A stretch of 64,000 nt of DNA from an uncultured Acidimicrobiaceae bacterium (lineage in GTDB: Bacteria > Actinomycetota > Acidimicrobiia > Acidimicrobiales > Ilumatobacteraceae): assembly GCA_937890395.1 (NCBI GenBank), contig CALACK010000070.1, positions 1 to 64,000 on the forward strand. Reading direction: 5' to 3'. Positions 1 to 64,000 of this stretch are shown here, piece after piece. The notes under the pieces are model-generated. The model saw only the letters and a list, made by a program, of their open reading frames with translations. It was not told the DNA's origin and made no database searches. Numbering within the stretch: position 1 is the stretch's first letter; every line of letters starts with the position of its first letter. Position numbers and translations under genes: made by a program.

Positions 1-110
1 GCATCTGGATCAAAATCAGCGTCGACGATCTCAGTTAAGTCGTCGACCTCGAGATCAGCGCCAGTTACCTCTTCGGTCTCTTCAATTTCGATATCGTCTT
101 CGTCAGCCAT
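1..110 (-). CDS. acidic protein, N-terminal fragment (runs off the left edge)
   Basis: The ATG is at 108-110 on the minus strand and the frame stays open to the window edge, giving about 36 residues. They are extremely acidic (MADEDDIEIEETEEV, followed by more Asp/Glu) with no basic residue, so this is probably a disordered acidic N-terminus. No domain is visible and I cannot name the gene. It lies downstream of the ThyX-like gene in the same orientation, about 100 bases away, so it may or may not share its transcript. Confidence 0.55.
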   Translation of the reverse strand, partial: MADEDDIEIEETEEVTGADLEVDDLTEIVDADFDPD

Positions 111-212
111 GGGTTCCGTTCACTCGTTTCAATTCAGTCGCGCATAGTATCCGATAAATGGGGTTATAACTCCAAATCGGCTGTTTGCTCGTGCGGTTGT
201 TACTTTTTGATG

Positions 213-1808
213 TCATTTACGCCTTGCCTCGGCTTTACGTTCAGAATCTAATCGCTCTAGTTCTGGGGCATTTTTGACGATATGGGTCATGGCGTCAGCG
301 ATCGCTCGATGGCCTGCTTTCTCACCAATTAGTCGGTGCATCTCAATAGCCACACGACGATACGACGGGTGGCCTTGTGGTGAAGATCGTAATTCGAGCA
401 TATGAATCGCCTCACGAGCATTGAACTGCATCACATACCGCATTCTGTACGCCATCGAAACTGCGTAGGGCGCCTGATTTGGATATTCGGGTAGCAGCGA
501 ATCATAAAGGTCACTTGAACGCTGCATCGCTTCGTCGAATGCATCCCCGGCACCCGACTCGGCGACAACTTCAGGGCGAATGAAGCCATGATGTGGTGTC
601 AGTCGTTGCCACTCAATTGTCAACAATCGATGTCTTTGTAAGTCACGAAACGCGCCGTAATCTCCCAACACATCAAAGCGATAGTCGATGCGTTCAAACG
701 CTCGACCGGGCTTATGGCGACGATTTTCTCGCTCGCCTACGTAAGCGCGAATTAAATTAACTCGCTGTTCATGGTTAAGTGATCTGACTTCCTTAAGAAG
801 TTGTTGCTCGGATAAGTGCGAACTCGAATAACAAATCGCAGCTAACAATTTGTCTTCGCCATCGGGGTCAAAATCTGTCAGCACTACTTCTTGAGTTTTA
901 TCAGGATCAAGTGCGCCGAAGTATTCATCAACCAATTCGAGGGTCTGCTGTTGACGCTCAACTAGATAGCTCGTCCACTTTCCGCCACGCTCGGCAACAT
1001 CAACGCGCTTCAAGAAACTTGGCACGACTTTTCGCAACTCGGTCAACATCATGTCTGCATATTGGCGTGCTTCTGGTAGGGCGTGTCCACGCATTCTTAG
1101 CAACAATGCTTCGTATCCTTGGCCGGTTCCGTAAATACCTAGGTTTGATAGAGATGCCGCGGGAAGAACCCCGCGCACGGCGTCAAGAGCCTTGGCTCGA
1201 GTTGCCTGGCGATAAACGAAATCAGAGTCGGTTGCCCCCTTCTTCACCGTCCTGCGAACATGGTCTGTAACGGTTTCGACCATAGATGAATACGCATCAA
1301 AAATTCTGTCCATGTCACCGACATAGCGCGTTCCAAAAGGGCCGTTAAGAATGTCGGCGTCTCTATAAAAGCGGTAGCGTCCACCGAGTCGCGCATCGTA
1401 ATTTATGTAGCGCGTGCTCTGCTCTAGGTAACTCATCAGTCGACCACGCTCAAGAATCTTCGTCAACAAGTTTGATGCTTGCTCGCAAGCCAAGTGCACA
1501 CCACCGAGTTGAGCGACACTGTCATCACCATATTCAACGAAAACCTTTTCGTATAAATCCTCTGCTCGCGATAGACCAATTGTCGCATCAACAGACTGGT
1601 CACCGCGAAGGTCAAGATCCGAGACGAATTCATCCAAGAATAAGCGACGCAAACTCTTTGCGCTTCTGCTGTATCGGGCAAAAAGCGCGCCCTTGACGAC
1701 TTCGGGCAGATTAACTAGCGCAAAAACTGGCCCGTCTAGGTTCGTGAAGTAACGCCGCAGGATCTCCTGTTCGTTGGCGTCAAAGCTTTCAGGTACATAT
1801 ACGGTCAC
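213..1808 (-). CDS. double-domain ThyX-like (FAD-dependent thymidylate synthase family) protein
   Basis: A 531-residue protein with two ThyX-like halves, whereas catalytic ThyX is about 220-250 residues and works as a tetramer. In the first half, residues 119-134 (LERGRLMSYLEQSTRY) align with the ThyX RHR...S..EqS.RY signature but have RGR in place of RHR. In the second half residues 391-402 (QRHRLLTIEWQR) keep RHR but lose the serine-rich remainder. Each half is followed by a ThyX-like C-terminal stretch, for example FNAREAIHMLELR near the end. Start is GTG at 1808. Known: ThyX makes dTMP with folate and FAD. Inferred: with both signatures altered, this may be a structural or functionally diverged paralogue, or the two halves may build one composite site. 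Thymidylate synthase activity is unproven. Confidence 0.8.
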   Translation of the reverse strand: MTVYVPESFDANEQEILRRYFTNLDGPVFALVNLPEVVKGALFARYSRSAKSLRRLFLDEFVSDLDLRGDQSVDATIGLSRAEDLYEKVFVEYGDDSVAQLGGVHLACEQASNLLTKILERGRLMSYLEQSTRYINYDARLGGRYRFYRDADILNGPFGTRYVGDMDRIFDAYSSMVETVTDHVRRTVKKGATDSDFVYRQATRAKALDAVRGVLPAASLSNLGIYGTGQGYEALLLRMRGHALPEARQYADMMLTELRKVVPSFLKRVDVAERGGKWTSYLVERQQQTLELVDEYFGALDPDKTQEVVLTDFDPDGEDKLLAAICYSSSHLSEQQLLKEVRSLNHEQRVNLIRAYVGERENRRHKPGRAFERIDYRFDVLGDYGAFRDLQRHRLLTIEWQRLTPHHGFIRPEVVAESGAGDAFDEAMQRSSDLYDSLLPEYPNQAPYAVSMAYRMRYVMQFNAREAIHMLELRSSPQGHPSYRRVAIEMHRLIGEKAGHRAIADAMTHIVKNAPELERLDSERKAEARRK

Positions 1809-1895
1809 GGCGAATTATCTTAGGAGTCAGCCAAGCCCCACTCGGGGATTCTATAAATCGCGCGCTTTTGGGCATTTATCGTCGTGGGGTACGGC

Positions 1896-3101
1896 TTAAA
1901 GTACGCCTTCGGGCACTGCCCCATCGCCAAATGCTTTTTGCGCTTCAGCATTAAGAGTCTCAGACAGCCACACATCGATAGCTGTCATCGCCATAATTTT
2001 CGCGCCATCTAGAACTGCTTTGTCGGCATCTTTGCTCGTGGTGAATTCTGCGAACTGCGCACTATGCAACGACACTCCTCGTGGTGCGACTTGCAACATC
2101 GGATGAATAGACGGAACAAGATAACTGAGGTTTCCCATATCGGTAGACCCTCCACCAGTACCTGGAAGAAAATCAGTTGTCAGAGCTCGACCCATTTGTG
2201 CAGAGTTCTGCACGTAACTCGTGAGTAAAGGCAAGTTATCAACTAAGTCGGCGTAAGTATTTTTTTGCCAATCAAAACTTATTGTGCAATCGGCGGCCAT
2301 TGCTCCGGCTTCTAAGCATTTTGTAATACGCGCCTTGAGAGGTTGAAGCGATTCAATCGTGTCTGAACGAACGTACCAATCCATTTCGGCTTCGCGTGGC
2401 ACGATGTTTGGCTTCTCGCCTGCTTTTGTAAAAATTCCGTGCACACGCTCTGTTGGTCGGATGTGTTGACGCATCGCAGCAACATTCATATAACCAAGAA
2501 CGGCAGCGTCAAGAGCATTCTTGCCTCTATCTGGTGAGACGGCTGCGTGTGCAGCGAGTCCCTCAAAGCGCACAAAAAGTTGTTGAATCGCAATTGCGTT
2601 CATCCGTGCCAAATCTTGATCAGACGGATGAATCATCATTGCCGCGTCAATATTTTTGAACGCACCTTTTCGTGCCATTTCGACTTTGCCGCCGCCACCT
2701 TCTTCTGCAGGCGTACCCATCAAACGTAAATTTCCACCACAGAGCTCAGCTACTGCGCTTAAGGCGACTCCTGCACCAAGACCAGCCGCAGCGATGATGT
2801 TATGCCCACAGGCATGCCCGATGCCTGGTAACGCGTCGTATTCGCAGAGCACGGCAACAGTTGGGCCGCTGCCTCCTCGCACCGAAACATCAAATGCAGT
2901 CTCTAATTCGAATGCACTTCTATCAACCTTAAGTTTTGAATCGGCAATATATTGCGTGAGGATGTCATGAGCAAACTTTTCTTGAAAATTTAACTCCGGG
3001 TGCGCGTGAATCTCGTGACTGATAGATATTAGATCAGCGGATCGACTATCAATGTCTGAACAAACCTGCTGCTTTATTTTCGCGATATCAATTTTGGTCA
3101 T
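1896..3101 (-). CDS. M20 family amidohydrolase (aminoacylase / aminobenzoyl-glutamate hydrolase type)
   Basis: A cytosolic metal-dependent hydrolase of about 401 residues, the usual length for M20D enzymes. The metal-binding segment CEYDALPGIGHACGHN lies near residues 87-102, and GTPAEEGGGGK carries the catalytic glutamate pair. A dimerisation domain with the family-typical 'LFVRFEGLAAHAA' follows. Relatives cleave N-acyl amino acids or p-aminobenzoyl-glutamate; the exact substrate cannot be read here. The ATG at 3101 is preferred over an in-frame TTG two codons upstream. It sits about 17 bases after the lipid-kinase-like gene, so it is probably the last member of the tatB-tatC-helY transcript. 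Confidence 0.88.
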   Translation of the reverse strand: MTKIDIAKIKQQVCSDIDSRSADLISISHEIHAHPELNFQEKFAHDILTQYIADSKLKVDRSAFELETAFDVSVRGGSGPTVAVLCEYDALPGIGHACGHNIIAAAGLGAGVALSAVAELCGGNLRLMGTPAEEGGGGKVEMARKGAFKNIDAAMMIHPSDQDLARMNAIAIQQLFVRFEGLAAHAAVSPDRGKNALDAAVLGYMNVAAMRQHIRPTERVHGIFTKAGEKPNIVPREAEMDWYVRSDTIESLQPLKARITKCLEAGAMAADCTISFDWQKNTYADLVDNLPLLTSYVQNSAQMGRALTTDFLPGTGGGSTDMGNLSYLVPSIHPMLQVAPRGVSLHSAQFAEFTTSKDADKAVLDGAKIMAMTAIDVWLSETLNAEAQKAFGDGAVPEGVL

Positions 3102-3117
3102 AACCAAATGATAACCA

Positions 3118-3744
3118 CTACCAATAAAGAGTTAAAGCGTCAGGCAATAGCCTGAATTTGCAATGATTTACGCAAGCAAATTTGCGATTGTCAACATACA
3201 AGTTGGGTTCTGTAGAGCAATCTGCCTCAAAACTTGTGATCTGTTTGACCGATATTTGTGGATGTGGCAGGTGTGTTCCAAGCCTCAATCGACGTGATGC
3301 AATTAATCTTTGCGATGGCTTCATTTCGCTGTTCACAGTCAGTAAATCAAACTTTCCATCATTGGGATGAGATCTTGGCGCGCAGTCCCAATCACCGACG
3401 AAACTCGTGTTCATCGCTGCAAATATTCCGCCACGCCACCAAGATTTTCGCAACAACCCATATCCCAAAGCTAAAACTATTTGTTCGACTGTCGAAGCAT
3501 CTACGAAAGTGACTTCAATCAAATCGAATGGTGTTGCTTGCATCTTCTGAGAGTCGGTGTCGGCACCCTTTGTACCGAGAGCTCGAGACAAATTTGATCG
3601 TGTAATCGCAATCGCCGGAATCGGTTTATGTTGCAAGTAATAATCAGTCGCCAGGTGTGATGCCGCTGCATCGGTTTCGCAAATCACAAGGTTCTCAGGT
3701 CGAGCTACGGTTGATCCCCAGTCCTCGTTCTTTCGAATTGTCAT
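3118..3744 (-). CDS. stand-alone protein resembling the C-terminal domain of diacylglycerol/YegS-type lipid kinases
   Basis: A 208-residue soluble protein. The stretch around residues 118-160 (GDWDCAPRSHPNDGKFDLL, then R...LRLGTHLPHPQISVKQ) looks like the beta-rich C-terminal domain of DAGK_cat/YegS-like lipid kinases, which ends in a similar VDNRKF-like segment. The N-terminal nucleotide-binding domain with its GGDGT motif is not visible, so kinase activity is not supported. The start overlaps the helY stop by 4 bases (ATGA), which implies translational coupling. Function unknown; a regulatory or lipid-binding role is only a guess. Confidence 0.7.
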   Translation of the reverse strand: MTIRKNEDWGSTVARPENLVICETDAAASHLATDYYLQHKPIPAIAITRSNLSRALGTKGADTDSQKMQATPFDLIEVTFVDASTVEQIVLALGYGLLRKSWWRGGIFAAMNTSFVGDWDCAPRSHPNDGKFDLLTVNSEMKPSQRLIASRRLRLGTHLPHPQISVKQITSFEADCSTEPNLYVDNRKFACVNHCKFRLLPDALTLYW

Positions 3745-6371
3745 TGCAGCACAGAACCCTGAGACGCAGCAACCACTCCGCGAAGTAACGCCTGAGAAGC
3801 AGCGAGTGCCGAATCTCGAGTTTCTTGCAACAGTGCCACCAACGAAATCTGGCGAAGCAAATCAATTAGTTGCTTCATTGTGCGCACGAAGTCTCCTGCG
3901 GTCAGATCTTCGTTCAAAATATCAATAAGTTCATCACCACTCGCCCAAGCGAAAGTTACATCCATCAAGCCCGGGTCTAATGAACGGTGAGGTGATAGCC
4001 CAGATGAGTCTTCATCTTGAGCGATCTTGTTGCTTAAAGCCTGAAGTGTCTTCCATCTAGATGCCAACGTCGTCGGAATAATCGGTCGTGGTGGATCTTC
4101 AGCACGTCGAAATTCGTAGACAAATGTGCTCAGCAAAGATGCCAACTCTGCTGGGTTTAAGTCGTCGAACAACCCGTCTGTTAGCGCTTCGGCGACGACC
4201 AGATCTAACTCATGAAAGATGCGCGCAAGAGTTCGGCCTTGATCGGTGAGGTTCCATGCTGAGACGTATCCGCGCCGTTGCATCAATTGCACCAGTTCGT
4301 CGAACTTTGCGCTAACTGACTGAACAGATTTGTTGATTCGCGCTTCCATGATCGTGAGTTCACTGTCTATCCGGTCTGCAGATTTAGCGGCGATCAGGCG
4401 TCTACGCAACTCTGGATCTTGTGAAACTCCGTGAGACAACTCAGTGAAGTTTTTTGATGCCGATGACTTCGTATTCGGTTTGTTTGGCTTTGTGCGCATC
4501 ACACGTAGTGCAACTTCTTTAATAAACTTTGGGCTTGTAAACGCGAGTGACTCTGGTAAGACAATGTGGCCCTGTTTGGTTGGTGGAGCTTCAAAATCGC
4601 CAGCCTGTAATTGCAAAACTGCTTTGGTGCTCGCAACTAATGTCAACTTTGTGCCGTTCACGCGTTGAGCAGTTGAAATAACAGCGGCTTTAGTTTCACG
4701 ACCTGATTTCGGCACAAGAATCAGATCCCCAGGTTTGAGTGAATCAATAGCCTCGATAATTTGTCGTGCGTCAGGGCGAATTTCAAAAGCGTTGCGATAT
4801 TCATCAATGTTTCCAAATGGGCTTTTGGCTTGTTCGCGCAGGCGGTCTCGTTCTTTGCTTCGGCGTGTGATCCGCGCTTGCAATTCAACAACATCTCGCC
4901 CACTTTGAAACTGAGCAAACGAAAGATTAAGTAAGTGATGAGCCTCCTGGCGCGAATGAGTTTGTATTAAATTTGCCGCCATGTTGTAGGTGGGCCGAAA
5001 TGCAGATGTCAATCTAAAAGATCGACTCAACGCCAGTGCAGCAACCTGTTCAAAAGAAACGAATTGGTTAAAGAGCACCAATGCATGCCCAACGGTGTCA
5101 ATGCCTCGTCGGCCTGCGCGCCCAGTGAGTTGCGTGTACTCAGATGCCTTGAGCGGTTGATGGTGCTCACCGGTAAATTTCGTAAGTTTGTCAATTACGA
5201 CTGCTCGTGCCGGCATGTTTAATCCGACTGCCAATGTCTCTGTAGCAAAAACTAAACGTACTAGTCCTCGGATGAAACATTCTTCAACGATTTCCTTAAA
5301 TGCTGGGATTAGTCCAGCATGATGGGCGCCTATACCTGACTCAAGTTGATTGGCAAACTTTGAGAAACTCAAAGCTGCAAGATCATCGTCAGTAAAATTA
5401 TCTACACGCTGATCAATGATTTCAGAAATCTCAGTCCGCTGTTCTGGTGTAGTTAGTCGAATTCCTGCTCGCACACATGACTCTGCGGCTTCGTCACACT
5501 GGTTGCGACTAAAAATAAAAACAATTGCTGGTAGTAAGTCTTGTTGCTCTAAGAGTTCGGCTATTTCGACTCTTGATGGCGCAAATAACCGCGAGCGTTT
5601 GGCTGCAGATTTATTGCGTCGATCTTGGCGATTCTGTGATTCTTGATGAGAGCGGTAGTTGCTGCGCTGTGCTGATTGTGTTGCGTGTTGCTCAAGGCGA
5701 GTGACTTCGGGGTTTGCTTGCCCATTGACGATTGTCTCAAACATCGAAACTTGGTGTGTTGAAGCATCCCCAACGACGAAATGATTAATCAGTTCAACAG
5801 GTCGCTTCTCTTCAACTATCGCCACAGTACGACCGCGCACAGTGCTCAACCATTCTGTGACTTCAGTTGCATTAGATACTGTGGCCGATAAGCAAACCAA
5901 TTGAACAGTTGGGTCGAGATGAATAATTACCTCTTCCCATACTGGTCCTCGATAGGCATCTTGCAAAAAGTGAACCTCGTCAAGAACAACCACAGCAAGT
6001 CGATTCAGTGCTTCAGAGCGAGCGTAAATCATGTTGCGCAAGACTTCTGTTGTCATCACCAAAATCGGTGCAGATGTGTTGATGCTGTTGTCGCCAGTTA
6101 GTAACCCAACTTCTGATTTTCCGTAATGCGCAACTAAGTCATTGAATTTCTGATTCGATAACGCCTTTATCGGAGCTGTGTAAAACGCACGTTGCTTTTG
6201 CTGGATCGCCGCATCAATGGCATATTCTGCAATTAAGGTTTTGCCTGATCCAGTCGGGGCTGCAACTAAAACCGAACTGCCTGCATCTAAAGCATCAATT
6301 GCGTCTATCTGAAACTTGTCTAAGGAAAAGTCGTATCTAGCAATTATCGATTCTCGACTCGGACGCGACAT
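3741..6371 (-). CDS. helY: Ski2/Mtr4-like DEAH RNA helicase HelY
   Basis: An 876-residue superfamily 2 helicase. Walker A is APTGSGKT (about 38-45), Walker B DEVH (131-134), motif III SAT (162-164), and the C-terminal RecA lobe carries QLTGRAGRRG near residue 420. A long C-terminal part matches the DSHCT-type helical region of Mtr4/Ski2 relatives. In actinobacteria this protein is HelY, and tatA-tatC-helY is a conserved gene order also known in Mycobacterium. It probably remodels structured RNA in the cytoplasm with ATP. It starts 12 bases after the tatC stop and overlaps the next gene by 4 bases, so it is an operon member. Confidence 0.93.
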   Translation of the reverse strand: MSRPSRESIIARYDFSLDKFQIDAIDALDAGSSVLVAAPTGSGKTLIAEYAIDAAIQQKQRAFYTAPIKALSNQKFNDLVAHYGKSEVGLLTGDNSINTSAPILVMTTEVLRNMIYARSEALNRLAVVVLDEVHFLQDAYRGPVWEEVIIHLDPTVQLVCLSATVSNATEVTEWLSTVRGRTVAIVEEKRPVELINHFVVGDASTHQVSMFETIVNGQANPEVTRLEQHATQSAQRSNYRSHQESQNRQDRRNKSAAKRSRLFAPSRVEIAELLEQQDLLPAIVFIFSRNQCDEAAESCVRAGIRLTTPEQRTEISEIIDQRVDNFTDDDLAALSFSKFANQLESGIGAHHAGLIPAFKEIVEECFIRGLVRLVFATETLAVGLNMPARAVVIDKLTKFTGEHHQPLKASEYTQLTGRAGRRGIDTVGHALVLFNQFVSFEQVAALALSRSFRLTSAFRPTYNMAANLIQTHSRQEAHHLLNLSFAQFQSGRDVVELQARITRRSKERDRLREQAKSPFGNIDEYRNAFEIRPDARQIIEAIDSLKPGDLILVPKSGRETKAAVISTAQRVNGTKLTLVASTKAVLQLQAGDFEAPPTKQGHIVLPESLAFTSPKFIKEVALRVMRTKPNKPNTKSSASKNFTELSHGVSQDPELRRRLIAAKSADRIDSELTIMEARINKSVQSVSAKFDELVQLMQRRGYVSAWNLTDQGRTLARIFHELDLVVAEALTDGLFDDLNPAELASLLSTFVYEFRRAEDPPRPIIPTTLASRWKTLQALSNKIAQDEDSSGLSPHRSLDPGLMDVTFAWASGDELIDILNEDLTAGDFVRTMKQLIDLLRQISLVALLQETRDSALAASQALLRGVVAASQGSVLQ

Positions 6372-6383
6372 CAGATTCTGTTA

Positions 6384-7166
6384 CTAATTTGAGGTAACTC
6401 CTCGTCGGCGAATCACTAGGAAACCGATAAGTATTGCAATGAAATACATAACCGTTAACGGCAACCCAAGCGCCAACAAAGTAATTGGATCACCGCTGGG
6501 CGTGATGATTGCGGCCATGAAGAAAATAATTACGATCGCATAACGCCATTGCTTGATCAAAGTGCGTGGTGTCAGAACCCCGACTAGTTGCAAAAAAACA
6601 ATAAGCAACGGAGATAGGAAACCCACCCCGAATGCCAAAACCATCAAAGTAACAAGACTGATGTATTTGGTAATTTGAAATGCTTGGTTGACCTCTGTGC
6701 CTGACCATGAAATCAAAAATTGCAATGCCTTCGAAAGCGTCCAATACGCAATCGAGCATCCGAGGCTGAATAAAATAACAGCAGAAGCGATGAACGGTAT
6801 TGTGTATTGCTTTTCTTTCTTGTTCAAAGCCGGCACCATGAACCTCCAGATTTGCCAAAGTAATACAGGCAGCGCCATTATTAATCCGCCATACCCAGCG
6901 ATTTTCATTCGTGCTGACAAGCCATCTAGAGGTCCAAGAGCGAATAATGATCCGTCACATTCGAAATCTGGACGACTTGCACAAAGGTCGCGATACGGTT
7001 TTGTTAAGAATTTTAAAACCGGGTCATAAAAAGCAAGAACTCCGGCGGCGCCAAGTGCTACTGCCAAAATTGAACGGATTAGGCGCATTCGCAGTTCGGC
7101 TAGGTGCTCAATAAGCGACATAGGTTTTTGCCCGTCGGCATTCTTGACATCTGAGTTAATTGCCAT
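6384..7166 (-). CDS. tatC: Sec-independent protein translocase subunit TatC
   Basis: A 260-residue polytopic membrane protein with about six hydrophobic segments. The N-terminal family signature HLAELRMRLIRS is present at residues 20-31; its glutamate is part of the twin-arginine signal recognition site in known TatC. A conserved FLSPLLIVFLQLVGVLT segment follows in the middle. TatC docks Tat signal peptides together with TatB and recruits TatA for export of folded proteins. It follows the tatB-like gene by only 3 bases and precedes helY by 12, so the three are co-transcribed. Confidence 0.96.
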   Translation of the reverse strand: MAINSDVKNADGQKPMSLIEHLAELRMRLIRSILAVALGAAGVLAFYDPVLKFLTKPYRDLCASRPDFECDGSLFALGPLDGLSARMKIAGYGGLIMALPVLLWQIWRFMVPALNKKEKQYTIPFIASAVILFSLGCSIAYWTLSKALQFLISWSGTEVNQAFQITKYISLVTLMVLAFGVGFLSPLLIVFLQLVGVLTPRTLIKQWRYAIVIIFFMAAIITPSGDPITLLALGLPLTVMYFIAILIGFLVIRRRGVTSN

Positions 7167-7169
7167 TGG

Positions 7170-7796
7170 CTAGCCCTTTGATTTCTTCGCTGATTTCTTG
7201 GCCGGAGTCTTTTTGGCTGGTTTCTTTTTCGTAACTGACTTTCTCGCGCGTGCTTTTTTGGTGGCTGACTTCTTCGCAGGCAGATTCTTTGTCATCGGTG
7301 TTTGTTCTTCTTGCTCGTCGCTGATCGAGTCCTGTTCATCGGCGTTGTACTCTAAGCGGTTGACTTCACTGTGTTTACTCGTGTCTTCTTTGCGTTGTTG
7401 CGCGATTCTGGTTGCACTGGCGATACCTTTGGCATTATCTATGTCGTCTTGCTCATCATGATCAGATTGCTCTGAATCTTGTGTTTGGGCGTTACTACTT
7501 CCGTTGTCGTAAGGAATAAATGTAGGTTCAACGATCTCTTTAGCGGCCGATTGAAATTCGTTTGCAGTGTCTGTGAACAGGGCCTTCATCGAATTGGTAG
7601 TACTCATCATCTCTTTAATCGGCTCATCCATCACTTTACGAAAGTCAGTCTGAACACCAGATGACATCCGCTTTAATTCGGCATAAAGTTTGCCCATCCG
7701 TCGAATTGCGTCAGGCAACTTTTCAGGGCCGAGAACGACAAGACCAATGATCAGCAAGAACATTACTTCGCTGCCGGTCATATTAAACATGCTCAA
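7170..7796 (-). CDS. tatB: Tat translocase TatA/TatB family protein with long Lys/Ala-rich tail
   Basis: A 208-residue protein. The short N-terminal transmembrane helix (residues about 8-22), the hinge GPEKLPDAIRRMG and the amphipathic helix are typical of TatA/B; the GPEKLP form and the length point to TatB. The C-terminal 45 residues are made of repeated AKK/TKK/PAKK units, like a histone H1-type tail, after a Gln/Asp/Glu-rich linker. TatB works with TatC as the receptor for twin-arginine signal peptides at the inner membrane. The tail should face the cytoplasm and could bind nucleic acid or acidic partners; that is inference. First gene of the tatB-tatC-helY operon, 27 bases from a divergent gene. 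Confidence 0.9.
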   Translation of the reverse strand: MSMFNMTGSEVMFLLIIGLVVLGPEKLPDAIRRMGKLYAELKRMSSGVQTDFRKVMDEPIKEMMSTTNSMKALFTDTANEFQSAAKEIVEPTFIPYDNGSSNAQTQDSEQSDHDEQDDIDNAKGIASATRIAQQRKEDTSKHSEVNRLEYNADEQDSISDEQEEQTPMTKNLPAKKSATKKARARKSVTKKKPAKKTPAKKSAKKSKG

Positions 7797-7823
7797 AGTC
7801 TAGGAGATACCTTCGCATATCAT

Positions 7824-8552
7824 TTGAGTGTGCAACAGCGACTTCCCTCTAGATTTGAGCGACCAATTTTATTTGCTCATCGGGGCGCAAAGGCCCACAG
7901 TGCCGAGAACACTCTTGAATCGTTTGAGCTGGCTGTGCGGCTCGGTGCGACAGGATTAGAAACTGATGTTTGGCTATCTAAGGATGGCGAGGTTGTCTGC
8001 GATCATGATGGAGTTGTGAACAAAAGGTTGAGGCGAATATCGATCAATAGATTCAATCGCCATGACTTATCGAGTTCAATACCGAGCCTTGAAGAACTAT
8101 TTGAGCGTTGCGGTAGAGATATCAATTATTCAATCGACGTTTGTGATGAGTTGTCAATAGACCAAATTCATGAACTAGTTTCTCAAGGCGGCACTGATTT
8201 CGCCAAAAAAGTATGGATATGCAGTCCAAATTATTCGTCACTTTGCAAGTGGCACGATAAGTACCCGAATCTCCAATTAGTAAATTCAATACGCTTATCA
8301 AAGATTTCGGAAGGTCCTGAACGTCGTTGCGCAAATCTTGCGAAGCATGGGATTGTCGCGCTGAATATGCACTACACCGATTGGAATGGCGGGCTAGTTG
8401 CTCTAGCGCACCGTTTCGGTTTAGCGGCTTTCAGTTGGGATATTCAGCACATTGAGTTGATGAGTGATGCTTTTCGTATGGGAGTTGACGCGGTATATAG
8501 CGACTGGACCGACCGCATGGTCGATGCATACCGAACTGAGTTCAGCGACTAA
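7824..8552 (+). CDS. glycerophosphodiester phosphodiesterase family protein
   Basis: A 242-residue TIM-barrel GDPD enzyme. The signature HRGAKAHSAENTLESF is followed by LETDVWLSKDGEVVCDHD, giving the two catalytic histidines and the Glu/Asp metal ligands of the family. It hydrolyses glycerophosphodiesters to glycerol-3-phosphate and an alcohol, recycling phospholipid head groups. There is no signal peptide, so it should be cytosolic. The start is TTG at 7824 or GTG at 7830; neither has a strong Shine-Dalgarno. It is divergent from tatB and ends tail to tail with the signal peptidase gene, 7 bases apart. Confidence 0.9.
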   Translation: MSVQQRLPSRFERPILFAHRGAKAHSAENTLESFELAVRLGATGLETDVWLSKDGEVVCDHDGVVNKRLRRISINRFNRHDLSSSIPSLEELFERCGRDINYSIDVCDELSIDQIHELVSQGGTDFAKKVWICSPNYSSLCKWHDKYPNLQLVNSIRLSKISEGPERRCANLAKHGIVALNMHYTDWNGGLVALAHRFGLAAFSWDIQHIELMSDAFRMGVDAVYSDWTDRMVDAYRTEFSD

Positions 8553-8559
8553 GTCGCCG

Positions 8560-9186
8560 TTATAAAAGTTTCCACTCGCTCAAAGGCCAAAGCAATACAA
8601 ACGCCTGACCGATTATTAAATTCTTCTTGATCGGCCCAAACATGCGACTATCAAATGATTGTGGACGATTATCGCCCATCAAAAATACTTCGTCCGGCTC
8701 AATCTTCATCGCTTCCATGTCTACAGTGCTGCAACGGTCAGTAGGCGCAGTCATCTCGGTATCTCTTTTGGGCAAATAGGGTTCGGCAAGTTCAACGTCG
8801 TCGATGAACACAACGCATTTAGATATCGAGATTGTTTCGCCACCTAGCGCTATTACGCGTTTGATCAGGTCGTCATGTTGAATTTCATTGCCGTTTGGTA
8901 TCGCACGATCGAATACAACTACATCACCTCTGTCGATTTCGCCGATGCGATACGCCAATTTATTTACGAGCACACGGTTATCTGAAAACATTGTCGTTTC
9001 CATGCTGGGTCCAGAGATATAAAACTGTTGCACCAGAAACACGCGAATAACAATTGCAAACGTGAGTGCGACCCCGATCACACTGAACCACTCGAGAAAC
9101 GCTCTGAGTTTTATAAAAATTCTTCGTTGAATAGTTGCTTCTGTTTTATTAACAAACGAATCAATCGCTTCATCGTCTAACTGCAC
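8560..9186 (-). CDS. lepB: signal peptidase I
   Basis: A 208-residue type I signal peptidase with one N-terminal membrane anchor (about 33-52). The catalytic serine is Ser61 in SGPSMETTM and the general base is Lys109 in KRVIALGGE; the family box GDNRPQSFDSRMFGPI lies near the C-terminus. It cleaves Sec and Tat signal peptides on the outer face of the cytoplasmic membrane. It follows pafA by 33 bases on the same strand, so it is probably expressed from the end of the proteasome transcript, a neighbour not usually found there in mycobacteria. Confidence 0.95.
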   Translation of the reverse strand: MQLDDEAIDSFVNKTEATIQRRIFIKLRAFLEWFSVIGVALTFAIVIRVFLVQQFYISGPSMETTMFSDNRVLVNKLAYRIGEIDRGDVVVFDRAIPNGNEIQHDDLIKRVIALGGETISISKCVVFIDDVELAEPYLPKRDTEMTAPTDRCSTVDMEAMKIEPDEVFLMGDNRPQSFDSRMFGPIKKNLIIGQAFVLLWPLSEWKLL

Positions 9187-9219
9187 GCGTCAATCGTAAC
9201 GCTGTAGCGAAGTGAATCG

Positions 9220-10578
9220 TTATAGCGATGCGATCAACTTGTCGACTCTTTCGTCCTTGTGCTTGAAAGGGTCTTTACATAAAACTGTGCGCTGTTGTTG
9301 ATCGTTAAGTTTCAGATGAACCCAATCAACCGTGTAATCGCGCTTGCGTTCTTTCGCGCGCTTGATGAAAGCGCCGCGCAATTTTGCCCGAGTGGTTGCT
9401 GGTGGCTGGTCTTTGGCCATCTCGATGTCTTGGTCATTGCAGATTCGATCAACCAAGTTGTGATTTTCTAGTTTGTAGAAAAGTCCTCGGTTGCGGCAAA
9501 TATCGTGATACTGCAAATCAACTAATTGGGTTCTTGCATCATCGAGCGCCAAGTCATGTTTCTTTCTGAAGGCCTCAATCAAGTGATATTTGATAACCCA
9601 GTCAACTTCGCGATTTAGTTTTAGAGGATCATTCTCTATTGTCGATACACAATGCTCCCACATTTCTAAGGCCTTCATCTCGAGCGGCGCGTATCCATTC
9701 GTATCCGAGAACATAAGAGCCTTGTCGAGCAGTTCGCGTTGAATATCTAATGCCGACAACTCTCGACCAGAAGCAAGTCGAATTTTGCGTTTGCAAGTTA
9801 TGTCTTGACTGATCTCACGTATCGCCCTCGTCGCATTCTCTAAGGTGTAATCGCGCAGGATATTCGGACTCTCCTCCATCATTCGTAATACACACGCTGT
9901 TGAACCCAGTTTCAAATAATTCGTGTACTCACTCATATTTGAGTCACCAACAATTACATGTAGCCGGCGATATTTCTCTGCATCAGCATGCGGCTCATCG
10001 CGCGTATTGATGATCGGTCGGCTTCGAGTTGTCGCCGAGCTTTGGCTCTCCCATATATGTTCAGCGCGTTGAGCGATCGTAAATATCGGCCCCCTCGAAG
10101 TCTGCAAAACTTTTCCGGCGCCAGTAAAGATCTGCCTTGTAACGAAAAATGGAATCAACACCTCGGGATACCGCTCAACATCGTCAGTGCGTGCCGTCAA
10201 ATAGTTCTCATGACAGCCATAACTATTGCCCGCAGAGTCCGTGTTGTTTTTGAAAAGATAGATCGTTCCGCGAATGCCCTCTTCGCGCAGACGTTGTTGT
10301 GCGCCTTCAAGAAGTTGCTCAAGAATTCGCTCACCAGCTTTGTCGTGAACAACGCAATCGTAAATCGAATCACATTCAGGAGTTGCATATTCCGGATGAG
10401 ATCCGACGTCTAAATAAAGACGAGCACCATTTTCTAAAAATACATTTGAGCTTCGACCCCAACTAACAACTTTTCGAAATAAATATCTCGCTACTTCGTC
10501 TGGGCTAAGTCGACGCTGGCCACGCAACGTGCAGGTGACTCCGTATTCGTTTTCTAGGCCGTATATTCTGCGATCCAT
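9220..10578 (-). CDS. pafA: Pup-protein ligase PafA
   Basis: A 452-residue ligase of the glutamine synthetase-like carboxylate-amine fold. It begins [14 protein letters not shown], the family N-terminus, and has [15 protein letters not shown] at 55-69, where Asp57 corresponds to the catalytic aspartate of known PafA. It uses ATP to phosphorylate the C-terminal Glu of Pup and joins it to substrate lysines. It is separated from Dop, its close relative here, by PafA-type features such as the shorter loop after the HPEY box. It lies about 50 bases after prcA in the same direction. Confidence 0.96.
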
Positions 10579-10627
10579 ATAGAAAACCTAATCAGTCTGG
10601 CAGTGCTTAGTCGTATTGAAAAGCTGA

Positions 10628-11305
10628 TCAGCCGATTATTGCCTCAATTTCACTTTCATCAATTCTTCGGAAACATCGGCGACGTCCATTACGTTCGAGA
10701 ACAGCGATCTCTAAATCTGCGTACTTAAGTTTTGTTTCTGCACCCGAAAGAGCAGCTATTGCATTTTGCAAGACAATTTTAAGCGAAGTATCTGCCACAT
10801 GACTGATTTTGAGGCGGTCGGTAACGGCTTGCGAGTCTCCACCAAGCACACTGAAATCATGCTCGTCTAAAACTGTGCCGTCATACATCACATGAAACAG
10901 ACGATCTGCGCTTTTGTCAATCCCGATTTCTGCGACGAGCAGTTCGACTTCCATTGGTTTTGGGGCTTCACTGAAAACTTGACTGAGAATCTGTGCGTAC
11001 TGATTCGTCAAACTACGTGCGTCTACATCTTGACGCGAAAATTGATAGCCCTTAATATCTGCCGAACGAACGCCGGCAACTCTTAGTTGATCAAACTCGT
11101 TATATTTACCGACACCAGCAAAAGCGATTCTGTCGTAGATCTCACTTATCTTGTGCAGTGTTGACGATGGATTCTCTGAAACTAGCGCTATTCCGCTGTC
11201 ATACTGAAGTGCAACTAAAGCTCGACCGCGCGCGATACCTTTTCGGGCAAAGTCTGCCCGATCTTTCATGAATTGTTCCGGTGGTACGTAATACGGAGTG
11301 TTCAT
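10628..11305 (-). CDS. prcA: 20S proteasome alpha subunit PrcA
   Basis: A 225-residue alpha-type proteasome subunit. The N-terminus YYVPPEQFMKDRADFARKGI is the conserved gate/H0 region of actinobacterial PrcA, followed by GRALVALQYDSGIALVSEN. It forms the outer heptameric rings that gate the chamber and dock the ARC/Mpa ATPase. The start overlaps the prcB stop by 4 bases (ATGA), so the subunits are translationally coupled in equal amounts. The length is slightly below the 240-250 of mycobacterial PrcA, mainly from a shorter C-terminal tail. Confidence 0.96.
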   Translation of the reverse strand: MNTPYYVPPEQFMKDRADFARKGIARGRALVALQYDSGIALVSENPSSTLHKISEIYDRIAFAGVGKYNEFDQLRVAGVRSADIKGYQFSRQDVDARSLTNQYAQILSQVFSEAPKPMEVELLVAEIGIDKSADRLFHVMYDGTVLDEHDFSVLGGDSQAVTDRLKISHVADTSLKIVLQNAIAALSGAETKLKYADLEIAVLERNGRRRCFRRIDESEIEAIIG

Positions 11306-12087
11306 CGTGCGCCGACTTCGATTGCTATATCACTATAAATTTTCGCCGATGTTTCGTCTGTTACCGAACTCCAGCCTTGTTTCGTGATCGACGCAATTAC
11401 TGGATAGATTCCACGCATTGAATCTGGCCCCCCAGTCGCCGAATCGGCATCTGAAGCTTCCCATAATGCGCGAGCGCAGAGTTTTACGGCGTCGTCTGTA
11501 GACAATTCTCGACGCCACGAAATTCGCATCACCGTAGATGCATGCAACATTCCTGAGCCTGTCGCTACGAAATCTTTTTCTTCATACCGACCACCGGTTA
11601 CGTCGTAGTCCCAAAGGCGTCCGGAGTCTGTATGAAAATCAAAACCCGCGAATATCGGCACAACAACTAAACCTTGCATTGCAGCCGGCAGATTACTCCG
11701 AACAAAACTCGATAGCTGATTGGCTTTACCTTCAAGCGAAAGAGTTTGGCCTTCAACTTTTTCGTAATGTTCAAGTTGTAGTTGAAACAACTTGATCATC
11801 TCCATTGCCGGACCGGCGGCACCAGCAATTGCAACACCGCTGAACTCGTCAGCCTGAACGACTTTCTCCATGCTTCGGTGGCTGATTAGATTGCCAGATG
11901 TGGCTCGCCTGTCGCCAGCCATAACGACGCCATCTTTGCAACGCATTGCAACACAAGTTGTCGCATGAGGAATTACTAATTCGTGGTCTACAGAAACTGA
12001 TCCAAATGGCGATAACCCGACACGCTTGAGAAGTTCGCCAAAATTTGCTCCTGGATCTGAACCGACCTCAAATATTGGCATCGACAT
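11302..12087 (-). CDS. prcB: 20S proteasome beta subunit PrcB (with propeptide)
   Basis: A 261-residue precursor. Residues 1-42 are the propeptide and autocleavage should expose Thr43 in HATTCVAMRC as the N-terminal nucleophile; the GVVMAGDRRATSG box follows and carries the Asp and Lys/Arg that support catalysis. Beta subunits form the two inner heptameric rings with the proteolytic sites. It lies 16 bases after pup and overlaps prcA by 4 bases, the standard pup-prcB-prcA order of actinobacteria. Confidence 0.97.
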   Translation of the reverse strand: MSMPIFEVGSDPGANFGELLKRVGLSPFGSVSVDHELVIPHATTCVAMRCKDGVVMAGDRRATSGNLISHRSMEKVVQADEFSGVAIAGAAGPAMEMIKLFQLQLEHYEKVEGQTLSLEGKANQLSSFVRSNLPAAMQGLVVVPIFAGFDFHTDSGRLWDYDVTGGRYEEKDFVATGSGMLHASTVMRISWRRELSTDDAVKLCARALWEASDADSATGGPDSMRGIYPVIASITKQGWSSVTDETSAKIYSDIAIEVGAR

Positions 12088-12103
12088 ACTTTTTAGGATA
12101 CGC

Positions 12104-12298
12104 CTACTGGCCGCCCTTCTGCACGTAGTTCTTTACGAAGTCCTCCGCGTTTGACTCAAGGACTTCGTCAATCTCGTCTAGCAAATCATCAAGTTCGGAA
12201 ATCAGTTTTTCACTGTTCACTGCAGGTTTGGTTTCGTCAACAGTGTCGGCTTTTGTCTTAACTTTTGTCGGCTTCTGCTTGCGAGTGGTTTCAGGCAT
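12104..12298 (-). CDS. pup: prokaryotic ubiquitin-like protein Pup
   Basis: A 64-residue intrinsically disordered protein. The first 35 residues are Lys/Thr/Glu-rich, the helix-forming segment ELDDLLDEIDEVLE is the part that binds the coiled coil of ARC/Mpa, and the C-terminus is VQKGGQ. The terminal Gln must be deamidated by Dop to Glu before PafA can attach Pup to lysines, which fits the dop gene upstream. It lies between dop and prcB in the conserved operon. Confidence 0.98.
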   Translation of the reverse strand: MPETTRKQKPTKVKTKADTVDETKPAVNSEKLISELDDLLDEIDEVLESNAEDFVKNYVQKGGQ

Positions 12299-12368
12299 AT
12301 GCGCACCATAGCGAATAATCAGAGCGATGTAAACACCGCTTTTTGAAAGACGGGTATTTATTCACTAA

Positions 12369-13886
12369 TCAATTACTGGGCTTGAAGCTTGAACTAGTAA
12401 CAGCATCACCGAGTGCAGAAATCAAATCGGATGGGGTCAAGCAACGATCAAAAAGTTCTTCGGTCATCGCCTTAGTTCCGCGAAGGGGCTCAATCATCGG
12501 GATTCTTTTTAGTGGACCCGAGCCAATATCAAACACAACGCTGTCCCAGTTGGCGGCGACGACATCATTCGGCCATTTCTCTAAACATTTGCCCCTGAAA
12601 TACGCGCGTGTACTTTCAGGTGGTGCGGTGCATGCGTCAAGCGCCTGTCGCTGTGAGACCAATGTTTCGAGACCAGCGCGTAGCGCAAGACATTTGTCTG
12701 GGCGCATGTCGTGATATTGCAAATCGACCGCCTTAAGTTTTGCGTCTGTATCTCGCAAATTATGCCTGGTCACTAACCCATCGATGATTCGCTTCTTGGC
12801 GACCCAATCGACAATATGTGCGACACTCAGCGGGTCACTCTGTAGACCCTCAATTACTTCTCGCCAACGGCGCAAAATATTTTCACCTGTCGTCTGGCCA
12901 ACCGATTCGAGACCAAAACTATTTGCATAGCGCTCGGCATATTGATACAGAGATTCTTGTATTTCAAGCGCGGTCATTCGTTTATCGTTCTCAAGCAAAA
13001 TCGCCTGGCGCAATGTCGGGTCATGACTGATTTGACGAATCGCGGGTACTGGGTTAAGTAGCAGTAAGTCTTCAGGCAACTGATCGTCCTCGATCATTGA
13101 CAACAAGATTGCTGTCGTTCCAAGTTTTAAATAAGTCGCAACTTCACTCATATTGGCATCACCAACTATCACGTGAAGTCTTCTGTATTTAGTTGGATCA
13201 CAGTGTGGCTCATCGCGAGTATTAACTATTGGTCGTTTCAGTGTTGTTTCAAGGCCGACCTCTTCTTCGAAAAAGTCAGCGCGTTGGCTGAGTTGAAATG
13301 CAACCGATTCGTTCGGCATAGACTCGAATTCTGTACCGACTTTTCCGGCGCCACAGAACACCTGTCGCGTAACAAAATGAGTTGTTATCAATGCGGCCAT
13401 CTTGGCAAAAGGCAATGCGCGTGCGAGCAAATAGTTCTCATGGCATCCGTAACTATTGCCTTTTCCGTCTGAATTATTTTTATAGGCGATCAATTCGGCA
13501 CCTTCGGGCAAGAAACTCTTCGCAGCGATCATGCTTTGTCTCACGATTTCTTCGCCCGCTCTATCAAAAATTAAGGCTTCATCAACCGATCTACATTCTG
13601 GAGTTGATACTTCTGGGTGTGCATGGTCAACGTAATATCTGGCACCATTTGTCAAAACCGTGTTCACCAAGTGCATCTCGATCTCGGGTGGAAAAGAATC
13701 GTCTAACGAGAGACCTCTGGCGTCATTTCCTGGTTGCTCGTCTTTGAAATCCCAGCCGACATTTTTATCGAAGCGACCTACATATGAATTAATCAATAAC
13801 GAAGATGCCGTCACGGCACTTGCATCCATGCCCTTGGCGATGATCCCATACTCGGTCTCTATGCCACAGATTTTTGGAATGCTCAC
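12369..13886 (-). CDS. dop: Pup deamidase/depupylase Dop
   Basis: About 505 residues, a PafA homologue that deamidates the C-terminal Gln of Pup and removes Pup from substrates. It begins VSIPKICGIETEYGII and carries YYVDHAHPEVSTPECRS, whose aspartate is the catalytic residue of the family. I place the start at GTG 13886: a GAGGG Shine-Dalgarno stands four bases upstream, it falls 7 bases after the arc stop, and the family N-terminus begins here. An in-frame TTG 27 codons upstream would overlap arc by 74 bases and adds non-conserved residues. The pup gene follows about 70 bases downstream. Confidence 0.94.
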   Translation of the reverse strand: MSIPKICGIETEYGIIAKGMDASAVTASSLLINSYVGRFDKNVGWDFKDEQPGNDARGLSLDDSFPPEIEMHLVNTVLTNGARYYVDHAHPEVSTPECRSVDEALIFDRAGEEIVRQSMIAAKSFLPEGAELIAYKNNSDGKGNSYGCHENYLLARALPFAKMAALITTHFVTRQVFCGAGKVGTEFESMPNESVAFQLSQRADFFEEEVGLETTLKRPIVNTRDEPHCDPTKYRRLHVIVGDANMSEVATYLKLGTTAILLSMIEDDQLPEDLLLLNPVPAIRQISHDPTLRQAILLENDKRMTALEIQESLYQYAERYANSFGLESVGQTTGENILRRWREVIEGLQSDPLSVAHIVDWVAKKRIIDGLVTRHNLRDTDAKLKAVDLQYHDMRPDKCLALRAGLETLVSQRQALDACTAPPESTRAYFRGKCLEKWPNDVVAANWDSVVFDIGSGPLKRIPMIEPLRGTKAMTEELFDRCLTPSDLISALGDAVTSSSFKPSN

Positions 13887-13893
13887 ATATCCC

Positions 13894-15570
13894 TCAGAGA
13901 TATTGTCCAGTGGCAGTTTTTTCAATCGCTCGGCCGCCCGACTTTGGGTCGCTTTCGTTGTTGACAAGGGTGCGGATGAATACGATTCGCTCTCCTTTTT
14001 TGCCGGAAATTTTCGCCCAGTCGTCCGGGTTTGTTGTGTTCGGTAAATCTTCGTGCTCTTTGAATTCTTGACGAATTGACAAAGTCAGATCCTGCAATCG
14101 AATACCGCGTTCGCCCCCAGCGATCAGACGCTTAATGGCAAGTTTTTTTGCACGTCTTACGATATTTTCAATCATTGCACCTGATGCAAAATCTTTAAAA
14201 AACATCACGTCGCGGTCACCATTCTGATACGTGACTTCAAGAAATCGATTGTCATCGTCTTGTCGATACATCTCAGCCACAGTCGCTTCAATCATTAATG
14301 AAACCGTTCGATCTAGGTCGCCGCCGTTGCGATCGATCTCGCTGGCCGAAATTGGAACCTCACTCGTCAGATATCGTCCAAATATCTGTCGCGCTGCATC
14401 TGCATTTGGGCGATCAATTCGTATTTTTACGTCTAACCTTCCTGGACGAAGAATTGCTGGGTCAATTAAATCTTCACGGTTCGTTGCACCAATCACAATT
14501 ACATTTCGCAAACCTTCTACTCCGTCAATTTCGGCAAGCAATTGCGGCACAATGGTCGACTCCATATCTGAAGAAATACCGGTGCCACGAGTTCGGAACA
14601 TCGAATCCATTTCATCAAAGAAAACTATTACGGGCCATCCCTCTTCGCTTTTTTCGCGCGCTCTTTGAAACACCAATCGAATCTGGCGTTCGGTTTCGCC
14701 CACATATTTATTTAACAACTCGGGTCCCTTGATGTTGATGAAGTAGCTTCGAGCCTTTTCTCCACCATTCGCAGTCGAAACTTTTTGGGCGAGGCTATTT
14801 GCAACCGCTTTAGCAATTAAAGTTTTGCCACATCCTGGTGGTCCGTACAACAAGATTCCTTTGGGTGCGGGTAATTGGTGTTCGGCAAATAGTTCGCTAT
14901 ACAAAAATGGCAATTCAACTGCGTCTGCGATCTGTTCTATTTGTGAGTCAAGACCACCGATATCTGTGTATGAGATATTGGGCACTTCTTCGAGCAGCAA
15001 ATGCTCAACGTCGGGCTGTGTAAGTCGCTCTAGTAGTAGGTTTGATTTTGAATCCATCCGCAATAGATCGCCATTTCTAAGATGCATTCCACGCAAAGTG
15101 TCTGCTAGTTCACAAACTCGCTCGTCATCACCGCGTCCAGTGACAATGGCTCGGATGCCATCTTCAAGAACCTCTTTAAGATGAACTATTTCGCCGATTG
15201 GTTCAGGAGCACGAACCTTAATGACATTGAAACTTTCGTTGAGAACCACTTCTGCACCACGCTCGATCTTTTCAAAATCAATATCGGGGTTGACAGTTAC
15301 TCTCATTTTTCGACCGTTAGTCAAAATGTCAACCGTTAAGTCATCATTTTTCCCCACGATAACGCCATATCCAGAAGGTGGCTGCGTTAACTTTTCAACC
15401 TCATCTCGTAGCGTCGAAATATGTTCACGAGATTCTCGAAGTGTGTACGAGAGTTTTTCGTTTTGAGCTACAGCGTGAGCAAGTTGACCTTTGGTCTCAA
15501 GCAATTTGTCTTCCAAGTGTCGCGCATGCTCGTGTGCTGATTCAGCACTCTCGTCTTCAGCTCGTGCCAT
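13894..15570 (-). CDS. arc: proteasome-associated AAA ATPase ARC/Mpa
   Basis: About 558 residues: an N-terminal coiled coil (HEHARHLEDKLLETKGQL onwards) that captures Pup, an interdomain OB region, then the AAA module with Walker A GPPGCGKT and Walker B VIVFFDEMDS. The C-terminus is GQYL, the docking motif that opens the PrcA gate. It unfolds pupylated proteins and threads them into the 20S core. I choose ATG 15570, preceded by GGAGAGGCG; 31 extra upstream codons in frame are not family-like. First gene of the arc-dop-pup-prcB-prcA-pafA operon, divergent from a ferredoxin gene. Confidence 0.96.
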   Translation of the reverse strand: MARAEDESAESAHEHARHLEDKLLETKGQLAHAVAQNEKLSYTLRESREHISTLRDEVEKLTQPPSGYGVIVGKNDDLTVDILTNGRKMRVTVNPDIDFEKIERGAEVVLNESFNVIKVRAPEPIGEIVHLKEVLEDGIRAIVTGRGDDERVCELADTLRGMHLRNGDLLRMDSKSNLLLERLTQPDVEHLLLEEVPNISYTDIGGLDSQIEQIADAVELPFLYSELFAEHQLPAPKGILLYGPPGCGKTLIAKAVANSLAQKVSTANGGEKARSYFINIKGPELLNKYVGETERQIRLVFQRAREKSEEGWPVIVFFDEMDSMFRTRGTGISSDMESTIVPQLLAEIDGVEGLRNVIVIGATNREDLIDPAILRPGRLDVKIRIDRPNADAARQIFGRYLTSEVPISASEIDRNGGDLDRTVSLMIEATVAEMYRQDDDNRFLEVTYQNGDRDVMFFKDFASGAMIENIVRRAKKLAIKRLIAGGERGIRLQDLTLSIRQEFKEHEDLPNTTNPDDWAKISGKKGERIVFIRTLVNNESDPKSGGRAIEKTATGQYL

Positions 15571-15722
15571 CGTGAATTTCGCCTCTCCGCGTACGTCTCT
15601 GCCTACCGTATAGGTCAATCGGTACGATGCAAAAATCGTGATAGAAGTAAACCGCCAAGACAACGAATTTGCCGTGTATCATAATCTCGTTGCGGTATAA
15701 GTCTTAAACGAGGGAGCGTCAA
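15571..15722. promoter_or_regulatory. divergent promoter region of arc operon and ferredoxin gene
   Basis: About 150 bases between the divergent starts of arc and the ferredoxin. On the plus strand CATAAT at 15680-15685 and TATAAG at 15696-15701 are possible -10 boxes, with no convincing -35 at the right distance. A clear Shine-Dalgarno, GAGGGAG, stands at 15710-15716 before the ferredoxin ATG. The start of the whole pupylation operon must also lie here. Promoter assignments are tentative. Confidence 0.35.
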
Positions 15723-15968
15723 ATGAAGGTATGGATTGATCAGGATCTCTGCACAGGGGATGGTCTTTGTGAAGAAATAGCTCCTGATGTTTTTACTTTG
15801 TTAGATGACGGTTTGGCATATGTTCGTGAAGGTGCGAAAGTTTTCGCAACAGCTAAGGGCAATGAGCAGGGTGCTGCAGGAGTTGCTAATTTCGCCGACT
15901 CGATGCTTGATGCCGTAGTTGAATCCGCCGAAGAGTGCCCAGGAGAGTGCATCTTCATAGAGCCGTAA
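15723..15968 (+). CDS. single-cluster ferredoxin (CxxDxxC...C type)
   Basis: An 81-residue acidic electron carrier. The cluster motif is CTGDGLC (Cys10, Asp13, Cys16) with the last ligand Cys72 in the ECPGEC box. Asp replaces the second cysteine, as in ferredoxins that hold a [3Fe-4S] cluster or an Asp-ligated [4Fe-4S] cluster. Such small ferredoxins often serve cytochrome P450s in actinobacteria. It is transcribed away from arc with a strong GAGGGAG ribosome binding site. Nothing nearby is an obvious redox partner. Confidence 0.92.
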   Translation: MKVWIDQDLCTGDGLCEEIAPDVFTLLDDGLAYVREGAKVFATAKGNEQGAAGVANFADSMLDAVVESAEECPGECIFIEP

Positions 15969-15985
15969 TTTTTCGGTTTGTGGTT

Positions 15986-16747
15986 TTAAGCGCCGATATA
16001 TCTTGCGCTAGTTAAGAAGCCAGTATGTGCAACCATTCTGTGGTCAGGGCGAACAGACGCACCTTCAATATGCCAAGTTCGGTGTAGAACCTCTAACGTT
16101 CGGCGGTCAAGCCATCCGTCCCCCATTGCTTCTTGGGTTCGCACAGCCTGAGTGATGCTCGGCGAATAAGAAACTACTAGCGCGCCTCTTCTCAGCACCT
16201 TGTTGGCGTGTTCGATGACCTGCCATGGTTCAGGTAAATCTAAAACCATTCGATCAAATTCGGTTTCTTCGATACCTAAATAAGCGTCACGAATTGAGAC
16301 CGTATACCGTTCGAGCGCTGATTCTCCGAGAAATTCACGAACATTTATCTGCGCACGATTTGCAAAATCTTCTCGCAGTTCATAACCAGTGATGATTGCC
16401 CCGTAGCGAAGCATCGTCATTGATAACGCGCCAGATCCGAGCCCAGATTCGAACACTTTTACACCCGGCGTGATGTCAGCCATCATGCAGATCGGTGCTA
16501 GATCTTTTGGGTAAATAACTTGCGCACCGCGTGGCATCTGCACAACAAAGTCTTCAAGGGTCGGGCGCAAAGCAATGTAGTACGCGCCTTTAGTCGATTG
16601 CACAGACGATCCTTCGTGCGCGTCAATAATCAGACTGTGCGCGAGAAAACCAGCATGGGTGTGAAATTCGCCGTTTTCTTTTAAAGTAAATAAATAACGT
16701 CGCTTCTTGACATCAAGCAGCAGAACTTTTTCGCCGTAACTAAACAT
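15986..16747 (-). CDS. trmI: tRNA (adenine-58-N1)-methyltransferase TrmI
   Basis: A 253-residue class I SAM-dependent methyltransferase. The SAM site is VFESGLGSGALSMTMLR (about 106-122), the acidic loop GYELREDF follows, and LDLPEPWQVI is the motif IV region typical of TrmI. The N-terminal small beta domain starts FSYGEKVLLLDVKKRRY. It forms m1A58 in the tRNA T-loop. TrmI next to the proteasome ATPase is a widespread actinobacterial gene order. It converges on the ferredoxin gene, 17 bases away. Confidence 0.95.
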   Translation of the reverse strand: MFSYGEKVLLLDVKKRRYLFTLKENGEFHTHAGFLAHSLIIDAHEGSSVQSTKGAYYIALRPTLEDFVVQMPRGAQVIYPKDLAPICMMADITPGVKVFESGLGSGALSMTMLRYGAIITGYELREDFANRAQINVREFLGESALERYTVSIRDAYLGIEETEFDRMVLDLPEPWQVIEHANKVLRRGALVVSYSPSITQAVRTQEAMGDGWLDRRTLEVLHRTWHIEGASVRPDHRMVAHTGFLTSARYIGA

Positions 16748-16786
16748 CTGCGAGTCTTATTTCGAAATATCTAAACCACATTTGCA

Positions 16787-16945
16787 TCAACGAACTGAAC
16801 GCGATTTGATCGTAATTGAGTCGCCTTGCTGAAACTTGCGTCGAACAACTTGTTGGCTAGATGGTTTCAAGTGTCTTCGCATAAATCGATACACGCCGAA
16901 CCAGAAACTTAACTTGGCAGATCGAGCAATGAGTTTTTGGATCAT
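16787..16945 (-). CDS. small basic hypothetical protein (52 aa)
   Basis: A short reading frame from ATG 16945 to TGA 16787. The product is strongly basic, with FWFGVYRFMRRHLKP in the middle and SITIKSRSVR at the end, and has the look of a real protein rather than a chance frame. It fills the otherwise empty gap between the 71-residue membrane protein (25 bases upstream, same strand) and trmI. The ribosome binding site is weak (GAAGAT). I recognise no family. It could be the third member of a small operon with the two preceding membrane proteins. Confidence 0.5.
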   Translation of the reverse strand: MIQKLIARSAKLSFWFGVYRFMRRHLKPSSQQVVRRKFQQGDSITIKSRSVR

Positions 16946-16970
16946 GAGAATGTATTTATCTTCGTGTCGA

Positions 16971-17186
16971 TTATTTGCTGCTGAATATTTCTATGATGCT
17001 GCGGTTCTTCTTACCTTTGCGCTTGCCCAACATGAACGCCGTCAATAACGCCGCCACCGCGACTCCGATTTTAATTAATCTGATTTGCTCTGATTTGTCT
17101 GCAACTTTCGATTGAATATCTTCCTGAAATAAAACCAGTTGGTTTTGTAATTCGTCACGCGTTACGCGTTGCTCTAGTTGCTTCAT
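16971..17186 (-). CDS. small single-pass membrane protein (71 aa)
   Basis: Residues 1-38 are charged and helical (RDELQNQLVLFQEDIQSKV), residues about 42-55 form one hydrophobic helix (IKIGVAVAALLTAFMLG), and a very basic KRKGKKNR tail follows. That layout predicts a short membrane anchor with a cytoplasmic basic end. It starts 3 bases after the upstream holin-like gene, so the two are co-translated. It is reminiscent of small DUF3618-like actinobacterial membrane proteins, which also follow a Holin-X gene, but I cannot confirm the family. Confidence 0.7.
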   Translation of the reverse strand: MKQLEQRVTRDELQNQLVLFQEDIQSKVADKSEQIRLIKIGVAVAALLTAFMLGKRKGKKNRSIIEIFSSK

Positions 17187-17189
17187 GAA

Positions 17190-17504
17190 TTACTTTTCGA
17201 GTGTGCCACGTTTGATTCGCGAATTCGCCAAATATCCGACGACTAAACAAATGAAAACTGTGATCAGATAACAGAGCCACGACCAAGTATTGGATGCACC
17301 CAATGGGGTTGTTTGTACCAGCCTTAAAACACCAAGCGAACCAATCACTACGCCGATACTTATCAACACGGCGGCGAATAGCCCAAACCCGAGCCAACGA
17401 CCAGCACCACGTAGTGGATCTATCGCCTCTTGTTTTGCGTATTTGATGACGAGTTCGTACAACTCTGAAATCTTGATCTTTGCTTCGTCAGCGGGCACAC
17501 ACAC
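17190..17504 (-). CDS. Holin-X/phage-holin-3_6-like small membrane protein
   Basis: A 104-residue protein: an N-terminal amphipathic region (KISELYELVIKYAKQEA) followed by two transmembrane helices, about 37-60 and 76-93, with a short loop. This is the pattern of the actinobacterial Holin-X (phage holin 3_6) family, a cellular protein despite the name; no prophage genes are near. Start is GTG 17504, with a second GTG two codons later. It heads a likely three-gene operon of small proteins. Role unknown. Confidence 0.7.
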   Translation of the reverse strand: MCVPADEAKIKISELYELVIKYAKQEAIDPLRGAGRWLGFGLFAAVLISIGVVIGSLGVLRLVQTTPLGASNTWSWLCYLITVFICLVVGYLANSRIKRGTLEK

Positions 17505-17520
17505 ATTCTACGAGGTCGCC

Positions 17521-18990
17521 CTATTTAAGTGGTGCTACCTTTTCGAGATCAATTGAATCGCCGCCTGATGCCAACGATGAAATTAGTGAATTCCAAATTG
17601 GGATATATATCTCTGTGGTTGAAGTACCGGTGCCATTTAAGAGCAAAGTAAATATTGTTGAATGGTCGTCGCTAAATGGAAAAACCCCAGAAAGCGCTTT
17701 TACTCCTGTGAGAGTGCCGGTTTTGCCTCGCAACACATTTAATGCTGGTCCAGTCATAAAGTTCTCGCGCAACGTTCCAATAGATCCTGCGATTGACATG
17801 CCCTTGACTAGGTCGCTGTTCGCGCCAGCACGCTGCAATAACGAAGTCAGCAAAGCGCACGTCAAATGAGTTGACCGGTCCAACCCTGACCCATCGCCAA
17901 GCACAACTCCAGCTGACGGCAGTTGCCACTCAACAATCTTGTCAGCGATGACTTGTAAACCAGCGATGCGTGTCGCGGAACCTTGCGAAACTCTTCCAAT
18001 TTCTTTCAACAATAGTTCAGCAGTGTTGTTGTCACTATTTGTCAACATCTCGGTAACTATGTCACGAAGTGGGGCTGACTCAATTTTCGCGATCTGGGGA
18101 GTATCGGGTGGTGCGGTGTCAATATTTGGTGAACCTTTGACGAAGATTCCACTTTCTTTTAATAGTCGAGTGAACTCTTTTGCGGCGGAGAATGCAGGGT
18201 TTACTAGTTTGACCGGAGAGTCAGACGTGTTCGCATCGTTAATCATTAATGCACCAAGTGGACCAGCTTCAGTGCCGCGGATTCCGTCACCCCAATTAGG
18301 TGAATAACGCTCACGATCATAAAGCGATTCATCACCAACGACGCCTCCTTGAATACTCTTGACGCCAGCGGCAACCAGAGATTCAACAAGATCTTCAACA
18401 TATGTAGGTGTCAAAGTCGGAAACTTCTCGGTAGGTGGATACGCGCGCGTTGAAAGTAATGGATCGCCAGAACCAACAAGCCAAAGATTTCCACGCACGA
18501 CAGAACCCTCTACGACGCCAAGAAGTTTCGTAGTGAAAACCGTGTCTGGTCTTATGACGTCAAGTGCGACTTCTGCTGTGAGAAGTTTCATGTTGCTGCC
18601 CGGAATTAACGCAAGATCTGGTCGCAAAGAGAAAACTTCTTGATCATCGGTGCGAACTGTTAGGCAAGATTCAACAGGTAAGGTCGTGCCGAGTTGTTGC
18701 AATTTCGCGGCCACTCGCACCTTGAGCGTTGAGTCGATAAGTGCTTGAGGAATTCTTCTTGCCGAAAGTATCGGCGTCACTGGCGGAGGTGCCAGCTGGT
18801 CTAAGATTTTAAGTGTTGCGGTTCGAGTTTCTTTAGTCTTGGCGACTTCCATCGCAGAAACCAAAGGTACGCATCCAATAAGTGTGACAAATAGCAACAC
18901 ACCGACAAGAGTGTTGATTTGTGTCCGTTGGCAATACTCATTGAAGCGTTGACGCTGCCTTCGAAATATCACCGAGCGACTCCAAGCCAT
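17521..18990 (-). CDS. dacB: D-alanyl-D-alanine carboxypeptidase/endopeptidase (PBP4 type, family S13)
   Basis: A 489-residue penicillin-binding protein of class C. The three active-site motifs are SNMK (in LIPGSNMKLLTAEVAL), SDNN (SxN) and KTGT (in RGKTGTLTGVKALSG). An N-terminal hydrophobic stretch at about 27-46 with LIGC suggests a signal anchor or possibly a lipoprotein. It trims peptidoglycan stem peptides outside the membrane. The ATG at 18990 overlaps the acyl-CoA synthetase gene by 22 bases; GTG at 18972 would give a GTGA 4-base overlap and is an equally good start. Confidence 0.93.
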   Translation of the reverse strand: MAWSRSVIFRRQRQRFNEYCQRTQINTLVGVLLFVTLIGCVPLVSAMEVAKTKETRTATLKILDQLAPPPVTPILSARRIPQALIDSTLKVRVAAKLQQLGTTLPVESCLTVRTDDQEVFSLRPDLALIPGSNMKLLTAEVALDVIRPDTVFTTKLLGVVEGSVVRGNLWLVGSGDPLLSTRAYPPTEKFPTLTPTYVEDLVESLVAAGVKSIQGGVVGDESLYDRERYSPNWGDGIRGTEAGPLGALMINDANTSDSPVKLVNPAFSAAKEFTRLLKESGIFVKGSPNIDTAPPDTPQIAKIESAPLRDIVTEMLTNSDNNTAELLLKEIGRVSQGSATRIAGLQVIADKIVEWQLPSAGVVLGDGSGLDRSTHLTCALLTSLLQRAGANSDLVKGMSIAGSIGTLRENFMTGPALNVLRGKTGTLTGVKALSGVFPFSDDHSTIFTLLLNGTGTSTTEIYIPIWNSLISSLASGGDSIDLEKVAPLK

Positions 18991-21137
18991 TTTGAATATT
19001 GATATGAGAGTGCGAGAGATCTAGCCGCGCGTTGTCCGTTGGCGTAGCAAAGTCTGCCCGACTCTTGGACTGCTTTCACGCCTGGGTTATTGATATCAGC
19101 CACACCTAACTCTGTAGCTACAAGAATAGGTTTGCCTGTTTCTACAGACAGTTCAAAGGCGGCTTGGGCGAATCGTTCGTCTTGCCGTTGGTGGTAACTG
19201 ACAATTCGTTCTAATCCAAAATCGGGATAGAAATGACCTTCGGTCATTAGTCGCGCTTGGTTTGATTGAATTCCAAGTCCAAGAAAAATTATTGAGTCGA
19301 CACTTGGATGCGCGGCGATTAGTCGCATCACTTCAGGAATCGTGTCGCGTGTCTCTCCACCCGCGCAATCGACTGGATTATTGTGACTCCAGCGATCTGG
19401 TAACAGCGCCGAAATTGCTTTGCTCAAATCTTGAGGCAAAGTGATCAATTTCAATACATTGTCGTTCGAGATGACGTCAGAGGTCACGACTCCCCAGCCA
19501 CCAACAGTCGTTAGGACAACTACATTTGGCCCCTTTGGTAGTGGCTGAGTTGCAAAGGTTGCAGCGATATCAAAAGCCTCTTCAGCGCTGGCGACTCGAG
19601 TTACGCCATTGGCAAAACAAACTCCATCAAAAACACGATCGTTACTTGCTAATGCACCGGTGTGACTTGCCGCAGCAAGTGCGCCGCTTGATGTTGATCC
19701 GCCTTTAACTACCACAAGCGGCTTAACAGCACTAATTGATTTCATACTCGCTGCAAGTTTTTCGCCATCTTGGATTCCTTCTAGGTAAACAAGTGCCACT
19801 GATGTTGCTTCGTCAGTAGCGAAAAAATCTAAAACTTCAGGCACCCCCGTGCATGCAGCATTGCCGGCCGAAATCGCACGAGCAATACCTACATTTGTAA
19901 ATCGCGCATAGTTCATAAAACTTGAAACGAAATTACCGCTCTGGCTTGCCACCGAGATAGCGCCTTTTGGCGGATACGGCCCAACAATTTGTGCACAAAG
20001 ATTTGCTGGTGTGCTGACTAGACCTTGCCCATTCGGACCGATTAACAAAATGTCGAGTTCGCGTGCTTTATCTTTTAGCAACTGTTGGGCTTGCACACCA
20101 GACACGCCGGCTTCGCCGTAACCAGCAGAAGTGACGTAAACAGAGCGAATATTTTTTCGGGCACAAGCTTCAAGGATTGAAATATTCGTTGATGCAGGCG
20201 TGCATACGAAAGCCAGATCAATCTCATTTTCTGGTAGATCATCAATTGTGGCTACAGATTGCACACCTAGTACTTCGGCAAGTTCGAGATGCGTGGCGAA
20301 GATCTGACCCTTGTAACCGCATGAAATGAGATTATGTAATGAGACGAAGCCAAACTTTCCTGGGTGGGTTGAAGCACCGACAACCACTACGCCTCTCGGA
20401 TTGAATAGCGACTCAAAAAATCGACCAGTTGAATTTGATGACTGCGATTCTTTTGACGGTTTCAGCGAATTTTTTACAACCAGTGCATCTACCCCGACTA
20501 TAGAACCATCACTTTTTATCAAGATCGGATTGATATCAATCGATGAGATACTTGGGTCGCTTTCGGCTGCATCTGATAACGCAACTAATGCATCTGCTAG
20601 TTGGTCCTTTGAAACCGCCGACTCACCACGAAAATTCTCAAATATCTCTTGTTGATGCAACCGTCCTTGCAAAGCTAGAGCGCCAGACTTAGACAGCGGC
20701 ACGGGAGCGAAAGCAACATCTGCGATTACTTCTGCATATATACCGCCAAGGCCGAGCATTACAAATAATCCGAATTGTGGATCGCGCATAACCCCGGCAA
20801 TGAATTCGCGCTTTCCTGATTCCATTTTTGCAATCAAAAGTGATACTTCGCCATCGTCGGTAGTCGCTTTCGCTAACAATTCGCCTACGGCTATTGCCGT
20901 GGCGCTAGCAGAGTCAACACCAAGACGAACTAGCCCTCGCTCGGTCTTGTGCGCAATTGAGTCACCGCACAATTTCACAACAACAGGAAAACCAATTTGT
21001 TCGGCTGCCTTGACAGCTTTTTCGATTGGATCACCATCTAGAGTGACTTCTATTTCAGCAGCGAAAACGACACCGAATTGTTGAAGAAGCGATTTAGATT
21101 TAGTCTCTGAGAGCGTTGTCTGACCCGAGATAATCAC
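18969..21137 (-). CDS. ADP-forming acyl-CoA (acetate-CoA) ligase family protein, ATP-grasp domain first
   Basis: A 722-residue fusion. Residues about 1-225 are an ATP-grasp domain (FPVVVKLCGDSIAHKTERGL, later LGLGGIYAEVIADVAFAP), then a CoA-binding Rossmann domain from about 240 (SLFNPRGVVVVGAS), then succinyl-CoA-ligase-like domains with ASHTGALA, the segment near the phosphohistidine loop. Known relatives interconvert acyl-CoA, ADP and phosphate with the acid, CoA and ATP. There is no GNAT domain, so it is not a Pat acetyltransferase. The substrate is not evident. It overlaps the dacB start and is divergent from the desaturase, 14 bases away. Confidence 0.85.
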   Translation of the reverse strand: MIISGQTTLSETKSKSLLQQFGVVFAAEIEVTLDGDPIEKAVKAAEQIGFPVVVKLCGDSIAHKTERGLVRLGVDSASATAIAVGELLAKATTDDGEVSLLIAKMESGKREFIAGVMRDPQFGLFVMLGLGGIYAEVIADVAFAPVPLSKSGALALQGRLHQQEIFENFRGESAVSKDQLADALVALSDAAESDPSISSIDINPILIKSDGSIVGVDALVVKNSLKPSKESQSSNSTGRFFESLFNPRGVVVVGASTHPGKFGFVSLHNLISCGYKGQIFATHLELAEVLGVQSVATIDDLPENEIDLAFVCTPASTNISILEACARKNIRSVYVTSAGYGEAGVSGVQAQQLLKDKARELDILLIGPNGQGLVSTPANLCAQIVGPYPPKGAISVASQSGNFVSSFMNYARFTNVGIARAISAGNAACTGVPEVLDFFATDEATSVALVYLEGIQDGEKLAASMKSISAVKPLVVVKGGSTSSGALAAASHTGALASNDRVFDGVCFANGVTRVASAEEAFDIAATFATQPLPKGPNVVVLTTVGGWGVVTSDVISNDNVLKLITLPQDLSKAISALLPDRWSHNNPVDCAGGETRDTIPEVMRLIAAHPSVDSIIFLGLGIQSNQARLMTEGHFYPDFGLERIVSYHQRQDERFAQAAFELSVETGKPILVATELGVADINNPGVKAVQESGRLCYANGQRAARSLALSYQYSKWLGVAR

Positions 21138-21151
21138 ATCGTCAGAGTAGT

Positions 21152-21922
21152 GTGAGACGCATGCTCAATGTTGTCAAAATTTTTTTATTAGCCGTACTCG
21201 TCGGATTCTCAGTCACAACGCTGGCCAATCTTGGAACCACGGTTTATATGCATCGTGCGCTCGCCCACAAGGCTTTAACGCTTCATCCTTTTGCGGTTTT
21301 TTGTGCGCGTTTAACAATCTGGCTTTCAACCGGCATCCGACCGCGTCAATGGGTCGCGGTACATCGCAAACACCACGCGTTCACCGATCAAGAAGGCGAT
21401 CCTCATTCGCCAGTGCTTCTTGGCTGGAAGAATGTTCAGATGCGAAATGTCGCTTTGTATCGCATCTCAGCAAATGATCCTCAGACAGTTGAGCGCTACG
21501 CAAAAGATCTACCCCAAACTCGTTTAGACAAATTATTTTTTGATCGTGCGCTAGTTGGTCTCGGCCTTGGGATCGCACTTTTGGTGTTTGTATTTGGGCC
21601 AATGATTGGATTACTTGCTGCAGTTGTTCATTTGAATGCATACCTTGCGGGTTCTGCAGCAGTGAACGCGATCGCACATCATTTTGGTCGACAGCCATAC
21701 GCCAACGGTGCGGGCAATTTGCAATGGCTTGCATTGCTCACTGCCGGCGAAGGCTTACACAATAATCATCATGCTGCGCCGACATCGGCACGACTCTCGC
21801 ACCGATGGTACGAACTTGATCCAGGTTGGTGGCTTATCAGAGTTCTTAGTTCGGTAAAGCTCGCCAAAGTACGACTTGCGACTGTGCGCCTAAAACCGTC
21901 TGCACACCGCGTGACTGTTTAA
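21152..21922 (+). CDS. membrane fatty acid (acyl-CoA delta-9 type) desaturase
   Basis: A 256-residue di-iron membrane desaturase with the three histidine boxes HRALAH (34-39), HRKHH (71-75) and HNNHH near residue 209, and hydrophobic pairs between them. It introduces a cis double bond into acyl chains, which tunes membrane fluidity. At 256 residues it is the short bacterial form with no cytochrome b5 or ferredoxin domain, so electrons come from a separate partner. Start GTG 21152 or ATG 21161. Divergent from the acyl-CoA ligase gene with only 14 bases between starts. Confidence 0.9.
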   Translation: MRRMLNVVKIFLLAVLVGFSVTTLANLGTTVYMHRALAHKALTLHPFAVFCARLTIWLSTGIRPRQWVAVHRKHHAFTDQEGDPHSPVLLGWKNVQMRNVALYRISANDPQTVERYAKDLPQTRLDKLFFDRALVGLGLGIALLVFVFGPMIGLLAAVVHLNAYLAGSAAVNAIAHHFGRQPYANGAGNLQWLALLTAGEGLHNNHHAAPTSARLSHRWYELDPGWWLIRVLSSVKLAKVRLATVRLKPSAHRVTV

Positions 21923-21932
21923 AAGCAGCGTT

Positions 21933-21979
21933 TAATATCAGTGTCTAATATCAGTGTCTAATATCAGTGTCTAATATCA
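21933..21979. repeat. 13-bp direct tandem repeat, 3.6 copies
   Basis: TAATATCAGTGTC occurs at 21933-21945, 21946-21958 and 21959-21971 with no mismatch, followed by an 8-base partial copy. It starts 11 bases after the desaturase stop and ends 11 bases before the next start codon, so it may form part of the promoter or leader of the downstream gene. The unit is not a multiple of three and is non-coding. Perfect identity suggests recent slippage expansion. Confidence 0.95.
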
Positions 21980-21989
21980 TGGTTGAACA

Positions 21990-22415
21990 ATGCAAATAAT
22001 TTCAGCCCTTTTCGTAGAAAACTTTGCGCTTCGTCAAGCACCTGGTCCAAGTACTCGAATTGATTTAACTGGCGCCTTCTTTTCGATGGCAGCGCCGACT
22101 CCTGTACCGGTCACGATTGATCCGCATCTGGTTGTTTTGATTTATTGCAGCTCTGACGAGCCTGGTAACTCGCTTCTTGAAGTAATTTTTCGTTCTGGGC
22201 CATCTGCGGATGATGAGCAACTGGCTCGCAATGTAAGCCCGTTTACCGTTGAACCGGGGAAATTTACCTACAGGCTGGTTCGTGGAGAGCTACTTCTAAC
22301 TAGTTATTCGCAGATTTTCGCGCACTGCCGAATCGGTACTGCGCCGTGGCATCTGGTGCCTTTAACGCTTTTGCCCCCAGTCGTCGCTGGCTTAGATTCA
22401 GACAACAGCGCATAA
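21990..22415 (+). CDS. conserved hypothetical protein (141 aa), beta-rich
   Basis: A 141-residue protein beginning MQIISALFVENFALRQAPG, with alternating hydrophobic stretches (LVVLIYCSSDEPGNSLLEVIF) typical of a beta sandwich. The opening resembles small DUF6941-like proteins, but I am not certain. It has no signal peptide and no obvious catalytic residues. It lies between the 13-bp repeat and the transketolase gene, 19 bases before it, on the same strand. Confidence 0.65.
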   Translation: MQIISALFVENFALRQAPGPSTRIDLTGAFFSMAAPTPVPVTIDPHLVVLIYCSSDEPGNSLLEVIFRSGPSADDEQLARNVSPFTVEPGKFTYRLVRGELLLTSYSQIFAHCRIGTAPWHLVPLTLLPPVVAGLDSDNSA

Positions 22416-22434
22416 TCCAACTACATTTGTCGCA

Positions 22435-24408
22435 ATGAGTTTTCGATTATCTGAGCAACAAGACGCAGACGCAGTTTCGGTAATACGAGGTTTGGCGATG
22501 GACGCCCCGTTGGTCGCAAAGAGTGGCCATCAAGGAACAGCGATGTCTCTTGCTCCACTGGGCCATGTTTTATTTAGTCGAATAATGCGCCACAGCCCGA
22601 AAGATGCGAACTGGAGAAATCGAGATCGTTTCATTCTCAGCAACGGTCACGCATCGATCTTGCAGTATGCGTTGCTATTTCTAAACGGTTACGGATTGGA
22701 ATTAGACGATCTAAAAAAGTTTCGTCAGTTTGGTTCTGCGACTCCAGGTCACCCAGAAGTTGGACACACTGCTGGCGTCGAAGTTACAACGGGGCCGCTC
22801 GGTCAGGGTTTTGCAAATGCAGTTGGAATGGCAATTGCCGAACGACATCTAAGGGCACGTTTTGGTGCTGTGGCTTGCGATCATCACACTTACGTCTTAG
22901 CGGGTGATGGATGCTTCATGGAAGGAATCAGTCACGAGGCGGCTTCTCTCGCGGGTCATCTAAAACTTGATCGTTTGATTTGTATTTTTGACGACAACGG
23001 AATCACCATAGATGGCTCAACTTCGCTGTCATGTTCGGATGATGTCGCTAAGCGGTTCTCAAGTTATGGCTGGAATGTGATGCAACTTGGAGAGATTGCA
23101 GATGATATGGATGCACTCGAAGATGCATTGATCACAGCGCGATCGAACATAGGTGCACCCACATTGTGCATTTTGAAATCTCACATCGGCACACCGTCTC
23201 CTGATTTCACTGACAGTCATGAAGCACATGGAAACCCGTTCAATAGTGGTCATGTTGCTGTGACGAAAAAAGTCATGGGCATCCCAGATGAACCTTTCTG
23301 GGCACCAACTGAACTAGTTGAGGCAATCCGTAAAAATGCGATGACCCGTGGTGCGGAACTTGTTTCTAGTTACAACAAAGACATTGCGTCACTGAGCGAA
23401 AGTTATCTATGGGATGCTGCTTGGAGCACACCTAACTCAAATTCATTCAGTTCATTGTTGCCGAGTTATGACGAGACTGCGAGTTTTGCGACTAGGCAGA
23501 TTATTCAGAAAGTTCTTGACGCTTCACTTCCTGCACTGCCCGGCCTAATCTCTGGCTCAGCAGACTTAACTGGCAACACAGGCACCAAACTTTCGAAGCA
23601 GATCGCGCAAAGTGCGAAGGCACCAGACGGTCGGCAGATCTATTTCGGCATCCGAGAGCATGCAATGGGTGCAGCAATTGTGGGTATGGCTCTGCACGGC
23701 GGGGTTCTACCGATTGCTGGCACGTTTTTTGTTTTCGCTGACTATATGCGTCCTGCAATTCGTCTTGCAGCCATTTCTGGTGCTCGGTGTGTGTTTATCT
23801 TCTCGCACGATTCTGTTGGCGTTGGTGAAGATGGGCCAACACATCAGCCTGTCGAGCAACTCGCCTCGTTGCGAGCAATCCCTGGGTTGCAAGTAATTCG
23901 CCCAGCCGATCCAAATGAGACGGTGGCGGCTTGGTGCGCAGCCGTTGACCATAACGGCCCTACAGCGCTGATTTTGTCGCGACAAACCGTGCTGAGCGTG
24001 ACTGATGGATCAGCTGTCGCTACTGGCGCTGGTGTGGTGCGCGATTGCGAAGGCAAGCCGACAATTATTTTGGTGGGTACGGGCAGTGAAGTCGGTTTGT
24101 GCGTTACCGCTGCGACAGAACTTTCTAAGACGGGTGAAAAATGTCGCGTCGTGTCAATGCCAAGTTGGGATCGATTCGAGCGGCTGACCAAAGATCAACA
24201 ACAAGAAATTTTTCCGAAAAATATTCCGGTGCTATCAGTTGAGGCTGGAGTAACTATGGGTTGGGAGCGATACGCAGATCAGACAATTGGCATCAATCGT
24301 TTTGGTACGAGTGCGCCTGGTGCGATCGCGCTTGAGAAACTTGGCATCAGCCTAGAAGCAGTGGTGCAAGCATCTAAATCGCTGATCAACGACTTCAAGA
24401 CACAATGA
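22435..24408 (+). CDS. tkt: transketolase
   Basis: A 657-residue thiamine-diphosphate enzyme of the pentose phosphate pathway. The N-terminal TPP domain carries GDGCFMEGISHEAASLAGHL and FDDNGITIDG, the pyrimidine domain carries FGIREHAMGAA and SHDSVGVGEDGPTHQPVEQL, and a C-terminal transketolase domain ends the protein. It transfers two-carbon ketol units between sugar phosphates. The start ATG 22435 is standard and the stop overlaps the transaldolase start by 4 bases (ATGA), so the two steps are coupled. Confidence 0.97.
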   Translation: MSFRLSEQQDADAVSVIRGLAMDAPLVAKSGHQGTAMSLAPLGHVLFSRIMRHSPKDANWRNRDRFILSNGHASILQYALLFLNGYGLELDDLKKFRQFGSATPGHPEVGHTAGVEVTTGPLGQGFANAVGMAIAERHLRARFGAVACDHHTYVLAGDGCFMEGISHEAASLAGHLKLDRLICIFDDNGITIDGSTSLSCSDDVAKRFSSYGWNVMQLGEIADDMDALEDALITARSNIGAPTLCILKSHIGTPSPDFTDSHEAHGNPFNSGHVAVTKKVMGIPDEPFWAPTELVEAIRKNAMTRGAELVSSYNKDIASLSESYLWDAAWSTPNSNSFSSLLPSYDETASFATRQIIQKVLDASLPALPGLISGSADLTGNTGTKLSKQIAQSAKAPDGRQIYFGIREHAMGAAIVGMALHGGVLPIAGTFFVFADYMRPAIRLAAISGARCVFIFSHDSVGVGEDGPTHQPVEQLASLRAIPGLQVIRPADPNETVAAWCAAVDHNGPTALILSRQTVLSVTDGSAVATGAGVVRDCEGKPTIILVGTGSEVGLCVTAATELSKTGEKCRVVSMPSWDRFERLTKDQQQEIFPKNIPVLSVEAGVTMGWERYADQTIGINRFGTSAPGAIALEKLGISLEAVVQASKSLINDFKTQ

Positions 24409-25514
24409 GCGACCGACTAAATCGTTTATTCTCCGAATACGGACAAAGTCCGTGGCTAGATAATTTGAAACGCAGTTACATCACTAGTGGAGAACTTGAT
24501 CGGGTGCGTGCGAGCGGCATCCGAGGACTCACTTCAAACCCGACGATTTTTCAGAAAGCAATTCAGGGTTCCGATGATTACACCGAACAGTTCAAGTCAT
24601 TGATCTCTTCGAACTCGAGCACACTTGATAGTTACTGGGCACTCGTGCTGCAAGATATTCAAGGTGCATTAGATGTATTTGCGCCACTCTATGAGTCTTC
24701 AGGTTGTCTTGACGGTTTCGTCAGTGTTGAAGTTGATCCGAACTTGGCAAACAAGGGTGATCAAACTTTGATCGCCGCGCGTCAACTTGACGAGCGTGTC
24801 AATCGTGACAATGTAATGATCAAGATTCCGGCGACAGCAGAAGGCATCCCCGCAATTCGCACGATGATCAGCGAGGGACGCAATGTTAACGTGACGCTAA
24901 TTTTCAGTCTAGAGAGATACCAGCAAGTTATGGATGCATATATTCAAGGTCTCGAGTTGCTCGCAGTGAGTGCACCACAAAAAGTCGCTGGTGTTGCCAG
25001 TGTTGCTAGTTTCTTTATTTCGCGAGTTGACACAGATATCGATCGATTGCTAGAAGCAAATGGCAATGACGGGGCACTCGCCCTGTGTGGAACGGCTGCT
25101 GTGAATCAAGCAAAACTCGCCTATCAAATGTTTGAAAAAACATTCTCCGGCATGCGTTGGAGTGAATTACTCAAACACGGTGCGCTTGTGCAGCGGCCAC
25201 TTTGGGCCTCGACGTCAACAAAAAATGTCAAGTATCCAGACACGCTTTATGTCGACGCGCTCATCGGGCCCAACACAGTCAATACGTTGCCTGACGTGAC
25301 TGTCGAAGCGTTCTCAAATCGGGGCAATCTTGCACAGACGATCACAAAAGACATCGACCTAGCGAATACACAATGGTCGCAACTCAAAGATTTCGGTGTG
25401 GATGTCGCTGATGTAGCCGCTCGGCTTGAGCGAGAAGGTGTGAAATCGTTTCAGAGTAGTTTTGATGAATTGATATCTGTGTTAACTGCAAAGGCAACAG
25501 AATTGAATCAATGA
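24405..25514 (+). CDS. tal: transaldolase (actinobacterial long type)
   Basis: A 369-residue TIM-barrel transaldolase, close to the roughly 370 residues of the actinobacterial subfamily. GLTSNPTIFQKAI and VSVEVDPNLANKGDQ are family boxes, and the Schiff-base lysine is in VMIKIPATAEG. It moves dihydroxyacetone units between sugar phosphates, working directly with transketolase encoded just upstream with a 4-base overlap. The stop again overlaps the next start by 4 bases. The usual zwf-opcA-pgl genes do not follow here. Confidence 0.96.
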   Translation: MSDRLNRLFSEYGQSPWLDNLKRSYITSGELDRVRASGIRGLTSNPTIFQKAIQGSDDYTEQFKSLISSNSSTLDSYWALVLQDIQGALDVFAPLYESSGCLDGFVSVEVDPNLANKGDQTLIAARQLDERVNRDNVMIKIPATAEGIPAIRTMISEGRNVNVTLIFSLERYQQVMDAYIQGLELLAVSAPQKVAGVASVASFFISRVDTDIDRLLEANGNDGALALCGTAAVNQAKLAYQMFEKTFSGMRWSELLKHGALVQRPLWASTSTKNVKYPDTLYVDALIGPNTVNTLPDVTVEAFSNRGNLAQTITKDIDLANTQWSQLKDFGVDVADVAARLEREGVKSFQSSFDELISVLTAKATELNQ

Positions 25515-26554
25515 GTCAGAACACACCGATCGACGACTCTAAGTTGAAGTTAAAGATCGATGAACTAGTAACAAGTGCAATTTCGCAGCGAACAATCAAC
25601 AAATTAGATAAGAAACTTGTTGTTGAACTGATCACAACTTCCCTGAAATTAGCCAATGACAAGCCCAACACGTTAAATCTAAAAATCGCGTCTGCGGCGC
25701 TAACCGAAATGCGAGAAGCATTTGTGATGTTTGCTCCGTATACGAACCGTAAAAAAGTAACAATTTTTGGATCAGCGCGAACAACTAAAGACGATCCGTT
25801 GTACAAATTGACCCAAGAGGTCGCGAAGTCTCTATCTGAGAACGGTTGGATGGTTGTGACCGGTGCCGGACCAGGAATCATGGAGGCGGGAATGTCTGGT
25901 GCCGGACGTGAAATGTCAATCGGTGTCAGCATTCGTTTACCTTTTGAATCTTCGGCTAATCCGATAATTGCTGGCGATGAGAAATATGTATCGATGCGTT
26001 ACTTCTTCACGCGAAAACTAATGCTGGTTAAAGAGTCAGATGCGTTTATCTGTATGCCAGGCGGTTTCGGCACGCTCGATGAGATGTTTGAGTTATTGAC
26101 ATTGCTGCAAACTGGCAAAGGTAATCCTGCGCCGATTGTGTTGCTTGACCAGCCAGGTGATCCATTTTGGGAAGACGTTGATACGTTTGTTACGAATTCG
26201 TTGCTTCCACGCAAACTTGTTTCAGAGTCTGATTTGGCGTTGTATCACGTTGCCTCAGGTGTGCAGGACGCGGTCGACACAATCAAGAACTTTTACCGTA
26301 ACTATCACTCAACACGAATAGTTGGAAACTTGACTGTGATCAGACTTCGAGAAGATGTCTTAGATGCCAGACTTGTGGAGTTAAACCAACAATTTGCATA
26401 TCTCTCAAAAGCTGGGACAATTACGAAAATAATGCCGACTGCTGCAGAGATTGCCGATAAAGACAATCTCGATTTGTACAGAATTGCATTTGAATTTACG
26501 AGGCGTGACTTCGGGGGCTTACGAAAGTTGATTGATCAACTCAACCAACAATAA
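25511..26554 (+). CDS. LOG family protein (TIGR00730, Rossmann-like nucleotide phosphoribohydrolase fold)
   Basis: A 347-residue protein. The LOG motif is PGGFGTLDEMFELLTLLQ, with VTGAGPGIMEAG upstream and MRYFFTRKLML between. LOG enzymes remove the ribose-phosphate from cytokinin nucleotides or act as purine nucleotide nucleosidases; the bacterial substrate is often unknown. The protein has about 65 extra residues before the fold and a C-terminal extension after residue 265, longer than minimal LOG (about 190). Translationally coupled to transaldolase. Confidence 0.85.
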   Translation: MSQNTPIDDSKLKLKIDELVTSAISQRTINKLDKKLVVELITTSLKLANDKPNTLNLKIASAALTEMREAFVMFAPYTNRKKVTIFGSARTTKDDPLYKLTQEVAKSLSENGWMVVTGAGPGIMEAGMSGAGREMSIGVSIRLPFESSANPIIAGDEKYVSMRYFFTRKLMLVKESDAFICMPGGFGTLDEMFELLTLLQTGKGNPAPIVLLDQPGDPFWEDVDTFVTNSLLPRKLVSESDLALYHVASGVQDAVDTIKNFYRNYHSTRIVGNLTVIRLREDVLDARLVELNQQFAYLSKAGTITKIMPTAAEIADKDNLDLYRIAFEFTRRDFGGLRKLIDQLNQQ

Positions 26555-26581
26555 ACCGAATGCTAAAACTATTCGTGGTTT
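26553..26581. terminator. possible weak bidirectional hairpin after the tkt-tal-LOG operon
   Basis: AAACCGAAT at 26553-26561 can pair with ATTCGTGGTTT at 26571-26581 with a two-base bulge. It lies in the tail-to-tail gap between the LOG gene and the small 65-residue gene. There is no clean T-run, so termination is uncertain. Confidence 0.3.
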
Positions 26582-26590
26582 GCTCGCTAA

Positions 26591-26788
26591 TTACTCGCTA
26601 ATAAGATGACTGATCGCCTTCTCTATTGCTCGTCGCGCTTGGGTTAGCTTGCGTTCGCTATCAGGCCTCTTTGACTCTCCTGATGCGTGAGCCTCTTTCA
26701 AAGCCGTGAGGGCTCGATCGCCAAGAGTTTCAGAAATATTTTTAAGCTGTTGAATAATCTCGTCATTGTTTTGTTCTGAAATTTGCAT
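26591..26788 (-). CDS. small helical hypothetical protein (65 aa)
   Basis: A 65-residue hydrophilic protein that reads as two helices (NDEIIQQLKNISETLGDRALTALKEA and SERKLTQARRAIEKAISHLISE) with a Ser/Lys-rich link. No domain is recognisable. The start overlaps the extreme 5' end of the divergent Cys-rich gene if that gene used its TTG, so a later start is more likely there. Convergent with the LOG gene. The regular amphipathic pattern argues it is real, but nothing else supports it. Confidence 0.5.
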   Translation of the reverse strand: MQISEQNNDEIIQQLKNISETLGDRALTALKEAHASGESKRPDSERKLTQARRAIEKAISHLISE

Positions 26789-26800
26789 GATGCAACAAGT

Positions 26801-27559
26801 ATGCCATTAGCCTGCATCAACATGTCAAAGCCCGAAGAATTACACGAGTGGATAAGTTTCGCCGACCCTGACACAGAGCAAACATGGATGATTGATGCAA
26901 CTTTTCTTCGATCAAACTGGACTTGCATTTATGGCAATGGCTGCAAAGGAATTCTTGACGAAGCAGACCCAACGCTGCATCAAGGATGTTGCAGTTACGG
27001 TGCGCACTTTATCGATAAAGAAGATCTCGCCTCAGTAAAGAAAAGCGTCAAGCGTTTAAAGCCTGAGCATTGGCAAAACTACGATCGCGGTCAGCAGGGC
27101 AAATGGCTGGGCAAAGAAAAAGATGGCTCAGATATCACAACTTCTTACAAAGGTGCGTGCATCTTTCATAATCGCCCAGACTTTGAAGGCGGTATGGGGT
27201 GTGCATTTCATGTCGCGGCCACAAAAGAAGGCGAACGCCCTATGGATTGGAAGCCAGATGTTTGTTGGCAAGTTCCATTACGTCTTGAACAGCATGAAGA
27301 AGATGAAGATCATATTTTGTCAATTGTTCGTGAATGGAAGCGCCGCGATTGGGGTGGCGGCGGTTTCGACTTTGAGTGGTGGTGCACAGATGACTCTGCG
27401 GCATTCGTTGGCTCGCGACCCGTCTACAAATACTTGAAAGACGAATTAATAGAGCTATGCGGTGATGAGATCTACGACATAATCGTAAAGCAACTGCAGA
27501 AACCACAAACCACATTTTTGCCGCACCCACAAGTACGACGTAAAAATAAAATTAAATAA
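26801..27559 (+). CDS. cysteine-rich conserved hypothetical protein
   Basis: About 252 residues from ATG 26801; ATG 26822 (SKPEELHEW) is also possible, while an upstream TTG at 26783 would overlap the divergent gene. The sequence has a CIYGNGCKG segment, a CCSYGAHF pair, ACIFHNRP, GMGCAFH and DVCW, about nine Cys and several His in the first two thirds, which looks like a metal or Fe-S site. It resembles proteins with the CxxxxxCC pattern of YkgJ/DUF3109-like families, but I cannot assign it. No signal peptide. Ends convergently with typA, 16 bases apart, in an A/T-rich run. Confidence 0.75.
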   Translation: MPLACINMSKPEELHEWISFADPDTEQTWMIDATFLRSNWTCIYGNGCKGILDEADPTLHQGCCSYGAHFIDKEDLASVKKSVKRLKPEHWQNYDRGQQGKWLGKEKDGSDITTSYKGACIFHNRPDFEGGMGCAFHVAATKEGERPMDWKPDVCWQVPLRLEQHEEDEDHILSIVREWKRRDWGGGGFDFEWWCTDDSAAFVGSRPVYKYLKDELIELCGDEIYDIIVKQLQKPQTTFLPHPQVRRKNKIK

Positions 27560-27575
27560 AACTAAATAAAACTAA

Positions 27576-29408
27576 TTATTTATTGTTTTTGCCAGACTTG
27601 CGTCGGTCTTCAATAGACAAATAGCGCTTTCGGATGCGAATGTTCGTCGGCGTTACTTCAACAAGTTCGTCATCAGCAATCCACTGAATACCTGATTCGA
27701 GCGTGTGGGTTATCGGTGTTGCTAGCTTTGGTCCGTCGTCGTGGCTGTGCGTTCGAATGTTGGTCATTTCTTTAGCACGAACAGCGTTGACAACCATTTC
27801 ATCATCACGAGAGTTCTCGCCCACAACCATTCCTTCGTAAACCTCAACACCCGGCGCCACAAACAACGTGCCGCGAAGCTGCAAATTGTCTAGTGCGTAG
27901 GCAGTTGTAGATCCCTTGCGGTCGGCAACCATCGCACCGCCCAAACGGTGTGGTAAATCTCCAGCCCATGGCATATAGCCATCCAAGCTTTGGTGAAGCA
28001 ATGCCGTGCCACGAGTAACCGTGAGCAACATTGATCTGAAACCAATTAGACCGCGAGACGGTGCCTGAAAGCTGACGATGGTTCTACCACTGTCGCCTGG
28101 CTCAAGGTTTGTCACGCGACCTTTACGAGGAGCGAGCGCTTGAGTAACAGCACCTACATATTCGTCTGGAACGTCAATTGTTCCCGCTTCAAGTGGCTCG
28201 TGTTTTTTGCCATCGATCTCTTTAGTGATTACTTCCGGACGACTTACTTGAAGTTCGTATCCTTCGCGACGCATGTTTTCGATCAGCACCGCTAGTTGTA
28301 ACTCGCCTCGTCCGGCAACTGAGATCACGTCAGGCGTGTCAGTTGTGTTGACTTTAATTGAAACGTTGCCGAGAACTTCTTTGAACAATCTCTCAGTCAA
28401 ATGGCGGCTAGTTAGGTATGTTCCTTCGCGACCCGCATATGGCGAAGTATTTACACCAAAGCTCATTCGCAAAACAGGTTCGTCAACTTCAAGTCGTGGC
28501 AGTGGCCCTGCGTTCTCAAGTGCGGCAATCGTGTCGCCTACTTCAACTTCGTCGATGCCCGCCAAAATAAATAGGTCACCCGCAGATACCTCGCTGACTT
28601 CTTCACGACTGATACCGCGAAACGCAAACAATGTCGTGATTCGTCGTTTAATCGACGGCGCTGGGTTAGTCGCATTTGGGTGTTGCCAAACTGTGATTGT
28701 CTCACCCTTGCGCAAAACTCCAGCATGCACGCGACCAATGGCAAGTCGCCCGAGATAATCAGAAGCATCCAAGTTGGCGACTATTGCTTGCAGGGGTGCT
28801 GCTGGATCGTCTGTTGGTGCAGGAATCGTGTCAAGAATTGCATCTAGCAATGGCACTAGGTCGGCATTCTCGGCCGGCATTCCGATGCCTTTCATCGATC
28901 GCCCATCTCTAGCAACCGCTGAGATCACCGGAAAGCTCAAATGGTGATCATGATGAGCAAGATCTAAGAAAAGTTGTTCAACTTCTTGAAGTACTTCTTC
29001 TGGCCGAGAATCAGAGCGGTCAACTTTGTTCAAAACAACTACAACCGGTAGGTCTCGAGCCAATGCTTTTGACAATACGTAGCGGGTTTGTGGCAACGGG
29101 CCTTCAGCAGCGTCAACCAACAGCAAAATGCCGTCAACCAGTGCGAGTGCTCGTTCTACTTCTCCACCGAAGTCAGCGTGACCAGGTGTATCTACGAGGT
29201 TGATTTTGGTACCACGCCACTCGATTTCAGCGGCCTTAGCCAAAATCGTGATTCCACGCTCACGTTCTTGATCGTTTGAGTCCATTACACGGTCTACAAC
29301 TGCTTGGTGAGCAGCGAAGGTTCCGCCTGATTTTAAAAGGGCGTCAAGCAGAGTTGTTTTGCCATGGTCAACGTGCGCTACTAAAGCTATATTTCGGATG
29401 TTATTAAT
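27576..29408 (-). CDS. typA: ribosome-associated GTPase TypA/BipA, probably started at ATT
   Basis: A translational GTPase with G1 HVDHGKT, G2 region ERERGITI, G3 DTPGH, G4 NKVD, then EF-G-like domains and the TypA-specific C-terminal domain. It binds 70S ribosomes and assists assembly and stress adaptation. The only ATG before the G2 region (29285) would delete the P-loop. The frame extends upstream through the P-loop to ATT at 29406-29408 and meets an in-frame TGA at 29418-29420, with no ATG, GTG or TTG in between. From ATT the product has 610 residues and begins (M)NNIRNIALVAHVDHGKT, as in E. coli TypA. The ribosome binding site is weak (GAGAAA). Confidence 0.9.
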   Translation of the reverse strand: MNNIRNIALVAHVDHGKTTLLDALLKSGGTFAAHQAVVDRVMDSNDQERERGITILAKAAEIEWRGTKINLVDTPGHADFGGEVERALALVDGILLLVDAAEGPLPQTRYVLSKALARDLPVVVVLNKVDRSDSRPEEVLQEVEQLFLDLAHHDHHLSFPVISAVARDGRSMKGIGMPAENADLVPLLDAILDTIPAPTDDPAAPLQAIVANLDASDYLGRLAIGRVHAGVLRKGETITVWQHPNATNPAPSIKRRITTLFAFRGISREEVSEVSAGDLFILAGIDEVEVGDTIAALENAGPLPRLEVDEPVLRMSFGVNTSPYAGREGTYLTSRHLTERLFKEVLGNVSIKVNTTDTPDVISVAGRGELQLAVLIENMRREGYELQVSRPEVITKEIDGKKHEPLEAGTIDVPDEYVGAVTQALAPRKGRVTNLEPGDSGRTIVSFQAPSRGLIGFRSMLLTVTRGTALLHQSLDGYMPWAGDLPHRLGGAMVADRKGSTTAYALDNLQLRGTLFVAPGVEVYEGMVVGENSRDDEMVVNAVRAKEMTNIRTHSHDDGPKLATPITHTLESGIQWIADDELVEVTPTNIRIRKRYLSIEDRRKSGKNNK

Positions 29409-29431
29409 GGGGGTTTCTCAGTTTCAGCTAG

Positions 29432-29638
29432 TTATGAATTATCTTCATCGGTGAGCTCATCGGAGAGTTCTTCACCGTCTTCATCGAATCTCACGCCATA
29501 GCGTTCTGCAATGGCTGCATATTCGTCTTCTTGAGTCTTCGACTTGCTTTCACGCGAAACACCAAGATCTTGTGCAGTCGGGCCTGTTTGCTTCAGGCGA
29601 CGAGCTTCTTCAAATCGACGATGACGTCCCTTTTTCAC
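29432..29638 (-). CDS. small charged hypothetical protein upstream of typA (68 aa)
   Basis: A 68-residue protein: a basic N-terminus (MKKGRHRRFEEARRLK), a central KSKTQEDEYAAIAERYGV and a very acidic C-terminus (DEDGEELSDELTDEDNS). Start is GTG 29638 with GGAG about nine bases upstream. Its stop lies 23 bases before the unusual typA start, so ribosomes that finish here could help initiate typA. No family recognised; the polar, low-complexity ends suggest an RNA- or ribosome-associated role, which is inference. Confidence 0.7.
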   Translation of the reverse strand: MKKGRHRRFEEARRLKQTGPTAQDLGVSRESKSKTQEDEYAAIAERYGVRFDEDGEELSDELTDEDNS

Positions 29639-29662
29639 GATAGGGCTCCAAATTTTCTCTGG

Positions 29663-29688
29663 GGCGGCTACCGGTTTTGGTCACCGCC
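29663..29688 (-). other. imperfect inverted repeat between rnd and the 68-aa gene
   Basis: GGCGGCTACC and GGTCACCGCC form a 10-bp stem with two mismatches and a GGTTTT loop. It follows the RNase D gene and precedes the 68-residue gene on the minus strand. No T-run follows, so it is more likely an mRNA stability or processing structure than a terminator. Confidence 0.4.
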
Positions 29689-29743
29689 TAGTGGTTAGAC
29701 ATTGGGATAGACACTAGCAAGAATTCCCGCTCAAAACGTGGAA

Positions 29744-30892
29744 TTAGGCGTTATCTGCCTCAATCAGTTTGAGATGTCCGTCACGATCAACGCTCAAACC
29801 GACGGTGCCAGAAAGAATTTTGCTTAGGTCTTCACCGACGACGGCTGCTCTCCAACCATGCATCAAGCGAGCATCGGGCGACTTACGCAAGAAAGCGCTG
29901 ATATCGCTTCGTGTCGCTAAAAGGGTCGCATCAATCTTGTTTTTACGAGCAAGTTCACCTATCCAGGCTGTTATCAGCGTCAATGCAGGTCTCGCCCATT
30001 TCTCGACGTCATCAGATTCGTGACTCGGTAGCTCGACAGTGCGTTGTGCGCCATCGCGAATCGCAGTCATAATCTCTTTGCAAAATTCTGAGGATAAATG
30101 ACGATCATCTACACCGCGAGTCGAAGCGAGTTCTTCGACGTTTTTTGGCACGCGTTGAGCAATCCCAAGTAAAGCCATATCAGACATAACTCTTCTTGGC
30201 GGATGATCACTTCTCATCGCACGCTCTTCACGCCACTGACCGACTGCTTGTGCTACGCCGCGCGACGAGCCCTTAAGTGATCGCGCCTCTTTAAGTTTGA
30301 GCCACGCCAAACGTGAATCAATCGGGCCACTTGGTCGCGCGACAAGGTCATTGCATGCATCTGTGACCCAAACAGTTCGACCTAGTTCATTCAATTGTGA
30401 CGAGAGTTCATCGTGTAGATCTAAAAGATGTGCGACGTCGTCTGCAGCGTAGACGCATTGTGCTGTCGTTAAAGGTCTTCGCAACCAGTCGGTCAAGCGG
30501 TCACCTTTCGAAAGCGCAACTTTTTTGATCGCTTGAACAAGAGTGGCAAGCGACGGTGTTGAGTAGCCAAGAAATCCCGCGGCGATTTGACTGTCAAAAA
30601 TATTTTTAGGAGCAACAAGCGACGCATGACGCAAAACTTCAAGGTCTTGTTGAGCGGCGTGAAACACTGCGAGAATATCGCTCTCAAACAATCTTGCTAA
30701 ACCGCGCGGATCAACGGCAAGTGGATCAACAAGAGCGGTCTTTTCGCCCCACTTTAATTGAACTAAAGCAAGTTTTGGATAATAACTTTTTTCACGATGG
30801 AACTCAGTATCTATCGCGTACCGAGACTGCAACAAAATCTCATCAATGACTTCGTCTAATGCAAGATCATCTTCTATCCAAAGATGTGTCAA
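29744..30892 (-). CDS. rnd: ribonuclease D (DEDDy 3'-5' exonuclease with HRDC domain)
   Basis: A 382-residue protein. Exonuclease motifs: AIDTEFHREKSYYPKLALVQ (Exo I), FHAAQQDLEVLRHA (Exo II) and YAADDVAHLLDLHDEL (Exo III, Y-x3-D), so the four acidic residues and tyrosine are intact. A HRDC-type helical domain follows near 215-290. It trims tRNA and other RNA 3' ends. The start overlaps the upstream rhodanese gene by 4 bases, indicating coupling. Confidence 0.93.
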   Translation of the reverse strand: MTHLWIEDDLALDEVIDEILLQSRYAIDTEFHREKSYYPKLALVQLKWGEKTALVDPLAVDPRGLARLFESDILAVFHAAQQDLEVLRHASLVAPKNIFDSQIAAGFLGYSTPSLATLVQAIKKVALSKGDRLTDWLRRPLTTAQCVYAADDVAHLLDLHDELSSQLNELGRTVWVTDACNDLVARPSGPIDSRLAWLKLKEARSLKGSSRGVAQAVGQWREERAMRSDHPPRRVMSDMALLGIAQRVPKNVEELASTRGVDDRHLSSEFCKEIMTAIRDGAQRTVELPSHESDDVEKWARPALTLITAWIGELARKNKIDATLLATRSDISAFLRKSPDARLMHGWRAAVVGEDLSKILSGTVGLSVDRDGHLKLIEADNA

Positions 30893-31221
30893 CTTGGGTG
30901 CTCTCCAGTGACTATTTCATTGCCGAGGCTAATCCATCCCATGGTGCCACCGGCCACATTCGCGACATTTGAGATTCCGACGTCGTGCAGCATCTCGCAG
31001 GCTTGCATACTGCGACCTCCGCTGCGACAGACAACATAAACTGTTTCGTCTGATTTGAATTCACTCGTGTTGCTGAGCACTGTTGATAAAGGCACCAGAA
31101 TGGCACCAGGGATATGCCCAGACTCGTATTCATCTGGCTCTCGAACGTCTATGACTAGTGAGCCGTTTTCAACCAAAGTCGTGAGTTCTTTAACCGAAAT
31201 TTCATCAATCGCCATATGCAA
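30889..31221 (-). CDS. single-domain rhodanese-like sulfurtransferase
   Basis: A 110-residue rhodanese domain. DVREPDEYESGHIPGA is the family entrance motif and the active-site loop is CRSGGRS with Cys65 as the persulfide carrier. Such small proteins hand sulfur to thiolation pathways or detoxify. It overlaps rnd by 4 bases and is 47 bases downstream of the mobA-like gene; a molybdenum cofactor sulfur role is possible but not shown. Confidence 0.9.
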   Translation of the reverse strand: MHMAIDEISVKELTTLVENGSLVIDVREPDEYESGHIPGAILVPLSTVLSNTSEFKSDETVYVVCRSGGRSMQACEMLHDVGISNVANVAGGTMGWISLGNEIVTGEHPS

Positions 31222-31268
31222 AGGTTAGTTGAAAATTGTGCACAGAAGCTGAATTGACTAGCTCGACG

Positions 31269-31817
31269 TCAAACTAAATCATTAGGAGTATTTACATTTC
31301 GCAATGCATCTGGTGGCAGCTGCAAATAGTTCACTTTCAAGCCGATGACAGCGCGATGGATCGCGCGCTCACCGCTCTCAAACTGCTGTTCTAAATGTTG
31401 AACTGCGCTTCTTCGCCACGCACTACTTAACCATTGTGGCGAGTCTGTGATCGCCACTTGTACATCAAACTTTGCGTCTATCGCCGACAAATCTTTGCAT
31501 GATTCGATATCAATCCACGGCACATCGCATGGCATGGTCAATAGAATTGGTGAGTCAGAATTGTGCATCGCCGAAAGTAAAGCCGCAAACGGGCCGGCTC
31601 TAACAACTTCATCGGCTACGAATGTTAGATTCCATCGAACTGCGTTAACTTCAGATCCACCTACTAACAAAATTTGGTCGATTCCAGCTTGGCGCATTGA
31701 CCGTGCAATTCGAAAACCAAATTCTTCGTTATCTAGTAACGCATTGACTTTTGGAGATCCAAAACGAGAACTCTCACCTCCGGCGAAAATTGCTCCCGTG
31801 ACTAACTCTTCTTGCAT
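31269..31817 (-). CDS. mobA: molybdenum cofactor guanylyltransferase-like protein (MobA family)
   Basis: A 182-residue nucleotidyltransferase. The signature FAGGESSRFGSPK (about 12-24) binds GTP and LTMPCDVPWID contains the metal-binding Asp. MobA attaches GMP to Mo-molybdopterin. It is a little shorter than E. coli MobA (194) but complete. There are no other Moco genes in the window, so the partner pathway must lie elsewhere. It sits between the rhodanese and DUF3151 genes, all on the minus strand. Confidence 0.85.
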   Translation of the reverse strand: MQEELVTGAIFAGGESSRFGSPKVNALLDNEEFGFRIARSMRQAGIDQILLVGGSEVNAVRWNLTFVADEVVRAGPFAALLSAMHNSDSPILLTMPCDVPWIDIESCKDLSAIDAKFDVQVAITDSPQWLSSAWRRSAVQHLEQQFESGERAIHRAVIGLKVNYLQLPPDALRNVNTPNDLV

Positions 31818-31831
31818 AAATGATTCCGAAA

Positions 31832-32269
31832 CTATTTGCTTGCGTCGCCACTCGGATCTAGTTGCAAGAGAAATTGTTCACAACGAACTGCTTCGCTGAT
31901 TTCACCAATTAGCCGCGATTGTTTTGCTAAACCTCCAAGGCATCTTAGAAACCCTCGGTTAGATTCTCTCGCCCATCGCACATAACCAGAGCCGCGCCAC
32001 GAATTCGCACGCAAAGTGTCAAGGCCACGGTGATATCCAACCCGATAAGCCATGTATGCGTCAATACCGGGCTCGCTGAGATCACCGATCGTTGCCCAAC
32101 CCTCAAGAAAAGTTGGATGATCTGCAACAACTTCGCATACTGCTCGTCGACGACCGTCAATTGGCACTGCCAATGCGGTATCTAATCTGAGCCGAAGTTC
32201 AGACGTGATTATCGGGATAATCGTCTCTGGTGGTCCACTTGCTGAAAGATGTACTGGTTGATCGCTCAT
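31832..32269 (-). CDS. DUF3151 family protein
   Basis: A 145-residue protein typical of actinobacterial DUF3151: ADHPTFLEGWATIGDL, AYRVGYHRGLDTLRANSWRGSGYVRW and NRGFLRCLGGLAKQSRLIGE follow the family pattern almost residue for residue. The function of the family is unknown; the helical repeats suggest a scaffold or regulator. Divergent from a small membrane protein gene, 21 bases from its likely start, and 14 bases upstream of mobA. Confidence 0.9.
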   Translation of the reverse strand: MSDQPVHLSASGPPETIIPIITSELRLRLDTALAVPIDGRRRAVCEVVADHPTFLEGWATIGDLSEPGIDAYMAYRVGYHRGLDTLRANSWRGSGYVRWARESNRGFLRCLGGLAKQSRLIGEISEAVRCEQFLLQLDPSGDASK

Positions 32270-32290
32270 ACTCCTGCCACACTAGATCAC

Positions 32291-32572
32291 ATGGATCTAT
32301 TTTCACTGAATGCTGAAACTGCTAAAAATATCGGACTTGGCTCAATGGGCGGAAGCGTGCTTGGCTGGCTTTTCGTACTCAAGTTTGTCAAGTCTTTAGT
32401 CACGAAGTTACTTATGCTGGCTTTTTTTGCCGGCGTTGCTTTTTTGTCATTCACCCAACGGGACGCTTTGTCGATCTGTGCAGCGAAATTTGAAGTCCGA
32501 GAGTCAAGCATTCAAGATACTTCTTGTACATTTTTCGGACAAGAAATTTCGCTTTCGGATATTAAACCGTAA
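32291..32572 (+). CDS. small membrane protein, two-helix hypothetical
   Basis: About 93 residues from ATG 32291 (MDLFSLNAETAKNIGLG). An ATG 14 codons upstream would overlap the divergent DUF3151 gene, so the later start is preferred. A glycine-rich stretch leads into a hydrophobic segment at about 28-60 (VLGWLFVLKFVKSL, LLMLAFFAGVAFLSF), then an extracytoplasmic tail with two cysteines (SICAAKF, TSCTFFG) that could form a disulfide. Its last base overlaps the first base of the M18 aminopeptidase gene. Function unknown. Confidence 0.7.
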   Translation: MDLFSLNAETAKNIGLGSMGGSVLGWLFVLKFVKSLVTKLLMLAFFAGVAFLSFTQRDALSICAAKFEVRESSIQDTSCTFFGQEISLSDIKP

Positions 32573-33825
32573 TGTCTGATTTGATCTCACAGGTTTGCGA
32601 TCAGCTTGATGCATCGCCTACGCCGCGACATTTAGTCAAATTTGTCGTCGGCCAGCTTTTAGGTTCTGGCTTCTCTGATTTCACAAACCAAAAGTCGTTT
32701 GAGCAGCCTCTAACTGACGGCTTCATAGCGCGATCTGGGTCAATAGTTGCATGGAGGCTGGGGTCTAAAAAAATTGAGCAGTTTCGGATTATCGGCGCTC
32801 ATACCGATTCGCCATGTTTGAAAATTAAACCACGCCCAGACGAGTCGAGGTTTGGTTGGCACACTTTGCAGGTTGAGGTTTACGGTAGTCCTCTGCTTAA
32901 TAGTTGGCTTGACCGCGATCTTGGCATCGCAGGACACGCGGTGTTGCGAGATGGTTCAGTCAAATTGTTTTCTAATGCAACCCCAATTGCTCGCATATCA
33001 CAATTGGCGATACACCTAGATCGCGAATTAAACGAGCGGGGTCTGATCCTTGACAAACAACTGCACCTGTCTGCAGCTTGGGCGACCGGCGAGAAGACTT
33101 TAGATTTTTTGCAATGGGTGGCATCGCAAGTTGATGTCGAACCTGAACAGATAATTTCAGTCGACGCCCAGCTTTTCGATTCGGTACCTGCTCGGCGTCT
33201 CGGGGTCGATCAGTCTCTTTTAACAAGTGGGAGACTCGATAATCAGGCATCGTGTTGGGCAGCAATTTCGGCGCTCATCGAGACAAGCAACCCGAGCGAG
33301 ACTTGTGTTGTTGCGTTGTTTGATCACGAAGAGGTCGGCTCAACAAGTGCAACTGGCGCCGCCGGCCCGCTTCTCGAACACACACTTGAAAGAGTTGCCG
33401 ATTTGGGTGGCTTATCGCGAATTGACTATCTGCAAGCCTTGTCTCAGTCGTCTTGTGTTTCTGCTGATAATTCTCATGCGGTACATCACAACTATCCCGA
33501 ACGCCACGATCATGCGCACGCTCCGATTGTTAATCAAGGCCCTGCATTAAAACTTAATTCGAATCAGCGATATGCAACTTCATCAGTTTCGGCAGCGATG
33601 TTTGTCAGAGCCTGCGAATCTGCAAATATTGAGCATCAAATGTTTGTCTCAAAAAACAACATGCCTTGCGGTACGACGATTGGGCCGATAACTGCTACGC
33701 GGCTTGGTATCGACACCGTTGATGTAGGGATACCGCAACTTTCGATGCACTCAGCGCGCGAAGTCTGTGGCGTCAGTGATTTAATCGCAATGCAAAAAGC
33801 TTTGAGAAGCTATTTGACTCTCTAG
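32572..33825 (+). CDS. apeB: M18 family aminopeptidase (aspartyl aminopeptidase type)
   Basis: A 417-residue zinc peptidase. Metal and catalytic segments: GAHTDSPCLKIKP (first His), DHEEVGS (Glu/Asp), and HHNYPERHD; the PDZ-like dimerisation region is in the middle. It removes N-terminal Asp/Glu and works as a cytosolic dodecamer in known relatives. Length is normal (about 425). It ends 4 bases from the plsC stop, tail to tail. The symbol follows the usual name of this family and is not a proof of specificity. Confidence 0.92.
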   Translation: MSDLISQVCDQLDASPTPRHLVKFVVGQLLGSGFSDFTNQKSFEQPLTDGFIARSGSIVAWRLGSKKIEQFRIIGAHTDSPCLKIKPRPDESRFGWHTLQVEVYGSPLLNSWLDRDLGIAGHAVLRDGSVKLFSNATPIARISQLAIHLDRELNERGLILDKQLHLSAAWATGEKTLDFLQWVASQVDVEPEQIISVDAQLFDSVPARRLGVDQSLLTSGRLDNQASCWAAISALIETSNPSETCVVALFDHEEVGSTSATGAAGPLLEHTLERVADLGGLSRIDYLQALSQSSCVSADNSHAVHHNYPERHDHAHAPIVNQGPALKLNSNQRYATSSVSAAMFVRACESANIEHQMFVSKNNMPCGTTIGPITATRLGIDTVDVGIPQLSMHSAREVCGVSDLIAMQKALRSYLTL

Positions 33826-33829
33826 ATAA

Positions 33830-34504
33830 CTAGCGTGCTGCAAGTTGAGCAGCATCGAACAAATCCTGCAACGCAGATTTTAAATTCGCTGTCAACTCAG
33901 TAGTTGCTGTGCGCGGGGTGCGACCTGTCGTCGCCTGTGGCGGATAGATCGGAGCACCGATAATCAGTGTGCACTTCTTCGGATAAATCATTTTTTTGCC
34001 TTTGGGCATAACGGCCTGTGTGCCGCCAATACCGACAGGCACAATTGGTACATTCGCCTTAATCGATAGATATGCGGCACCATCAAACAATGGTTGTATT
34101 AAGTCGCCGAATTGGCGTGTGCCCTCTGGAAACATCACAAGTGGTTCTCCCAGTGCAAGCACGGCGAGACAACGCTTCAGTGCCTCAAGGTCTGCTGTGC
34201 CGCGTGTGACAGGGAACCCGCCTAATGCAGAAAGCACTGACCCGACAGGTCGTATTTTCCAAAGACTATCTTTTCCCATGTATCGCAAGCGACGAGTTGT
34301 CACGGCACATGAGATTGGAGTGTCAATATTCGATCGATGAATTGGAGCCAAAATAAACGCACCAGTTTTTGGAATATTTTCTCGACCCTTAACACTCAGT
34401 CGAAAATATGATCGACATAAAGTAACCAAAATGCTACGAACAACTGCGTAAAATAATTTTCCAAAACGACCTTGACCGGCGAGATTCGTATCGACTTTAG
34501 TCAT
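33830..34504 (-). CDS. plsC: 1-acyl-sn-glycerol-3-phosphate acyltransferase
   Basis: A 224-residue PlsC-type acyltransferase. The HRSNID box (H-x4-D) and FPEGTR are the catalytic and phosphate-binding motifs, with APIHRSNIDTP just after a hydrophobic N-terminal segment. It makes phosphatidic acid at the membrane. The start overlaps the cmk stop by 4 bases (ATGA); a cmk-plsC pair is common in actinobacteria. No unusual features. Confidence 0.92.
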   Translation of the reverse strand: MTKVDTNLAGQGRFGKLFYAVVRSILVTLCRSYFRLSVKGRENIPKTGAFILAPIHRSNIDTPISCAVTTRRLRYMGKDSLWKIRPVGSVLSALGGFPVTRGTADLEALKRCLAVLALGEPLVMFPEGTRQFGDLIQPLFDGAAYLSIKANVPIVPVGIGGTQAVMPKGKKMIYPKKCTLIIGAPIYPPQATTGRTPRTATTELTANLKSALQDLFDAAQLAAR

Positions 34505-35151
34505 GATCTCATATTGTTTAATTGATTAGTCATCTCAACTAGTTGCGCGACAACTTCATCGATTGAGCGGTCACTGGTGTCTATTGTGATTGCGTCATCT
34601 GTTTGCGTAAGTGGACTGTCACTTCGAGAACTATCTTGTAGGTCGCGCGAAGCAATAGCGGCAGCAATTTCTTCGACATTTCCGCCAGATTGGGCGACGC
34701 GACGTTTCGCACGCACAATTGGCGACGCAGTTAAATAAACTTTTAGTGTTGCATCAGGAAACACCACTGAACCAATATCTCGTCCTTCAACTACCCCACC
34801 GTTGTGATCGGCAATCCACTGCCTCTGACGTTCTCTTAGTTCAGTGCGCACTTCGCTGTTTGCCGCCACAGCGCTAACCGCCGCAGTAACTTCTGAACTA
34901 CGAATAGCAGATGTCGCATCAAGCCCATTTATCTCGACTCTCTCGTCTGTAAGCAACATGGTCGAATTTCGCGTTAACTCAGCGACAAGATCTTGATTGC
35001 TCAGTTCAATGCCTGAATTCATTGCTGCAAAAGTAACTGCTCGATACATTGCGCCCGTATCCAGATATCTCACTCGTAACTTTGTCGCCAATGCTTTGGC
35101 GATCGTCGACTTGCCAGCGCCAGCCGGGCCATCAATTGCAATAACAATCAT
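34501..35151 (-). CDS. cmk: cytidylate kinase
   Basis: A 216-residue nucleoside monophosphate kinase. The P-loop is GPAGAGKSTIAKALA near the N-terminus, LDTGAMYRAVTFAA is the CMP-binding signature, and EGRDIGSVVFPDA follows. It phosphorylates CMP and dCMP. It lies 13 bases after guaB1 and overlaps plsC by 4 bases, forming a guaB1-cmk-plsC operon of nucleotide and lipid genes. Confidence 0.97.
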   Translation of the reverse strand: MIVIAIDGPAGAGKSTIAKALATKLRVRYLDTGAMYRAVTFAAMNSGIELSNQDLVAELTRNSTMLLTDERVEINGLDATSAIRSSEVTAAVSAVAANSEVRTELRERQRQWIADHNGGVVEGRDIGSVVFPDATLKVYLTASPIVRAKRRVAQSGGNVEEIAAAIASRDLQDSSRSDSPLTQTDDAITIDTSDRSIDEVVAQLVEMTNQLNNMRS

Positions 35152-35164
35152 CTGATTCTAAACA

Positions 35165-36601
35165 TCACCAACTGGTGTCTTGCGCACGACCTTCATCGTA
35201 ACCTGACGCACTTTGAACACCGATCACGGCACGCTCTTGAAACTCTGAGACATTTGTTGCGCCTGCATAGGTACAACTTGATCTAACACCTGAGATGATC
35301 TGATCGATGATGTCTTCAACACTCGGGCGTTGTGGATCTAAGTACATCCGCGATGAACTAATACCTTCTTCAAATAATTCTTTTCGAGCACGCTCAAAAG
35401 CACCTTCGCTGCGCGTGCGATTTCGAACTGCTCGATTTGAAGCCATTCCAAAACTCTCTTTGTAGAGACGACCGTTTGTATCGCGCAGAGTGTCAGCAGC
35501 CGATTCGTAAGTACCTGCAAGAAGAGAACCAAACATCACGTTGGCTGCACCAGCGGCTAAGCCGAGTGCGACGTCACGCGGATATCGCACTCCACCATCT
35601 GCCCAAATAGTTTTGCCTAAATCAGATGCAGCTTGTGAACACTCAAGTACTGCCGAAAATTGTGGACGACCTACACCTGTCATCATTCGAGTTGTACACA
35701 TTGCGCCTGGCCCAACGCCGACTTTGACAATGTCTGCACCGGCGTTAATGATGTCTCGGGTACCTTCGGAAGTTACAACGTTTCCGGCAACGAGCGGAAT
35801 ATTGGTAACGATTTGTCGCACCTCTTCAATCACATTAAGCATGCGAACTTGGTGTCCGTGAGCAGTATCGACAACGATTACGTCGACACCCATAGCCGCG
35901 AGATTTTTGGCTCGCGTTGATGGGTCGGCGTTGACACCAACTGCTGCTGCAATCATCAGGCATCCGTTCTTGTCTACAGCAGGCTCATATATCGTGCTGC
36001 GCAGCGCGCCATTGCGAGTGATTACGCCGAGTAACTTGCCGTTTTTATCAACTACTGGTGCTACCGATAAACGCGCTTCGGTCAGGCGCTCAAACATTTG
36101 TTGTGGTGACAGCGATTCTTCAAGAGTAAAAATTTCACGACTCATAACATTTCTAATCTGCGCAAAACGATCGAACCCAACAGCATCATGTTCAGTGAAG
36201 ATTCCGTAGGGCCGCTGATCTTCATCAACAACGATTACAGCCCCGTGACTGCGTTTATAAATCAGACTCAAGGCCTCACCAACCGTGCCGTCTTGCTGCA
36301 TGGTGATCGGAGTATCAATCACGCGGTGTCTTGACTTAACGAACTTGACAACATTTTCAACAATGTCAAGCGGAATATCTTGCGGAAGTACGACTATTCC
36401 ACCTCGACGCGCAACCGTCTCTGCCATGCGTCGCCCCGCAATTGCCGTCATGTTCGAAACGACTAGCGGTATCTTTGTACCGATCTTGTCGGGTGTTGTT
36501 AAGTCAACTTTGAGTCTTGAACTGACCGCCGAGAGGCTTGGCACCATGAACACATCGCTATAGGTCAAATCAAAATCAGGCGTCTGGTTTAAAAAACGCA
36601 T
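35165..36601 (-). CDS. guaB1: GuaB1 family IMPDH-related protein (GMP reductase type)
   Basis: A 478-residue TIM-barrel enzyme with two CBS domains at about 95-215 inserted in the barrel. The catalytic cysteine is in GVGPGAMCTTRMM. The overall pattern, with QDIPLDIVENVVKFVKSRH and SCTYAGA near the C-terminus, matches actinobacterial GuaB1, which in mycobacteria was shown to be a CBS-regulated GMP reductase rather than an IMP dehydrogenase. The start ATG 36601 has GAGGGG upstream. A 12-codon reading frame with a perfect Shine-Dalgarno overlaps this start (separate entry). Confidence 0.92.
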   Translation of the reverse strand: MRFLNQTPDFDLTYSDVFMVPSLSAVSSRLKVDLTTPDKIGTKIPLVVSNMTAIAGRRMAETVARRGGIVVLPQDIPLDIVENVVKFVKSRHRVIDTPITMQQDGTVGEALSLIYKRSHGAVIVVDEDQRPYGIFTEHDAVGFDRFAQIRNVMSREIFTLEESLSPQQMFERLTEARLSVAPVVDKNGKLLGVITRNGALRSTIYEPAVDKNGCLMIAAAVGVNADPSTRAKNLAAMGVDVIVVDTAHGHQVRMLNVIEEVRQIVTNIPLVAGNVVTSEGTRDIINAGADIVKVGVGPGAMCTTRMMTGVGRPQFSAVLECSQAASDLGKTIWADGGVRYPRDVALGLAAGAANVMFGSLLAGTYESAADTLRDTNGRLYKESFGMASNRAVRNRTRSEGAFERARKELFEEGISSSRMYLDPQRPSVEDIIDQIISGVRSSCTYAGATNVSEFQERAVIGVQSASGYDEGRAQDTSW

Positions 36602-36627
36602 CGGTTGTCCCCTCGTGTTGGGCTCAT
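36589..36627 (-). CDS. 12-codon upstream reading frame overlapping the guaB1 start (possible leader peptide)
   Basis: ATG 36627 to TAA 36589 encodes MSPTRGDNRCVF. It is preceded by the perfect Shine-Dalgarno AAGGAGG at 36635-36641 with 7-base spacing, stronger than that of guaB1 itself. The frame overlaps the first 13 bases of guaB1 in another phase. The Shine-Dalgarno sits in a small hairpin (separate entry). It could couple or attenuate guaB1 translation. Translation is not proven. Confidence 0.45.
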   Translation of the reverse strand: MSPTRGDNRCVF

Positions 36628-36632
36628 TTTGA

Positions 36633-36646
36633 AGCCTCCTTAGGCT
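36633..36646 (-). promoter_or_regulatory. hairpin over the leader Shine-Dalgarno of guaB1
   Basis: On the minus strand AGCCT, loop AAGG, AGGCT form a 5-bp stem with a 4-base loop. It contains most of the AAGGAGG ribosome binding site of the leader reading frame, so folding would hide it. It ends only 6 bases from the divergent hydrolase ATG, so the guaB1 promoter must overlap the 5' end of that gene. Confidence 0.45.
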
Positions 36647-36652
36647 ACTCGT

Positions 36653-37363
36653 ATGGATGTTAGTACTGGCTTCATGACTACTGCGTTACCACCAGTAATT
36701 ATGGTTCATGGCTGGGCAGGCTCGTTTGCGCGAACATGGCAAATGTCTGGTGTTGAGACTCTGTTGCAAGAAACAGGTCGCAAAGTTATTGGCGTTGATC
36801 TGCTGGGTCATGGAACCGCCGATAAGCCGCACGATTCATCTGCCTACTCAGACCTTTCTTTGCCGATTCGCCAAAGTGCAAAAGATTCTCAAATTGATGC
36901 CGTTGGTTTTTCGTTAGGTGCGATTGCTTTATTGCATGCCGCAACTATTAACCCCGGAATGTTTCGCAAATTGATCTTGCTCGGTATCGGCGACAAGATA
37001 TTTGAGCCTCACGATCCAAAAGAAACTGAGTTGATTACCTCGGGGATCAATGGCACTGCAGAAGTTGAGAATACTCTCGCCCGTCAATTTGGTAATTATG
37101 CGCATCATAGTGATAACGATCCTTTGGCGTTGACGGCTATTTTGCAGCGCCCGCGAGGTGCTGTATTCAAAAAAGAAAACGCCTCAGCAATAACGGCCGA
37201 AGTTTTGGTAATCGTTGGCGACCGTGATTTCGTTTTGCCTGCCGATGAATTAGTGCAGTCTTTCAAAAACGCTAAATTCAAACTCTTAAAGAACTGCGAT
37301 CACTTTGCATCTACAGATAATTTCTCGTTCATTGACTCGATGCTTGATTTCTTTAAAGATTGA
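36653..37363 (+). CDS. alpha/beta hydrolase
   Basis: A 236-residue alpha/beta hydrolase. MVHGWAGSFART is the oxyanion-hole region (HGWAG), the nucleophile elbow is GFSLG with the serine near residue 92, the Asp is in VGDRDFVLP and the His in NCDHFAST near the end, so the triad is complete. The substrate cannot be told. The gene is divergent from guaB1 and ends 4 bases before the tsaC/sua5 ATG. ATG 36674 (TTALPPV) is an alternative start. Confidence 0.88.
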   Translation: MDVSTGFMTTALPPVIMVHGWAGSFARTWQMSGVETLLQETGRKVIGVDLLGHGTADKPHDSSAYSDLSLPIRQSAKDSQIDAVGFSLGAIALLHAATINPGMFRKLILLGIGDKIFEPHDPKETELITSGINGTAEVENTLARQFGNYAHHSDNDPLALTAILQRPRGAVFKKENASAITAEVLVIVGDRDFVLPADELVQSFKNAKFKLLKNCDHFASTDNFSFIDSMLDFFKD

Positions 37364-37367
37364 CCTG

Positions 37368-38315
37368 ATGAATAATAGTGCCGGCCAAATTTTGGATGGA
37401 AATCTCTCTACCTCAATTGATTTAGCGATAGAAAATTTGCGCAATGACCTGTTGATTGGGTTGCCCACCGAAACTGTTTATGGTCTTGCCGCATTGGCTA
37501 CACGTCCCAAAGCAATCGCAAAAATCTTTCAGGTTAAGGCACGACCGACAAATCATCCACTGATTTTGCACATCGCGGATTACCAGCACCTAGATAAGTG
37601 GGCGAAGGATATTTCGCTTTATACCAAAAATATTTGCGAGCATTTTTGGCCAGGGCCGCTAACAGTAATACTGATGCGAACCGAAAACGTATGTAACGAA
37701 ATAACTGGTGGTCGCGAAACGGTTGCGATTCGCATTCCAAACCACCAAGTTGCCTTGTCACTATTGAGCAGTCTCAACGATGGGTTGGTCGCTCCTTCAG
37801 CGAATCGGTTTGGCAAAGTGAGCCCAACCAGCGCCCAACATGTAGTCGATGATCTTGGCGATGACGTTTCAATTGTGCTTAATGGTGGCACTTGTGAGAT
37901 TGGTGTTGAGTCAACAATTATTGACTGCACATCGAATCGACCTCAGATATTGCGTTCGGGTGGAATATCAAAATCCCAACTTGAAGAGATCGGCAAAATC
38001 GAGATTTCGCAATCTGATGGTGATTCTCGAGCGCCAGGAATGCTCGAAAAGCACTATGCACCAAAATGTCGAGTCGAACTCGTAGACAGTTCACAACGGG
38101 CTCTACACCGTCTTGATGAGATTTCAACGCAAGGCCTAACTGCTGAAATCATCGATTTTCATGGTGATTCGAAGCTCTATGCCAAGCAGCTCTATGCAAG
38201 ATTGCGACAGGCCGATGATCGCAAAATTGATATTGTTTTAGCCGTTATGCCCAGCAGTGGTGGCTTGGGTGATGCGATTCGAGACAGACTGATTAAGGCC
38301 GCCGCAGCGAATTAG
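37368..38315 (+). CDS. sua5: L-threonylcarbamoyladenylate synthase, Sua5 type
   Basis: About 315 residues: an N-terminal YrdC domain (PTETVYGLAAL, KARPTNHPLILH) and a C-terminal Sua5 domain after the linker SRAPGMLEKHYAPKC. It makes threonylcarbamoyl-AMP for t6A37 of tRNAs. I choose ATG 37368, 4 bases after the hydrolase stop; an upstream in-frame ATG would overlap that gene by 59 bases. The Sua5 fusion rather than the shorter TsaC explains the length. Confidence 0.94.
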   Translation: MNNSAGQILDGNLSTSIDLAIENLRNDLLIGLPTETVYGLAALATRPKAIAKIFQVKARPTNHPLILHIADYQHLDKWAKDISLYTKNICEHFWPGPLTVILMRTENVCNEITGGRETVAIRIPNHQVALSLLSSLNDGLVAPSANRFGKVSPTSAQHVVDDLGDDVSIVLNGGTCEIGVESTIIDCTSNRPQILRSGGISKSQLEEIGKIEISQSDGDSRAPGMLEKHYAPKCRVELVDSSQRALHRLDEISTQGLTAEIIDFHGDSKLYAKQLYARLRQADDRKIDIVLAVMPSSGGLGDAIRDRLIKAAAAN

Positions 38316-38447
38316 GGCTCATATTCCGTTTTGATTCATTTGTTATAACTTTCGATAGTTGCCAAAGTTGATGTGACTCAATACCCTTGACATTTCCTAA
38401 CTAATGGCCAGCATCCTGCTGTCCTACTCCTAGGGGGAGAAAAATAA
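38316..38447 (+). promoter_or_regulatory. leader/promoter region of the binding-protein gene
   Basis: About 130 bases without a gene. TTGACA at 38387-38392 is a perfect -35 box, but no good -10 lies 16-18 bases downstream (best CATCCT, spacing 19). A strong purine-rich Shine-Dalgarno, GGGGGAG, stands at 38433-38439 before the ATG at 38448, in keeping with the high expression normal for substrate-binding proteins. No other structure is evident. Confidence 0.35.
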
Positions 38448-39800
38448 ATGAAGAAAACTACAACGCAACGCTTCGGTGCGCTTGTTGTTGGTCTCAGCCT
38501 TTTGGCTGCGGCTTGCGGCGGCTCCGATGCAGCAACAGAAGATACAACAGCAACAGCCGAAACTGCAGCACCTGCTGCAACAGGTGGCGAGTTAGCTGGA
38601 ATGAAAGGTACAACACCACTTGTTGAGTTGACTCAAGAGTTCAAAGATGCAGTTAATGCATTTTGGACAGGCAAAGGCAACGAAGCACTTGTTGACTTCA
38701 ACTACACGGCAGAATCATTTGACGCTGTAATGTTGGTCGCACTTGCCGCAGAGGCTGCAGGAACAGATGGCAGCGCACTCGCTGACCAACTAGTTGCTGT
38801 TTCAAAAGATGGTACTAAGTGCACAGCGGCCACATGGGCTGATTGTCTTGCAACAATCAAAGCGAAGGGCGACGTCGACTATGACGGTTTCTCTGGTCCA
38901 AACACATTGAACGGTAACGGCGAGCCTCTTGAGGCTTCGTACGGCATCCTTCAATTTGGTGCAGATAATCGTCTTGATGACGCACTTACTACATACCAAC
39001 TTGCTTACGCTCCAGAATCTGCAGTATTGCCACTGTCAAAGACAGAAGTTGCTCGTAAGGGTAACGGTGTTCTTAAAATCGGTGGACTTCTTCCAGAAAC
39101 TGGAAACCTCGCATTCCTTGGTGCTCCAATGATTGCTGGTGTTGAGTATGCAATTGATTACCTAAACAACGCTGGCGGCGTTCTTGGCAAGCCAGTTGAA
39201 TACAGCGCAGGAGATTCCGGCGACACTTCAACTGACACAGCCAGCGTGACTGTTGATCGATTGCTCGCAGAAGGTGTAGACGCCATTATTGGTGCAGCAT
39301 CATCTGGTGTATCGCTCACAGTTATCGACAAGATCACTGCAGCAGGTGTTATTCATTTCAGCCCAGCGAACACTTCGCCTAAGTTGACTTCATACGCCGA
39401 CAATGGTCTCTTCTTCCGTAACGCACCACCGGATGACCTCCAGGGTGCAGTACTTGCAGAAGTAATCGTCGCTGACGGAGTACAGTCTGTTTATATCATG
39501 GCGCTTGACGATGCTTACGGCACCGGACTTGCAACAGTTGTAGAAGAAGTTCTTACAGCAGCTGGTGTAAAAGTATTGGGCAAGAAAATCTACGATCCTA
39601 AGGCAACAACATTTGATGCCGAAGTCGGAGAGATTGTTGCTGCTAACCCAGACGCAATCGTCTTGATCACATTCGATGAGGGCTCACGTATTCTTCGCAC
39701 AATGGTGGAGAACGGCGTTGGACCAACAGCGAAGATGGTCTATGGCGTTGACGGAAACATTGGTAACGCACTCGGCGAGAACTTTGACGCTGGTAAGTAA
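38448..39800 (+). CDS. branched-chain amino acid (HAAT) ABC transporter substrate-binding lipoprotein, apparently circularly permuted
   Basis: A 450-residue lipoprotein: signal peptide with LAAAC (Cys23), then a Thr/Ala-rich linker to about 47. Residues 48-178 (TPLVELTQEFKDAV, NYTAESFDAVML, YDGFSGPNTLNGNG, SYGILQFGADNRLD) correspond to the usual C-terminal part of Liv-type binding proteins. Residues 208-450 (VLKIGGLLPETGNLAF, DDAYGTG) are the usual N-terminal part. The order is therefore reversed, and the protein stops at NALGENFDAGK, exactly where normal relatives continue into the segment found here at the N-terminus. All parts of the fold seem present. It lies opposite livFGMH and probably feeds that transporter. 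Confidence 0.9.
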   Translation: MKKTTTQRFGALVVGLSLLAAACGGSDAATEDTTATAETAAPAATGGELAGMKGTTPLVELTQEFKDAVNAFWTGKGNEALVDFNYTAESFDAVMLVALAAEAAGTDGSALADQLVAVSKDGTKCTAATWADCLATIKAKGDVDYDGFSGPNTLNGNGEPLEASYGILQFGADNRLDDALTTYQLAYAPESAVLPLSKTEVARKGNGVLKIGGLLPETGNLAFLGAPMIAGVEYAIDYLNNAGGVLGKPVEYSAGDSGDTSTDTASVTVDRLLAEGVDAIIGAASSGVSLTVIDKITAAGVIHFSPANTSPKLTSYADNGLFFRNAPPDDLQGAVLAEVIVADGVQSVYIMALDDAYGTGLATVVEEVLTAAGVKVLGKKIYDPKATTFDAEVGEIVAANPDAIVLITFDEGSRILRTMVENGVGPTAKMVYGVDGNIGNALGENFDAGK

Positions 39801-39826
39801 TCAATAATTCTTAAGATTAAATGTTT

Positions 39827-39855
39827 AGTCCCCGGGCGAAAGCCCGGGGACTTTT
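39827..39855 (+). terminator. strong rho-independent terminator after the binding-protein gene
   Basis: AGTCCCCGGGC, loop GAAA, GCCCGGGGACT: a perfect 11-bp stem closed by a GNRA tetraloop at 39838-39841, followed by TTT. It ends the plus-strand transcript 27 bases after the stop codon and also separates it from the convergent livF operon. Confidence 0.9.
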
Positions 39856-39906
39856 CATTTGTACACGAATTATGAATTTTCTAGCAACAGTAAACGCTTG
39901 AAAAAT

Positions 39907-40638
39907 TCAGCCACCAGTTGATTTGGCAAGCGTGCCAAGATACAACTTGATTACATTCTGGTCTGTCAATAGATCTTTGCCTGTCCCCGTGTAGGCATTC
40001 TTGCCTTGGTCTAGGACATACGCGCGATTTGAAACTTGCAGACATCTGCGAGCATTTTGTTCGACCATTAATATCGCGATGCCCTCAGCGTTGATCTTCT
40101 TGCACTGAATAAACACTTCGTCTTGAAGCACTGGTGAAAGCCCTGCTGAAGGCTCGTCAAGTAACAAGAGTTTTGGCTCCATCATCAGTGCTCGGCCCAT
40201 TGCGACCATCTGACGCTCTCCACCTGAAAGCGAGCCAGCCTTTACTGAAGCGCGCTCAAGCAATCGAGGGAAAAGTGTCGAAACATATTCGAATCGATTT
40301 TTAAAAACCGACGGTTTCAGAAAACACCCCATCTCGAGGTTTTCGGTGACTGTAAGACTCGGGAATACGTTTCGGTTTTGTGGAACGTACCCCACACCAC
40401 GTTCAACCAATTCGTGCGCTTTGAAACCTGTGATGTTAAGTTCACCTAATTTGATTTCTCCGCCACGAACCGAACATTCTCCCAAAATGGCTTTAAGTAC
40501 AGTCGACTTACCGGCGCCATTTGGTCCGATGACTCCAACGAATTCACCTTGCCCGACTGTGATGTTGCAACCATTCAAAATATTCACTTCAGGGATATAT
40601 CCGGCAACTAATTCTTTTACATCAAGCACCGAAGTCAT
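39907..40638 (-). CDS. livF: branched-chain amino acid ABC transporter ATPase LivF
   Basis: A 243-residue ATPase. Walker A GPNGAGKST, signature LSGGERQ, Walker B LLLLDEPSAGLSP and the switch histidine region are all present. The short loop after Walker B and GVGYVPQNRNVFPSLTV identify LivF of the HAAT family. It pairs with LivG, whose stop it overlaps by 4 bases. Last gene of the livH-livM-livG-livF operon. Confidence 0.95.
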   Translation of the reverse strand: MTSVLDVKELVAGYIPEVNILNGCNITVGQGEFVGVIGPNGAGKSTVLKAILGECSVRGGEIKLGELNITGFKAHELVERGVGYVPQNRNVFPSLTVTENLEMGCFLKPSVFKNRFEYVSTLFPRLLERASVKAGSLSGGERQMVAMGRALMMEPKLLLLDEPSAGLSPVLQDEVFIQCKKINAEGIAILMVEQNARRCLQVSNRAYVLDQGKNAYTGTGKDLLTDQNVIKLYLGTLAKSTGG

Positions 40639-41513
40639 ATTTGAACCTCATCCAAGAGAGATGACCCTTGGTGCAGGCCGAGATATGCCTCGACGACTTT
40701 TTCGTTATTTGAGATTTGACTTGGAGTTCCTTCGGCGATGACCACACCTTCTGACATCACAACAACCCAGTCTGCAACGTCGTTGACCATATCCATATCG
40801 TGTTCAACGAAAAGCACTGTCATGCCATCATCGCGTAAGCCCCTGATGTGTTCGTTTAAGTTTTGTTTTAATGCAGGGTTAACACCAGCCATCGGTTCAT
40901 CAAGCATCACTAAACGTGGCTCAGTCATCAGCGCTCGTGCCATCTCTAGCAATTTACGTTGACCACCAGAAAGTGTGCCGGCATACTCATTGCGCATGTG
41001 ATCCATATTGAATCGTTTTAATAGAGCATCAGCCCGCTCTTCGATTTTCTTTTCCTGTGATCTCCATAGATACGGAAGAAGACCGTTCCACCACTTCTCG
41101 CCTACTTGATGCATTGCTCCAAGTTTCATATTTTCAATAACTGACATTTTTGTCAGACTTTTTGTCAATTGAAATGTGCGCACCATACCCATGCTCGCAG
41201 TTTGATGAGCGGCAACGCGAGACATATTGTGCCCGTCAAAACGCCATTCACCAACATCGGGTTTATCAAAACCGGAAAGAAGATTGAATAACGTTGTCTT
41301 GCCCGCACCATTTGGGCCAATCAAAGCAGTAATTGAGCCACGTTGTACTTCGATATGCGAAACATCTACAGCGACGACCCCACCGAAATGGCGACGAACA
41401 CCGTCTGCTACCAAAATTGGATCAGGTTTAGAAACACCTGGGGTTGATTCAATTGTCGCTAGCGCCGCTTGAACGTTTGTTGCTAGCTCACCGTAATTTC
41501 GTTCAGCGACCAT
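40635..41513 (-). CDS. livG: branched-chain amino acid ABC transporter ATPase LivG
   Basis: About 292 residues. Walker A GPNGAGKTT, signature LSGGQRK, Walker B LVMLDEPMAGVNP, and the LivG-type HFGGVVAVD start of the core. It carries about 30 extra residues before the core, which is unusual but mild. I use ATG 41513, overlapping livM by 11 bases; an in-frame TTG further upstream would overlap by 62 bases. It forms the ATPase pair with LivF under LivHM. Confidence 0.94.
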   Translation of the reverse strand: MVAERNYGELATNVQAALATIESTPGVSKPDPILVADGVRRHFGGVVAVDVSHIEVQRGSITALIGPNGAGKTTLFNLLSGFDKPDVGEWRFDGHNMSRVAAHQTASMGMVRTFQLTKSLTKMSVIENMKLGAMHQVGEKWWNGLLPYLWRSQEKKIEERADALLKRFNMDHMRNEYAGTLSGGQRKLLEMARALMTEPRLVMLDEPMAGVNPALKQNLNEHIRGLRDDGMTVLFVEHDMDMVNDVADWVVVMSEGVVIAEGTPSQISNNEKVVEAYLGLHQGSSLLDEVQI

Positions 41514-42507
41514 CGAGTGCCATTTCTTGACGATTGCCAAACAACCCTTGCGGTCTGAAGACAATCAACAGCATCAAACCGATACCGACGAACATGTAGT
41601 TGACGGCTCCAACCTGCGTGCTTTGAATGACGGTGAAGTCACCAATTCGAAGTGGTCCATTGCGAGTGATTTCACGTAAGACATTGTCGGAGAATACAAA
41701 TAACAACCAAAACAACATCGAGCCAACGACTGATCCAGCGACCTTCGCTAGACCACCCAAAACGAGTGCCGTGAGAATATAGAACGTCACCATTCGGCTG
41801 TAGTTATCTGGTTGAACAGATCCACGATCGAGTGCTAAAACCATTCCTGCGAACATACCGATAACGCCACCAATTACAAGCGCCTGCATTTTGTATGCAT
41901 AGACGTTCTTTCCGAGGCTTCGCACCGCATCTTCGTCTTCGCGAATGCCCTTAACAACTCTGCCCCAAGGGCTGCGCATCAACTGCCAAGTGAAAAGCGA
42001 GAAGATGCCAACTAAAACCCAGCCAATAATAATTGTGTACAGCGAGTATCCCGTATACGTAAAGGGACCAAATCCATATTTCTTACTTGGGTTGAACGGA
42101 CTGAGCTCACGATATTGGCGACTGAAGTTAGTGATGCCGTCGGTGCCACCAAATAACCGTTTTAATTTTACAGAGCGCACAAATAGCCGCACGATCTCGG
42201 CAGTGGCAATTGTAACTATTGCTAAATAATCAGCACGTAACCGCAAAGTTGGGATGCCAACAATTAACGCAAGTATTATTACGAAAAATATTCCAAGCGG
42301 AATACCCCACCACAGACCAACACCAAAGTATTGCGCCGTCATGCCTAAACCGTACGAACCGCAAGCCATAAAAGCCGCCTGACCAAAGTTGAGCATGCCC
42401 GTGTAACCGAAGTGAATATTTAAACCCAAAGCAGCAATCGCAAAATAGATTGCGTCAACGCCGATCGATGCACGAAGCGTATTTTCAATGATCTTAATCA
42501 AATCCAC
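41503..42507 (-). CDS. livM: branched-chain amino acid ABC transporter permease LivM
   Basis: A 334-residue integral membrane protein with about nine hydrophobic segments. GYTGMLNFGQAAFMACGSYGLGM is the LivM hallmark near residues 34-56, and LRADYLAIVTIATAEIVRL is the coupling-helix region. It forms the channel with LivH. Start is GTG 42507, one base after the livH stop, so the two are coupled. The length is normal for the family. Confidence 0.94.
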   Translation of the reverse strand: MDLIKIIENTLRASIGVDAIYFAIAALGLNIHFGYTGMLNFGQAAFMACGSYGLGMTAQYFGVGLWWGIPLGIFFVIILALIVGIPTLRLRADYLAIVTIATAEIVRLFVRSVKLKRLFGGTDGITNFSRQYRELSPFNPSKKYGFGPFTYTGYSLYTIIIGWVLVGIFSLFTWQLMRSPWGRVVKGIREDEDAVRSLGKNVYAYKMQALVIGGVIGMFAGMVLALDRGSVQPDNYSRMVTFYILTALVLGGLAKVAGSVVGSMLFWLLFVFSDNVLREITRNGPLRIGDFTVIQSTQVGAVNYMFVGIGLMLLIVFRPQGLFGNRQEMALDGR

Positions 42508-42508
42508 G

Positions 42509-43840
42509 TCAACCCACCCTTTGGCTTCTACCGAAAATACCCTGCGGGCGAATAATCAGCACCAGTATCAAAATAAATAATGCAGGGGCAACTTTCAGTT
42601 CACTCGGGAAGAATAGTGATGACATTTCTACAAAGATCCCGATAAAGAAACCACCTACTAGCGCACCGTACGCAGAGCCGAGTCCACCGAGCGTAATGCC
42701 GGCAAACATCAAGAAAATTAAATCTGATCCCATTGAGAAACTTACCTGTTCGTCAAGTCCACGGAAGATGCCGCCAGTTGCAGCCAGCGCTCCACCAGCA
42801 AACCAAACAATGCGGATTACTTTTTGGGTGTCAATACCTGTGGCTGACGCAAGTTGCACATTGTCACTAACCGCTCGAATTGCCTTGCCAAGTCTTGATT
42901 TTTGTAGAGAAAATGCTATCGAGAGCAAAATAATTACCCCAAGTATTGCAGTCGTTAAATCTCGCGGAGTAATACCGATAGGACCTATCTCGAGATTCAC
43001 TTGCTTTGAAAAACTTGTGAGTTGCTTGGTTCGCCCACCGAATAGAAAAAGATAAAAATTGATCAACATCAGTGAGAGACCAAGCGATACGACTAACTGC
43101 GAATTAGAGCCGATACCCCGCTTTGTCAAACGAGCAAAAATACCCCAGTTGATAAGTAGTCCGAAGCAGCCACCCAACAGAATCACAAGAGGCCCACAAA
43201 TCAAAATCGGAATATCCAAATAAACGTTGAAGAAAAACGCAACAAGGGCCCCAAATGTAACCATCTCTCCATGTGCGAAATTTGTCAAACCAGTCGTACC
43301 AATAATTAATGAAAGACCGACTGAGCACATTGCGATAATGATTCCGAGGCGAATACCGTCAGTTAGACGTTGCAAAATGCGCTCTAATTCGGTTGAACCG
43401 GCAATGCCACTATCACCCGTAAAAAAAGTAACTCGTTTCGTGTTTGTTGTAAATAAACCCTGGTCGACTTTGACTTGCGCTTTAGCCGCATCAATGAGCG
43501 TGAGTCCGTTCGGCAACGAAGATGTATCTATGTCAATTAAATAGTTATCTCGAGTCGGCACGGCAATTTTGCAAAGTCCATCTGCGCCAGTAATGCCTTC
43601 GCCGATCAACATGCCGTCAACCGTTGTGACTTTTATAGTGGCTCCTGCGACTGGGGTGCGCTCTGGTACATCGTTAACCAAAAGCTGATTCTGAACACTG
43701 GCAATGATAAAAAATTCGCCCTCATCGGCCGCACTGGCCGAACTCGATGCGAGACCGAGACCTGCAACTATCGAACAGATCACAGCTAACAGGACCTTGA
43801 GCCAAATGTGACCAACATCCGGACCAGATCTCTTCAACAT
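42509..43840 (-). CDS. livH: LivH-type permease with secreted N-terminal domain
   Basis: A 443-residue protein, about 150 longer than usual LivH. Residues about 1-37 are a signal peptide (SSSASAADEGEF at the likely cleavage site). Residues about 40-110 look like a carboxypeptidase-regulatory or Ig-like beta sandwich (TPVAGATIKVTTVDGMLIGEG, then GADGLCKIAVP). The permease core starts near 165 with SLIIGTTGLTNFAHGEMVTFG, the LivH hallmark, and has about eight membrane segments. The extra domain should face the outside, close to the binding protein docking side. First gene of the liv operon. Confidence 0.92.
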   Translation of the reverse strand: MLKRSGPDVGHIWLKVLLAVICSIVAGLGLASSSASAADEGEFFIIASVQNQLLVNDVPERTPVAGATIKVTTVDGMLIGEGITGADGLCKIAVPTRDNYLIDIDTSSLPNGLTLIDAAKAQVKVDQGLFTTNTKRVTFFTGDSGIAGSTELERILQRLTDGIRLGIIIAMCSVGLSLIIGTTGLTNFAHGEMVTFGALVAFFFNVYLDIPILICGPLVILLGGCFGLLINWGIFARLTKRGIGSNSQLVVSLGLSLMLINFYLFLFGGRTKQLTSFSKQVNLEIGPIGITPRDLTTAILGVIILLSIAFSLQKSRLGKAIRAVSDNVQLASATGIDTQKVIRIVWFAGGALAATGGIFRGLDEQVSFSMGSDLIFLMFAGITLGGLGSAYGALVGGFFIGIFVEMSSLFFPSELKVAPALFILILVLIIRPQGIFGRSQRVG

Positions 43841-43863
43841 CGTGGCTCTAATTTAAGCACAAT

Positions 43864-44769
43864 TCATACGGCTTTTGGAAGTTTTGAATGCCAGTATAAA
43901 TCAAGAACGGCAAGCCACACTGCCACAGATAAAGCAACATGTACTGCGACGAGCAACACTGGTAGCCCCGAAAAGTATTGAACGTAACCGATTAATCCTT
44001 GTATTAAGCCAATGGCAAGAAATCGCTCTAGCGGATGAGCCAGGATGCGCCAAGATATCGGGTCTCTTCGACTTATCAAAAACAAGACCAATGCCGTAAC
44101 TAGGCAGATGATTACCGTAATACTGTGAATTTTTGCGGCTGTGTTGATCGCTAAGTCGATTCGAATAGCGTTTTCGTCGCCAGCATGTGGCCCAGAGCCA
44201 GTTACTACGGTGCCTGTCACTACTGCCACCCCTGCCATAGCCAGAACAATTAGCACCATAAGCAAAGTTGTTGAATTAGTTATTTCTGGTGCACGACGGG
44301 GCAGAGCCATTTCTTCTGTTCGAAAAATCCTTGCATGTTGAAGCAACATATAAGCGTTACTCATCAGCAACAGACTGACCAAGAAATGTGCAATATTTGA
44401 GAATGGATTGAGTCCAGTAAGAACAACTAGTCCCCCGAGTAAGACTTGGGCAAGAACGCCGATGACAAGCCCGATAGACATGCCGACTAGATCACGGCGC
44501 TTTGGGCGCAATCTCAGTGAAAGTAACACAGCAAGAATCACACTTGCCGCAACTACACCCGTGAACAGGCGATTAATTTGCTCAATTGCAGCGTGAGAAT
44601 TTGATACATCAACAAACTTTGATTCACTGCAACGGGGCCAATCCGCACAACCCAGCCCCGAGCCAGTTAGTCGTACTAATGAGCCGGTGATGATTATCAA
44701 ATAGAGTGAGGCGAATGCAGTCTGCGCGACCCGAAGAAAGACTTTTGGTGTGATACTTAAATCACGCAT
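43864..44769 (-). CDS. ctaA: heme A synthase (CtaA/COX15 family)
   Basis: About 301 residues with eight membrane helices. GSLVRLTGSGLGCADWPRC is the N-terminal family box with the redox cysteine pair; HAAIEQINRL, NIAHFLVSLLLM and HVALSVAVWLAVL supply the heme-binding histidines. It converts heme O to heme A for aa3 oxidase. I choose ATG 44769 (MRDLSITPKVFLRV); 86 further in-frame codons upstream are not family-like and would run through the divergent tetR gene. Gap to livH 23 bases. Confidence 0.92.
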   Translation of the reverse strand: MRDLSITPKVFLRVAQTAFASLYLIIITGSLVRLTGSGLGCADWPRCSESKFVDVSNSHAAIEQINRLFTGVVAASVILAVLLSLRLRPKRRDLVGMSIGLVIGVLAQVLLGGLVVLTGLNPFSNIAHFLVSLLLMSNAYMLLQHARIFRTEEMALPRRAPEITNSTTLLMVLIVLAMAGVAVVTGTVVTGSGPHAGDENAIRIDLAINTAAKIHSITVIICLVTALVLFLISRRDPISWRILAHPLERFLAIGLIQGLIGYVQYFSGLPVLLVAVHVALSVAVWLAVLDLYWHSKLPKAV

Positions 44770-44841
44770 GATGAGTCGTTTCCGGTCCGTAAAAAGAGCT
44801 GAGTTTCGTTCAAGCGCCAAGCAAAGTATCGTGCGCAAGTA

Positions 44842-45903
44842 GTGAAAAAAGAAACAGTTGAGCAACGTCGCATTGAGATTCTTGAGGCTACCTGCGAGGT
44901 AATCATTGAACGCGGTTTTGCAGGCACTCGTGTGGCTGATGTCGCGAAGCGTCTCGGAGTATCGAACAGCCTTCTTCACTATCACTTCGCATCTAAAGAA
45001 GAATTGCTGGCTGCAGCTTTTGAGCACTACGCGAATAAAGACCTTGCTGATATGCAGCGCGACAGTGCATCGGCGCCAACTGCTGTAGCCAAACTCTGGC
45101 GACTAATAGAGAGCTACGTACCAGAAGGCAGTGACGACGTTGAATGGATGTTATGGATAGATGCTTGGGGTGAAGCGCTGAGAAATCCAAAAATGAAACC
45201 GATCAGTCAAGAACTTGATGCCCAGTCAATAGCTGTTTTCGAAAAGGTTCTTCGAGCAGGTAATGAATCGGGAGAGTTTCACTGTGTTCACCCTCGCGAA
45301 TCTGCCACTCGTATCTCGGGATTAATTGATGGATTAGCAGTTCAGTACGCGGCTCATGAAGGTGTACTCAAGCGTAAAGAATTTATTCGATTGATGCGCC
45401 AACTTGCCGCTGCAGAAACCGGTCTCTCGCCAGATGACATTCGAGATTCGCGGCGTACATCAAAGACATTGAATGGCACGTCCAAACATAGTGACGACGA
45501 TGCTCCCCGACCAGCTTCTCTGGCTACTGACTTTGACTTGCGTCAGTTAATTACAATGTATGCCGATGCGCTAAGTCGGTCGGAGATTGATTCAGTAATG
45601 CGTTACTTTACCGACGATGCTGTGATCATTATTAATTCAGCTGATCCGTTGACCACGACTGAGGAGATTCGCTTGAGTTTTATCGAGCAATTTTCGGCCA
45701 ATGAGTTGATTATTGAAGTTCCGTTAGTCATGGCATTTTTTGCAGATGAAGGCAATGGCACGGCACATGGAAACATGACAATTGAACGGCGGCAAAGCAA
45801 AGCCGGGTCTAAGCCGGTAATTGACTTGGTTCGCGGAGTAGATACGTTTCGTCGAACATCCACGGGCTGGCGATGTAATCAACGTCAACGAACCACTATC
45901 TAA
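44842..45903 (+). CDS. TetR-family regulator fused to a SnoaL-like domain
   Basis: A 353-residue protein. Residues about 9-57 form the TetR helix-turn-helix (EATCEVIIERGFAGTRVADV, LGVSNSLLHYHFASKEELL), and a BetI-like ligand-binding helical domain runs to about 195. After a polar linker, residues about 228-350 (LITMYADALSRSEIDSVMRYF, TDDAVIII, WRCNQRQRTTI) look like a SnoaL/NTF2-like domain. TetR proteins are normally about 200 residues. Start is GTG. Divergent from ctaA, 72 bases away, which it may control. Confidence 0.85.
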   Translation: MKKETVEQRRIEILEATCEVIIERGFAGTRVADVAKRLGVSNSLLHYHFASKEELLAAAFEHYANKDLADMQRDSASAPTAVAKLWRLIESYVPEGSDDVEWMLWIDAWGEALRNPKMKPISQELDAQSIAVFEKVLRAGNESGEFHCVHPRESATRISGLIDGLAVQYAAHEGVLKRKEFIRLMRQLAAAETGLSPDDIRDSRRTSKTLNGTSKHSDDDAPRPASLATDFDLRQLITMYADALSRSEIDSVMRYFTDDAVIIINSADPLTTTEEIRLSFIEQFSANELIIEVPLVMAFFADEGNGTAHGNMTIERRQSKAGSKPVIDLVRGVDTFRRTSTGWRCNQRQRTTI

Positions 45904-45920
45904 TAGATACAGAGAACTTT

Positions 45921-47105
45921 ATGCCAATTGAATTCGAAGAAGCCACTGCTGAGGCGCTTGCTCAGATTAATAATTCAGACACTTTCGTCAGAGCGGTTCT
46001 ATCTGGTCGTCGCCGAAACATGCTGCCTGACTCTGAAAAAATTGAAATTAGACCAATCAAACTTAAAGACGAAATTAAGTTGCAAATGACTGAACTCTCT
46101 GGAACAAACTCTAAAACAATCAATCTCGACCTCGGCTCAGAAATAATCAATAAATTAATGAATTCGGGTTTTGCCAACATTTTGGTCGAAAGTGTTTCGC
46201 AATCAATGACGATCAGATTTACCAAGAAAGGTGATGCTCAGGTTTTTGTCGCACAATCAAACAAGTCGCAATCGCTAAATCACGACAAGGACAAGACACG
46301 ATTGCTCGACCCGAATGATCCGTTTCTTCGCGAAGTTGGAATATCTGATGTACAAGGGCGAATCAAACCGACGAAGCAAGACAAGTATCTTCAGGTTGAA
46401 GAATTTCTTCGAATACTTATTCCGACTTTAAAAAATGCGATCGAATCTGGTCACATATCAGTGGATGATGATCAGCCAATTTCAATCGTTGATCATGGAT
46501 GCGGCAATGCATATTTGACATTTGCAGCTCACCAATATTTGAGCGGTAAGTATCATAAAATAAAAGTCGTCGGAATCGATGTGCGTGAGCAATCAAGGGT
46601 TCGTAATACTGCGATCGCAGATCGCCTCAAAATTTCTGGTTCAATAGAGTTTCGAGCAGAGAAAATCTCGGAAACTGATATTCCTTCTGCAGATATAACT
46701 ATTGCTTTGCATGCTTGCGATACGGCAACCGACGACGCAATTGCATGGGCGGTTAAGAACAACTCAAAGTTATTGTTAATCGCACCTTGTTGTCATCATG
46801 ACCTTCAAACACAATTGATAGATGTACCTGAGCCATGGCCGACAATCACCAAACATGGAATTCTTAAAGAACGCCTTGGCGATATTTTGACAGATGCACT
46901 TAGAGCTCAAATTCTTCGCCTGATGGGCTACCGAACTGAGATCATCGAGTTTGTCGGCGATGACCATACACCGAGAAACCTTATGATTCGGGCGGTTAAG
47001 ACGGGTGCTCGCCCAGACCAAAATGAATTCGAGCGCTACCAAAAAATGCTCAAACTCTGGAATATCGTGCCAAAACTAAGTGAGTTGCTACAAATACCGC
47101 TCTGA
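45921..47105 (+). CDS. SAM-dependent methyltransferase (Methyltransf_32 / PCCH type)
   Basis: A 394-residue protein. The SAM-binding motif is IVDHGCGNAYLTFAAHQYL near residue 192, VVGIDVREQSRVRNTAIA is the acidic loop, and LHACDTATDDA with LLIAPCCHHDLQTQL carries the PCCH element of the family that includes METTL25-like proteins. The first 140 residues are a separate hydrophilic domain. Substrate unknown, probably RNA or protein. It starts 17 bases after the TetR fusion on the same strand and ends before a clear terminator. Confidence 0.85.
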   Translation: MPIEFEEATAEALAQINNSDTFVRAVLSGRRRNMLPDSEKIEIRPIKLKDEIKLQMTELSGTNSKTINLDLGSEIINKLMNSGFANILVESVSQSMTIRFTKKGDAQVFVAQSNKSQSLNHDKDKTRLLDPNDPFLREVGISDVQGRIKPTKQDKYLQVEEFLRILIPTLKNAIESGHISVDDDQPISIVDHGCGNAYLTFAAHQYLSGKYHKIKVVGIDVREQSRVRNTAIADRLKISGSIEFRAEKISETDIPSADITIALHACDTATDDAIAWAVKNNSKLLLIAPCCHHDLQTQLIDVPEPWPTITKHGILKERLGDILTDALRAQILRLMGYRTEIIEFVGDDHTPRNLMIRAVKTGARPDQNEFERYQKMLKLWNIVPKLSELLQIPL

Positions 47106-47154
47106 TTGTGTTCAGTACAACACTTTAAGTAACTAATTAGAGGCTTATTTTGAG

Positions 47155-47173
47155 CCACTCGGTGGCCTTTTTG
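47155..47173 (+). terminator. terminator after the methyltransferase gene
   Basis: GCCAC, loop TCG, GTGGC, then CTTTTT: a 5-bp stem with a T-run at 47169-47173, about 50 bases after the stop. It separates this transcript from the M23 gene leader. Confidence 0.75.
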
Positions 47174-47213
47174 GTTTAGATATCACTCTCAGTGTTTAAT
47201 TATGCGTTTTAAG

Positions 47214-47291
47214 TGAGAAATCTCTCAAGTTCGGCTTTCGGGTGCCGATCCCTTAATTGGATCTCGTAAGGGGTCCGATCTCACAAGGGAG
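47214..47291 (+). promoter_or_regulatory. structured, riboswitch-like leader of the M23 gene
   Basis: Three possible helices: a closing stem GTGAGA (47214-47219) with TCTCAC (47279-47284); TCGGC (47231-47235) with GCCGA (47244-47248); and GATCCCTTA (47247-47255) with TAAGGGGTC (47267-47275, one G-U pair). The last two share bases 47247-47248. An alternative hairpin TGAGA (47215-47219) with TCTCA (47223-47227) would break the closing stem. The Shine-Dalgarno AAGGGAG at 47285-47291 directly follows the closing stem. This looks like a multi-helix regulatory RNA; the ligand class is unknown, and it does not match the ydaO consensus as I remember it. Confidence 0.55.
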
Positions 47292-47296
47292 CACAT

Positions 47297-48622
47297 ATGT
47301 TACGAATTAATGGTCGGATTTATAAATCTGTCATCTCGGTTGTTGCTGGGTCGGTTCTCAGCCTCGCAATGTCAACTACCAATGCCAATGCAGCTAGTGA
47401 ATCAATGCCTGTTTTGGGTGACTCAGGTGCATCGGTAACTCAATTGCAACAGGCACTAATTTCTCGAGGATTCACTCTTAAGGGTGGCGCTGATGGCGTC
47501 TTCTCGGTCACGACTCGAAACACTCTGAAGAGTTTTCAACGAATCGTTGGATTTAGAGCCACTGGCACTGTTGATGAACGAACCGCTAAGTTTCTCGGAC
47601 TAGTAGCGCCGAAGCAACTTGACCCAAAGGCTTTGCCAATTGCGGGCACAAAGAGCGAAGAAGTTCGGTCACTTCAGCAGGCTCTGGCAAATAATGGCGT
47701 ACCTGTTAAGGGTGGCGCCGATGGGGTCTTTGGTTTAGCAACCAAAATCGCAATTGCAAAATTTCAATCATCAAAGTCTTTGCCAATTACACAGGTGATA
47801 GATTCGGCAACCGCCGCCGCACTCGGGTTGATCTCTCAAACTGCAGTTGTGCAACCTGCTGTAGTTAAGGCAGTGGCCCAACCAGTTGTGGCAAGTGCAA
47901 CAGCATCAGCCGTCAAACCGGCAGAATCAACAATTGATGGGATGTTAACGATCGATACTCTTCCGACGCGCGGTCAGAAAAGTGACGCAGTTCGTCTGGT
48001 GCAAGAAAAATTAATTGCTAATTCAATCGAAGTCAAAGGTGGCGTTGATGGAATTTTCGGTCCTGCAACTGCAATTGCGATTGCAGCCTTTCAAACTAGT
48101 CGAGGCCTCAAAGTAACTTCGGCCATTGATCTTTCAACTGCTATTGCACTCGGCGTTCTTCCTGATTTGGCAACTCTTGGAATTCCACAAATAAGTGTTT
48201 TCCCATCGCAGGGTCGTTGTAGTTTTGCTGATTCTTGGCAGCAGTCTCGACCTGGCGGACGTCAACACGAGGGTGTCGACATCATGGGAGTTAAAGGTCT
48301 CGCTGTGTATGCAGTGATTGACGGCACGATTACGAAAATGTATGGGGCTGATGCTGTCTTGAGTGGTAATGCACTTCGCTTGACTGGAAGTGATGGCACA
48401 TACTTTTTTTATGCACATCTTGATTCTTTTGCTCCGGGAATTGCAATCGGTTCGGCTGTCAGAGCTGGACAGATTATCGGCTACATGGGTTCAACTGGCT
48501 TTGCTGGTTCACCTCACTTGCACTTTGAAGTTCACCCAAAGGGCGGAGCGGCAGTTAGCCCGTATCCAATAGTAAAAGCTGTCGATGCTTGTGAAGTTAC
48601 GGATGTGCTCCCACAGTCGTAA
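47297..48622 (+). CDS. secreted peptidoglycan-binding M23 family metallopeptidase
   Basis: A 441-residue cell wall protein. A signal peptide ends near residue 33 (TNANAASES). Three PG_binding_1 repeats follow at about 38-102, 114-178 and 217-283, each with the K/VKGG.DG.F motif. The M23 peptidase domain spans about 305-432, with HEGVDIMG as first zinc site and HLHFEVHPKG as the second. It should cut peptide cross-bridges or act as an amidase regulator. AAGGGAG is a strong ribosome binding site just after a structured leader. A terminator follows the stop. Confidence 0.94.
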   Translation: MLRINGRIYKSVISVVAGSVLSLAMSTTNANAASESMPVLGDSGASVTQLQQALISRGFTLKGGADGVFSVTTRNTLKSFQRIVGFRATGTVDERTAKFLGLVAPKQLDPKALPIAGTKSEEVRSLQQALANNGVPVKGGADGVFGLATKIAIAKFQSSKSLPITQVIDSATAAALGLISQTAVVQPAVVKAVAQPVVASATASAVKPAESTIDGMLTIDTLPTRGQKSDAVRLVQEKLIANSIEVKGGVDGIFGPATAIAIAAFQTSRGLKVTSAIDLSTAIALGVLPDLATLGIPQISVFPSQGRCSFADSWQQSRPGGRQHEGVDIMGVKGLAVYAVIDGTITKMYGADAVLSGNALRLTGSDGTYFFYAHLDSFAPGIAIGSAVRAGQIIGYMGSTGFAGSPHLHFEVHPKGGAAVSPYPIVKAVDACEVTDVLPQS

Positions 48623-48640
48623 TAGCAAGCTCGATTATCG

Positions 48641-48674
48641 GGTGGCGGAGAGGTGAGATCCTCCGCCACCTTTT
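48641..48674 (+). terminator. rho-independent terminator after the M23 gene
   Basis: GGTGGCGGAG and CTCCGCCACC form a perfect 10-bp stem with a 10-base loop, followed by TTTT. It lies in the convergent gap with the histidine phosphatase gene. Confidence 0.88.
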
Positions 48675-48699
48675 CACTGTTGTGCTCTAGATAGCGCGT

Positions 48700-49377
48700 T
48701 TAATTGGTTCGGTCTTCGCGAGGAATGTGCTCAAGATCGGAAAGCGGTGACAACGCAAAAACATAGCCATCGCCAATCTTTAACGCCTCTAGTCGAGTGA
48801 CCGAAGCATGACCTAGAACAAATCTCTCCCACTCCCAAGGTGTTGGAGCCAAACCTAAAAGATGGCAAATCACGGCACTGTTGGTGCCAGCGTGGGCGAC
48901 AAAAGCGATTCGTTCACCATGGTTATCGATGTGCCAGATCGGTAATTCGTGTTCAATTCTGTAGATTCCTCGGTCGCCAAGAAACTTCTCTGCACCCGCA
49001 TGAATGCGAGCGACGAAATCCTTTACTGATTCGCCACCTTCAAGTCCGTGCCAGCGCTCTCTGCCCGGTCGCGCGCGTTCTTCTTGATAGGCCTTTGACG
49101 CTCTTTCGCCAGGCGAACCGTGCCAAATTGGACTGCGAATCTCTTCAAGCCACGGCTCAATAACTTCATCTCGTTTGAGTTCTATAAGAATAGGTTCGGC
49201 TGTCTGTCGCGTTCGCAGCAACGGAGACACGTAAATATGGTCTAGGTGCTCGCGCGACATACGCTTGCCGAGAAGCTCAGCCTGTCGTTGCCCGAGTTGA
49301 GTTAGTGGCGGGTTGTCGACGCACAATCCATTATCGATCCAAAGCGGCTGGGCATGTCGAAGCAATAAAAGTTCCAT
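48700..49377 (-). CDS. histidine phosphatase (phosphoglycerate mutase-like) family protein
   Basis: A 225-residue protein of the branch 1 histidine phosphatase superfamily. The N-terminal LLLRHAQPLW contains the phosphohistidine RHA box, YVSPLLRTRQTAEPI follows, and VAHAGTNSAVICHLLG carries the second histidine. GESVKDFVARIHAG is the general-acid region. Substrate unknown; members dephosphorylate sugars, nucleotides or cell wall precursors. It is the downstream neighbour of a lipoprotein gene by 28 bases and ends near the terminator. Confidence 0.88.
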   Translation of the reverse strand: MELLLLRHAQPLWIDNGLCVDNPPLTQLGQRQAELLGKRMSREHLDHIYVSPLLRTRQTAEPILIELKRDEVIEPWLEEIRSPIWHGSPGERASKAYQEERARPGRERWHGLEGGESVKDFVARIHAGAEKFLGDRGIYRIEHELPIWHIDNHGERIAFVAHAGTNSAVICHLLGLAPTPWEWERFVLGHASVTRLEALKIGDGYVFALSPLSDLEHIPREDRTN

Positions 49378-49405
49378 GCGCTCACCTTAGCAAAAATATC
49401 TCCAA

Positions 49406-50173
49406 TTATTTTTGCAGAAATTCCTCAACATTAATACTGACTAAACATTCATCAAGAGTTTGTTGCACCATATTCCAATAATTTGTGTCGAACTGAGAAT
49501 TGTTAATTATGTTTTTACCAATTAATGAGCTACCAATACATAGCGCTTGTTCGTTCGTTATCGCCACGCCAAATCTTTCAACAACCAGAAACCCGAAAGA
49601 GGCTATGACACTTTGCTCATTGTCGGAGCTCGCGTCGGGTAGCTCTTTAGTTTCGTCGTGAATGACTGGGTCAGGGAGAGTTGTTCCAACACTTGGGAGT
49701 TTGTTGATGACATTCTTGATTTCGACTTGACATTCAGTATCAATGAATTCGCCGAGATTGGTTTGCGCCATTTGGATCTCATCGCTCTCAAGCCGTACTG
49801 CCGCGCTGGTGGCGGACGAGTCTTTGGCAATCATGCCACCTTGCCAATCGATTTCTTCAAGCGCCGCTGAAAAAGCTCCATAGGTTTCTGCAAGTTTTTC
49901 AATTGAAACGACAATTTGTGGTGGAGCAATCTCGGACATTGTGTTCAACGTTGAAACCAACTCGTTAAAAACATCGCGTATACGACCAGGACTGGTTGTC
50001 TCGAAGTCTGAACTAATCTTCGCTAACCCCGTACTAGCTAGGTTCCACCTATCTGCTGAATCACAAACGGCATCTGTCTCTGCGCTAAGTGAGCACGAAG
50101 TAGCTAAAACAACAAGCAGAATTGCAAACGAGCAATGCGAATAAATTCTTCGATTAACAACCCAGTGCAGCAA
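49406..50173 (-). CDS. hypothetical lipoprotein
   Basis: A 255-residue protein with an N-terminal signal of the lipoprotein type (FAILLVVLATSCSLS; Cys27 as lipidation site). The rest is helical (IRDVFNELVSTLNTMSEI) with a few conserved-looking cysteines, one in DTECQV and one near LDECLV. No domain is recognised. It is three bases downstream of the ABC exporter genes on the same strand and might be a co-expressed envelope partner. Confidence 0.75.
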   Translation of the reverse strand: MLHWVVNRRIYSHCSFAILLVVLATSCSLSAETDAVCDSADRWNLASTGLAKISSDFETTSPGRIRDVFNELVSTLNTMSEIAPPQIVVSIEKLAETYGAFSAALEEIDWQGGMIAKDSSATSAAVRLESDEIQMAQTNLGEFIDTECQVEIKNVINKLPSVGTTLPDPVIHDETKELPDASSDNEQSVIASFGFLVVERFGVAITNEQALCIGSSLIGKNIINNSQFDTNYWNMVQQTLDECLVSINVEEFLQK

Positions 50174-50176
50174 AAG

Positions 50177-52003
50177 TTAATCTCGCCATCTTGATTGACT
50201 TGACGACGATGAGAGCCATTGCTCGTATAACTTAGAATATTTTCCGTTGAGGTTCATTAGATTTTGGTGTGACCCATCCTCAACTATCAAGCCGTTTTCG
50301 AGAACCAAAATTCGGTCGGCACGAGATGCTGTTGATAATCGGTGTGCTATCGAGACTGTAGTTCTGCCAGCAGAAATAGCGCGGAGAGCTCGTGAAAGTT
50401 GTATCTCCGTCAAAGCGTCAACTGCTGAAGTGGCTTCATCCAATACGAGCACATCGGGGTTTGTAAGCGACGCTCTTGCAAGCGCTACAAATTGGCGCTC
50501 GCCCGCCGACAGTGCTGAACCGCGTTGACCTACATGTGTTTCAAGACCCATTGGCAAAGAATCTATCCATTCGGTCAGTTCGAGCTGATCAATAGCCAGA
50601 GTTATATCATCTTGAGATGCACCTGGGCGAGCAAATAATAAGTTGTATGCAATTGTCTCGGCAAATAAAAATGGTTCTTGTGGAACCACGACCAAACGTT
50701 GTCGCAGATCGTTGTTGTCAATATCGCGGAGATCGACCCCAGATAACAACACACTCCCTATCGTCGGATCGGCCAAACGCGAAATCAGTCTTGCAAGCGT
50801 GGTCTTCCCAGAACCTGAAGATCCAACTAATGCAATATGTTGTCGTGCCGGTATCAGCAGTGAAATGTTTCGAAGAACTGGCAGATCGTCATCTTGCGAA
50901 TCGAGCCGAGAGCTATAAGCGAAACTCAAATCACGAAATTCAATACTTATAGGTCCATTAGGTATGGCGACCGGGTTTGAGGCTGCTGGTGGACCAATTG
51001 GGGTATCCAGCACACTGAGAACTCTGCGCAATCCTGCTACGGCAGTTTGAGTTTGGTCGACAACTTCAGTGAACTCAGCAATTGGCTCAAGAAATCGATA
51101 AGTCAAAAATAGAAAGCCGACCATAGCCCCAGCAGATAAACCACCACCAACACCGCGCAACACGCCAACCACAACGATGGCCACGATTGTGAATACCGCA
51201 AATATTTCGCCAGATGGAAACAAGAAGGCACCGATGATCCCAGCTCTAACCTGAGATTCTGAACGTATCTTTACTGCCTTTTTAGTTCGCGCCACCATTG
51301 GCGCATGAGCGTTGTATGCACGTAATGTCTCGGTGCCAGAGACAAGTTCGCTCACCGCGCCAAGCAATTCTGCATTATTCTGCCGAGCAAGATCGTATGC
51401 CCCGACAAGTCTTTTTTGTAGTGATCGAAGTACAAAAAATAAAGGTGCCGAAACACTGAATGCGACGAGAGCCAAGATCCAGTCATATGAGAGCATCACG
51501 CAGGCCACTACCACCATCAAAGAACCGTCTAGCAACCACACCAAAGCGCCCCATGAGAAAAATAATGTGAGAGTTTCGATATCGCTAGTAACTCTTGAAA
51601 CTAGAGCGCCACGACGCTCATCATTGTGATCCGCCAAACTAAGTCGGTGAATGTGATCGTAAAGTTTGACTCGTATCGTGTATAAACCCTGCTCAGCACT
51701 TATACCGAGCCTCAACACCGCAGTTCTTAATGCCCATGCTGTTAAAACTACGGCGACTGCTGCGACCAAACCCAAACGACTGATGTAACCAACACGCACA
51801 TTGCCAGGCTCTAGACCGTTATCAATACTCTGCTGGATCAAAATTGGTACCGCAACCCTCGCTAATGATCCAATGACCGCTAGAAAAAAAGTTACTGCGA
51901 TTCCTTTGCCGAGATCCGGAGCTATATCAACACCTCGTGAGATTGTCTTCGCTGTGCCGAAGCGCCCTAGAGGTTCATTCATGGCGGTCGTGCTCAAACG
52001 CAT
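50177..52003 (-). CDS. ABC exporter half-transporter (consensus-site NBD)
   Basis: A 608-residue fusion of a six-helix type I exporter membrane domain (about 30-310) and an ATPase domain. Walker A is VGSSGSGKTTLARLI and Walker B VLVLDEATSAVD with the catalytic Glu. The signature is LSAGERQ rather than LSGGQ. It pairs with the next gene's product as a heterodimer. The ATG at 52003 overlaps the partner by 29 bases; ATG 51982 (MNEPLGRFG) with an 8-base overlap is a good alternative start. Substrate unknown. Confidence 0.92.
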   Translation of the reverse strand: MRLSTTAMNEPLGRFGTAKTISRGVDIAPDLGKGIAVTFFLAVIGSLARVAVPILIQQSIDNGLEPGNVRVGYISRLGLVAAVAVVLTAWALRTAVLRLGISAEQGLYTIRVKLYDHIHRLSLADHNDERRGALVSRVTSDIETLTLFFSWGALVWLLDGSLMVVVACVMLSYDWILALVAFSVSAPLFFVLRSLQKRLVGAYDLARQNNAELLGAVSELVSGTETLRAYNAHAPMVARTKKAVKIRSESQVRAGIIGAFLFPSGEIFAVFTIVAIVVVGVLRGVGGGLSAGAMVGFLFLTYRFLEPIAEFTEVVDQTQTAVAGLRRVLSVLDTPIGPPAASNPVAIPNGPISIEFRDLSFAYSSRLDSQDDDLPVLRNISLLIPARQHIALVGSSGSGKTTLARLISRLADPTIGSVLLSGVDLRDIDNNDLRQRLVVVPQEPFLFAETIAYNLLFARPGASQDDITLAIDQLELTEWIDSLPMGLETHVGQRGSALSAGERQFVALARASLTNPDVLVLDEATSAVDALTEIQLSRALRAISAGRTTVSIAHRLSTASRADRILVLENGLIVEDGSHQNLMNLNGKYSKLYEQWLSSSSSQSRWRD

Positions 52004-53759
52004 TTATCAATTCTTGATAGTCAGTGTTGCGCGAGTATAAAACGTCATGAGGCGCGTGATCAACAATCTGCCCGTTGCGCATGTATAGCACTTCGTCAGC
52101 AAGTGCGATAGTTGAAGGTCTTGATGCCACAATTACAACTGTTGTTCTATTTTCATCAGTCATCGCAATCTCGCGAAGATTGTTGACCACGCGTGCTTCT
52201 GTGGCCGGATCGAGAGCCGAAGTTGTGTCGTCGAGAAGCAATACTGCACGATTATGGGCAATCGCACGAGCCAATGCGATTCTCTGACGCTGACCGCCGC
52301 TGAGACTGACACCCCGCTCGCCCATCACGGTGTCTAAACCCTTTGGGAGATCGTTAACAAAATCGGTGCATTCGGCGATTCGCAAAGATTTGTCAACTTG
52401 CGCGTCAGTGATTTGCGAATCCAAAGTGATATTAAACTTCAAACTTTCAGCGAATAGAAATGCCTCTTGAAACACCAGACCTACCCCACCAGGTTGCACC
52501 GAAATACTCCCAGTGTCACACTCAATAAGCCCGCTCAACAGATGCAACAGAGTTGTTTTGCCGCAACCAGTAGCACCGACAATTGCTACTGTTTGGCCAC
52601 TCGTAATTTCTAGACACAGATCTGTCAACACAGAACTATCTGTTGTGTGCGAATAATTTACATTCATGCAACTCAAAGCAACTCCTGATTTAGCGAGTTG
52701 TATTAAATCGTTTGGATCTCGCCCTATCGGTTCGTCTAGAACCTCGCGGACGCGCTTCCATCCTGCAACGGAGTGTGGAATTTCTGAAAATAGATATCCA
52801 ATAATTCTCAATGGAAAAACCAAAAGCGTAAACAGATAAATAAAACTCGTCAGGTCACCGACACTGATTGCGCCACTCTTGACACGGATTGCTCCCAAAA
52901 CAATCAGTGTGATGTTGATCAATGAAGGAATCGCATCAATCGCTGCTTCAAACATTGATCGCACTGAAACTGCTTCAATTCGGGCGTTTCGCAGACGAGA
53001 TGTGATTATTGCCAATCTCTCTGTTTCTCTGTTTTCGGCACCAAATGATTTGACGACCATCACACCGTCAAAACTTTCGTGAACTGCCTGAGACAGAGCG
53101 CCAAGTTCAGCCTGTGCGAGCGCATAGAAGCGGTCAATTCGTTTCTGATAGCCGATATTTAGTGTTAGCAAAATTGGAAAAACCACAATTGCTAAAACTC
53201 CAAGTGGTATGTCGACAGAAAGCATCCAGACAGACGAAACCAGCATCATCACCAGGACTGAAGAAGCAAAAGGCAATGGTGCGAGAATTGAGACACTTGC
53301 ATCTGAATCAATTCCGCAACGAGCGACGATATCCCCTGTCATCCGCTTGCGATGCCATGCGATCGGTTGAGCCACTACATGATCAAGTACACGATTAGTT
53401 ATAGATTCAGCAGTGCGCCATTCGGTTCTACCTGCGTAACCTCGTCGTACCACTACCCCAGCGGCACGCAATAACCCGATTCCAACAACTAAACACGCGC
53501 CGATAACGATTGCAGTAGCGTCCAAGCGTCCGTCAATAAATCGAATCAAGATAACGCGATCAACCATCCACCGAACTCCGATTGAAGAGCCGACTGTGCA
53601 TATCGCAAATACTGCAGCGCCAGACACAGCGATAAAGAAAAGTCTCGGGTGAAATTTAACTATGACACGAATTAATTGAAATGCTTCTTTAAGCCGAGAG
53701 TCGGCACTTGAACTACTTTCAGGAATATCTGAGACATCTGCGACATTATTTTGCACCAT
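51975..53759 (-). CDS. ABC exporter half-transporter (degenerate-site NBD)
   Basis: A 594-residue membrane domain plus ATPase. Walker A is VGATGCGKTTLLHLL, the signature is a canonical LSGGQRQ, but Walker B is VLLLDDTTSALD, with Asp in place of the catalytic Glu. With its partner this gives one consensus site (partner Walker A/B with this LSGGQ) and one degenerate site (this Walker A/B with partner LSAGE), the known layout of heterodimeric exporters such as TM287/288. First gene of the operon. Confidence 0.92.
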   Translation of the reverse strand: MVQNNVADVSDIPESSSSADSRLKEAFQLIRVIVKFHPRLFFIAVSGAAVFAICTVGSSIGVRWMVDRVILIRFIDGRLDATAIVIGACLVVGIGLLRAAGVVVRRGYAGRTEWRTAESITNRVLDHVVAQPIAWHRKRMTGDIVARCGIDSDASVSILAPLPFASSVLVMMLVSSVWMLSVDIPLGVLAIVVFPILLTLNIGYQKRIDRFYALAQAELGALSQAVHESFDGVMVVKSFGAENRETERLAIITSRLRNARIEAVSVRSMFEAAIDAIPSLINITLIVLGAIRVKSGAISVGDLTSFIYLFTLLVFPLRIIGYLFSEIPHSVAGWKRVREVLDEPIGRDPNDLIQLAKSGVALSCMNVNYSHTTDSSVLTDLCLEITSGQTVAIVGATGCGKTTLLHLLSGLIECDTGSISVQPGGVGLVFQEAFLFAESLKFNITLDSQITDAQVDKSLRIAECTDFVNDLPKGLDTVMGERGVSLSGGQRQRIALARAIAHNRAVLLLDDTTSALDPATEARVVNNLREIAMTDENRTTVVIVASRPSTIALADEVLYMRNGQIVDHAPHDVLYSRNTDYQELINAFEHDRHE

Positions 53760-53801
53760 ATAGTTCTACCATTTTGGCTTGATCGCCTAGTCTTTTAGGT
53801 T

Positions 53802-54314
53802 GTGAAGCTAATTCTGCGAAGTCTGTTGACAGTTGTGATCGCCCTAATTTGTGCGATGTGGATCTATGGTTTATTTTTTGCGTCAAAGCAAGCTGTGAAT
53901 AAATTCGACGATCGACTTTGGGCTGAGAAAGCACAATCGCGTTGTCTCATCGCCGAGCAGCAGCGCATTGAATTAGCCGATTATCGCATTGTCGACGACC
54001 TAGGAGCCGACGCCATTGCCAAACGGGCAATGATCGTCGACAAAGCCACTGACACGATTGAGTCGTTTGTGAAAGAGTTTCGAGCCAGTTTGCCAAAAGA
54101 TGCAAAAGGAATAGCAATTGTTGGTTTATGGCTGGACGATTACGAAATCTATATTGCTGATCGCCGCTCTTTTGCTGATGATCTCAGAAATGATATCAAC
54201 TTGCAGTTTTCTGAGACACCGATTAAAGGTCTGCCGATCAGCGAAAAGATTTCCACATTCGCAGCCGACAACCAAATGTCGAATTGTAAGCCTCCGTTAG
54301 ATCTCTCTATCTAA
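53802..54314 (+). CDS. membrane-anchored hypothetical protein
   Basis: A 170-residue protein from GTG 53802. One hydrophobic segment at about 5-29 (LLTVVIALICAMWIYGLFFA) is an uncleaved signal anchor; the rest is outside and hydrophilic, with two cysteines (SRCLIAE, SNCKPPL) that could pair. It is divergent from the ABC exporter pair, 42 bases away, and its 3' end overlaps the acyltransferase stop by 18 bases, tail to tail. Function unknown. Confidence 0.7.
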   Translation: MKLILRSLLTVVIALICAMWIYGLFFASKQAVNKFDDRLWAEKAQSRCLIAEQQRIELADYRIVDDLGADAIAKRAMIVDKATDTIESFVKEFRASLPKDAKGIAIVGLWLDDYEIYIADRRSFADDLRNDINLQFSETPIKGLPISEKISTFAADNQMSNCKPPLDLSI

Positions 54315-54938
54315 TTTGATCCAGCCGTCATTTTGGGTATATTTCTTGATTACTCGAGCAGGTGAACCAACAGCGACACAGTAATCAGGCAACTCTCCAG
54401 TTACGACTGAATTCGCGCCAACCGCGACGTGTTTTCCAATTTTTGCGCCAGGCAACACGACCACGCCATGTCCAAGCCACGAACCTTCGCCAATTGAGAC
54501 CGCGCGTTCGGGTTGTGATTGATGAGAAATTGGAATCGAAATATCCAAATAGCCGTGACTTTGATCGGTGATGTACACATGATGACCAGTCCAAACATCG
54601 TCACCGATGTCAATTGACAGATGCCCCACGATCCCAGTGCCACGACCGATCAGACAACGGTCACCGATCTTCACAACAGGATTCGTTAGGCACTTTTGTC
54701 CCGGCATCATCCCCGCAGATAGTGCAACATGTTCGCCGATCATTGTGTCTTTGCCAATGTGAATATAATTCTCGTTGAAGATGGTCGTTATTGGAAACAA
54801 AATAATTGAGCCTGTACCAAACTTGCCAAATTTTTTGCCACGTCGAGATTCAGGGCCGATCGCAGCATTTACAGTGAACCATCGCCAAATTTTTGCGAGC
54901 AGGTCACCTCTTGCGTCACTCATCTTTAAACGTTGCAT
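54297..54938 (-). CDS. hexapeptide-repeat acyltransferase (maltose O-acetyltransferase-like)
   Basis: A 213-residue left-handed beta-helix protein. Hexapeptide-type repeats run from about 60 to 190 (IHIGKDTMIGEHVALSAG, VKIGDRCLIGRGTGIVG, PGAKIGKHVAVGANSVV). The catalytic His is probably in DQSHGYLDISIP. It would transfer an acyl group from acyl-CoA to a sugar or other hydroxyl acceptor as a trimer. A short helical N-terminus (LAKIWRWFTVNAAIGPES) precedes the repeats. The target is unknown. Confidence 0.85.
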   Translation of the reverse strand: MQRLKMSDARGDLLAKIWRWFTVNAAIGPESRRGKKFGKFGTGSIILFPITTIFNENYIHIGKDTMIGEHVALSAGMMPGQKCLTNPVVKIGDRCLIGRGTGIVGHLSIDIGDDVWTGHHVYITDQSHGYLDISIPISHQSQPERAVSIGEGSWLGHGVVVLPGAKIGKHVAVGANSVVTGELPDYCVAVGSPARVIKKYTQNDGWIKLDREI

Positions 54939-54974
54939 AATGACATCGTAGTTAAGACTGATTAGCCTAGAAAC

Positions 54975-56423
54975 ATGACTGTAGTTATAAATTCATCTGG
55001 TTCTTTTAATGGCAATGATCTCGGGTCAGGATTGATCGAGTTTTTGGGCATTCAGTTTGCAACTGCAAGTCGTTTTAAAAAACCAGTTGACGTCATTAGT
55101 TATACGCACGAAGTTAACGCGAAAGCTTTTGGTCCACAATCGCCACAAGTGCCTGGTTTCATGGAAGAAATTCTTGATACCAAATCGATACCGATTGACG
55201 AAAATTGTCTCTTTCTGAATATTTGGACTAAGACCGACTTCATTGGTGATGTAGCGAATAACGAGAAGCCAAAGTTAAAGCCAGTTCTATTCTGGATACA
55301 CGGTGGTGCGTACACGAACGGCACAGCTGCAACGAGTTGGTACAACGGAACATCGCTTGTCACTCGGGGCGACGTAGTGCTTGTCAGTATTAATTATCGG
55401 CTTGGACCATTTGGATTTCTGGGAGAAAACAATCTCGGAATTCTTGACCAAATCAGCGCGCTGAGATGGGTTAACCGAAATATTGTTTCGTTTGGTGGAG
55501 ACCCGAATAATGTGACGATATTCGGAGAATCAGCTGGCGGTAGCAGTGTCGTTGCATTAACAGCCTCACCACTAGTCGCAGGTTTGGTAACGCGAGCCTG
55601 GGCAATGAGCCCGTCACTTCGCCAACTTCGCACAAAGAATGATGCCGCGATCGCACTCGAACAATATCTAGGCTTCGCTAATTGCAAATCACTCTCAGAC
55701 TTACGAGAGCTTTCGGTTCAACAGATGATTGACGCCACCGCCAACATGTTTGTTGATGTTGAGAATTATGTTTCAACGTTTACCCCGACTTTCGGAGGAG
55801 ATGGATTACCCGAAGACATCTACGCTGCATCGGCAAACTCAGGAATTCCGCTCGTAGTGGGAACGAATCATGATGAAAATCGTTTATGGTCAGTGCTTCA
55901 TCCAGAGTCGGCGACGCTCGATATAGAAGGTGCGCTTGTTTACTACCGCAAAACTTTTGCTGATAAAGCGCTGACCGCATGGGATTTGTACAGCAAACTC
56001 CGCATTGAACACTCTCCGTCTCAGATGGTTGCCGCCTTGCAGACCGATGAGAATTTTCGAGCACCTGCTTGGAAGCTTTGCGAGGAGCGCAGTGAAATTA
56101 ACACTCCAACTTGGATGTATTGGTTCACTTGGCCAACGCCGATTTTTGACGGAGCATTTGGCTCATGCCACGCCTTAGATATCCCATTCGTTTTTCACAA
56201 TCTGAATGCCCCACGTGTAGAAGTTTTCACTGGCGATGATTCATCTCGTGGGCCGATTGCTGACCGGATCTCTGGAGAACTTCTGTCGTATGCAAAGGAT
56301 GGTGTTGTTTCGTGGCCTCATTATGAAATTGAGAACCGTGCAACTTTGAAAGTTGATGTTGAGACTATTTTGATTTCTGACCCAGAACCGGCGCTTCGAA
56401 ATTTGTGGAGAACGATTGCGTGA
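54975..56423 (+). CDS. type B carboxylesterase
   Basis: A 482-residue carboxylesterase of the acetylcholinesterase-like fold. The catalytic serine is in FGESAGGSSVVAL; HGGAYTNG is the oxyanion hole; the acid is in GTNHDENRL and the histidine in GSCHALDIPFVF. ENCLFLNIW is the second family signature. No signal peptide, so cytosolic. It is about 35 bases divergent from the acyltransferase gene and precedes the FAD oxidoreductase with an overlapping GTGA. It may hydrolyse esters feeding the downstream catabolic genes; that is inference. Confidence 0.92.
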   Translation: MTVVINSSGSFNGNDLGSGLIEFLGIQFATASRFKKPVDVISYTHEVNAKAFGPQSPQVPGFMEEILDTKSIPIDENCLFLNIWTKTDFIGDVANNEKPKLKPVLFWIHGGAYTNGTAATSWYNGTSLVTRGDVVLVSINYRLGPFGFLGENNLGILDQISALRWVNRNIVSFGGDPNNVTIFGESAGGSSVVALTASPLVAGLVTRAWAMSPSLRQLRTKNDAAIALEQYLGFANCKSLSDLRELSVQQMIDATANMFVDVENYVSTFTPTFGGDGLPEDIYAASANSGIPLVVGTNHDENRLWSVLHPESATLDIEGALVYYRKTFADKALTAWDLYSKLRIEHSPSQMVAALQTDENFRAPAWKLCEERSEINTPTWMYWFTWPTPIFDGAFGSCHALDIPFVFHNLNAPRVEVFTGDDSSRGPIADRISGELLSYAKDGVVSWPHYEIENRATLKVDVETILISDPEPALRNLWRTIA

Positions 56424-57778
56424 ATTCGTATTGGCGTGAGTCGGTACGGAGCGAGATAGTTAGTCGTGATTCTTTAGTTTCGAACATTGATGTAGATATC
56501 GCGATTGTCGGCGCGGGTTATAGCGGTCTTTGGACTGCCTATTACCTCAAAAAACTGCGGCCAGACGCGCGAGTCGCTGTCATCGAGTCGAATCAGGTTG
56601 GGTTCGGTGCAAGTGGACGCAATGGCGGCTGGTGTAGTGGATTTTTGCCAATGACTCTTCGGGAACTTGAAAAACAGCACAATCGTCAAGCCGCAATTGA
56701 AATGTGCCGTCAGAGTTTTGCAACAATCGACGAAATTGAAAAAATCATTGCCGACGAGAATATCGATTGCGATTTTCATCGCGGCGGCACTATTCACGGT
56801 GCCACAAATGCTGTACAACGCACTCGCGTAATTGAAGAAGTTAAAGAACTACATAGTTATGGTTTTTCTGAGAATGATTCAAGAATGCTCACACTCGAAG
56901 AGGCTCGGGACAGAATAAATATTTCAGGATTACTCGCATCTAGTTACACGCCACATTGTGCCGCGATTCACCCAGTGAAATTGGTGTCGGGACTCGCCAA
57001 AGTTGTCGAGCGAATGGGTGTAAAGATCTACGAAAATTCTCGCGTTGATGAAATCAATTCAGGCACGCTAAACCTGAAACATTCAATAGTTCGCGCTGAA
57101 GTGGTCGTTCGGGCGACAGAAGGATTCACCTCGCAGATTAAACACCACCGAAGAACTCTCGCGCCGCTTTATTCGTACATGGTCGCCACTGAACCTCTAA
57201 CGAAATCGCAACGCGATGAGATTGGCTGGCAGAATCGTGAGACCTACCACGATGCTCGCAATATGATTATTTACGTACAGATCACTCGGGATGGTCGAAT
57301 TGCATTTGGTGGTAGAGGCGCGCCATATCATTTCGGTTCACGTGTTAAACCTAATTACGACAATCATGATGAAATACATCAAAAAATTATTTCATCGATG
57401 CACGATGTTTTCCCTCTAACGAAAGATCTTAACATTACACACCGTTGGGGCGGGCCTCTTGGGGTGCCCCGAAATTGGCAACCATCGGTAAATTATGATC
57501 CGCGATTGGGCTTGGCCTCTCTCGGCGGTTATGTTGGGGATGGTGTTGCAGCGGCTAATTTGGCGGCTCGGACGCTCGCCCATTTGGTCGTTGGCGACGA
57601 TCATCCATTGACAAATTTGGCTTGGGTTAACCATCCATCACGAAAATGGGAAGTCGAACCTTTGCGATATTTTGGGATTAACGGTCTGCTTAGACTTTCT
57701 AACAGTATGGATAAATACGAATATGAGACGGGAACTGTAGATAAATTTCGTTCGAAACTGCTTGAGCGATTTTTATAA
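56420..57778 (+). CDS. FAD-dependent amine/glycine oxidase (DAO family, PuuB-like)
   Basis: A DAO-fold flavoenzyme of about 452 residues. The FAD-binding motif IAIVGAGYSGLWTAYYLKK is near the N-terminus, FGASGRNGGWCSG follows, and GGYVGDGVAAANLAARTLA is the C-terminal FAD box. The layout resembles gamma-glutamylputrescine oxidases (PuuB-like), which oxidise amines with FAD and O2. GTG 56420 overlaps the carboxylesterase stop by 4 bases; an upstream GTG would add five residues. Substrate not evident; cluster members suggest an amine or amino acid. Confidence 0.88.
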   Translation: MNSYWRESVRSEIVSRDSLVSNIDVDIAIVGAGYSGLWTAYYLKKLRPDARVAVIESNQVGFGASGRNGGWCSGFLPMTLRELEKQHNRQAAIEMCRQSFATIDEIEKIIADENIDCDFHRGGTIHGATNAVQRTRVIEEVKELHSYGFSENDSRMLTLEEARDRINISGLLASSYTPHCAAIHPVKLVSGLAKVVERMGVKIYENSRVDEINSGTLNLKHSIVRAEVVVRATEGFTSQIKHHRRTLAPLYSYMVATEPLTKSQRDEIGWQNRETYHDARNMIIYVQITRDGRIAFGGRGAPYHFGSRVKPNYDNHDEIHQKIISSMHDVFPLTKDLNITHRWGGPLGVPRNWQPSVNYDPRLGLASLGGYVGDGVAAANLAARTLAHLVVGDDHPLTNLAWVNHPSRKWEVEPLRYFGINGLLRLSNSMDKYEYETGTVDKFRSKLLERFL

Positions 57779-57798
57779 CTTAAACGAACGGAGAATAA

Positions 57799-58551
57799 GT
57801 GACTGAAGTGATGCGAAAAGAATTTGCCGGCAAAGTCGCGATCGTTACTGGGTCGTCATCTGGCATCGGAGAAGAAATTGCTCGGCGATTAAGTGATCTT
57901 GGAGCAACTGTTGTCGTGAACTCTGCCAACTCAGTCAATGCTGGTCAACAAGTTGCCAATTCTTTAACGACTGAATCTATCTATTTTCAAGCTGATATCA
58001 GTGATCAAGCAGCAGGTCAAAAACTTATTGATGCGACAATCAGCAAGTTTGGGCAACTAGATATTTTAATAAACAATGCCGGTTGGACGACCCTGGTTGC
58101 TCATCATGATTTAGATTCTCTGACTGACGAAATTTTTAAGAAAACATTTGATGTCAATGTTTTGGGAACATGGTGGCTAACTAAGGCAGCCATGCCGCAT
58201 CTCAAAAAGAGTACGGATGGCAATATCGTCAACATCACATCGATCGCCGGAGTCAGACCCGTTGGCAGTTCAATTGCTTACGCAATGACTAAGGCGGCTC
58301 TTAACCACATGACTATTTTGCTCGCTAAATCTTGTGGTCCGGTGCGGGTTAATGCAGTTGCCCCTGGTCTGGTCGAAACCCCGTGGACACGCGACTGGCA
58401 AGCACAGCATGAAAATGTTTCCCGAGTTGCTCCGCTCAAGCGTTCCGCAACTCCACAAGATTGTGGTGAGGCAACTATTGCTCTAATTCGCAATAAGTAT
58501 GCAACAGGTCAGATATTCGTAGTTGACGGTGGCTTAACACTCGTTATTTAA
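57799..58551 (+). CDS. short-chain dehydrogenase/reductase
   Basis: A 250-residue SDR. The cofactor motif is TGSSSGIGEE, NNAG is in ILINNAGWTT, and the catalytic residues are Ser in NITSIAGV and Tyr/Lys in YAMTKAA. The N-terminus favours NAD(P). GGAG is placed well before GTG 57799. It follows the FAD oxidase by 20 bases, so the two are co-transcribed. It probably reduces or oxidises the product of a neighbouring enzyme; specificity is unknown. Confidence 0.93.
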   Translation: MTEVMRKEFAGKVAIVTGSSSGIGEEIARRLSDLGATVVVNSANSVNAGQQVANSLTTESIYFQADISDQAAGQKLIDATISKFGQLDILINNAGWTTLVAHHDLDSLTDEIFKKTFDVNVLGTWWLTKAAMPHLKKSTDGNIVNITSIAGVRPVGSSIAYAMTKAALNHMTILLAKSCGPVRVNAVAPGLVETPWTRDWQAQHENVSRVAPLKRSATPQDCGEATIALIRNKYATGQIFVVDGGLTLVI

Positions 58552-58557
58552 TTGCTG

Positions 58558-59643
58558 TCAATTAGTTATCTCAGAGATTTCAACGACACGTTTTTGCGCA
58601 ATGCTTACATGCGCTGCTTGACCTATTGCTACCGAGTTTAAACCGTCGCTTAATGTCACTTCAGATTTCGAACCCGAGCGAATAGCGCGCTGCATCGCTA
58701 GATGCTCAAGGTAAGAGGCACCGGCATGAAACCCTGCAATAACTCCGTGAGGCTGTTTGACAACAAATTCTTCAACGCCGGTCGTTCCGTTTGCTCGCAG
58801 GCCTATACGTACTTTAGATTCTGTGATCATCGCTTCAAGTTTTGCTTTGCTACCTACGACAGAAATCTCTTGTTCATTTTTAGAACCCTCGGCGAACATC
58901 GAGAGGTCCAGCATTCCGCGAACGCCATTTTGATACTCGACGATTACGAAGGCGTTATCCAATATGTCAGATCTTTTGCCGTCGTAAAATTCGTCTAGAT
59001 GATTTACATCTTGGTTTCCCGAAGCGAACACGCTGGTGGCCTGAGACTGTGCAATTAGACCCATCACATCAAAGAAGTGGCAACACTTCTCAACCAGTGT
59101 GCCACCCGTATTTGAAGTAAAACGGTTCCAGTTATTAATTTTCTCAAGAAACGGAAACCGATGTTCACGTATTGCAACCATTTGTACTTTGCCACAAGTA
59201 CCTGAACTAACCTCTCTGATCAGTCGCCTAGTCGGTGCCATAAAGCGATACTCGAGCCCAACCCACACCACCCTGCCATCGCGATGTGTTTGTTTATCGC
59301 GCTCAATTGCTAACTGGCAATCTTTGACTGTTGTGCATAAGGGTTTCTCTACTAAAACATGTGGTCCGGCTTCTAAAACATCATCGAGAATATTCAAGTG
59401 TGTATTGTTCGGTGTGGCGATTATGACTACGTCAAGTTCATTGGTTGAAAGCATTTCTCGATGGTCGGAAAACTGCGTAACACCATTGATTAGCTCTGCA
59501 GATTTAGCGCGACTCGGCGCGTGATTATCGCTGATCGCTACGACTTCACAATTATCAATCGCCAATAGATTTCGAATGTGTTCTCGACCCATCATTCCTG
59601 TGCCGATTATGCCGTAGCGCAATTTTTTGCTCTCAAGACTCAC
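58558..59643 (-). CDS. Gfo/Idh/MocA family oxidoreductase
   Basis: A 361-residue NAD(P)-dependent oxidoreductase. The Rossmann motif is GIIGTGMMGREH, the family signature is VLVEKPLCTTV (EKP), and the C-terminal alpha/beta domain contains GGTLVEKCCHFFDVMG, where members have the catalytic acid-base His. Relatives oxidise sugars or inositols. It is convergent with the SDR gene (6 bases) and divergent from the MBL gene (32 bases). No transport or sugar genes are near, so the role is unclear. Confidence 0.92.
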   Translation of the reverse strand: MSLESKKLRYGIIGTGMMGREHIRNLLAIDNCEVVAISDNHAPSRAKSAELINGVTQFSDHREMLSTNELDVVIIATPNNTHLNILDDVLEAGPHVLVEKPLCTTVKDCQLAIERDKQTHRDGRVVWVGLEYRFMAPTRRLIREVSSGTCGKVQMVAIREHRFPFLEKINNWNRFTSNTGGTLVEKCCHFFDVMGLIAQSQATSVFASGNQDVNHLDEFYDGKRSDILDNAFVIVEYQNGVRGMLDLSMFAEGSKNEQEISVVGSKAKLEAMITESKVRIGLRANGTTGVEEFVVKQPHGVIAGFHAGASYLEHLAMQRAIRSGSKSEVTLSDGLNSVAIGQAAHVSIAQKRVVEISEITN

Positions 59644-59675
59644 GATCTCAGACTAGATCGCTAATCTATTGAACT

Positions 59676-60410
59676 ATGAATATTATGAATATGAACATGA
59701 CTCAAGATCGCCTCTATTTTCGACAACTACTATCGGGTCGCGATTTTGCGGTATCAGATCACCTTGCCAATCAAATGGTAAATTTCGTTTATTTGATCGG
59801 CGATAGACAAACTCGGGAGTGTGTGATTGTTGACCCTGCATACGCTGTCAGAGATCTTCTCGAAACTATCGCTCAAGACGATATGAATTTGACTGGAGTT
59901 CTCGCAACGCACTACCACGCCGATCATGTTGGTGGCTCAATGATGGGTATGAACATTGAGGGTGTCTCTACACTTCTTGAACTGCAACCAGTACCGATTC
60001 ATGTCAACACAAATGAAGCCACTTGGGTGACGCGCACAACTGGTATCTCAGATACCGACTTGGTCAAACATTCAGGTGGAGACAAATTGAGAGTAGGTGA
60101 AATCGAAATTACTTTCGTACACACACCTGGTCATACACCTGGTAGCCAATGTTTTTTGGTTGCACAGCGACTCGTTGCTGGCGACACGCTTTTTCTCGAA
60201 GGTTGTGGGCGAACTGACTTGCCAGGAAGCGACCCTGGGCAAATGTTTTCGAGTTTGCAAAAACTTTCCGAAATGCCCCCAGATACTTTGGTTTGTCCAG
60301 GCCATCAATACTCGGCAATGCCCTCAAGCAATCTTGGAGATGTCGTCGCCACAAATCATGTTTTTAAGCCACAGACGCAAGAACAGTGGCTTGAATGGTT
60401 TGGACGATGA
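59676..60410 (+). CDS. MBL-fold metallo-hydrolase (glyoxalase II / persulfide dioxygenase-like)
   Basis: A 244-residue metallo-beta-lactamase-fold protein. The metal motif is THYHADHVGGS (HxHxDH), with HTPGHTPGSQCF, VAGDTLF and CPGHQYS as further ligands. Hydroxyacylglutathione hydrolases and ETHE1-like persulfide dioxygenases look like this; the sequence alone does not decide. Several in-frame ATGs occur at the start (MNIMNMNM), and the first is used. Divergent from Gfo/Idh/MocA, convergent with the TauE gene. Confidence 0.88.
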   Translation: MNIMNMNMTQDRLYFRQLLSGRDFAVSDHLANQMVNFVYLIGDRQTRECVIVDPAYAVRDLLETIAQDDMNLTGVLATHYHADHVGGSMMGMNIEGVSTLLELQPVPIHVNTNEATWVTRTTGISDTDLVKHSGGDKLRVGEIEITFVHTPGHTPGSQCFLVAQRLVAGDTLFLEGCGRTDLPGSDPGQMFSSLQKLSEMPPDTLVCPGHQYSAMPSSNLGDVVATNHVFKPQTQEQWLEWFGR

Positions 60411-60428
60411 TTGAGCCGTATTCGCTAA

Positions 60429-61169
60429 TCAGCTAAATATCGCGTTAGAGATTGCGCTTAAACCGCTCAAAGTCAGCAGACCGATTACTAGATTTCTAAA
60501 GTGATCTGGATTGATTTTCGCGCGCAAACGTGTTCCGACAAAAACTCCTAATCCCATGACGGGAATCGAAAACAATGCGAGTTGTAGTGCTTCGGCCGTC
60601 ATCTTGCCCGCCAATGTAAAAATAACAACAGTAAGGAAATTCAAGAAAGTAAATACTCGGTTCAATACAGCGCGAAATTCTCGGGGTTCAAAGTGTCGCG
60701 CGTGGAGCAAAAATACAAGTGGTGGGCCATTTGTCGAAGTTGCCGTTGACAAAACACCCGAGATAACTCCCATTGCGTAGTCGAATGTCTTTGGTAGTCG
60801 TTGTAAATCGAAGCCTTTAATACTTAAGAACACACCTATTAAGACGACGACACCAAGGATGCCTTTCATTAATCGAGCGTCAAGGTTTAATAGAAGCCAC
60901 AAACCAAATGGCATGCCAAAAAGTGCCGATAAGACAAGTCGCTGGGCCATCTCACGGGCTTGAACTGCGCGAGACTCCCACCATTGAACCGCGCAACTGA
61001 CCGTAGAAACGGCCGTTGCGGTTACGACCGCAGTTGGCAGATCAACAAAAAATATCATCAACGGAACCGATATCAACCCGAAACCAAAACCAAATAACGC
61101 TTGAATTATTGAAGCACCCAGCACAATAATTGTTATGAACACAAATTGTTGAATTGTCATAATTTCCAA
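60429..61169 (-). CDS. TauE/SafE-family sulfite/anion exporter
   Basis: A 246-residue membrane protein with about seven hydrophobic segments. The two family motifs are present: GFGFGLISVPLM near the N-terminus and SGVLSTATSTNGPPLVFLLHAR in the middle. TauE/SafE proteins export sulfite, organosulfonates or related anions. It starts inside the class III aminotransferase stop, overlapping by 13 bases, so it is coupled to that gene and probably exports a by-product of its pathway. Confidence 0.88.
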   Translation of the reverse strand: MEIMTIQQFVFITIIVLGASIIQALFGFGFGLISVPLMIFFVDLPTAVVTATAVSTVSCAVQWWESRAVQAREMAQRLVLSALFGMPFGLWLLLNLDARLMKGILGVVVLIGVFLSIKGFDLQRLPKTFDYAMGVISGVLSTATSTNGPPLVFLLHARHFEPREFRAVLNRVFTFLNFLTVVIFTLAGKMTAEALQLALFSIPVMGLGVFVGTRLRAKINPDHFRNLVIGLLTLSGLSAISNAIFS

Positions 61170-62512
61170 TCAGTCAATGTATCCAGCGCAGCATTGAATA
61201 CTTGTGTGTGTCTGTCAACATCATCTGTTGTGTGAAACGGTGACATCAGTGCCATATTGTGAAACGGTGTCAATAAAACTCCACGATTGACTGCCCAAAG
61301 ATGCATGAAACTTTCGAGTTGCGGGTCAGAAGCCGCAGCTGCTTGTGCGCCATTTACGGGCGGTGCACAAAACCAATATTCAGCGCGACAACCGAGTTGC
61401 TGAACGCTCCAATCAAGATTGTGATCTGTGAATGATTTCTTGACACCACTTGCCCACCGTGTTGCCAATTGACGTGTTTTCTCAAACTGTTCTGGCAATA
61501 GACAGTTAGTCAATGTGACTTTGATCGCTGCCATGGCTAATGCACTTCCTGCAAGTGTCCCACCAATACCAGATACGTCAACATCGTGTTCGATAATTTT
61601 CGTACTTAATTGTGCTGCAAGGTCTTCTGAAAGCCCGTAGGCAGCAACAGGAAACCCACCACCGATGCTTTTACCGATCACCAAAATATCGGGCTTAAGA
61701 TTCCAGAGTTCAGTGCATCCACCAGCACCGGCACAGATCGTGTGGGTCTCATCGACAACTAATAGCGTGCCGTATTTCGTTGTTAGCCGACGGACACCTT
61801 CTAGATATCCGGGTGCCGGCAAAACAATACCGATATTGGTAAGCGCGGGTTCAATCAACATGCAGGCAACATCACGATGTGCGAGTTGCATTTCGAGAGC
61901 ATCAAGATCGTTAAAAGGCACGACTCGCGTTGTCAATGCGGGATCAATTTGCGGTCCGATTGCACCTGGTCGCGATATGGTTTGACCGTGTTGATCGGCA
62001 ATAACAAGCGTTTCGTCTACTGTGCCGTGATAACACCAATCGTGCACCAAAATTTTCGGACGCTTAGTCAAATGTCTTGCGATTCGTAACACGAATCGAT
62101 TTGCATCAGTTGCACTTACGGCGAATTGCCATTTTGTCAAGCCAAATCGACGCGTGAGTTCTTCACCTACCCAATTCGCGTCCCGCGTTGGCAACATCGT
62201 CGTTGCACCTTTATTCATTTGTGCCGAAATCGCCTCAGTGATTTCTTTGACTCCGTGACCGGTCATTGAGCCAGTGTCTCCAAGACAGAAATCTATGTAG
62301 TCAAGATCATCAATATCAGTAAACATTGCGCCCTGGGCTTGGCGAACATGGATAGGAAACGATCCAGGCAAACGCGTCATCCATGGCATTGGTACCCCAC
62401 CCACCAAGGTATTGAAACTTGATGCGGTCGCGATTTTTGATTTTGGGTGAAGTTTTTCGAAGAGTATCTCTTCAATCTCGAGCACTTCGTCTAGGCGATT
62501 TCGATTGATCAT
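61157..62512 (-). CDS. class III aminotransferase (glutamate-1-semialdehyde aminomutase-like)
   Basis: A 451-residue PLP enzyme. The Schiff-base lysine is in LVIGKSIGGGFPVAAYG, DETHT carries the aspartate that binds the pyridine nitrogen, and SMTGHGVKEI is part of the phosphate-binding site. Sequence feel is between glutamate-1-semialdehyde aminomutase and omega-amino acid transaminases. It is divergent from the M20 hydrolase gene (37 bases) and overlaps the TauE gene. A role with carbamoyl amino acid breakdown, such as beta-alanine-type products, is possible but inferred. Confidence 0.88.
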   Translation of the reverse strand: MINRNRLDEVLEIEEILFEKLHPKSKIATASSFNTLVGGVPMPWMTRLPGSFPIHVRQAQGAMFTDIDDLDYIDFCLGDTGSMTGHGVKEITEAISAQMNKGATTMLPTRDANWVGEELTRRFGLTKWQFAVSATDANRFVLRIARHLTKRPKILVHDWCYHGTVDETLVIADQHGQTISRPGAIGPQIDPALTTRVVPFNDLDALEMQLAHRDVACMLIEPALTNIGIVLPAPGYLEGVRRLTTKYGTLLVVDETHTICAGAGGCTELWNLKPDILVIGKSIGGGFPVAAYGLSEDLAAQLSTKIIEHDVDVSGIGGTLAGSALAMAAIKVTLTNCLLPEQFEKTRQLATRWASGVKKSFTDHNLDWSVQQLGCRAEYWFCAPPVNGAQAAAASDPQLESFMHLWAVNRGVLLTPFHNMALMSPFHTTDDVDRHTQVFNAALDTLTDWKL

Positions 62513-62549
62513 CTATCCATCATGGCAAATAAGGGTGTAAAATTCGTAA

Positions 62550-63815
62550 GTGGCTATAGGAGACTTCAGTAACCAAAATCTTGAATTGAGAATTGATAGT
62601 GAACGATTGATGTCGCGAATTAGTGCCCTTGCCGAGATATCTCCAATTGATGGCGGAGGAAATTGCCGGCTCGCGCTTACCGATGAAGACATGCACGGCC
62701 GCAACCTTCTTGTTGATTGGATGCGTGAGTGCGATCTAGAGATTTCAATAGATGCAGTCGGAAACATAATTGGCGTCTGGAATGTCGGCGTAGGTGCCCC
62801 GGTGATGTCTGGTTCACATATTGACACCGTTCGCACCGGCGGAAGATTTGATGGCTGTTACGGCGTGCTTGCTGCCCTTGAAGTAATTCAAACTTGTCAA
62901 CAAGCAGGAGTTACTCCAGTGCGACCACTTGCAGTCGGAATTTTCACTGACGAAGAAGGTGCAAGATTCGCCCCCGACATGCTCGGATCTCTCGTCTATG
63001 TCGGCGGCATGCCGTTAGAAGAGGCTCTCGATGTGATCGCGATTGATGGAGCAAAACTCGGCGATGAACTTGTAAGAATTGGCTACTCGGGGGTCGCCCC
63101 TTGCCCAGGTCTTGTGCCGCATGCATTTGTCGAACTGCACATCGAACAAGGACCGATGCTTGAGGCAAATGGTGTGCGAATTGGTGCCGTGACCAGTGTG
63201 CAAGGAATCTCGTGGCAAGAAGTTTCGATCACAGGTCAATCAAATCACGCTGGCACAACGCCGATGTCTTTGCGACATGACCCAGCTTTAGTGGCTGCTG
63301 AGATCACAGTGTTTCTTCGTCAACTTGCGAAAGAAATGGGCGGCGATCAAGTTTGTACTGTTGGAAAAGTTGATATTCATCCGAATCTAACCAATGTTGT
63401 CGCTGCCAAAGCAACGATCACACTTGATGTGCGTAATACCGATGAAGCACTTTTGAAATCTGCCGAATCAAAGATCGCTAAATATTTGCAAGTTGTCGCG
63501 TCGGCTGAAGGCGTAAAGATCACTACTCGAGAACTAGCGAGATTTGAACCTGTCGTGTTTGACGGTCGCGTTATCGATTGTGTTGAAAAAATCGCTAGGG
63601 ATCAAGGGAACACAGTACAAAGAATGCCATCAGGCGCGGGTCATGATGCACAAATGTTGGCGCGAGTTTGCCCTTCTGGAATGATTTTCGTCCCAAGCGT
63701 CAAAGGCATTAGTCATAACCCAGCTGAATTCACTGAGACTGATGATCTCATCGCTGGCGCCAATATTTTGCTACACACAATGCTTTCACTAACTACTCTC
63801 GAAGATACAAACTAA
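62550..63815 (+). CDS. M20 family N-carbamoyl-L-amino-acid hydrolase / allantoate amidohydrolase type
   Basis: A 421-residue zinc hydrolase of the HyuC/AmaB/AllC group. GSHIDTVRTGGRFDGCYGVL is the family box with His/Asp metal ligands, DEEGARFAPDMLGS holds the catalytic Glu, and ELHIEQGPMLEANG is a further signature. It releases CO2 and ammonia from a carbamoyl group, giving an amino acid or ureidoglycine. GTG 62550 is used. It precedes the N-carbamoyl-D-amino-acid hydrolase gene by 15 bases on the same strand, so both stereoisomers may be used. Confidence 0.9.
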   Translation: MAIGDFSNQNLELRIDSERLMSRISALAEISPIDGGGNCRLALTDEDMHGRNLLVDWMRECDLEISIDAVGNIIGVWNVGVGAPVMSGSHIDTVRTGGRFDGCYGVLAALEVIQTCQQAGVTPVRPLAVGIFTDEEGARFAPDMLGSLVYVGGMPLEEALDVIAIDGAKLGDELVRIGYSGVAPCPGLVPHAFVELHIEQGPMLEANGVRIGAVTSVQGISWQEVSITGQSNHAGTTPMSLRHDPALVAAEITVFLRQLAKEMGGDQVCTVGKVDIHPNLTNVVAAKATITLDVRNTDEALLKSAESKIAKYLQVVASAEGVKITTRELARFEPVVFDGRVIDCVEKIARDQGNTVQRMPSGAGHDAQMLARVCPSGMIFVPSVKGISHNPAEFTETDDLIAGANILLHTMLSLTTLEDTN

Positions 63816-63830
63816 ACTACAAGATCTGAT

Positions 63831-64000
63831 ATGACTCGTCTACTGAAAGTTGCAGCGGCACAACTCGGACCAATTCAGCGCACAGATAATCGGCAAATAG
63901 TCGTGAAGCGTTTGATTGAGCTACTTCGAAATGCACATGCACAGAAGGCCGAGTTAGTTGTGTTTCCCGAATTGGCACTCACGACGTTCTTCCCTCGATG
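63831..64000 (+). CDS. N-carbamoyl-D-amino-acid hydrolase (nitrilase superfamily), 5' part
   Basis: The first 56 residues of a nitrilase-fold enzyme; the gene leaves the window at 64000. It begins MTRLLKVAAAQLGPIQR and has VVFPELALTTFFPR, the segment of N-carbamoyl-D-amino-acid hydrolases (DCase) with the catalytic Glu in FPE. DCases convert N-carbamoyl-D-amino acids to D-amino acids, CO2 and ammonia. It is 15 bases after the M20 carbamoylase, forming an operon. The Lys and Cys of the triad lie beyond the window. Confidence 0.88.
   Translation, partial: MTRLLKVAAAQLGPIQRTDNRQIVVKRLIELLRNAHAQKAELVVFPELALTTFFPR

Follow-up and report, generated by a model that had tools for sequence, protein, structure and literature searches.

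The window, a stretch of 64,000 nucleotides, carries on its forward strand an open reading frame (38448..39800) for a circularly permuted substrate-binding lipoprotein of the HAAT/Liv type, 450 aa in length. A Shine-Dalgarno-like AGGGGGAG, read from the sequence, lies 8 bases 5' of the ATG (38432..38439, + strand). The chain opens with a lipoprotein signal peptide whose end is of the lipobox type (...LLAAAC23; 38448..38516), as the first-pass annotation had claimed; Cys23 is invariant across 24 aligned homologues, with signal peptide and Cys judged by eye, which is consistent with export as a lipoprotein. A short Ala/Thr/Glu low-complexity spacer of variable length and predicted disorder follows (residues 24-47; 38517..38588), after which the mature chain starts at AGMKGTTPLVEL. 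Residues 48-187 (38589..39008) are the old C-terminal part, which now comes first and contains two cysteines, C125 and C133, that are invariant in the homologue alignment. A new linker of about 19 residues (188-206; 39009..39065) connects the former C-terminus with the former N-terminus; it is predicted to be ordered (pLDDT 83-94), and its conservation is centred on APES and V.R.G.G. The old N-terminal part (residues 207-450; 39066..39797) now comes last, covers positions 2-230 of Peripla_BP_6 and ends in GENFDAGK. Close to this end lies Asp435 (codon 39750..39752), aligned with the Asp in the SGDGIVSNEL stretch of Atu2422 (3ipc); we take the latter to be a ligand-contact position and hence Asp435 to be its counterpart. 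All of these features are on the + strand.

An intrinsic terminator with an 11-bp stem (39827..39852, + strand) begins 26 bases past the stop codon and separates the gene from a convergent set of transporter genes on the - strand: the ABC ATPases livF (39907..40638) and livG (40635..41564), followed by the BPD_transp_2 permeases livM (41503..42507) and livH (42509..43840). LivH is N-terminally extended by about 150 residues ahead of its permease domain, and the extension resembles a small secreted beta-type domain.

Each segment of the binding protein is present once, the old ends are joined, and the new ends lie inside what is normally a continuous chain. Pfam PF13458 (Peripla_BP_6) matches residues 209-437 with its positions 2-230 of 343, that is, the first two thirds of the profile (1.4e-37), and residues 49-207 on their own match the C-terminal end of ANF_receptor (positions 268-350 of 353) with an E-value of 1.9e-5, slightly below the curated cut-off. 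Separate profiles made from the N part and the C part were run against canonical and permuted homologues. In canonical homologues (L023, L024, the Spirilliplanes protein L066 and many others) the N-part match is followed directly by the C-part match with no gap; in L023, for example, the N profile (1-242) falls at residues 210-451 and the C profile (2-138) at 456-589. The C-part profile scores 81-151 bits against most canonical homologues. In the window protein and its kin the order is the reverse of the normal one, with the C-part match first and the N-part match second. The window protein ends in ...NALGENFDAGK, and the continuation of this sequence in relatives, GMKGTTPLVEL, is the stretch found at its mature N-terminus, just as the first-pass annotation had observed. 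That annotation had assigned residues 48-178 to the C-terminal part and let the N-terminal part begin at 208; both identities hold, with the first segment running to about 187, residues 188-206 forming the linker and the second segment spanning 207-450. Its reading of an intact 3' end followed by a terminator agrees with the stem at 39827. A truncated gene with a leftover fragment is ruled out by the completeness of the two segments and by the terminator behind the gene.

The permuted order recurs in 20 of 28 genomes of the same genus (about 20 species; three of the 20 cases are contig-end fragments). An order-wide sample of 397 genomes gave 18 with it, spread over 14 other genera in 8 families, and a class-level sample added further cases. 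A separate collection, which overlaps in part with the genomes already counted, contributes about 35 records with the same junctions, mostly freshwater and marine assemblies of the Ilumatobacteraceae type. A plasmid collection gave no recognised permuted match, its best match (Nonomuraea) being in normal order. One genome carries, in addition to a closer permuted gene, a highly divergent permuted paralogue (L107:1328-2869; 79 and 124 bits to the two parts), and one single contig holds two tandem permuted binding-protein genes (L109:1-4000). The source genome is a draft of 219 contigs and tandem binding-protein genes occur in relatives, so one could suppose that tandem normal-order genes were collapsed or mis-joined in a draft metagenome. 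However, dozens of independent assemblies share these junctions at 66-96% identity, some of these records come from large-contig assemblies, and permuted genes with a second cut site are found on single-contig, near-complete Micromonosporaceae genomes. With the junction order conserved across genera in independent assemblies, an assembly error is ruled out for all practical purposes. The permuted order is common to dozens of actinobacterial genera and is an old clade-wide trait, probably with more than one origin.

The predicted structure agrees with the segment order. Modelled with 24 permuted homologues, the whole protein gave a pLDDT of 81 and a pTM of 0.81 in AlphaFold, with ten-residue means of 83-95 over residues 51-210; the first segment, folded alone from a comparable alignment, gave a pLDDT of only 51 and a pTM of 0.39. 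The prediction thus suggests that the first segment requires the other in order to fold, since its pTM alone is 0.39 as against 0.81 for the whole. In the model the two segments complete one another in a single complete fold, the outcome that the first-pass annotation had made decisive for its proposal. Its suggestion that each segment be aligned separately to LivJ/LivK structures was borne out for one of them. In Foldseek and VIA searches, which align in chain order and so cover residues 206-450 only, this part of the chain superposed on residues 1-241 of 3ipc; 4n0q, 4gnr and further structures of the LivJ type matched likewise, and Z reached 17.7. The C-part profile run against PDB sequences returned composition-like helical matches that are uninformative. 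Taken with the segment order, the independent assemblies, the gene context and the selection described below, this bears out the proposed circular permutation. The 450-aa lipoprotein is a circularly permuted Liv/HAAT binding protein from which no sequence is missing, and we have next to no doubt that this is a genuine, fixed permutation.

How often the permutation arose was addressed with trees built after all sequences had been restored to the normal order. The clade of the window protein forms one group (SH-aLRT 98 in one tree; 100/98 in another). A second form, family f138, belongs to the Micromonosporaceae, because the DNA of one member is identical to a Spirilliplanes yamanashiensis record; here the permuted protein occurs in 56 of 81 genomes, many of them single-contig, the mature chain starts at RLYGTDGNM and ends in VIKALxxAGVxxRH, and the cut precedes that of the window form by about 26 residues. 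The two natural cut sites flank Asp435, which therefore lies near the chain end in the window form and near the chain start in the Micromonosporaceae form. A third group, family f100 (L132 and L133, from another class), has a cut site identical to that of the window form, yet it groups with a normal-order gene (L117) at 100/98. Its two halves are both closest to normal-order genes, and a chimeric origin of the pair, with halves from different parents, was not seen.

A single origin for all permuted forms, with the Micromonosporaceae cut site produced by a later shift of the termini, is rather unlikely. Holding the main clade and the Micromonosporaceae clade together was not rejected by the AU test (p=0.18); however, the best tree separates them, the permuted sequences need three changes in 200 of 200 bootstrap trees, and the cut points do not coincide. 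Forcing together all permuted sequences in the f100 tree, which would trace that pair and the main clade to one event, was rejected (AU p=0.0017), a result to be read with the caveats that gene conversion between paralogues could mislead the trees and that the test loses force because the groups were defined with the trees already in view. We thus consider it likely, judging from these trees of rearranged alignments, that the permutation had at least two origins and perhaps three, always within the same region of the chain; three origins would be the best reading of the trees. We offer more tentatively, as something we doubt more than we believe, that HAAT permutation is recurrent and selected in Actinomycetota, with at least three events flanking the Asp loop that would each move the anchor to the second lobe, add a fourth inter-lobe link and alter tether, closure or docking.

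The surroundings of the gene speak to its function. It lies tail-to-tail with livF-livG-livM-livH in essentially all relatives for which the contig is long enough (L033-L067, L199-L201, L213), and normal-order homologues occupy the equivalent locus, likewise tail-to-tail with livFGMH, in L066, L212, L214, L215 and L217. The permuted form is therefore the normal gene's counterpart at one and the same locus. Comparison of the window gene with its nearer relatives gives a dN/dS of about 0.03-0.14 in both halves, indicating strong purifying selection, and the source genome, about 91% complete so that a copy could have been missed, yielded no second PF13458 protein. The residues that align with the ligand region are Ser285/286, Thr309 and Asp435, and from this alignment we infer a putative amino-acid binding activity, the ligand probably being an alpha-amino acid. 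We consider it highly likely that the permuted protein works as the binding protein of LivFGMH.

Given the unusual order of its segments, the gene might instead be decaying or non-functional, with LivFGMH served by another binding protein. This is very improbable: both parts are under selection, the ligand-region and Cys residues are invariant, the predicted fold is complete, and the genome search just described turned up no alternative protein. A changed role, for instance as a sensor, scavenger or surface receptor that no longer delivers to LivFGMH, seems improbable as well. In its favour, a moved anchor could alter docking, and the Micromonosporaceae genes (about 16 neighbourhoods, L191-L195, L198 and L202-L211) have no complete liv permease/ATPase cluster within stretches of 12-18 kb. 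In the clade of the window, however, the gene adjoins livFGMH across genera and encodes the sole candidate binding protein found in the source genome; the Micromonosporaceae form, with no liv genes nearby, is a likelier candidate for a changed role. The best explanation overall, and a very probable one, is a functional LivFGMH lipoprotein of the amino-acid type that was most likely permuted via tandem duplication and would carry its anchor on the other lobe.

Circular permutations usually arise by tandem duplication with partial loss. A binding-protein gene beside livFGMH would have been duplicated in tandem, after which copy 1 would have lost its first part and copy 2 its last. The resulting chain begins inside the normal C-terminal lobe, continues to the old C-terminus, crosses the ordered linker to reach the old N-terminus and stops one helix past the ligand-binding Asp loop. 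In LIV-binding proteins the second lobe includes the C-terminal tail as well as the stretch where both cuts fall; if this holds here, the lipid anchor would now be attached to the second lobe rather than the first, and the new linker would tie the lobes once more, as a fourth inter-lobe connection. The Venus flytrap closure around an amino acid would be retained, followed by handover to LivHM(FG). The first-pass annotation had proposed this route by duplication and partial deletion, and it is plausible, with two living parallels of the duplication stage: Nonomuraea gerenzanensis has three tandem normal-order binding-protein genes adjoining livFGMH (L227:5342-10640), and members of family f35 carry a conserved fused double HAAT binding protein of 818-828 aa (N-C-N-C) with two PF13458 matches per chain, adjoining a single-copy gene (L102:946-3399, L103:894-3347, L104:824-3277 and L111:4966-7449). 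For the lineage of the window protein itself we found no direct or partly resolved duplication intermediate.

Because permuted and normal genes share a locus in sister taxa, a direct comparison can test what the permutation does to folding, hinge motion, anchoring and docking on the transporter, and the natural cut sites are ready guides for sensor engineering. The trait is easily overlooked, as standard profile annotation detects only half of each protein; NCBIfam holds no model that spans the permuted order. The classical natural circular permutations are those of concanavalin A, which arises by processing, and of swaposin and the DNA methyltransferases, which arose by duplication and partial loss; none of these is an ABC-transporter binding protein. 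To our knowledge, natural circular permutations of two-lobe proteins with multiple crossings have rarely been described. Searches of the open-access literature found engineered permuted binding proteins and no earlier report of a natural one in ABC transporters, which accords with what the first-pass annotation had stated, and we provisionally regard a permuted HAAT binding protein as undescribed. With the Liv/HAAT proteins (PF13458; LivJ/LivK, Atu2422 3ipc, 4n0q, 4gnr) the window protein shares the elements of the fold, the motifs of the ligand region, export as a lipoprotein and the liv neighbourhood; it differs in that its segments are swapped, its new termini lie one helix past the ligand-contact Asp and a linker spans the old ends. 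Permuted halves of the ribose-binding protein of T. maritima have been engineered and show that chains cut anew are compatible with the type I fold (PMC9815098). Those are isolated lobes made in the laboratory, whereas the window protein is natural and full-length. Fukami-Kobayashi 1999, as cited in PMC9815098, proposed that type I was converted to type II via a tandem domain swap. Both cases rewire the two-lobe fold; the conversion is an ancient change in the order of the inter-lobe strands, whereas in the window protein the spatial arrangement was apparently kept and the ends alone were moved.
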